From: a virus
Strand: one strand, 5' to 3'
Virus record (IMG/VR): IMGVR_UViG_3300034104_000588
Location: 1-23,148 of that record
DNA length: 23,148 bases
The notes under the pieces were generated by a model. That model searched no databases, was not told the origin of the DNA, and worked only from the letters and a program-made list of their open reading frames with translations. Shown here piece by piece: positions 1 to 23,148 of this stretch. The number at the start of each line of letters is the position of its first letter. Within the stretch, counting starts at the first letter, position 1. Position numbers and translations under genes: made by a program.

Positions 1-1916
1 GTAGGCGCTGGGCCACGGTTCGTGACAAACGGATTGTCTGTCGGACGCAGGGTGTAGTTACTGTCAATAGCCTGCTTGACCACTGGCGGAGGATTGCCGT
101 CTTTGTCTGGACGGATGAACGAGCCCTCAAAGGTGCCGTTCTTTTTCTCCATGATGGTCATGCCCATGCCGCCATCCTTGAAGATGAAGCCTTGGTTGCG
201 CAATTGCTCCATCGCCAGATCGTAATCGCCCTTCAGCACAGCTTCTCTGACACGAGCGTTACCCCTCATCTGCTCAACCAGTGTACGGCCGTAGACATCC
301 AGTTGCTTCAGTTGTAGATCACGTGCCAACTTGTCTTGCAGGTTGACGTTATCCACCGCCTGTTGCAATGCCGCTGTATTGATCTTGATATCACGATCCC
401 GCGCTTGTGCCACCAATGCAGCAAAGCCTCTTGGAACACCAGAGAGTGCCTCGCCCAGCGCCATTCCCATCGTTGGCTTGTAGGTAGAGGCAAATTTAAA
501 GCCTGCGTCGGCCAATAGCAACAACGCATTCGTGCGAATGTCTGATTTGGTATCGCCCAACAATTCCTTGAAGGTTGGCGCAAGGTCTTTGAACTCAGCC
601 TTGATCCGTTCGCCGCGAGTCTGGGCAGGCGCTTCTTCCTTCAATTTGTCTTTGATGAAGGTCGTCAAATTTTGTTCTGCTTTTGGTGGCGCTGTCTCTG
701 CCTTTGGCGGAATAACAGGGGCAGGCACATTAGCCCCAAACGGGCCAATCCCCATATCAGGCCTCTCGGCCATAATACGGTTGATCGTAGCCGAGGCAGG
801 AGGCTCACCACCTGCTGGCGCAGAAGGCATACCTTCGGTAGGAATCTGATTGATACGATCTAACGTAGCAGCGAGTTGGTCTGGTGGGAGGTTAGCAATA
901 TTTCTGTCTCCCCCCATGCCAGCAAGCATTCCTGCCGCTGTACCGCCACCTACCCCCAATCCCGCCGATGTAGCAAGTGGGTTTGTTCTTATCGATTCGC
1001 GTAGACCTTGAGAAAAAGGAATATTCCCAAACTCAAGCGTATTGGCACGTTCGAACTTTGTACCCGCGCCTGCAGCAGGCATTCCTTCAGCGCCTGCTCG
1101 AATATTCTCTCTGCCCTGTACAACCATGCGGCCACCATCTGGGCCACGCATTGGCGCTACACGGAAGCCTTGGAGATTCGGCATAAAGCGATCAATAGCT
1201 GCGGTGCCCCGCGCTATATAGGGTTCCAATGCACTGCCGATCCTACCCATGCCTTGGCGAGCTGCGTCACGGATGCCGCCGCTAAAACCCATGCTCATAT
1301 TGTACTGCTGCAGCAGACGTGCATCTTCTTCGGTCATTTGCTCCGGTGGGATATTTCCCGAAGCCAAAGCCAACATCCGATCCATGTTGCCTTGCAACTG
1401 ATCGAGGCGATTACCCTGCGTCACAAACGCTCCACGCTGTGCGCGGAGCGGAGGAAGGCCATCTGGGGTAGGCGGAGCTTGGCTAGCCCCGCCCTCCGGA
1501 AAAGGGGCGGCACCCTCCATGCCGGGCGGCATCATAGGTGCACCTTGAGGCATTCCTTGTGGTGCTTGTGGTAATCCAGCTATCCCCGCGCCCATACCCG
1601 TAGGCGGAGCTTGCGGAGCAGCCAATTGAGGTTGGAGCATGGCAAGGACTTCTGGCGGTGTTTCGCTTGCAGCCTGCTCTCCAACCATCTGTGCCAGTTC
1701 AAGGTAACGTGCATCAACGGAACGGATATCCCCACGAAGATTGTTCATTAGGATTTCAGGATTCTGAGGGGAACGGGCCATCGGCGGCATTTCTTCCGCT
1801 TCGTCCTCCATCTCATCTTCCATCTCATCCTCAAAGCCTTGCATGATGCCTGAGTTCATCGTCTTCTTGGACACCGGTTCAGAGAACATTTTTCTCTTCA
1901 GGATTTCTTCTTTCAT
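1..1916 (-). CDS. Large virion protein, probable internal/ejection protein (C-terminus cut by window edge)
   Basis: The frame is open from the ATG at 1916 to the left edge, giving at least 638 residues with no stop. An AAGGA ribosome site precedes the start, 9 bases after the previous stop. Visible regions are: an acidic run of alternating Glu/Asp and Met at about 29-43; a conserved-looking segment at 48-80; a low-complexity Pro/Met/Gln/Gly linker at about 95-160; a Gly/Ala-rich hydrophobic stretch at about 313-336; and a more ordered helical region from about 415 onward. One aromatic-x-x-Gly-Gly-Met motif lies at 579-585. I recall similar proteins in uncultured aquatic phages, but no enzymatic domain is recognisable. 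Its place as third of three large Ala/Gly/Gln-rich genes after the tail genes suggests a capsid-internal protein delivered with the DNA. That role is inference; another minor virion protein is equally possible. Confidence 0.75.
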   Translation of the reverse strand, partial: MKEEILKRKMFSEPVSKKTMNSGIMQGFEDEMEDEMEDEAEEMPPMARSPQNPEILMNNLRGDIRSVDARYLELAQMVGEQAASETPPEVLAMLQPQLAAPQAPPTGMGAGIAGLPQAPQGMPQGAPMMPPGMEGAAPFPEGGASQAPPTPDGLPPLRAQRGAFVTQGNRLDQLQGNMDRMLALASGNIPPEQMTEEDARLLQQYNMSMGFSGGIRDAARQGMGRIGSALEPYIARGTAAIDRFMPNLQGFRVAPMRGPDGGRMVVQGRENIRAGAEGMPAAGAGTKFERANTLEFGNIPFSQGLRESIRTNPLATSAGLGVGGGTAAGMLAGMGGDRNIANLPPDQLAATLDRINQIPTEGMPSAPAGGEPPASATINRIMAERPDMGIGPFGANVPAPVIPPKAETAPPKAEQNLTTFIKDKLKEEAPAQTRGERIKAEFKDLAPTFKELLGDTKSDIRTNALLLLADAGFKFASTYKPTMGMALGEALSGVPRGFAALVAQARDRDIKINTAALQQAVDNVNLQDKLARDLQLKQLDVYGRTLVEQMRGNARVREAVLKGDYDLAMEQLRNQGFIFKDGGMGMTIMEKKNGTFEGSFIRPDKDGNPPPVVKQAIDSNYTLRPTDNPFVTNRGPAP

Positions 1917-1925
1917 TACTGTTCC

Positions 1926-3797
1926 TTAAAAGATTCTGCCTGCTTGGTTTATGGCCGCGCCGGTTGCCAGTAAGCCTGTACCAAGTCCTGCTACTTGCTG
2001 GAATGGGCTGGGCGCAGGAGCGGCTTGGGTAGTAAGTGCCATCTGCGTTGACGGTGCCCCTTTGTAAATATCCGACAAGAACGCCAGTTGCTGATAAGGC
2101 TGATACGCCGTCTGGAGCTGTGTTGCACGTAGCGCATCCACTTCCCGCTGCTTCTGCGTCTGCTGTTGCTGGCCCAGACCGTACAGGAAGCTTACATCCT
2201 GCTGACCTAACCGTTGCGATGCCTCGCCCAACTGGCCTTGTTGCAAGCCAACTGCCCCGAGTTGTGTACCTAACGAACCAAGTCCTGCCGCAAGCTGTGA
2301 GCCAACGCCAAATTGGCCTTGTGCTAACGAACCGAGGCCAGCGGCTTGCGCTTGACCAAGTTGGGCCTGTTGACCAAGAATAGAGGCTTGTCGTGCAGCA
2401 AGATCACCATACTGTCCTGCAAGAGCGGCTTGTTGTTGTGCAAGATTGCCGTAAAGACCTGCGGCCCCTTGACCAAGCCCCGCTTGTTGTAAACCTTGTG
2501 CCGCGAGTTGTTGACCAATATTCCCACCATACTGAGCAGTCGCCAAAGCTTGTTGTGCGCGTTGTGCTTCAAGACTTCCCAATTGTGATCCTGCTTGCAT
2601 TCCCATTTGCCCAGCCTGCGCCAACTGCTGTGCGGCCTGTTGACCAAGACCGGCTTGCTGGAATCGTTGCGCCGCAAGTTGTTGTTCAAGACCTCCAGTA
2701 AATTGTTCAGCCGCAAGCGCTTGTTGTGCGCGTTGCGCTTCCAAACTACCTAGCTGACCAGCAGCGCCTTGGAACCCTTGCGCCTGCGACAATTGACGTT
2801 GTTGTTGCTGTTCAAAGGCTTGTTGTGCTTGTTGCGCGGCACTCTGATACCCCTGCGCCAACGCCCCAGTAATCGCCGCGTTACGCTGTTCTGACAAACC
2901 GCGCTCTAGCTCGGCACGTTGGATTCCTTCTCGCGAACCGCCGAACGCGCCAGCACGAACAGCCTGTGCTTGCAGGTTTTGACGTGCAATATCGCCTTGA
3001 CGATTGATCTGCCGCAGGGACTCATCAATCACCTGTTGCTGATACGGGTTCATAAAGGCTTGTACATTAGACGGGGAAAAGCCTTGTGCGGCCCCTGTTA
3101 ACGCACCTACGCCTTGTCCTACTAAGCCTTGTGCTGCTCCAAACTGTGGACCGCCCGCTCTTGCGCGTTCCCCAGCAGCAAGCATTCGTTGCTCAATTGG
3201 AGCTAAATTTGTCGCTAACGCAGCCTGACGAGCACGCTCTGCAGCAGTTTCTCCTAATCCTGCCCCACTCAATAGGCGCTGTTGTGCAGCCCCAAACTGA
3301 GGGCCCGCCCCTTGCGCTTGTTGAATAGATTGGAGCATTAAGTTTTGCGCAGGACCAAGATTAGCTTGCGCATATTGCTGCGCCATTGCTTGAGCAAGGT
3401 CAACATCAGTAGCGGCACCACCCAATAGAGGTGCTCCTTGCCCTGCTGCAAAAGCAAGTTCGTCTAACTGCGAAATAGGCGTTCCTGCTTGCGTCATTGC
3501 CTGACGTGCCGCATCAAACTGTGAACGGGTGTCCGCACCAGTCAGAATATCTGCTCCTCGACCAAGCAGCCCCGCACCTGCCGTTGTTGCTGTTTGAGCA
3601 GCCTGCATGAACGGGAGATACGAACCAATGCCAGACACGCCGCGTTGCAGCGCATCCAATTGTTCTGGAGTGAGCCCAGCTACTTGATAAGCAGGTAGAT
3701 TAGGCGCGGGAAGGGCTTTTGCAGACTGAAGAAGACCTAGTTTGATCTTCTCAATTTCCGGGGCTTCCCGGACTATCTGTTCGGTGATTTCTGCCAT
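1926..3797 (-). CDS. Gln/Ala/Gly-rich virion protein, probable internal/ejection protein
   Basis: This 623-residue protein is dominated by Gln, Ala, Gly and Leu with almost no Cys or Trp. Its start has GAGG six bases upstream of ATG. The N-terminal 250 residues are helical and Ala-rich. Residues about 254-320 hold the most ordered part, beginning with an Asn-Pro-Tyr-Gln segment and containing Gly-Ala-Phe-Gly-Gly-Ser-Arg. I recall this block as conserved in many aquatic phage virion proteins. From about 350 to 470 the chain contains a 57-residue tandem duplication, followed by looser Gln/Leu/Gly repeats. The composition suits a long helical protein that could unfold and pass through a short tail, like T7 gp14-gp16, but I see no real sequence match to those. 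It lies 2 bases after the 825-aa gene. The structural role is fairly safe from context; the ejection role is inference. Confidence 0.8.
   Translation of the reverse strand: MAEITEQIVREAPEIEKIKLGLLQSAKALPAPNLPAYQVAGLTPEQLDALQRGVSGIGSYLPFMQAAQTATTAGAGLLGRGADILTGADTRSQFDAARQAMTQAGTPISQLDELAFAAGQGAPLLGGAATDVDLAQAMAQQYAQANLGPAQNLMLQSIQQAQGAGPQFGAAQQRLLSGAGLGETAAERARQAALATNLAPIEQRMLAAGERARAGGPQFGAAQGLVGQGVGALTGAAQGFSPSNVQAFMNPYQQQVIDESLRQINRQGDIARQNLQAQAVRAGAFGGSREGIQRAELERGLSEQRNAAITGALAQGYQSAAQQAQQAFEQQQQRQLSQAQGFQGAAGQLGSLEAQRAQQALAAEQFTGGLEQQLAAQRFQQAGLGQQAAQQLAQAGQMGMQAGSQLGSLEAQRAQQALATAQYGGNIGQQLAAQGLQQAGLGQGAAGLYGNLAQQQAALAGQYGDLAARQASILGQQAQLGQAQAAGLGSLAQGQFGVGSQLAAGLGSLGTQLGAVGLQQGQLGEASQRLGQQDVSFLYGLGQQQQTQKQREVDALRATQLQTAYQPYQQLAFLSDIYKGAPSTQMALTTQAAPAPSPFQQVAGLGTGLLATGAAINQAGRIF
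2409..2750 (-). repeat. 57-residue (171-bp) tandem duplication inside the Gln-rich protein
   Basis: Two adjacent 171-base units run 2750-2580 and 2579-2409. Each begins Gly-Ser-Leu-Glu-Ala-Gln-Arg-Ala-Gln-Gln-Ala-Leu-Ala and later contains Gln-Gln-Ala-Gly-Leu-Gly-Gln. The first 13 residues are identical and the register is kept with no gap through about residue 40, after which the units diverge. This looks like an in-frame duplication that has since drifted. Confidence 0.85.
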
Positions 3798-3799
3798 GA

Positions 3800-6277
3800 T
3801 TATCCTCGTGCCGCGTTACGTTCTAATTGATGCATGAGCGCATACATCTTTTTCGCGCCCTCGCGACGACTGCCATTCCCAGCGCCGCGCACGGCGCGGG
3901 CGGTCATGACAAACTCACCGTCGGAAAGCATAGCGGGGATATCATCAGAGGTCTCGGTCCCCGGTCCACTGATCTGGCCGATACGTCTAGGATAGCCTCC
4001 CTGTGCCAATGCGGCAATACCTCCCATATTGAAATAGGTAGGCTGGGTATAGGCCATTGGGTTGTAGCCAATGTAACTAGGCGTGGCTACTCGGATATCT
4101 TCCATGGTCTCCGAGGGGGACCATGCGGAGGAGCCAATAATTTCCCCACGCTCGTTGTATTGAACGCCCGGCAATCCTTGGATGTAATACGCAGAAGGAT
4201 TATCCGATAGATCAATCGGCTGACGCATGTCTTTTGCAAACTCAGTTTCTGGTGGGGGTTTTGGGGTAAACCCACCTGCCAATCCTAAAGCAGTAATGCC
4301 TGCTGCTACCCCGGGACCGTAAGTACGAAGCATTCCGGGGGAAGGAGGGGTAAGTTCGGTTTTTAATGTTTGTAATGCAATATCTGGAGATACCCCTTTA
4401 TCAACAAGCATTTTATATTGCGGATTATTTATTAGGTCTGCGCTAGTAGGTGCTGCTGGAGTACCGGGGAAGAATAGATCACCCAAGCCTCCTTTTAGTT
4501 GCTCATAGCCTTGGGAGAAATTGCCTTTGGCAATATCCATCACACCGCTACCGGCCCGGCTCAAAGAAGCTCCTACGCCCGGAACACCGCCCGTGCCGCC
4601 CGGTGCGGCTCCCCCTGCTGCGCCTGCAGGAGCGGCAGGAATATTGGGCATCTCCACTGCGCCCATTCCCGCTGGATACCGCAACGTATCCGTACCTAAA
4701 CCGGGCTGGAAGGAAGTTCCCGCAGGAGGTCTTACGCCTACTTTCCCTGCCGCACTGGCTAAATCGTACATGGCATCTGGCGCAGCGCCAGACAGGCTAG
4801 GTTGGGCAAGGGGGGAGCCACCTGTATAACTTGACCCACCCGTAGGCCCTGCAGCGGAAGCAGGCTGTACCGCGCCTTGTGTTACTAACTTAGCCGGGCC
4901 AAGGGGCACTTCAAGATCAACCAAGTTCCCGTCCGCCCCAACCACCGTCGGACGGTTGGTTGCTGCAAAAGACTGCTCATACACACGACCATCTTTCATA
5001 ATCGTCTGTTTCACAATCTCTCCGGGTCTTCCGGGAGCCGTATTGGCTCTTGCGATTTGCGCCTCATCAATGTCTGGGCTGCCGAACTTTGCTACGCGGG
5101 CGATTGCATCATCCGCCTCAGCCGCAACCGCAGTTGTTCCGCGTGACGCGGCAGTCGCCGCATCTGCATTGGCTTTTGCTGGAGGTACTCCCTGTGCATA
5201 AGCAATCGTTCCAGCAACAGCCCCTTGTATCAGGCCCCCTTGGACGGCTTCTTTAAGGTTTTGTCCTTGTAAAAGTCCTGCGCCTGTGCCAACCACCGCC
5301 GCGTTGGCAGCAGCTAACACCGTAGGATTACTAATAAATTGACCAGTATATTTGCCAACAAAATTAGAAACAGGTCCCCCCGGCGCACCGGCAAAACCAA
5401 CCACCGAGTTGATCAAAACATCTTTTAGACTTCCGCCAGATAGCGCAGTCACCGCACCAGAGGCAAGACCGGCTGCTACGGGGGCGGAGGCTAAGCCTAG
5501 TCCTGTAATCCCAAAGGCCCCCGGTCCGAGGACCGTGGCAAGACCAATCGTGGCTACGATCCGACCAATTGGGCTTTTTACAATTTCTTTGGCAACATTA
5601 ACAACGCCTTTAACTACGTCTTTAACGACATTGACAGCACCTTTGACTACGCCAGTAACGGCTTTTCCTACTCCTGTAACTAATTTGCCAATAGCTTTAA
5701 ACGGATTCCAAAATTCAGGCAAGCCAGTTACTGGGTTAATGGTTCCCGAACCCCCACGCGATTTCAACAGCCGCATTTCCGCAGGCGTAATATGCGCCAG
5801 CATGGTGTCACCGTTACGACCTTGGCTGGCCACGAGCCGCGCTGCTTCAGCAATGCCCCCACGGGCAAAGTTTTGAGGAGGCGGCATCATCATGCCGCTG
5901 CCGGTATCACGCGAACGCTGCTCATCTAACAATGCGGCAAGGATGACGCTTAAAAGTTCCTCGTCATACTCTTCCGGAAAAACCCCCTGCTCTAAATCCC
6001 CTTCCCGAATGGCTTGCGTTAAAGTTTCTTTATAGCGATCAGGGTTGTCATATAGATATTGGACAGCATCAATAAGCGCTTGTAGTTGTTCATCGTCTAA
6101 CTTATCAAGGCCCGTGCGCATTTGCGCCATGACTTCTTGGACTTCCAAGTCCACGTCCGGGCGAGCTTGCTTGAATCCCTGCCGCACCGCGTCGTAGGAA
6201 TCCATGTAGCTCAATTGCGGCATAGCTGCTTGCTGCCCTTCTGGCAGCGCCATGATGCCTTGTTCGTTAGTCGCCAT
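3800..6277 (-). CDS. 825-aa virion protein with amphipathic helix repeat and phage C-terminal GEFV motif
   Basis: Residues 1-125 are acidic and helical. Residues 137-180 hold a Phe-x-x-Gly-Gly-Ile motif followed by a Gly-Asp-Thr-Met-Leu-Ala-His-Ile segment and a double Gly. Residues about 192-240 form a Lys/Val-rich amphipathic stretch with Lys at 198, 205, 212, 219, 223, 230 and 234. Residues about 238-360 are Gly/Ala-rich and hydrophobic, and could insert in a membrane. A Pro/Gly/Ala-rich middle follows. The C-terminus (749-825) carries Phe-x-x-Gly-Gly-Ile, then Gly-Pro-Gly-Thr, then Asp-Gly-Glu-Phe-Val-Met, a pattern I know from the C-termini of phage tape-measure and other virion proteins. 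The start has AGGAAA upstream. An internal protein that disturbs the host membrane during DNA entry is a reasonable inference; a tape-measure-like role is the alternative. Confidence 0.8.
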   Translation of the reverse strand: MATNEQGIMALPEGQQAAMPQLSYMDSYDAVRQGFKQARPDVDLEVQEVMAQMRTGLDKLDDEQLQALIDAVQYLYDNPDRYKETLTQAIREGDLEQGVFPEEYDEELLSVILAALLDEQRSRDTGSGMMMPPPQNFARGGIAEAARLVASQGRNGDTMLAHITPAEMRLLKSRGGSGTINPVTGLPEFWNPFKAIGKLVTGVGKAVTGVVKGAVNVVKDVVKGVVNVAKEIVKSPIGRIVATIGLATVLGPGAFGITGLGLASAPVAAGLASGAVTALSGGSLKDVLINSVVGFAGAPGGPVSNFVGKYTGQFISNPTVLAAANAAVVGTGAGLLQGQNLKEAVQGGLIQGAVAGTIAYAQGVPPAKANADAATAASRGTTAVAAEADDAIARVAKFGSPDIDEAQIARANTAPGRPGEIVKQTIMKDGRVYEQSFAATNRPTVVGADGNLVDLEVPLGPAKLVTQGAVQPASAAGPTGGSSYTGGSPLAQPSLSGAAPDAMYDLASAAGKVGVRPPAGTSFQPGLGTDTLRYPAGMGAVEMPNIPAAPAGAAGGAAPGGTGGVPGVGASLSRAGSGVMDIAKGNFSQGYEQLKGGLGDLFFPGTPAAPTSADLINNPQYKMLVDKGVSPDIALQTLKTELTPPSPGMLRTYGPGVAAGITALGLAGGFTPKPPPETEFAKDMRQPIDLSDNPSAYYIQGLPGVQYNERGEIIGSSAWSPSETMEDIRVATPSYIGYNPMAYTQPTYFNMGGIAALAQGGYPRRIGQISGPGTETSDDIPAMLSDGEFVMTARAVRGAGNGSRREGAKKMYALMHQLERNAARG

Positions 6278-6348
6278 GTTCGTTTCCTGTCAAGAACAAT
6301 TGCCTGAATTATCCAGCATTATTGCGTTAAATAGTAGATTGAAGCGCA
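6278..6348. other. 71-bp AT-rich intergenic gap
   Basis: This is one of the longest non-coding gaps in the lower half of the window. Read on the minus strand it is AT-rich and holds AATAAT and GATAAT boxes that resemble -10 elements, but no -35 element at proper spacing. A small 5-bp stem with a 3-base loop can form near 6312-6324. The ribosome site for the 825-aa gene is at its low end. A weak promoter for the internal-protein genes is possible but unproven. Confidence 0.25.
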
Positions 6349-7743
6349 CTATCGGCTAACTTCTTCCCAGTCAAGGGAAGCCAAAATTGTGGAACTGTTG
6401 CTTGAAGCCGCAGCGGTTAGTGTTAGCTCGAAAGGCGTTCCGGTTATCCCGTTCCGCTCTAGCTGGTTGGCAAACAATGCCTGCTTCAAAATATCAACGG
6501 TGGTAGAGCCTTGGTTTGATCCTTGTGTGTAACCCTGCGCTAGGATGCGACCACCAGTAAACGAAGTACCCGTAATGTTGTATTCAACGCCAGAATTAGT
6601 ACCAACGCTTACCCAAGTCCCGCCAGTTGTAGTGCCAGAAGCCACCACCCGCCATTCGTAGTTCACGTTATTGCTTAATGCCAGAATAGACGCAGCTGTC
6701 AATATGACAATAGCGTCCAACCGTGTCGTTTTTAGGCGCAACGAAACCACGGGGTAGTAAGTTCCCGCCGTAGCCAGTGATGTCGGCGTTGTAATGGGCG
6801 TGCCGATAGCCTGTTGCAAACCGGTTAATGCAAAGCCGCCCTCTGAGATCACCGTTGAGCAAACTTGTTTTAGTGTGCTTGCCCCCGACGTTGCTGCCGT
6901 GTTTTTCATCTCATACCGCAATGGCAGAGAAGCGGTAGTGATGTACGTCGTTGTGGTCAGGTTGGCATGGTTGAAGTTATGCGCCGGGACGAACTGCCCA
7001 TCGATGATGAACCCCATACGAGCGGTGCCAAGACCTAGCCACTCGATGTCCATGTAGAGAATCTGCGACTTGGACAAGTCCAGCGTAATACCAGAAGGCC
7101 CTGTGCCATCCAGCGGGTCTTGGTTCCAGTTAGCTTGCGCCACTTGTGTATTTACAACGACCCCAGAAACAGAACTGCGCTCCACGAAATAGGCGCTTGT
7201 CCCGTCACGTTCAATATAAAAGCCGTTAGCAGTACCGTAATAACCAACACGCTGACGTAGATTTGCTTTCGCCGTACCCATGACAAACGTATTCATCACC
7301 AGCAAGCTCTTGCCCGGCTGATACGCAAATATCTTTGTGGTTTCTCTTACTACCTCATCATTGTTTGCGCTACCCACCGTCAAATTGACTAGCCCCTCGT
7401 CCGCGCTAAACGTCGCAGCCGCCGTTCCGGTAGTGCCTGTTGACCAGAGATCGTTATCTGAGTATCGGTGCGAAGAGTCAAACAGCGTAAACGGCTCACT
7501 TACCCGTAGCCGCCCAAACGCGTCTAGGTTTGTTCCACCTAATGCAACAGGTACAGATCCATTTGTCGAAGCCATAAGTGATAACTGACCTATCAGGGTA
7601 TCAAGCGTGTTGAAATACAACCGCAGAATATTGTTGAGTTCATCGTGGTACCTACGGTTATATTCCTGCGGTGCATACGGCAATGCAGGCGCTTTTGTTC
7701 TTAAAAGCGTCTCAAAGTCAGTTACAACGACAGAAGTCGTCAT
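6349..7743 (-). CDS. Phage structural protein, probable tail/neck-associated (464 aa)
   Basis: Residues about 20-55 are rich in Tyr, Arg, Asn and Leu and look helical, a probable docking segment. The rest is Thr/Ser/Gly-rich, typical of a beta-sandwich: a Gly-Arg-Leu-Arg-Val-Ser-Glu-Pro-Phe block near 76-84 is followed by alternating strands to the end. There is no signal peptide or membrane segment. The ATG overlaps the stop of the nozzle-like gene (ATGA at 7740-7743), so the two are probably translationally coupled and made in fixed ratio. I recall homologues annotated only as structural or hypothetical in aquatic phages. A lectin-like or head/tail decoration function is possible, but no binding site can be pointed to. 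Structural assignment is firm from context; the exact place in the virion is unknown. Confidence 0.75.
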   Translation of the reverse strand: MTTSVVVTDFETLLRTKAPALPYAPQEYNRRYHDELNNILRLYFNTLDTLIGQLSLMASTNGSVPVALGGTNLDAFGRLRVSEPFTLFDSSHRYSDNDLWSTGTTGTAAATFSADEGLVNLTVGSANNDEVVRETTKIFAYQPGKSLLVMNTFVMGTAKANLRQRVGYYGTANGFYIERDGTSAYFVERSSVSGVVVNTQVAQANWNQDPLDGTGPSGITLDLSKSQILYMDIEWLGLGTARMGFIIDGQFVPAHNFNHANLTTTTYITTASLPLRYEMKNTAATSGASTLKQVCSTVISEGGFALTGLQQAIGTPITTPTSLATAGTYYPVVSLRLKTTRLDAIVILTAASILALSNNVNYEWRVVASGTTTGGTWVSVGTNSGVEYNITGTSFTGGRILAQGYTQGSNQGSTTVDILKQALFANQLERNGITGTPFELTLTAAASSNSSTILASLDWEEVSR

Positions 7744-9677
7744 CGACCACCATCCGGCCTAATGTCCAATTTAGGCACACCTAACTGCCACTGCGTACCC
7801 AGCGTGTCTGACTCTATCCGAAACGCCATCTGCCTTCCACGCACTCGCGTATACACTAACTGCGTAAACTCCTGCACCTCGTACGTTTTTTCAGTGTTGT
7901 AATTCTGCGTGGACTCCACCGTCGGCGCATTCGATACCTTATACGGCGCACCGGGGTTCTTCCTCGGACGCATCTTAAACTTCACCGCAGGGTCCGTCGA
8001 ACTCTGTGTCATCGAGCCATTAAACGTGATATCAGGAATCATCCGCCAGACAAAGCCATACTTATCGCCATTGGCAATATCAAAGTCAGCCGACTGGATA
8101 TACGAACTAATTGCACTTGGCGGGTTAGTTGTCCCATCATCTACCGCCGCTTCGTGGAACACGATTATGTTGCCTAATGTCGCGGCTTGCGGATAATCAC
8201 GCAACGGACTATCCAACCATGCAGTACGTGACAGATTGCCGTAATACCACGCATTATCTACGTAGTTGTAGATCACATAGCGATCTATCGTATTTGAATC
8301 CTCAGAGCAGTAATACCACCAGACTTCATTAAACCGCTCATTGGTGCCAGCAAAGAACTGGAACCCCTGATCAAGATTAATGTCGTCATACACATACTTC
8401 CAAACCGAACACACCAACGGTTCTACGCGCCCTGAGTAGATGTAAAACTTATCCGTACCCATCCAAAACGTAATGCCAGACCCTGTTGCAATCGCATTTG
8501 GACTGACCAGAGAAATATTATCGGCAATCAGAGTAAAACCATACACGAGCGGCGGTCCCAAATACTGCATTGAGTACAACGCCGCATCCGTCCAAACCAA
8601 AATCTCCTGCCGCGTCTGTAACGCACCGATAATGTCCGAGCCCCGGGATAAACGATAACTACCTGCTTGGTTGGTCGCAGTAGGTGTCCAATCTAAATAA
8701 TCTTCTTGCGCACTCCAACGGATCAACATCGGATCAAACGCCGCCGTGCCATACGCACCATAATCACTCGACCCAAATGCAATCACAATCCGCGTCGCAT
8801 CCGACACCAGTATTTGCGATATCTGAGAAGGCACATCGGTGGCAGATACCAGTGTTCCTCGCGTACCATACGCAGGGACAGACCCTGACCCCGGTTGCCA
8901 CAAATACAGTGCGCCACCCCTTGGAGAAAACAACAAATCTTCCCCATAATTGGATTGACTCCACAACCGCAACTGGTTCCCGAATCCCGAACTAAAACCT
9001 GAGCCCCACGTGCCACGGCTCCATGTACCGGTGCCCCAGCCCGTGCCCACCGTATAAATGGCCGCACCTGTATTAATCTGATAGGCCCCTACTACCGCTG
9101 CCCCGCCATTACCAGAATCCGACGCATTCGATAACACCGCCGCACCGGGAGCGCCGATAGGAGAAACTACACGTGCTTGGATAGTGTAGGTATTCGCATT
9201 GACTACCGTTACCTGATATTCCTGTTGCAAAATCGCTTGCGTGATATTGCCACCAAGGCCAGAAGCATCCACACCACTAAACGTCACAAAGTCCCCGGTA
9301 TTACAACCATGGGAAGTGTCCGTCACGGTAATCGTAGAAGAGAAAGGCGCAACAGTGACCGCCGAAAACGTGACATTCCCTGCAGCCGTCGTATTCCTGA
9401 TAGGCGTAATGTCGTAATACACGCCACCATCTTCTACATAAAACTTGAGATTCGTACCTACCCCAAGAATATTAAAACCTTTAAGCGTTACCCAATTCCA
9501 CAAGGACCGCGCAACACCCAAAAAGGTATTGTAAGAAAGCGCCGCCCAACCACCTATTTTCTCAGGGAAGCCCCCGCGAAAACGTATTTTGTCACAGTCA
9601 AACCATCCTCCTTTACCAGCAAGGGTGGTGACTTCCTTATTAAGACCGGGACGAAACTGTAGTGGTTGTAGCGGCAT
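7740..9677 (-). CDS. Tail nozzle-like structural protein (P22 gp10 / T7 gp12 type, tentative)
   Basis: The 645-residue protein opens with a Pro-Leu-Gln-Pro-Leu-Gln-Phe-Arg-Pro-Gly segment and a Gly-Gly-Trp-Phe-Asp-x-Asp-Lys-Ile-Arg-Phe-Arg block, recalled as strongly conserved in uncultured podovirus-like phages. Residues about 95-195 form a Thr/Val-rich insert resembling an Ig-like domain. From about 330 to 520 there are repeated blade-like segments: Trp-Thr-Asp-Ala-Ala-Leu-Tyr, then Phe-Trp-Met-Gly-Thr-Asp, then a Trp-Trp-Tyr-Tyr cluster. These suit the beta-propeller of nozzle proteins such as T7 gp12 and P22 gp10. The start has AGGTGAG upstream. A nozzle would close the tail channel below the adaptor ring, consistent with the gp4-like and SU10-type genes upstream. 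The family assignment rests on pattern memory and needs a profile search. Confidence 0.7.
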   Translation of the reverse strand: MPLQPLQFRPGLNKEVTTLAGKGGWFDCDKIRFRGGFPEKIGGWAALSYNTFLGVARSLWNWVTLKGFNILGVGTNLKFYVEDGGVYYDITPIRNTTAAGNVTFSAVTVAPFSSTITVTDTSHGCNTGDFVTFSGVDASGLGGNITQAILQQEYQVTVVNANTYTIQARVVSPIGAPGAAVLSNASDSGNGGAAVVGAYQINTGAAIYTVGTGWGTGTWSRGTWGSGFSSGFGNQLRLWSQSNYGEDLLFSPRGGALYLWQPGSGSVPAYGTRGTLVSATDVPSQISQILVSDATRIVIAFGSSDYGAYGTAAFDPMLIRWSAQEDYLDWTPTATNQAGSYRLSRGSDIIGALQTRQEILVWTDAALYSMQYLGPPLVYGFTLIADNISLVSPNAIATGSGITFWMGTDKFYIYSGRVEPLVCSVWKYVYDDINLDQGFQFFAGTNERFNEVWWYYCSEDSNTIDRYVIYNYVDNAWYYGNLSRTAWLDSPLRDYPQAATLGNIIVFHEAAVDDGTTNPPSAISSYIQSADFDIANGDKYGFVWRMIPDITFNGSMTQSSTDPAVKFKMRPRKNPGAPYKVSNAPTVESTQNYNTEKTYEVQEFTQLVYTRVRGRQMAFRIESDTLGTQWQLGVPKLDIRPDGGR

Positions 9678-9692
9678 TGCGGCTCACCTAAT

Positions 9693-9884
9693 TTATTGCA
9701 TCGTTTCTGGCTCGTCTGCGACGACCTCTGTAGCAGGCGTTGGTACAGGTACTTGCGACGTAGCTTGTTCGCGTACCTTTTCAACCAACCCAGCTATCTG
9801 AGCATAGGGCAACTGACCAAGGGCCATTAAAATGCCATTTACCTCTTCTAGTACTAGCGTTAGTGTGATTGGGGTATTTTTCAT
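9693..9884 (-). CDS. Small conserved phage protein (63 aa)
   Basis: I chose the ATG at 9884, which has GGAG six bases upstream; the longer open frame to 9992 would run back over the stop and end of the preceding gene. The product starts Met-Lys-Asn-Thr and is one amphipathic helical domain (Val-Leu-Glu-Glu-Val-Asn, then Leu-Met-Ala-Leu-Gly-Gln-Leu-Pro-Tyr-Ala) with an acidic, Pro-rich tail. I recall similar 60-80-aa proteins next to fibre or nozzle genes in uncultured phages, without known function. A small chaperone or virion accessory protein is the best guess from position. Confidence 0.65.
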   Translation of the reverse strand: MKNTPITLTLVLEEVNGILMALGQLPYAQIAGLVEKVREQATSQVPVPTPATEVVADEPETMQ

Positions 9885-9919
9885 TACTGTTCTCCATAAA
9901 TGCTCGGTCACTTTTCTTG

Positions 9920-9942
9920 AAGAGGGGACCGAGGAACCTCTT
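9920..9942 (-). other. Small hairpin directly after a stop codon
   Basis: Six-base arms AAGAGG (9920-9925 on the plus strand) and CCTCTT (9937-9942) flank an 11-base loop directly after the stop of the 104-aa gene. No T-run follows on the minus strand, so it is not an intrinsic terminator. It could slow decay or tune expression of the next gene, or be chance. Confidence 0.3.
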
Positions 9943-10257
9943 TTACCAAGGAAGCGGTGGCGTAACCACCGGCGGGTTAATCTGATTTTCAATCTGTTGT
10001 GCTACAGCTTCTTCTGTCACATCCTTGTCCACACCATTCGCCCACACCCAAGTCAACACTTCTTCTTGGGTTAGGTCTTCATAAGGCGTAAAGCTGCCAC
10101 CGCCATAGGCAACACCGCAAGTGCCATAGACATTAGTGGAGTAATCACCATTGACACCCGTACACGACCAATGAACGGTAATGACAACATCCGCATTGCC
10201 TTGAGATAGCGGTAAGCAGTCCATCGCGGTCACAGCCCAGTTAAATGTTGTACTCAT
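9943..10257 (-). CDS. Conserved phage protein, DUF7936-like (104 aa)
   Basis: The first 60 residues look like beta strands and include Asp-Val-Val-Ile-Thr-Val-His-Trp, Gly-Asp-Tyr and Tyr-Gly-Thr; three Cys lie at about 14, 32 and 47. Then come a Phe-Thr-Pro-Tyr-Glu-Asp-Leu-Thr segment, a helix, and a Pro-rich tail ending Pro-Pro-Leu-Pro-Trp. This layout matches what I recall as DUF7936, common in uncultured phages. The ATG overlaps the stop of the tail-fibre gene (ATGA), suggesting coupled translation. That position fits a fibre-assembly partner, in the way small genes follow fibre genes in many phages, but no such function is shown. Confidence 0.7.
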   Translation of the reverse strand: MSTTFNWAVTAMDCLPLSQGNADVVITVHWSCTGVNGDYSTNVYGTCGVAYGGGSFTPYEDLTQEEVLTWVWANGVDKDVTEEAVAQQIENQINPPVVTPPLPW

Positions 10258-13200
10258 TTTTTACCCTCCAATGCGGCGACTTTCGCCTGTAGTGTTTCAA
10301 TCATTTGCTGTTGTTCTTGGATGCACTTCATTAACGCGTACTGAAGGTCGGTCTGGTAGATCGACAGGCGCATCTTAGGTTCTTCTGCCGTACCCCAGTT
10401 CGATTCCATGACTAACTCAGGCGCAACATCCTGAACTTCTTGCGCTACAACACCCAGCGTTAAGCCGGGGTCTTCTTCCATGTTCTGATCGATGTAGTTG
10501 AAGGTCTGCACGGGGATAGCGCAAATCTTCGACAGATAGTCACCAGCCGGAGCAAAGTTGGTCTTCTCGCGGCGGTCAGAAAGGTTGACGTTATTGCCGC
10601 TGAAGTTGGCTATGCCACCGTTGGAGCGAACTTGGAATCGCTGCGCGGTAGCATCCCGCGCCTCAATGAAAGCATTGCCTGTCCCGTTGGGTGTGGCTCC
10701 GAATGAAATTGCAATACCGTAATTGTTGGCCGCTGTGCCGCTTGAATTACGGACATGGCAGGTAAAGTCGGCTGCCGTTTGGTCAGCAAAAAGCCGGTTT
10801 GCTGATGTCCACGACAGCCCCGGATTAGCCGATGCCCCCACCAGCAGATTACCGCTGGAGTCGATACGGGCGCGTTCGGTGTTGTTGGTGAGAAAGGCGA
10901 GAGCTTTATTCGCTTCAACAGCTAATCTAACGATTGCTCCATTTTCTATATAAAACTCTCTTACGCCACTGTCATAAAAACTAATATAAGGCGATCCAGT
11001 GCCTTCAAATCTAGCAACTTCGTCAATTGCCCCAGAATTAACATGAAGCCTTGTGCCCGGCGAACTCGTACCAATCCCCACGTTGCCGGAGGAGTCGATA
11101 CGCATACGCTCCGTAGGCGAACTCGCACCGTCTGCGGTCGTGGTGAAGACCAGCCGACCGGGCATATCGTTGGTGCCGGGGGTGCCGTCTACTTGAGCAA
11201 CGATACCTGCCGCCGAGATCATTCCTGTGCCATCGGCACCTTGGAAAAGCAACGTCCCCAGCGAATCGCCTGAAACTACTGCCGTAACGCTACCGGCTGT
11301 TGTGCCACGAGACTTACCAAACTGAATTGCTGATCCCGCTGTGTCGGCTGTGTTTCTGACAAAACCAGCGCCAGCAGCGTAGCCACCTGTTACACCTTCG
11401 ATTACTAACCCGTAGCTATAGCCACTTCTTACGCTTGTCGTACCAACCAGCAACCGCCCACTCGCATCCAGCGTCATCGCCTGTGTCCAAGTGATCGCAG
11501 TTCCAGCTGTGCCAGATGGAGTATTCAACCAACGATGCGTATCGCCAAAGTGATCGTAACGAGATGCCGCCGCAGTATTGCGATAAATCCAATTTGTGCC
11601 GTTATAAAAAGAGTTGGTGGCAAATGTTGTCGTATTTGTTCCACCTCCGGGCGTATTTACAATCCCAAGGGTGTACGTTTGCAATACAGCATATGATGGG
11701 CTTCCCCAAGCACTCGGCGTAACGCCCAAGCCAAGGTTGCCGGAGGAGTCGATACGCATACGCTCTGTAGGCGAACTACCACCATCCGCAGTCGTACTAA
11801 ATACCAACCTGCCGGGCATATCGTTCGTGCCGGGAGTGCCATCTACTTGAGCGAGGATGGAAGCCGCATCAAGCATATTTGTGCCATCTGCGCCATCAAA
11901 ATTTATAACTCCAAGAATATCGCCAGACGCAACAATAGTCCTTGAACCAAGAGCCGCACCGCGAGATTTACCAAAAGCAAATATAGGGCCGTTTGCGTTT
12001 GCCGTATTCCGAACCATCGAGGCATTTGTAGAACCATTAGCCGTCTCAATTTGCAAATTGCCAGTCACACCGCCGTTGCTTAAACTCTGGGATGCTCCCG
12101 TTCCAATTAAAAAAGCATTAGGCACTACAGACGCTACTAAGCTAGGCGCAACAGTGCCACCGCCTACCCAAAATTGCCCACCTAAATTAGCGGTTGTATG
12201 CTGCCTAATAGAAAATTCAGGGTAAGTGTTTGCGCCACGAATCCAAGAAATCTCAGGTCTATCGGCAGCGTCAGCATTAAAAACCAGTGACGGAGTTGTT
12301 GCCACCGAATTCCAAGCAACACCCTGACTGTTAAACTTTGTCGCAGCGAAAGTTCCTTTGTCTATTACTTGAAATCCTTGGTTTAAATGTAATTTTGCCG
12401 CTACCGTAGTCGTCCCAATCCCCACGTTGCCGGAGGAGTCGATGCGCATGCGTTCGGTATACGTTTCAGCGCCCTCTGATCCGGTAGCGTTGCCAAATAT
12501 AAGGTTTGGACCATCCGTACCAATGTATCCGCCACCAACCGATGTTGCTGACCTCCACCAAAGGGTATATGCCCCAGCGCCCTGAGAAACCAAAGACCGG
12601 ACTGCTGCTCCGTTAGGCACGGCAGTTCTTGTTTCAGAAGCAAGTAAATAGCCCTTGAAGTAGTTCGCCGCCGTCCCCGACGCATAGATGTTCCACTTAT
12701 CCGTACCAGAGGAAACTGCTGAGCCGATGCCGTAGTTATTTGTTGCGCGTGTTTGGTCGGCGACAAAAATTCCGTACTGATTAGTTAGTGTGGAACCCGC
12801 GCCTAACGCAGCAAAATTACCAGCCAAAAACCCAACTGCACTGGTTATTGAAGTTGAAGCAGCCGTTGTGTTGTTAATTGAAGTAAACGCAGTCCAAGAA
12901 CCTGTCGTGGTGGTTGGTATAGTCTGAGTTACCCGCGCTGCATAAATATCAGCGGCTGTTCCTGAATGTGTGCCTTGTAAATATAAAGAAACAGCCGAAC
13001 TTGCTGCTGCGCCAACCCCCATATAACCATTCACCGTCACGGTGTCGGTAGAGGCATCGCCAAGCGTGGTGTTGCCGGTAATATTGGCGTTGCCCGCAAC
13101 AGAAAGTAGATTAGTGGGCGACAAAGTACCGATACCCACATCACCGGTTGCCGTCACCACAAATGGCGTTGCATCCGGATTTGCACTGTCCTCAACAAGG

Positions 13201-13703
13201 ATAGAATTTCCACTGCCCGTTTGCGTTACACGTAATGCAGGAGAAGACGAGTTGGCGGAAACCACCAAATTGCCACTAAACGCGGTCAAAGACGAAGCAA
13301 CATTCGTCCCATCCGCAAATATCATCGTGGTAGTCCCAGCAAGAACCGTGACCCCCGTGCCCGCCGCCGTCGTATTGCCTAATACCGTAGAACAATAAAT
13401 CGTCGCGTCATAAGCACTCGAATTACGAATGACGTAAAACTTCTCTGCCGGAGGAATGTAAACATTAAAAGCAGCGGAAGTCGTCGTCGTTAAATTGATG
13501 ACCATGTTGCGCGACTGATCCGCACCACCATCTACCGCCGTTAATGCTTGGTTGGCTGAAATAACACTTACCGACACATACCCTGAGATGGCATCCTCAA
13601 TCAACGTGCCAAGGTTGGTATTTGTCGTCGTGCCCCATGTGCCTGATTGCTCACCATTAGCAATCAACTCAATACGGAGATTAGGGGAGTATGTGCTAGG
13701 CAT
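10254..13703 (-). CDS. Tail fibre with C-terminal S74 self-cleaving chaperone domain
   Basis: This 1149-residue protein is the likely receptor-binding fibre. Residues 1-50 (with a Ser-Gly-Thr-Trp-Gly segment) look like the virion-attachment end. The shaft is Thr/Ser/Gly/Ala-rich and holds repeated Arg-Ile-Asp-Ser-Ser-Gly-Asn-Val-Gly-Ile-Gly elements typical of phage fibres. A 97-residue module occurs twice. The C-terminal 108 residues match the peptidase S74 / intramolecular chaperone family: a Ser-Asp-Arg-Arg-Glu-Lys-Thr-Asn motif places the Ser/Lys dyad at S1042 and K1047, and the end is a coiled coil. In known S74 proteins this domain drives trimer folding and then cuts itself off just before the Ser. 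ATG at 13703 has AAGGA upstream, and its stop overlaps the next start. Fibre and S74 identity are strong; the receptor is unknown. Confidence 0.93.
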   Translation of the reverse strand: MPSTYSPNLRIELIANGEQSGTWGTTTNTNLGTLIEDAISGYVSVSVISANQALTAVDGGADQSRNMVINLTTTTSAAFNVYIPPAEKFYVIRNSSAYDATIYCSTVLGNTTAAGTGVTVLAGTTTMIFADGTNVASSLTAFSGNLVVSANSSSPALRVTQTGSGNSILVEDSANPDATPFVVTATGDVGIGTLSPTNLLSVAGNANITGNTTLGDASTDTVTVNGYMGVGAAASSAVSLYLQGTHSGTAADIYAARVTQTIPTTTTGSWTAFTSINNTTAASTSITSAVGFLAGNFAALGAGSTLTNQYGIFVADQTRATNNYGIGSAVSSGTDKWNIYASGTAANYFKGYLLASETRTAVPNGAAVRSLVSQGAGAYTLWWRSATSVGGGYIGTDGPNLIFGNATGSEGAETYTERMRIDSSGNVGIGTTTVAAKLHLNQGFQVIDKGTFAATKFNSQGVAWNSVATTPSLVFNADAADRPEISWIRGANTYPEFSIRQHTTANLGGQFWVGGGTVAPSLVASVVPNAFLIGTGASQSLSNGGVTGNLQIETANGSTNASMVRNTANANGPIFAFGKSRGAALGSRTIVASGDILGVINFDGADGTNMLDAASILAQVDGTPGTNDMPGRLVFSTTADGGSSPTERMRIDSSGNLGLGVTPSAWGSPSYAVLQTYTLGIVNTPGGGTNTTTFATNSFYNGTNWIYRNTAAASRYDHFGDTHRWLNTPSGTAGTAITWTQAMTLDASGRLLVGTTSVRSGYSYGLVIEGVTGGYAAGAGFVRNTADTAGSAIQFGKSRGTTAGSVTAVVSGDSLGTLLFQGADGTGMISAAGIVAQVDGTPGTNDMPGRLVFTTTADGASSPTERMRIDSSGNVGIGTSSPGTRLHVNSGAIDEVARFEGTGSPYISFYDSGVREFYIENGAIVRLAVEANKALAFLTNNTERARIDSSGNLLVGASANPGLSWTSANRLFADQTAADFTCHVRNSSGTAANNYGIAISFGATPNGTGNAFIEARDATAQRFQVRSNGGIANFSGNNVNLSDRREKTNFAPAGDYLSKICAIPVQTFNYIDQNMEEDPGLTLGVVAQEVQDVAPELVMESNWGTAEEPKMRLSIYQTDLQYALMKCIQEQQQMIETLQAKVAALEGKK
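11070..12014 (-). repeat. Two copies of a 97-residue fibre module
   Basis: Copy A (12014-11724) and copy B (11360-11070) are each 291 bases and align without gaps. By eye about 70 of 97 residues agree, with near identity over the last 45 (Ala-Gln-Val-Asp-Gly-Thr-Pro-Gly-Thr-Asn-Asp-Met-Pro-Gly, ending in the Arg-Ile-Asp-Ser-Ser-Gly-Asn element). DNA is also similar there. The copies are 654 bases apart, separated by unrelated shaft sequence. Confidence 0.88.
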
Positions 13704-13713
13704 CGTCGTGTCC

Positions 13714-14925
13714 TTACGTACTTGTATCTACGTCTTGCCATGCCGGAGACTGTGTGTCCACTACATCCGACCAGCTTGACCCTTGGGTATTATCTACATC
13801 CAACCAGCCCGCAGACTGCGTATCCACTACCGCTGCCCACGTCATAGACTGCGTGTTATCTACATTCTGCCAGTTAGGGGCTTGACTGTCATCTACCGGC
13901 TCCCATAACAACCGCCGGAATAGCTCGTCCCGAGCTTCTGCCGATTCTGCAATAGACGCGAGGAACACGGCCGAGGCAGAGGACAGTTCTTGTCCCGTTA
14001 CCAACTCCTGTATCAGCGCATTAAACTGCGCCTGCGCGGAAACCGCGACCGATCCTGCTGCTGCTTCAGATACAGACGCACCAAACGCCGCCAAGGCCGA
14101 GGATGCATCCGATCCTGTACTAGATTCTGCTACTACCGCACCAAACGCCACCCCTGCTGAAGCACTGTCTGATGCATCTGCCTCTTCTGATACAGAGGCC
14201 ACATAAACAATCCCACCGACAACATTATCCGCGCCCTGCGCTCCTTCAGCAATAACTACCGAGAAACTTGCCTGCGCTGCACTGGTTTCCGATCCCTGCG
14301 CCCCTTCTACCAAGGAGCAAGAGAAAGCAGCCAAGGCACTCGCCGTATCTGATCCCTGCGCGTTCTCTGCAATATCCGCAAAAAACTCACCAAGCGCACT
14401 TGCCTGACCATCCGCCGTACTTGTCTCAGCCACCGCCGCATTAAACTCTGCGCCTGCCGAAACCGTATCCTGACCACTTACTGTCTCACTTACCGTTGCT
14501 TGGAATGCAATCTGTGCACTCACCGCATCGGCAGCCGTGGCCGTCTCAGAAACCGACACCGCAAAATCAGCATTCGCACTTGCCGCGTCCGCGCCAACCG
14601 CACTTTCACTGACTGCCCGGCTGTACGTCGTCGTCGCCGAAACCGTATCCTGCCCACTTACCGACTCAGCTATGCCACCAAAAACCTCGACCAAGGCACT
14701 AACTGAATCCCCTGCCGTAGTCGTTTCTGCAACACTCGTGCCAAATATTAGTAAAGAACTAACTGCATCCGTTGCGGTAGATGTCTCGCTGACCGCGCTA
14801 CCATAAACCACCCCAGAGGATGTCGCGTCACTTGCCGTAGCCGTGTCCAAAGCCGTTCGGTCATATACCGAACACCCCCAACCCGCTTGTCCCCACGTAC
14901 CGGAGCTCCATCCGCCTTCGGACAC
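13714..14925 (-). CDS. Virion protein built of 20-residue and 11-residue tandem repeats (403 aa)
   Basis: The start is GTG at 14925, three bases after the previous stop (TAA). Residues 1-24 are Trp/Gly-rich (Gly-Thr-Trp-Gly-Gln-Ala-Gly-Trp-Gly). Residues 25-344 are sixteen consecutive units of exactly 20 residues with no insertions. The pattern is Val/Ile, Ser/Ala, Glu at position 3, Asp at 9, Ser at 12, Ala at 13 and an aromatic at 17. Residues 345-399 are five units of exactly 11 residues with Gln at position 4, Trp at 8 and Val at 11. The repeats are strongly acidic, nearly free of Lys, Arg, Pro and Cys. This points to a long repetitive beta fold such as a fibre shaft or solenoid. It sits directly before the tail-fibre gene, so a fibre, spike or linker is likely. 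I recall loosely similar repeats in uncultured phages, with no function. Confidence 0.82.
   Translation of the reverse strand: MSEGGWSSGTWGQAGWGCSVYDRTALDTATASDATSSGVVYGSAVSETSTATDAVSSLLIFGTSVAETTTAGDSVSALVEVFGGIAESVSGQDTVSATTTYSRAVSESAVGADAASANADFAVSVSETATAADAVSAQIAFQATVSETVSGQDTVSAGAEFNAAVAETSTADGQASALGEFFADIAENAQGSDTASALAAFSCSLVEGAQGSETSAAQASFSVVIAEGAQGADNVVGGIVYVASVSEEADASDSASAGVAFGAVVAESSTGSDASSALAAFGASVSEAAAGSVAVSAQAQFNALIQELVTGQELSSASAVFLASIAESAEARDELFRRLLWEPVDDSQAPNWQNVDNTQSMTWAAVVDTQSAGWLDVDNTQGSSWSDVVDTQSPAWQDVDTST
13729..13893 (-). repeat. Five tandem 33-bp (11-residue) Trp repeats with 66-bp super-period
   Basis: The last four units alternate between an Asp-Asn-Thr-Gln opening and a Val-Asp-Thr-Gln opening, so the pair (22 residues, 66 bases) is itself repeated. 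Every unit has Trp at position 8 and Val at 11. Confidence 0.88.
13894..14853 (-). repeat. Sixteen tandem 60-bp (20-residue) coding repeats
   Basis: The units keep an exact 60-base period over 960 bases. Most are well diverged in DNA, but two segments 180 bases apart (around 14457-14485 and 14637-14665) are nearly identical. That suggests a more recent copying of a three-unit block. Confidence 0.9.
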
Positions 14926-14928
14926 ACA

Positions 14929-15105
14929 TTACCCCGCCACCAACTGGTCTTCCTCAAACCACCGCTGCTGTTCTACGCCACCTGAATCCGTCCATGACAC
15001 CAGATAAGAAATGACCCCATCTTCGTTCATCCGCATCGCAGTAATCGGACCCGATGGAACCGTTACCTTTACAGATACCACATCACCTTTTTTGAACGCC
15101 GCCAT
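14929..15105 (-). CDS. Small SH3-like protein, possibly DUF2158/YodC-like (58 aa)
   Basis: I chose the ATG at 15105, which has GGAG six bases upstream and follows the previous stop by 10 bases; the open frame reaching 15129 would overlap the preceding gene. The product begins Met-Ala-Ala-Phe-Lys-Lys-Gly-Asp-Val-Val and ends Gln-Gln-Arg-Trp-Phe-Glu-Glu-Asp-Gln-Leu-Val-Ala-Gly. The Lys-x-Gly-Asp-Val-Val opening, central strands and closing Trp-Phe-x-Glu-x-x-Leu match the small beta-barrel pattern of DUF2158 (YodC-like) proteins, known in phages and bacteria with unclear function. Here it sits between two structural genes. Whether it is in the virion or acts on host components cannot be told. 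Confidence 0.65.
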   Translation of the reverse strand: MAAFKKGDVVSVKVTVPSGPITAMRMNEDGVISYLVSWTDSGGVEQQRWFEEDQLVAG

Positions 15106-15115
15106 GTCCGTCTCC

Positions 15116-15691
15116 TTATGCCGCATCAAGGCTGAACGTATACGTCACGTTCAACACGTCACCTGATACCACCGCGCGATCCCCCGGGGCTTGAAAATCA
15201 GAGGCCGAAAACAGTATGCCCGATGTGCCCGTGGCAACAGAACACAAAAACGCGCCAGCAATTGTGGTCGTACCATTCATCGTGAACTGCGCAGGTGACC
15301 CACTATTGCTGATCACCGAAGGATCTGCGGTAGTCGCCGCACCAAAGGTGACTGCTTTACGGTTACCTGTATAGGCCGTATCCTCTGTCCACCCAATATG
15401 AGAGGCAAGTGTATCGCCCGCAGCAAACACAGTACCAGAGGCAGGGCCTTGAACTAGACCAAGATACCAAGCAGCGGAATAGCCTACGCCGCTGAAGTAC
15501 TTGTCGTTCATGTCCTTCAAACCTTCATTGACCACCAAGTTCGGAAATTCTTCCGTCCACTTATGGTTGCCATCCTTGTCAAAGCATTCCATGCGAAACA
15601 CCCCTGCCGCTCTCGCTCTGGAAGAGGCTTCCGCTTTTTTTTCAACGACGCAGGAAACTGCATCATTCGCACGTGATTTTTCGATCTGCAT
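15116..15691 (-). CDS. Conserved phage protein, probable minor structural (191 aa)
   Basis: GAGG precedes the ATG by seven bases and the gene begins 8 bases after the previous stop. Residues 1-35 are charged and Ala-rich. Residues 33-61 hold Met-Glu-Cys-Phe-Asp-Lys-Asp-Gly-Asn followed by Trp-Thr-Glu-Glu-Phe-Pro-Asn-Leu-Val-Val-Asn-Glu-Gly-Leu, a segment I recall as widely conserved in uncultured phages. The remainder is Thr/Ser/Gly-rich with alternating strands and ends Val-Thr-Tyr-Thr-Phe-Ser-Leu-Asp-Ala-Ala. No catalytic motif or membrane segment is visible. Position among neck and fibre genes favours a virion component; the precise role is unknown. Confidence 0.72.
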   Translation of the reverse strand: MQIEKSRANDAVSCVVEKKAEASSRARAAGVFRMECFDKDGNHKWTEEFPNLVVNEGLKDMNDKYFSGVGYSAAWYLGLVQGPASGTVFAAGDTLASHIGWTEDTAYTGNRKAVTFGAATTADPSVISNSGSPAQFTMNGTTTIAGAFLCSVATGTSGILFSASDFQAPGDRAVVSGDVLNVTYTFSLDAA

Positions 15692-15699
15692 AATGCCCT

Positions 15700-16119
15700 C
15701 TACACTAGTTTGATCAAAGCAAATGTTGGGTTATCTGCCGGAAGGTCCAACACAAAATTCTCATTGACCGTTGTTTGGTTCATCCCAAAATTCAATACAA
15801 ACATCGCCTTATTGGCTTTGCTACTGTTGTAAATCAATGCTCCCGCCGTTGTAAACGATGTCCCCGCCCATGTAGGATTGTCAAAGCTTACGTAAGCAAT
15901 CCCATTGCCTTGGTTCACCGTCACATTCGTCAGCGTCAGGCCCCCTGCTGTATACCCCGTCCCAGATACCTCATTGGTCGTTGAATACACGGTAGTATCC
16001 GGACCGAGCGTCGCCAAACTCGTATACAAGGCAATCTTTAATACATCCGTATCAAGGTCGTGTTCGCCCAACAGCAGTTGCCGCTTGAAACTTGTCGTCC
16101 ATGTTTGCGTGATTGCCAT
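15700..16119 (-). CDS. Conserved phage protein, probable minor structural (139 aa)
   Basis: The ATG shares one base with the stop of the adaptor gene (TAATG), and the ribosome site is weak (GGTGAA), so translation probably depends on the upstream gene. The sequence opens Met-Ala-Ile-Thr-Gln-Thr-Trp-Thr-Thr-Ser-Phe-Lys, continues with Leu-Lys-Ile-Ala-Leu-Tyr-Thr, and is otherwise Thr/Asn/Gly-rich beta-type sequence with no Cys. I recall this family as common and unannotated in aquatic phages, usually next to the same 191-aa neighbour. A tail-completion or decoration role is inference. Confidence 0.72.
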   Translation of the reverse strand: MAITQTWTTSFKRQLLLGEHDLDTDVLKIALYTSLATLGPDTTVYSTTNEVSGTGYTAGGLTLTNVTVNQGNGIAYVSFDNPTWAGTSFTTAGALIYNSSKANKAMFVLNFGMNQTTVNENFVLDLPADNPTFALIKLV

Positions 16120-16769
16120 TAATTCACCGGATACTTGATTTGACCATCACGATACGTATCACCACGCTGCTTGCCATCACCAAGCTGCTTCAGTAGTGCC
16201 AACGCTTCCTTATACTTCCCGTCATACAGCGCCATTAAATCAGGCTCCCCCTTCATAAAGGTGTACGCCTCTACCAAGCTTCCATACAACAGCGCTGAAT
16301 CAAAATTGTCGCCTAACCACGTATTGTCTGCCGTTACTATCGATTCTGGATAATAGTAATAATGCAGTTCAACATCGTAAGATTGATCTGGCGTAGGCCC
16401 TAAAATCAAAGACAACTCTGTCGCAAGATTGGTCACTGGACCAAAAATACCGTAATACTTGGGGATAGCCTCGTAGCTTCCTGAAGGAAAAACTTCACGA
16501 ATGAAGTTCACATCCTTGTTCAACAAATATATGTAATCATTGTTGTCATCAATAACCGCCAGCGAATACACCGACAAAAAATCATTAGGTGTAGTCAAAT
16601 ACTTGTTGCCCGCTGTCAGATTGCCTTCCACATTCTTACGAAGGTTGGCTAACTGAACGGTGTTGTAAATGCGCTGCTCCGCCTGACGAACAATTGTGTC
16701 AAGTTGTGTGGAGGAGAACTCGTTCTCCGTGTACTCTTGAATAGCGTCGGTCAGTTCTGTGTAGTTCAT
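16119..16769 (-). CDS. SU10-type phage adaptor protein (head-tail connector)
   Basis: I chose the ATG at 16769, which overlaps the zinc-ribbon stop as ATGA; the open frame reaching 16877 would lie inside that gene. The 216-residue product begins Met-Asn-Tyr-Thr-Glu-Leu, followed by helix Ile-Val-Arg-Gln-Ala-Glu-Gln-Arg-Ile-Tyr-Asn at about 26-36. Further on are Tyr-Leu-Thr-Thr-Pro-Asn-Asp-Phe-Leu-Ser-Val-Tyr, then Leu-His-Tyr-Tyr-Tyr-Tyr-Pro-Glu, and a C-terminal helical part with Met-Lys-Gly-Glu-Pro-Asp. This agrees with what I know as the phage adaptor family named after phage SU10, which forms the ring between portal and tail. Its place right after the gp4-like gene supports a neck role. 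Confidence 0.78.
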   Translation of the reverse strand: MNYTELTDAIQEYTENEFSSTQLDTIVRQAEQRIYNTVQLANLRKNVEGNLTAGNKYLTTPNDFLSVYSLAVIDDNNDYIYLLNKDVNFIREVFPSGSYEAIPKYYGIFGPVTNLATELSLILGPTPDQSYDVELHYYYYPESIVTADNTWLGDNFDSALLYGSLVEAYTFMKGEPDLMALYDGKYKEALALLKQLGDGKQRGDTYRDGQIKYPVN

Positions 16770-17098
16770 GATATGACCACCGTTACATTGTTCAAAACAC
16801 CCGCTGCCGTTAATGGCTTTGCTACTGGAGCAGGCTGCATTCCTACTGATGCAATTGTAGAATCCCCACCCTGCCAAACCGATACCCTGACTGTAGAAAT
16901 CACATCTGGGCGCGGCTCATACACAGCAATCGGCTCATTAATCCCACGCTTTGGCTCAAGTTGTGGGTGCTTTGGTTCATAGCACTCCTGACAAACCTTG
17001 AACCCCGTCCATTCCTTCTTCAAATCTTTCAGCATGAACCGCTGACCGCACCGATCACATATGGCTAACGAGTATTTGCCTGTTGCATACCCCGCCAT
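16766..17098 (-). CDS. Small zinc-ribbon phage protein (110 aa)
   Basis: Residues 1-50 contain two Cys pairs, C14-x-x-C17 and C36-x-x-C39, 18 residues apart, the layout of a zinc ribbon. The rest (about 50-110) is a flexible Pro/Val-rich tail without recognised motifs. The gene starts one base after the gp4-like stop and its own stop overlaps the adaptor ATG (ATGA), so it is embedded in the neck operon. I recall similar short proteins at this spot in other uncultured phages. It might bind DNA or stabilise the portal-adaptor joint; neither is shown. Zinc binding is inferred from Cys spacing only. Confidence 0.75.
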   Translation of the reverse strand: MAGYATGKYSLAICDRCGQRFMLKDLKKEWTGFKVCQECYEPKHPQLEPKRGINEPIAVYEPRPDVISTVRVSVWQGGDSTIASVGMQPAPVAKPLTAAGVLNNVTVVIS

Positions 17099-17099
17099 A

Positions 17100-17771
17100 T
17101 CAATATCCTATGTCAGGCGTTAAATACACACTAGCAATATCTCGATCTTCCTGCGCCGCACGGGCAAATTCTTCCTCGTACAACTGCTTCAACATTACTG
17201 TTCTGTCTGGCGCTTTTTTCAATGACAAGTAATACGCCAATCCTGCCGCTAAGCAAGGCAAAAAGCGGAACACGATGTCTGCGGTATTGGTATATGCCCC
17301 AACGTCTTGAATACGTCGAACAGCATAGTATCGAAAGATGTACGGTTCCGAATTATCCGGAGCAGGATAAACAAAAAGTTTTGCACTGCTTGTACGCTGG
17401 ACGTAATACTGCGCAGGACGCGCTTGCGTATTCTTATCAGGCAAATGCAGGTATTCGTTCTGGCTGATGCGGTCAATCGTAATGTCTTGCTGCGTCTGAC
17501 CAGACCCCGTACGAATTACTGCAGACAATACATTGACCGTATCGGAAGGCAGCGTATATTCAGCCTGACCAAATACCATAGACACCTGACGCTGCTCAAT
17601 CGTCCACAGATTAAGCCCACGATTCGCCCACTCCAGAAACAACAAGTTTAAAGACCGACGAGCGGTCTTCATATCGTAGCCGTCGCGGTTTTCTAACCCG
17701 CAACGCTCATACGCCTCTTCAATTAGATCATCAAACTCTAAATTGAAGGTGGTTGTTCCGGAGGTTGCCAT
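17100..17771 (-). CDS. P22 gp4-like head completion/connector protein (223 aa)
   Basis: The ATG directly follows the previous stop, with AAGGA six bases upstream. Residues about 11-55 contain Asp-Asp-Leu-Ile-Glu-Glu-Ala-Tyr-Glu-Arg-Cys-Gly and then Thr-Ala-Arg-Arg-Ser-Leu-Asn-Leu-Leu-Phe-Leu-Glu-Trp-Ala-Asn-Arg-Gly-Leu. I recall this as the signature of the P22 tail accessory factor gp4 family in aquatic phages. The middle is beta-type and the last 60 residues are helical. In P22, gp4 binds the portal ring after packaging and holds the DNA in. The nearby SU10-type adaptor and nozzle-like genes agree with that role. The length is somewhat above P22 gp4. Confidence 0.78.
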   Translation of the reverse strand: MATSGTTTFNLEFDDLIEEAYERCGLENRDGYDMKTARRSLNLLFLEWANRGLNLWTIEQRQVSMVFGQAEYTLPSDTVNVLSAVIRTGSGQTQQDITIDRISQNEYLHLPDKNTQARPAQYYVQRTSSAKLFVYPAPDNSEPYIFRYYAVRRIQDVGAYTNTADIVFRFLPCLAAGLAYYLSLKKAPDRTVMLKQLYEEEFARAAQEDRDIASVYLTPDIGY

Positions 17772-18104
17772 TTAGCATCCTTTTTTCTTGGCCATGCCGC
17801 CCGAAGCATACTTAGTACCCTTCGAACCACCAAACCTACTCTGATTCAGCCCAGCTTTTCCGCTGTGCTTGACGTTAGGTGTGCGCACTTCTTTAATCAT
17901 CTTGCCGATGTCTGGGTCTCTACGACTAGGCGTAACCGCATCACCTACACGATTAATGCTGCCACCTTTGCCAAAAGTCATACCTTTACTGGTCTTACTG
18001 AACTTCTTCGCCACTTTGACAGGGATGCCTACTTTTTTCGCAAAAGCTGGACTATGCGCTGCCGCATCCATCAACTTCTTCTGTTTTGCGCTTTTAGCTG
18101 GCAT
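17772..18104 (-). CDS. Small basic protein with C-terminal Cys and GG-motif (110 aa)
   Basis: The ATG overlaps the end of the preceding gene by 11 bases. Residues 1-36 (Met-Pro-Ala-Lys-Ser-Ala-Lys-Gln-Lys-Lys, then His-Ser-Pro-Ala-Phe-Ala-Lys-Lys-Val-Gly-Ile-Pro) resemble the N-terminus of many small phage proteins I recall, function unknown. The middle is Gly/Lys/Arg-rich with Phe-Gly-Lys-Gly-Gly at 44-48. The end has Tyr-Ala-Ser-Gly-Gly-Met-Ala (99-105) and closes Lys-Lys-Lys-Gly-Cys. It has no acidic patch and a strong positive charge, so nucleic-acid contact is plausible. It is one of three Cys-ended proteins in this cluster. Confidence 0.72.
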   Translation of the reverse strand: MPAKSAKQKKLMDAAAHSPAFAKKVGIPVKVAKKFSKTSKGMTFGKGGSINRVGDAVTPSRRDPDIGKMIKEVRTPNVKHSGKAGLNQSRFGGSKGTKYASGGMAKKKGC

Positions 18105-18336
18105 TTTTGGTTTCCATCAATCGGTCAAGTTTCGATTCCAATCTATCTAACCGGTCCAAAACACGGTTGATATCCGTATGGACCTGATCCCTTGTCACAT
18201 ACTCTTTAGCCATCTCTTCACGAGTGCGATTGATCAACACCTGTAGGCGATGAACTTCGGCCGACTTTTCTTTCAGAATCCACCCAATCAAGCCAAGGGA
18301 AACTGAAAGCACCGTATTCCATACCATGACTTCCAT
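18094..18336 (-). CDS. Membrane-anchored coiled-coil protein, possible holin-like (80 aa)
   Basis: Residues about 5-22 (Val-Trp-Asn-Thr-Val-Leu-Ser-Val-Ser-Leu-Gly-Leu-Ile-Gly-Trp-Ile-Leu) form one hydrophobic segment. The rest is a charged heptad helix, ending with repeated Leu-Asp-Arg-Leu. This one-TM plus coiled-coil layout is shared with XhlA/BhlA-type phage lysis proteins and with unrelated small phage membrane proteins. The ATG follows the previous stop by one base. No endolysin is seen nearby, so a lysis role is only a possibility; a membrane or virion-entry accessory is another. Confidence 0.68.
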   Translation of the reverse strand: MEVMVWNTVLSVSLGLIGWILKEKSAEVHRLQVLINRTREEMAKEYVTRDQVHTDINRVLDRLDRLESKLDRLMETKNAS

Positions 18337-18337
18337 C

Positions 18338-18625
18338 TCAGCACTTCCACCGTTTTCTAGCCTGTCGCAACCGACTATTTGCGTCTGCTGCAGCCTTTGG
18401 GAATTTCTTCATCTGACCTTCACTACGAGCGCAATAGGACTTCCTTCGAGCCGCACGAGCGGCTGAAGGCTTGTCCTCTGTAACTGCCGTCTGCAACTTA
18501 CTGCCGGGGTTGGCACGACGGTAAGCAGATACTCCCTGCTTTGTCATCCCCGCCCCGGACTTAGTCGGGCGAAAATTGCCCGACTTGACCGAAGTTGCAA
18601 TCGGCTTTTCGCTTTTGCGAGGCAT
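18338..18625 (-). CDS. Small basic DUF6321-like phage protein ending in Cys (95 aa)
   Basis: The sequence is rich in Lys, Arg, Ala and Ser. Key segments are Gly-Val-Ser-Ala-Tyr-Arg-Arg-Ala-Asn-Pro-Gly-Ser-Lys-Leu (about 31-44), Arg-Arg-Lys-Ser-Tyr-Cys-Ala-Arg-Ser-Glu-Gly-Gln-Met-Lys (about 61-74), and a closing Arg-Lys-Arg-Trp-Lys-Cys. This matches the pattern I know as DUF6321, found in cyanophages and other marine phages: Pro-Gly-Ser-Lys-Leu, Arg-Lys-Ser-Phe/Tyr-Cys-Ala-Arg, and a final Trp-x-Cys. Its function is unknown. Cys occurs twice: the inner Cys-Ala-Arg and the last residue. The gene is packed 3 bases after its upstream neighbour. Confidence 0.78.
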   Translation of the reverse strand: MPRKSEKPIATSVKSGNFRPTKSGAGMTKQGVSAYRRANPGSKLQTAVTEDKPSAARAARRKSYCARSEGQMKKFPKAAADANSRLRQARKRWKC

Positions 18626-18628
18626 AAA

Positions 18629-18913
18629 TTAGCAGATACGGGTCTTCTTGCCACGCGCAGCGCCATTGCCACGCGATTCAACCATCTGAACCATGCCGCC
18701 GTCCTTGTAACCCATGGCCATCTTCTTGCGAGGGCTGACCATGCCGCCTGCGGCATAACCCATCATCCCGCCACCCATTTTTTTCACAGGCATCGAGTCC
18801 ATCGACAACATGTCGTCGCCAGCCATGCCTTTTTTGGTGGACTTGGCCAATTTCATGCCCTTGTCCATGCTCATACCGGATTTTTTCCGGCGCTTGTTCA
18901 TTTTCATCATCAT
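18629..18913 (-). CDS. Met/Lys/Gly-rich small protein with two GG-motifs and C-terminal Cys (94 aa)
   Basis: AAGGA lies seven bases before the first of three consecutive ATGs, so I take 18913 as the start. Nineteen of 94 residues are Met, which is extreme, and Lys/Arg are also abundant. Residues 53-59 and 69-75 carry Tyr-x-x-Gly-Gly-Met-Val, 16 residues apart; the last residue is Cys after Lys-Lys-Thr-Arg-Ile. I recall short phage proteins with repeated Tyr-Ala-x-Gly-Gly-Met-Val, all of unknown function. It looks largely disordered. A DNA-binding or virion-internal role is guesswork. Confidence 0.7.
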   Translation of the reverse strand: MMMKMNKRRKKSGMSMDKGMKLAKSTKKGMAGDDMLSMDSMPVKKMGGGMMGYAAGGMVSPRKKMAMGYKDGGMVQMVESRGNGAARGKKTRIC

Positions 18914-18924
18914 GATTTGATCCT

Positions 18925-19203
18925 TTATGCCCAGAAGAATGTTGCCGAAATGACAGTCGTAAGATCAGCGTATGCCCCGTTTTTAAACAAAATACCGTCC
19001 TCCGGTAGTGACATATAAATGGCACTACTGCCCGCAGGAACGTCTATTCTGTAAAGAACAGTGCCCGCGTTACCATCGGTAATCGACACAGAACCTACCC
19101 CTGCATCAGGAGAGACATAGACCGCCTTAATACGGGTGCGGCCAGTAAAAATGGCCCCATCCGTCGTGCGGTAGGTACTCTGTAAATCGCTCATGTATCC
19201 CAT
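18925..19203 (-). CDS. Small conserved phage protein, probable virion accessory (92 aa)
   Basis: AGGAGG sits six bases before the ATG at 19203, which decides this start over the Met three codons later. The sequence is beta-type throughout: Ala-Val-Tyr-Val-Ser, Thr-Val-Leu-Tyr-Arg-Ile-Asp-Val-Pro-Ala-Gly-Ser, Leu-Pro-Glu-Asp-Gly-Ile-Leu-Phe, and a final Phe-Phe-Trp-Ala. I recall this small-barrel pattern from many uncultured phages beside capsid genes. It could be a head decoration or fibre-base protein. Nothing enzymatic is seen. Confidence 0.7.
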   Translation of the reverse strand: MGYMSDLQSTYRTTDGAIFTGRTRIKAVYVSPDAGVGSVSITDGNAGTVLYRIDVPAGSSAIYMSLPEDGILFKNGAYADLTTVISATFFWA

Positions 19204-19215
19204 GGCGACCTCCTA

Positions 19216-19707
19216 TTAGACTGGCGTGGCGACAGTGGTGCCGTCAGATGCCCGCCATACGGAACCTGCGGTTGATCCAGAGGCAGTAAAAATCAAACCG
19301 GATGCCAAAACAACAACCATCTTGCCGGTGTACTTACCGGTGGTGTTAATTGCGTTTCCAATGGCTTCTAGGTTTGCAACTGTGTCTGCGGTAAGCGCAA
19401 GGTTTCCGCCTAGCGTAACAGTGCCGGAACCAGTAATAGGGCCACCGGTCAAGGTAAGACCATTTACAGTACCTGCAGTACTAACTTGAGTAACCGTGCC
19501 GGTACCACCAGCCGAAGCCCATGACAGTACGCCAGAGCCGTCAGTCGTCAGTTGCTGGCCATTGGTGCCATCGTTAGGAGGGAGCGTAAGAACATAGTCT
19601 GCCGCCAATGCCGCAGGGGCCTTGATGGTGATGCCTTTGTCGTTGTCGCTTAATTGAAGAAAACCGTTGTCCGACGCTACCGGACCAGAAAAGGTAGTAC
19701 GTGCCAT
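19216..19707 (-). CDS. Fibre-like structural protein (163 aa)
   Basis: The protein opens Met-Ala-Arg-Thr-Thr-Phe-Ser-Gly-Pro-Val-Ala-Ser-Asp-Asn-Gly-Phe, an N-terminus I recall in many aquatic-phage head or fibre accessory proteins. Residues about 24-46 include Ala-Ala-Asp-Tyr-Val-Leu-Thr-Leu-Pro-Pro-Asn-Asp-Gly. Residues about 69-105 are Gly/Thr/Val-rich (Gly-Thr-Val-Thr-Gln-Val-Ser-Thr), the short-strand pattern of tail and head fibres. It is the first gene after the capsid terminator and has GAGG upstream of the ATG. It lacks a C-terminal chaperone domain, so a short fibre or capsid fibre is more likely than a full receptor-binding fibre. Confidence 0.72.
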   Translation of the reverse strand: MARTTFSGPVASDNGFLQLSDNDKGITIKAPAALAADYVLTLPPNDGTNGQQLTTDGSGVLSWASAGGTGTVTQVSTAGTVNGLTLTGGPITGSGTVTLGGNLALTADTVANLEAIGNAINTTGKYTGKMVVVLASGLIFTASGSTAGSVWRASDGTTVATPV

Positions 19708-19733
19708 GTTGATATCCTCACATGCGAGTTAAA

Positions 19734-19776
19734 GCGTATCTGTCTGCATGTCGTCAGCCGGGGCTGTCAGATACGC
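19734..19776 (-). promoter_or_regulatory. Inverted repeat in the leader between terminator and second structural block
   Basis: Nine-base perfect arms (19734-19742 and 19768-19776, GCGTATCTG and its complement) enclose a smaller 4-bp hairpin at 19755-19766 (CAGC/GCTG). The structure lies between the capsid terminator and the ATG at 19707. No T-run follows, so it is not a second terminator of the usual kind. It could be a leader RNA fold or a protein-binding palindrome. I could not identify a convincing promoter in the gap. Confidence 0.5.
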
Positions 19777-19814
19777 CGGAAAATCCCGGAATACGTGCAA
19801 TATACACTATTGCC

Positions 19815-19848
19815 AATAAAAGAAAAGGGGCCAATCGGCCCCTTTTCT
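19815..19848 (-). terminator. Strong intrinsic terminator after the major capsid gene
   Basis: A perfect 12-bp stem (19821-19832 with 19837-19848) closes a 4-base loop, and on the minus strand it is followed by TTTATT. The stem is GC-rich at the top and A/T at the base, the classic intrinsic form. It begins 11 bases after the capsid stop codon. It should reduce read-through into the fibre and neck genes, keeping capsid mRNA high. Confidence 0.93.
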
Positions 19849-19859
19849 CGTTCCCCTAA

Positions 19860-20783
19860 TTAGGCTGGGGTATAGCCTTCCGAACCCCAAATTGCACGTG
19901 GGTCTGACCAGCCGAAAGAATATCGCTCTCGCGCTTTGTACCTAACATTACCTGTATCGAAGTCGCCTTCGAAGGCAGTTTTAATGTCAGAACGCTGGAA
20001 CATCTTCAGGCCGTTCGGGGCATCGGTCATGAGGAACCATGCGTCCGGATCGGTCAGGAAGTGGTTCACGAAGTAACCTTCGGGGACCATGCCCATCGAT
20101 TTGATGGCGTTGATGTCGTTGTCTGCGGTTTCGGTGCGCAGGGTCGATTTCATCAGGCGCTCTGCGGTAAATTGCAGTTCCTTCGGAATGATCATGCGGC
20201 GAACCGACAGAGCGACCTTCAGGCCACGTTCGTCAGTGAAACCTGCAACATCAATGATGCCCTGTTCCAGCGAGGTCTCATTGAGGTCAGCAGGGGTGGT
20301 TGGCACGTTGCTGAAGTTAGGACCAAGAGCGGTTGGGTGGTTAGCGTTACACAGAGAAACGCCGTCACCGCCGTTGTATGGGCCAGTGGTGTTGAACGCA
20401 TTGTTCAGCACCGAAGCTGCCTTCACCTGCTTGGTGTAGGACATCGAACGAGCCAGTGCCTTGGTGTAACGCGATGCCAGACGGTCATAGAGGTTATCCT
20501 CGATGGCCTCTTCAGTCAGCGCGAACGCCAGTGCAACGGTCTCATGCGTGTAGCGGGCGGTGAACGATTCCTGTGCGGAGTCGTAATTCACGCCAGCACC
20601 TTCGTTTTTCGTCGGTGCCTCACCAAAGCCGGTCAGCATAACTTCTTCTTCAAACGCACGATCCGACGACTCAATCGAAAAAATCGCTTCGTGCTCATTT
20701 TCGTAGCGCTTGTACTCCATCCCGAACAGAGCGTTCAGGCCGGGTTCTAGCTCTTTTACGAGTTGCGAACGGGAAATAGCCAT
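19860..20783 (-). CDS. Major capsid protein (Mu gpT-like, HK97 fold)
   Basis: The 307-residue protein starts Met-Ala-Ile-Ser-Arg-Ser-Gln-Leu-Val-Lys-Glu-Leu-Glu-Pro-Gly-Leu-Asn-Ala-Leu-Phe. It has a Glu-rich stretch near 40-50, an Ala-Arg-Tyr-Thr-His-Glu-Thr-Val block near 75-82, and Asn-Ala-Asn-His-Pro-Thr at about 145-150. It then has a helical region with Ala-Leu-Ser-Val-Arg-Arg-Met-Ile-Ile-Pro-Lys-Glu-Leu and a C-terminal strand set ending Trp-Gly-Ser-Glu-Gly-Tyr. This agrees with the Mu gpT-type major head subunits seen in many phages. It follows scaffold and decoration genes and is followed by a strong terminator, the usual arrangement. I see no fused protease; a separate protease may lie outside the window or be absent. 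Confidence 0.9.
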   Translation of the reverse strand: MAISRSQLVKELEPGLNALFGMEYKRYENEHEAIFSIESSDRAFEEEVMLTGFGEAPTKNEGAGVNYDSAQESFTARYTHETVALAFALTEEAIEDNLYDRLASRYTKALARSMSYTKQVKAASVLNNAFNTTGPYNGGDGVSLCNANHPTALGPNFSNVPTTPADLNETSLEQGIIDVAGFTDERGLKVALSVRRMIIPKELQFTAERLMKSTLRTETADNDINAIKSMGMVPEGYFVNHFLTDPDAWFLMTDAPNGLKMFQRSDIKTAFEGDFDTGNVRYKARERYSFGWSDPRAIWGSEGYTPA

Positions 20784-20796
20784 GATTTAGCTCCTA

Positions 20797-21378
20797 TTAG
20801 GTCAGGCCAGCAACACCGATGCTGCCGTATTGATGCGCATTGATCTTTACGACAACCTGAGTGAAGTTTTCACCCAAAGAATTGTTTGGAATGTTATACA
20901 GACCAACAATCTTTAGGACCAAGGTATTAGTGGTAAGGATGGAAGAGGAATCGAGTTCCATGCCAGAAACACCGTTTACTGTGCTACCTGCAGTGTAAGC
21001 AACAGCAGCGTTCTGGCCAATATCCGCCTGAACCACATCTTCATCAGCTTGGATAATGAATAGCTGATTAGGGTCATCCAACACTTCAGCGATAATCTGA
21101 CCTGTTGTGATGTTCACCGAACCGGGGTAGTAATTACTCCAAGTTGGCTTACCAGAGGTTGGATCGATATAGCTGCAACCGTTAAATACGCCAACAGCCG
21201 TGGCATGAGTGCCACTGACATATCTAACAAGGTAGCCGCCAACGAGGGTAACTAGGTCACCCTGAAAAATAGCGCCCGACTGGTTGTCCGCGATGATGTA
21301 GCCATACTGCTTCTGTGCACCAGTAGCAGAGAGGTTACCCATTGGGCGGAGACCATAGGCTTTATCTACGTTTGCCAT
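20797..21378 (-). CDS. Capsid decoration-like structural protein (193 aa)
   Basis: AGGAG lies six bases before the ATG. The product starts Met-Ala-Asn-Val-Asp-Lys-Ala-Tyr-Gly-Leu-Arg-Pro, an opening I recall as common in aquatic phages for a protein encoded directly upstream of the major capsid gene. Further segments are Gly-Asp-Leu-Val-Thr-Leu-Val (about 41-47), Gly-Val-Phe-Asn-Gly-Cys (about 63-68) and a Gln-Ala-Asp-Glu-Asp-Val-Val block (about 109-115). It is beta-type with no helix-rich part, as in trimeric decoration proteins. A high-copy virion role is likely from position and strong ribosome site. Confidence 0.78.
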   Translation of the reverse strand: MANVDKAYGLRPMGNLSATGAQKQYGYIIADNQSGAIFQGDLVTLVGGYLVRYVSGTHATAVGVFNGCSYIDPTSGKPTWSNYYPGSVNITTGQIIAEVLDDPNQLFIIQADEDVVQADIGQNAAVAYTAGSTVNGVSGMELDSSSILTTNTLVLKIVGLYNIPNNSLGENFTQVVVKINAHQYGSIGVAGLT

Positions 21379-21405
21379 GAATAGCTCCTAAAGGGTTATG
21401 TAGTC

Positions 21406-21876
21406 TTAACGACTACCGAAGGTAGTGCGAGAACTCCTTTCGGGGTTCTGGATACGCATTGTCGAGTGAGCGTTTTCACGCATCAACTCATTGTCCACCG
21501 CATGAATCTGATCCCGCGCCTTACCGGTATAGTGCGCATTGCGTTCCGCCAAAGTCTCATCTGGAATACGGGCAAGCAAAAGGCCACCAACAGCTACCAC
21601 ACCAGCATGCTTACCATCTTCGATGGTAGGCAAGGTGTTGCGGTACTCTTCTGGCAGTTCCTCGTTACGCACCAGTTCATAGCCCTCGCGAAGACGGCCA
21701 TAAACGTGCTGCTTGTCCTCAAAACCATTGATCTCCGAACGAATCCAGCGATGCTGAAATCCTTTAGGGGCAGGGGGTGCGTCCAAACGTGATGGAGGAG
21801 TCCAAGGCTTGCGACGAGCCTCCTTTTCCCGTGAATTACGGGGAGCGCGGTCGATAGTCATTTTCTCTTGGGTCAT
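21406..21876 (-). CDS. Conserved phage protein of unknown function between scaffold and decoration genes (156 aa)
   Basis: AAGGAG lies before the ATG at 21876, overlapping the scaffold stop region. The first 35 residues are very charged and Pro-rich (Arg-Lys-Pro-Trp-Thr-Pro-Pro). Residues about 40-80 hold Phe-Gln-His-Arg-Trp-Ile-Arg and Gly-Tyr-Glu-Leu-Val. Residues about 90-105 are a hydrophobic Gly/Val/Leu strand set (Gly-Gly-Leu-Leu-Leu-Ala-Arg-Ile-Pro), and the end is Arg/Asn-rich. I recall homologues at the same position in uncultured phages, without function. A capsid assembly or DNA-contact role is possible. It is not a recognisable protease. Confidence 0.7.
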   Translation of the reverse strand: MTQEKMTIDRAPRNSREKEARRKPWTPPSRLDAPPAPKGFQHRWIRSEINGFEDKQHVYGRLREGYELVRNEELPEEYRNTLPTIEDGKHAGVVAVGGLLLARIPDETLAERNAHYTGKARDQIHAVDNELMRENAHSTMRIQNPERSSRTTFGSR

Positions 21877-21879
21877 TTC

Positions 21880-22815
21880 TTACTCCTTCACGTATTTGGC
21901 ATATTCCTCGAGAGGAACACCCAATTTCTTTGCGATAGCAACTTGACTCGGTGTTAATTTCACCGAACGGCGTGCACTACTGACCCCGGAACTACGGGTA
22001 GCAGGAGCAACGGCGGGCACGTTCTGCCGTTGTCTCTGTTGAGTCTGTTGAGCAGGGGCAAACCGGTGTGGAAACTCCTGTTTGATCCTGTTATCTATTT
22101 CAGTATAGTACTCGTCGGATTCAGGGTCAAATCCTTCCTCCTCCACCATGGTCGAATGAATTCCCCATGCCGCGTACGTCATGGCCTTGTCCTTACCAAA
22201 CCACTCGTTTCTTGCCGCCCAATCTTCTGCTTTAGGGCTTGGCGGCTTACGCGCAGAGGATTGTTGCTGAACGGGTTGTGGTACTGGCTGCGGCGCAGGT
22301 GCCATGGCCTGTTGTTGCTGATATTGGAGCCATGAATTGACCTGCTTCTGCTCTAACGACAACTGCATCAACCGCTCTTGGGCCTCTGTCTCAGTATCAA
22401 TATCCCCTTCTTCCCGCGCCCGACGAATAATTGCTCTCAACTGGTCAGATTGAGTCATCATCCGACTTTGCGCCTCGCTCAATCTACCAGCATCAGTAGC
22501 AACAAGTTGCTGCTCTAATGTTTGTGCTTTGGCGTGGACATTACGGGCATATTCCAGCGCTGCCTGCTCTCTACGCTCGGCTTCACGCATCTTTGCTGTC
22601 AATTTGGAAATGCGCCTTTGCACATTCTCACTAACAGCATCCAACTCATCGCTATGCTGGGACTGGCGAGCAGGCTCTGGGGTCGATTCTTGCCTTGCCG
22701 TTGCTGGTTCGGGGGCATTTTCTGGCGCATCCGACTCTGGCACATCCACCAGTGTCTCTTGTTCGCCTTCCCCCAAATTAAACTCCAGTTGTGAATCAGG
22801 TACGGTGTTTGTCAT
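21880..22815 (-). CDS. Capsid scaffold protein (coiled coil, 311 aa)
   Basis: I chose the ATG at 22815, which has GAGG upstream and follows the GroES stop by 7 bases; the open frame to 22875 would overlap that gene. Residues 1-55 are acidic and Pro/Glu-rich. Residues about 56-165 are charged heptad helix typical of scaffolds. Residues about 166-190 are a Gln/Pro linker. The C-terminal 30 residues (Leu-Thr-Pro-Ser-Gln-Val-Ala-Ile-Ala-Lys-Lys-Leu-Gly-Val-Pro) resemble the capsid-binding tails I recall in scaffold proteins of aquatic phages. Position before the decoration and major capsid genes fits. Scaffolds help the shell close and are then lost or cut. Confidence 0.83.
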   Translation of the reverse strand: MTNTVPDSQLEFNLGEGEQETLVDVPESDAPENAPEPATARQESTPEPARQSQHSDELDAVSENVQRRISKLTAKMREAERREQAALEYARNVHAKAQTLEQQLVATDAGRLSEAQSRMMTQSDQLRAIIRRAREEGDIDTETEAQERLMQLSLEQKQVNSWLQYQQQQAMAPAPQPVPQPVQQQSSARKPPSPKAEDWAARNEWFGKDKAMTYAAWGIHSTMVEEEGFDPESDEYYTEIDNRIKQEFPHRFAPAQQTQQRQRQNVPAVAPATRSSGVSSARRSVKLTPSQVAIAKKLGVPLEEYAKYVKE

Positions 22816-22822
22816 AAGGGCC

Positions 22823-23148
22823 TCACATGTGCAGAATGTCTTCTGGATTGTTAATGCGGGCGAGAATCTCGTCATCGTTTAAGATTCGGATTTCCCCACC
22901 GTCTAGACCGATACGCGCACCCGCATAGCGGCCAAAAATTACCCAATCGCCCTTTTGACACCAAGGACCATTAGGAAATTTACCTTCGTCTTTGTAAGCT
23001 AGGTCCCCAACAGCCAAAACATAGCCACAAACCGTGGTCAGTTGCTGTTTTTCGCGGGTTTGATCGGACAGAACAATGCCGCCCTTGGTCTTTTCCGCCC
23101 CACGGTAGGGGAGAATGACGACACGCCAGCCTGTTGGCTGTGGGACAC
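22823..23148 (-). CDS. Phage GroES-like co-chaperonin (N-terminus beyond window edge)
   Basis: The frame is open to the right edge, giving 107 visible residues; the true start lies outside, and the TTG at 23017 is only internal. Visible residues begin Val-Pro-Gln-Pro-Thr-Gly-Trp-Arg-Val-Val-Ile-Leu-Pro. The GroEL-binding mobile loop is present as Lys-Thr-Lys-Gly-Gly-Ile-Val-Leu (Ile-Val-Leu at 23077-23069). Then come Gly-Tyr-Val-Leu-Ala-Val-Gly, Lys-Gly-Asp-Trp-Val-Ile-Phe and a closing Asn-Asp-Asp-Glu-Ile-Leu, all as in GroES. It would cap the host GroEL to fold phage proteins, most likely the capsid protein, as T4 gp31 does. It sits immediately before the scaffold gene. Confidence 0.9.
   Translation of the reverse strand, partial: VPQPTGWRVVILPYRGAEKTKGGIVLSDQTREKQQLTTVCGYVLAVGDLAYKDEGKFPNGPWCQKGDWVIFGRYAGARIGLDGGEIRILNDDEILARINNPEDILHM

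Follow-up and report, generated by a model that had tools for sequence, protein, structure and literature searches.

The stretch of DNA analyzed here, termed the window, is an IMG/VR virus record of 23,148 bases (IMGVR_UViG_3300034104_000588) from an uncultivated, short-tailed (podovirus-like) phage. An open reading frame on the minus strand (13714–14925, stop codon included) initiates with GTG and specifies a 403-aa repeat protein, and relatives of the protein share the start site as either GTG or ATG. The gene adjoins that for a 1149-aa tail fiber (10254–13703, minus strand) which matches tail-fiber PHROGs and bears a C-terminal S74 intramolecular chaperone (PF13884, E 2.5e-12). The fiber also contains a number of internal ERMRIDSSGNVGIGT-type repeats. 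On the opposite flank, two small genes (15116–16119, minus strand) for proteins of 139 aa (phrog_644) and 191 aa (phrog_8123) separate the repeat gene from an SU10-type adaptor gene (16119–16877, minus strand; PF24175, E 1.4e-23 over aa 37–237), for which the listed TTG codon may lie upstream of the true start. The two small genes occupy this position in nearly all relatives. The conserved order is adaptor, 139-aa protein, 191-aa protein, sometimes a 66-aa protein, repeat protein, and fiber, with all genes co-directional. Of the loci scored, 128 encode a homolog of the adaptor, 126 one of the 139-aa protein, and 125 one of the 191-aa protein; the repeat protein was matched in 128. This gene order suggests that the repeat protein is located in the virion, and the S74 fiber is its probable partner. 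The major capsid protein of the window is 75% identical to that of Pelagibacter phage HTVC023P and 73% identical to that of DSL-LC04. An 825-aa protein (3800–6277, minus strand) matches several tape-measure PHROGs through its C-terminus (aa ~759–802), within a module whose adaptor and nozzle otherwise are those of a short-tailed phage.

Residues 21–340 of the repeat protein (13906–14865, minus strand), which form a probable beta-solenoid rod, comprise 16 successive units of 20 residues with no insertions or deletions. Identity at a lag of 20 residues was 0.371 compared to 0.117±0.017 (maximum 0.181) in 2000 shuffled sequences. The gap-free array of 16 units had been recognized in a preliminary description of the window at 13894–14853, which is the same array in a register offset by four residues; the conserved positions 17, 3, 9, 12, and 13 listed there correspond to F/Y1, E7, D13, S16, and A17 of the register used here, and all are present. 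Position 1 is Phe or Tyr in 15 of the 16 units and position 7 is Glu in 15 and Asp in one, followed by position 13 (12 Asp, two Glu), Ser at position 16 (13 units), and Ala at position 17 (12 units). The conserved positions of the unit are F/Y1, A3, V5, E7, A9, G/A11, D13, V15, and A17. The extensive divergence between units that was remarked upon previously corresponds to a mean pairwise protein identity of 33%, and the near-absence of positive charge is equally evident: the array includes no Lys or His and only five Arg residues compared to 41 Asp and Glu residues, with a calculated pI of 4.05. Identity between units at the DNA level averaged 44% with a top value of 62%. Thus, the array is old and does not contain recent duplicates or expansions.

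A scan of IMG/VR with the repeat protein identified 54 loci, and scans with alignments uncovered more than 500 related stretches among the matches listed. Units were chained with a profile that permitted any spacing of at least 20 residues in 123 non-redundant arrays. The steps between units were of 20 residues in 1341 cases, 21 residues in 25, and 40 residues in 19, with few others; the 40-residue steps reflect one unscored unit, and the remaining odd steps are mostly multiples of 20 with the same origin. In those 21-residue units that were inspected by eye, the extra residue mostly was placed between D13 and the next F/Y, and the E7–D13 spacing appeared constant. The number of units ranged from 9 to 25. 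The strong length constraint proposed in the preliminary description therefore applies family-wide to the unit, which is nearly constant aside from the 21-residue versions in divergent relatives, but does not extend to the number of units. As had been anticipated, the protein has no credible match in Pfam, PHROGs, or NCBIfam: a Pfam search retrieved solely PF13538 (E 0.033) with a score far below its cut-off, and PHROGs (to E 0.1) and NCBIfam (to E 1) produced no matches, with the proviso that the composition bias of the protein can mask weak family matches. The family with its more than 500 environmental stretches is outside these libraries, and a published description of the 20-residue repeat was not found in literature searches. 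When 50,697 phage records were searched by tblastn, the low-complexity filter of which may conceal arrays, the window protein matched only the Trp tail of a DSL-LC04 protein (E 2e-3) and two divergent relatives had no matches. Bacterial and archaeal genomes were scanned with the single N-terminal peptide pattern G[TA]WGQAGW as query, and no relative was detected; PDB sequence searches returned weak matches only, mainly with designed helical repeats.

The array is bordered by two terminal modules that were overlooked in the preliminary description. An N-terminal aromatic triad, W6-x4-W11-x4-W16 (GGWSSGTWGQAGWG; 14878–14910, minus strand), precedes the first unit. Among 122 uncut, non-redundant relatives, the triad takes the form W-x4-W-x4-W in 96 and occurs as F/Y versions in 23, with exact five-residue spacing in all 119. 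The last unit is succeeded by a C-terminal tail (aa 341–403; 13717–13905, minus strand) in which six Trp residues are spaced exactly 11 residues apart. Tails in the family usually possess 3, 4, or 6 Trp residues, and 420 of ~434 Trp–Trp distances are of 11 residues. The numbers of 20-residue and 11-residue units showed no clear correlation (rho 0.17, p 0.067). Similar ends also are found on other rods. The WJZ48131.1 protein of DSL-LC04 and gp68 of HTVC023P resemble the repeat protein in the C-terminal Trp tail, in an N-terminal aromatic or hydrophobic triad, and in the proximity of the gene to a fiber-type gene, but differ in the intervening rod which consists of 22-residue TGVQ-type repeats without the 20-residue unit. 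At loci L052 and L054, the Trp tail is attached to other repeat or helix-like regions. The L052 tail (aa 249–299) matched PF12815, the Spt5 C-terminal nonapeptide repeat, barely above the cut-off (E 1.5e-5); this marginal score probably reflects a chance likeness of short Trp repeats and the assignment was rejected. A 1446-aa open reading frame at L172 (3025–7362) has the array and Trp tail behind a long Gly-rich N-terminal region without the aromatic triad. In gp53 of CRP-902 (L133, 19961–20887), the N-terminal part is like the product of a 110-aa gene in the window (16766–17098), and TGVAGTGAVG repeats are accompanied by a C-terminal W-x4-W-x4-W motif.

The triad recurs in the 645-aa nozzle protein (7740–9677, minus strand; phrog_3287, E 9.8e-59), whose profile matched the PDB entries 8zkk (‘nozzle gp16’, E 3.1e-19) and 9nwi_Y (E 5.2e-36). 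Besides the window, four named phages and most relatives conserve the W-x4-W-x4-W loop in this protein (~9006–9038). Among open reading frames of at least 100 aa on the forward strand of the array loci, only four others aside from the repeat protein and nozzle contained the triad, and these apparently are spurious frames. Covariation of the W-type N-terminal cap with the nozzle triad was considered, but the loci were too few for a claim to be made. In phage SU10, three nozzle tryptophans (Trp839, Trp847, and Trp857) form a star that docks the trimeric short tail fiber (PMC9509320). The SU10 loop and the triad described here are alike in that three aromatic residues are supplied by a single chain, and the loop is located in the nozzle which is the other triad-bearing protein here. 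However, the Trp spacings are 8 and 10 in SU10 compared to 5 and 5, the place in the nozzle is different, and the SU10 loop is internal to the nozzle whereas the triad here also is positioned at the N-terminus of the repeat protein. By analogy with SU10, even with its different Trp spacing, the end modules of the repeat protein may act as docks.

The structure of the repeat protein was predicted with AlphaFold2. A run with the single sequence yielded a helical model with 16–18-residue helices in each unit which carries little weight because the pLDDT was 42, with no residue above 70. As units 5–9 of the window protein were almost uncovered in the first alignment of 149 rows, its closest relative, L002 (82–83% identical), was folded in its place as a monomer with an alignment of 84 rows. 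The array of the L002 model was all-beta with a regular 20-residue period and two strands per unit, although the alignment includes register-shifted windows of arrays which may favor periodic contacts. Strands extend over positions 13/14–20 and 3–7, separated by a bend at positions 1–2 and a loop at positions 8–12. Mean pLDDT for the model was 66.6 and pTM was 0.59; ten-residue means in the array mostly were 64–85, compared to values mostly <60 for the terminal modules and ~41–60 for the C-terminal tail. The regular beta-solenoid with a 20-residue rung suggested in the preliminary description thus is predicted with moderate confidence when an alignment is supplied, but not in the low-confidence, single-sequence run. 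Odd positions in the unit are more conserved than even positions (~2.5 vs. 1.6 bits mean information), and the strongest couplings within a unit include those between residues i and i+2; both observations provide independent but weak support for a beta fold. Hydrophobic power was high at 72, 108, and 180 degrees, a pattern that does not decide the fold alone.

Right-handed solenoids were the top structures when the L002 model was compared by VIA-align, led by the S-layer protein RsaA (6z7p; Z 14.7, rmsd 3.0 over 206 residues) and including the HxuA secretion domain (4i84) and a Parabacteroides adhesin (4opw); across the three, Z scores were 14.3–14.7 with rmsd ~3 over 178–206 residues. The left-handed helices of LpxD and GlmU aligned with rmsd ~9.5. 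The handedness of the predicted solenoid is taken from these structural alignments. The resemblance to RsaA, HxuA, and 4opw is one of predicted architecture, whereas there is no sequence similarity (9–11% identity in the structural alignments) and the protein described here is phage-encoded with an exact 20-residue unit that features E7 and D13. Foldseek found no match for the L002 model in the PDB at E ≤ 0.001, and the best matches in its ‘viral’ library were uncharacterized proteins of uncultured Caudovirales phages. Four known classes of repeat were examined and rejected. The RTX beta-roll is built from GGxGxDxUx nonapeptides in an 18-residue turn, but the motif is absent from the unit profile and identity at lags of 9 and 18 was at background. 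The left-handed beta-helix has [LIV]-G-x4 hexapeptides in an 18-residue coil, compared to a period of 20 and a profile without the hexapeptide. Pentapeptide repeat proteins (A(D/N)Lxx) have the same coil length of 20 residues, but the array lacks a five-residue periodicity (lag-5 identity 0.095) and the motif is absent. Amyloids of the Curli/FapC type have Q/N ladders in repeats of 18–23 residues; the conserved residues here are Glu and Asp, and Gln and Asn are rare at conserved positions. A TxTxS row akin to that of insect ice-binding solenoids was considered, but is speculation.

Arrays were compared between closely related strains. Over 4.5 kb of upstream sequence, the window matches L056 at 94% identity, but the two do not align in the block 14853–14277 which forms the front of the array (16 vs. 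11 units). Identity resumes at 96.8% over 14277–13012, where the last two units and the entire tail are codon-identical; the middle of the S74 fiber gene is largely replaced, and identity is 92% from 10086 onwards. Among other pairs with upstream identity of 93–95%, array DNA identity was 58% for L142 and L161 (91% downstream) and 68% for L012 and L013, and L015 and L027 have 12 and 9 units, respectively. Arrays in many other strain pairs have not diverged. The median dN/dS was 0.22 for 180 pairs of equal-length arrays, which are not independent of each other. In pairs that are 70–97% identical, E7 differed in 1% of comparisons and D13 in 2%, and the frequency of differences was 0.143 at odd positions compared to 0.225 at even positions. 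Thus, the block replacement between strains combined with the low dN/dS and nearly fixed E7 and D13 residues indicates that rungs are swapped as blocks yet are held by selection. Recombination alone, without selection by the host, can yield divergence of repeat arrays.

The reading that is preferred, to which we assign about an even chance, is that the repeat protein is a modular beta-solenoid rod of the short-tail machine, swappable between strains, with docking ends at the adaptor or nozzle. This interpretation is favored because it covers the exact unit length, the free number of units, the order of modules, the gene order, and the strain variation. The array would be an acidic beta-solenoid with one 20-residue unit per rung in which the conserved residues line one side of the chain, leaving variable polar residues on the opposite side. 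The rows of E7 and D13 possibly bind cations. With an assumed rise of 4.8 Å per rung, the rod would be ~4–12 nm long for 9–25 units and 7.7 nm for the 16 units of the window. Recombination would add, drop, or exchange whole rungs so that length and outer faces vary among close strains while the fold is maintained. The N-terminal triad, which has the same form as the nozzle loop, would be one docking segment and the C-terminal tail, with its 11-residue Trp spacing, a second. The rod most likely would be situated at the adaptor or nozzle with the S74 fiber, either as a spacer or as a proximal part of the appendage, although we infer both its oligomeric state and its attachment. The variable faces would be open to the host surface, which the repeat protein may contact.

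The main rival to the solenoid rod, rather unlikely in our estimation, is a trimeric fiber shaft in which three chains interleave into a beta shaft, each layer accounting for 20 residues, similar to gp12, the proximal protein of the SU10 long tail fiber. Phage fibers usually are trimers, short repeats with alternating hydrophobic residues fit triple-stranded shafts equally well, and the gp12 gene of SU10 likewise directly follows that for the adaptor and precedes another fiber gene. However, gp12 is 786 aa in length and its first residues on inspection are unlike those of the repeat protein, and the monomer model already is a regular solenoid at moderate confidence. That the protein instead is exported or acts at the lysis stage, and merely is encoded within the structural block, is improbable: it has no recognized structural domain and proteomic evidence is not known for any family member, but the fixed position between adaptor and fiber among co-directional genes in nearly all relatives, and the restriction of the Trp triad at array loci to this protein and the nozzle, argue for a structural role. 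Two further possibilities concern the array itself. An alpha-helical repeat rod would agree with the Ala-rich composition, with the helices in the single-sequence model, and with the weak similarity of its profile to designed helical repeat proteins in the PDB, yet the low pLDDT of that model, the all-beta outcome with an alignment, the alternating conservation, and the prominent i,i+2 couplings make it very improbable. Least credible of all is a low-complexity expansion without precise structure; an Ala/Ser-rich composition and variable repeat number are what such an expansion would display, but unit length is exact across very divergent sequences, dN/dS is low, and E7 and D13 are near-invariant.

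The swappable solenoid rod can be extended to a broader and more doubtful proposal, namely that the protein exemplifies a virion connector of a new class, in which a single chain forms a beta-solenoid rod. The rungs of this rod would recombine and be interchangeable, and its aromatic-ladder caps, spaced by 5 and 11 residues, would dock fibers of three-fold symmetry. If this connector reading is true, the length of the appendage and its exposed face could change while the docking ends stay untouched. Should the end motifs prove to be docks, the triad would flag fiber attachment sites from sequence in short-tailed phages. More generally, the analysis predicts a fold, and proposes a role that can be tested, for a family that occurs on hundreds of environmental phage contigs and is not covered by the libraries searched, and links a hitherto unexplained repeat length to strain-to-strain variation beside the tail fiber.
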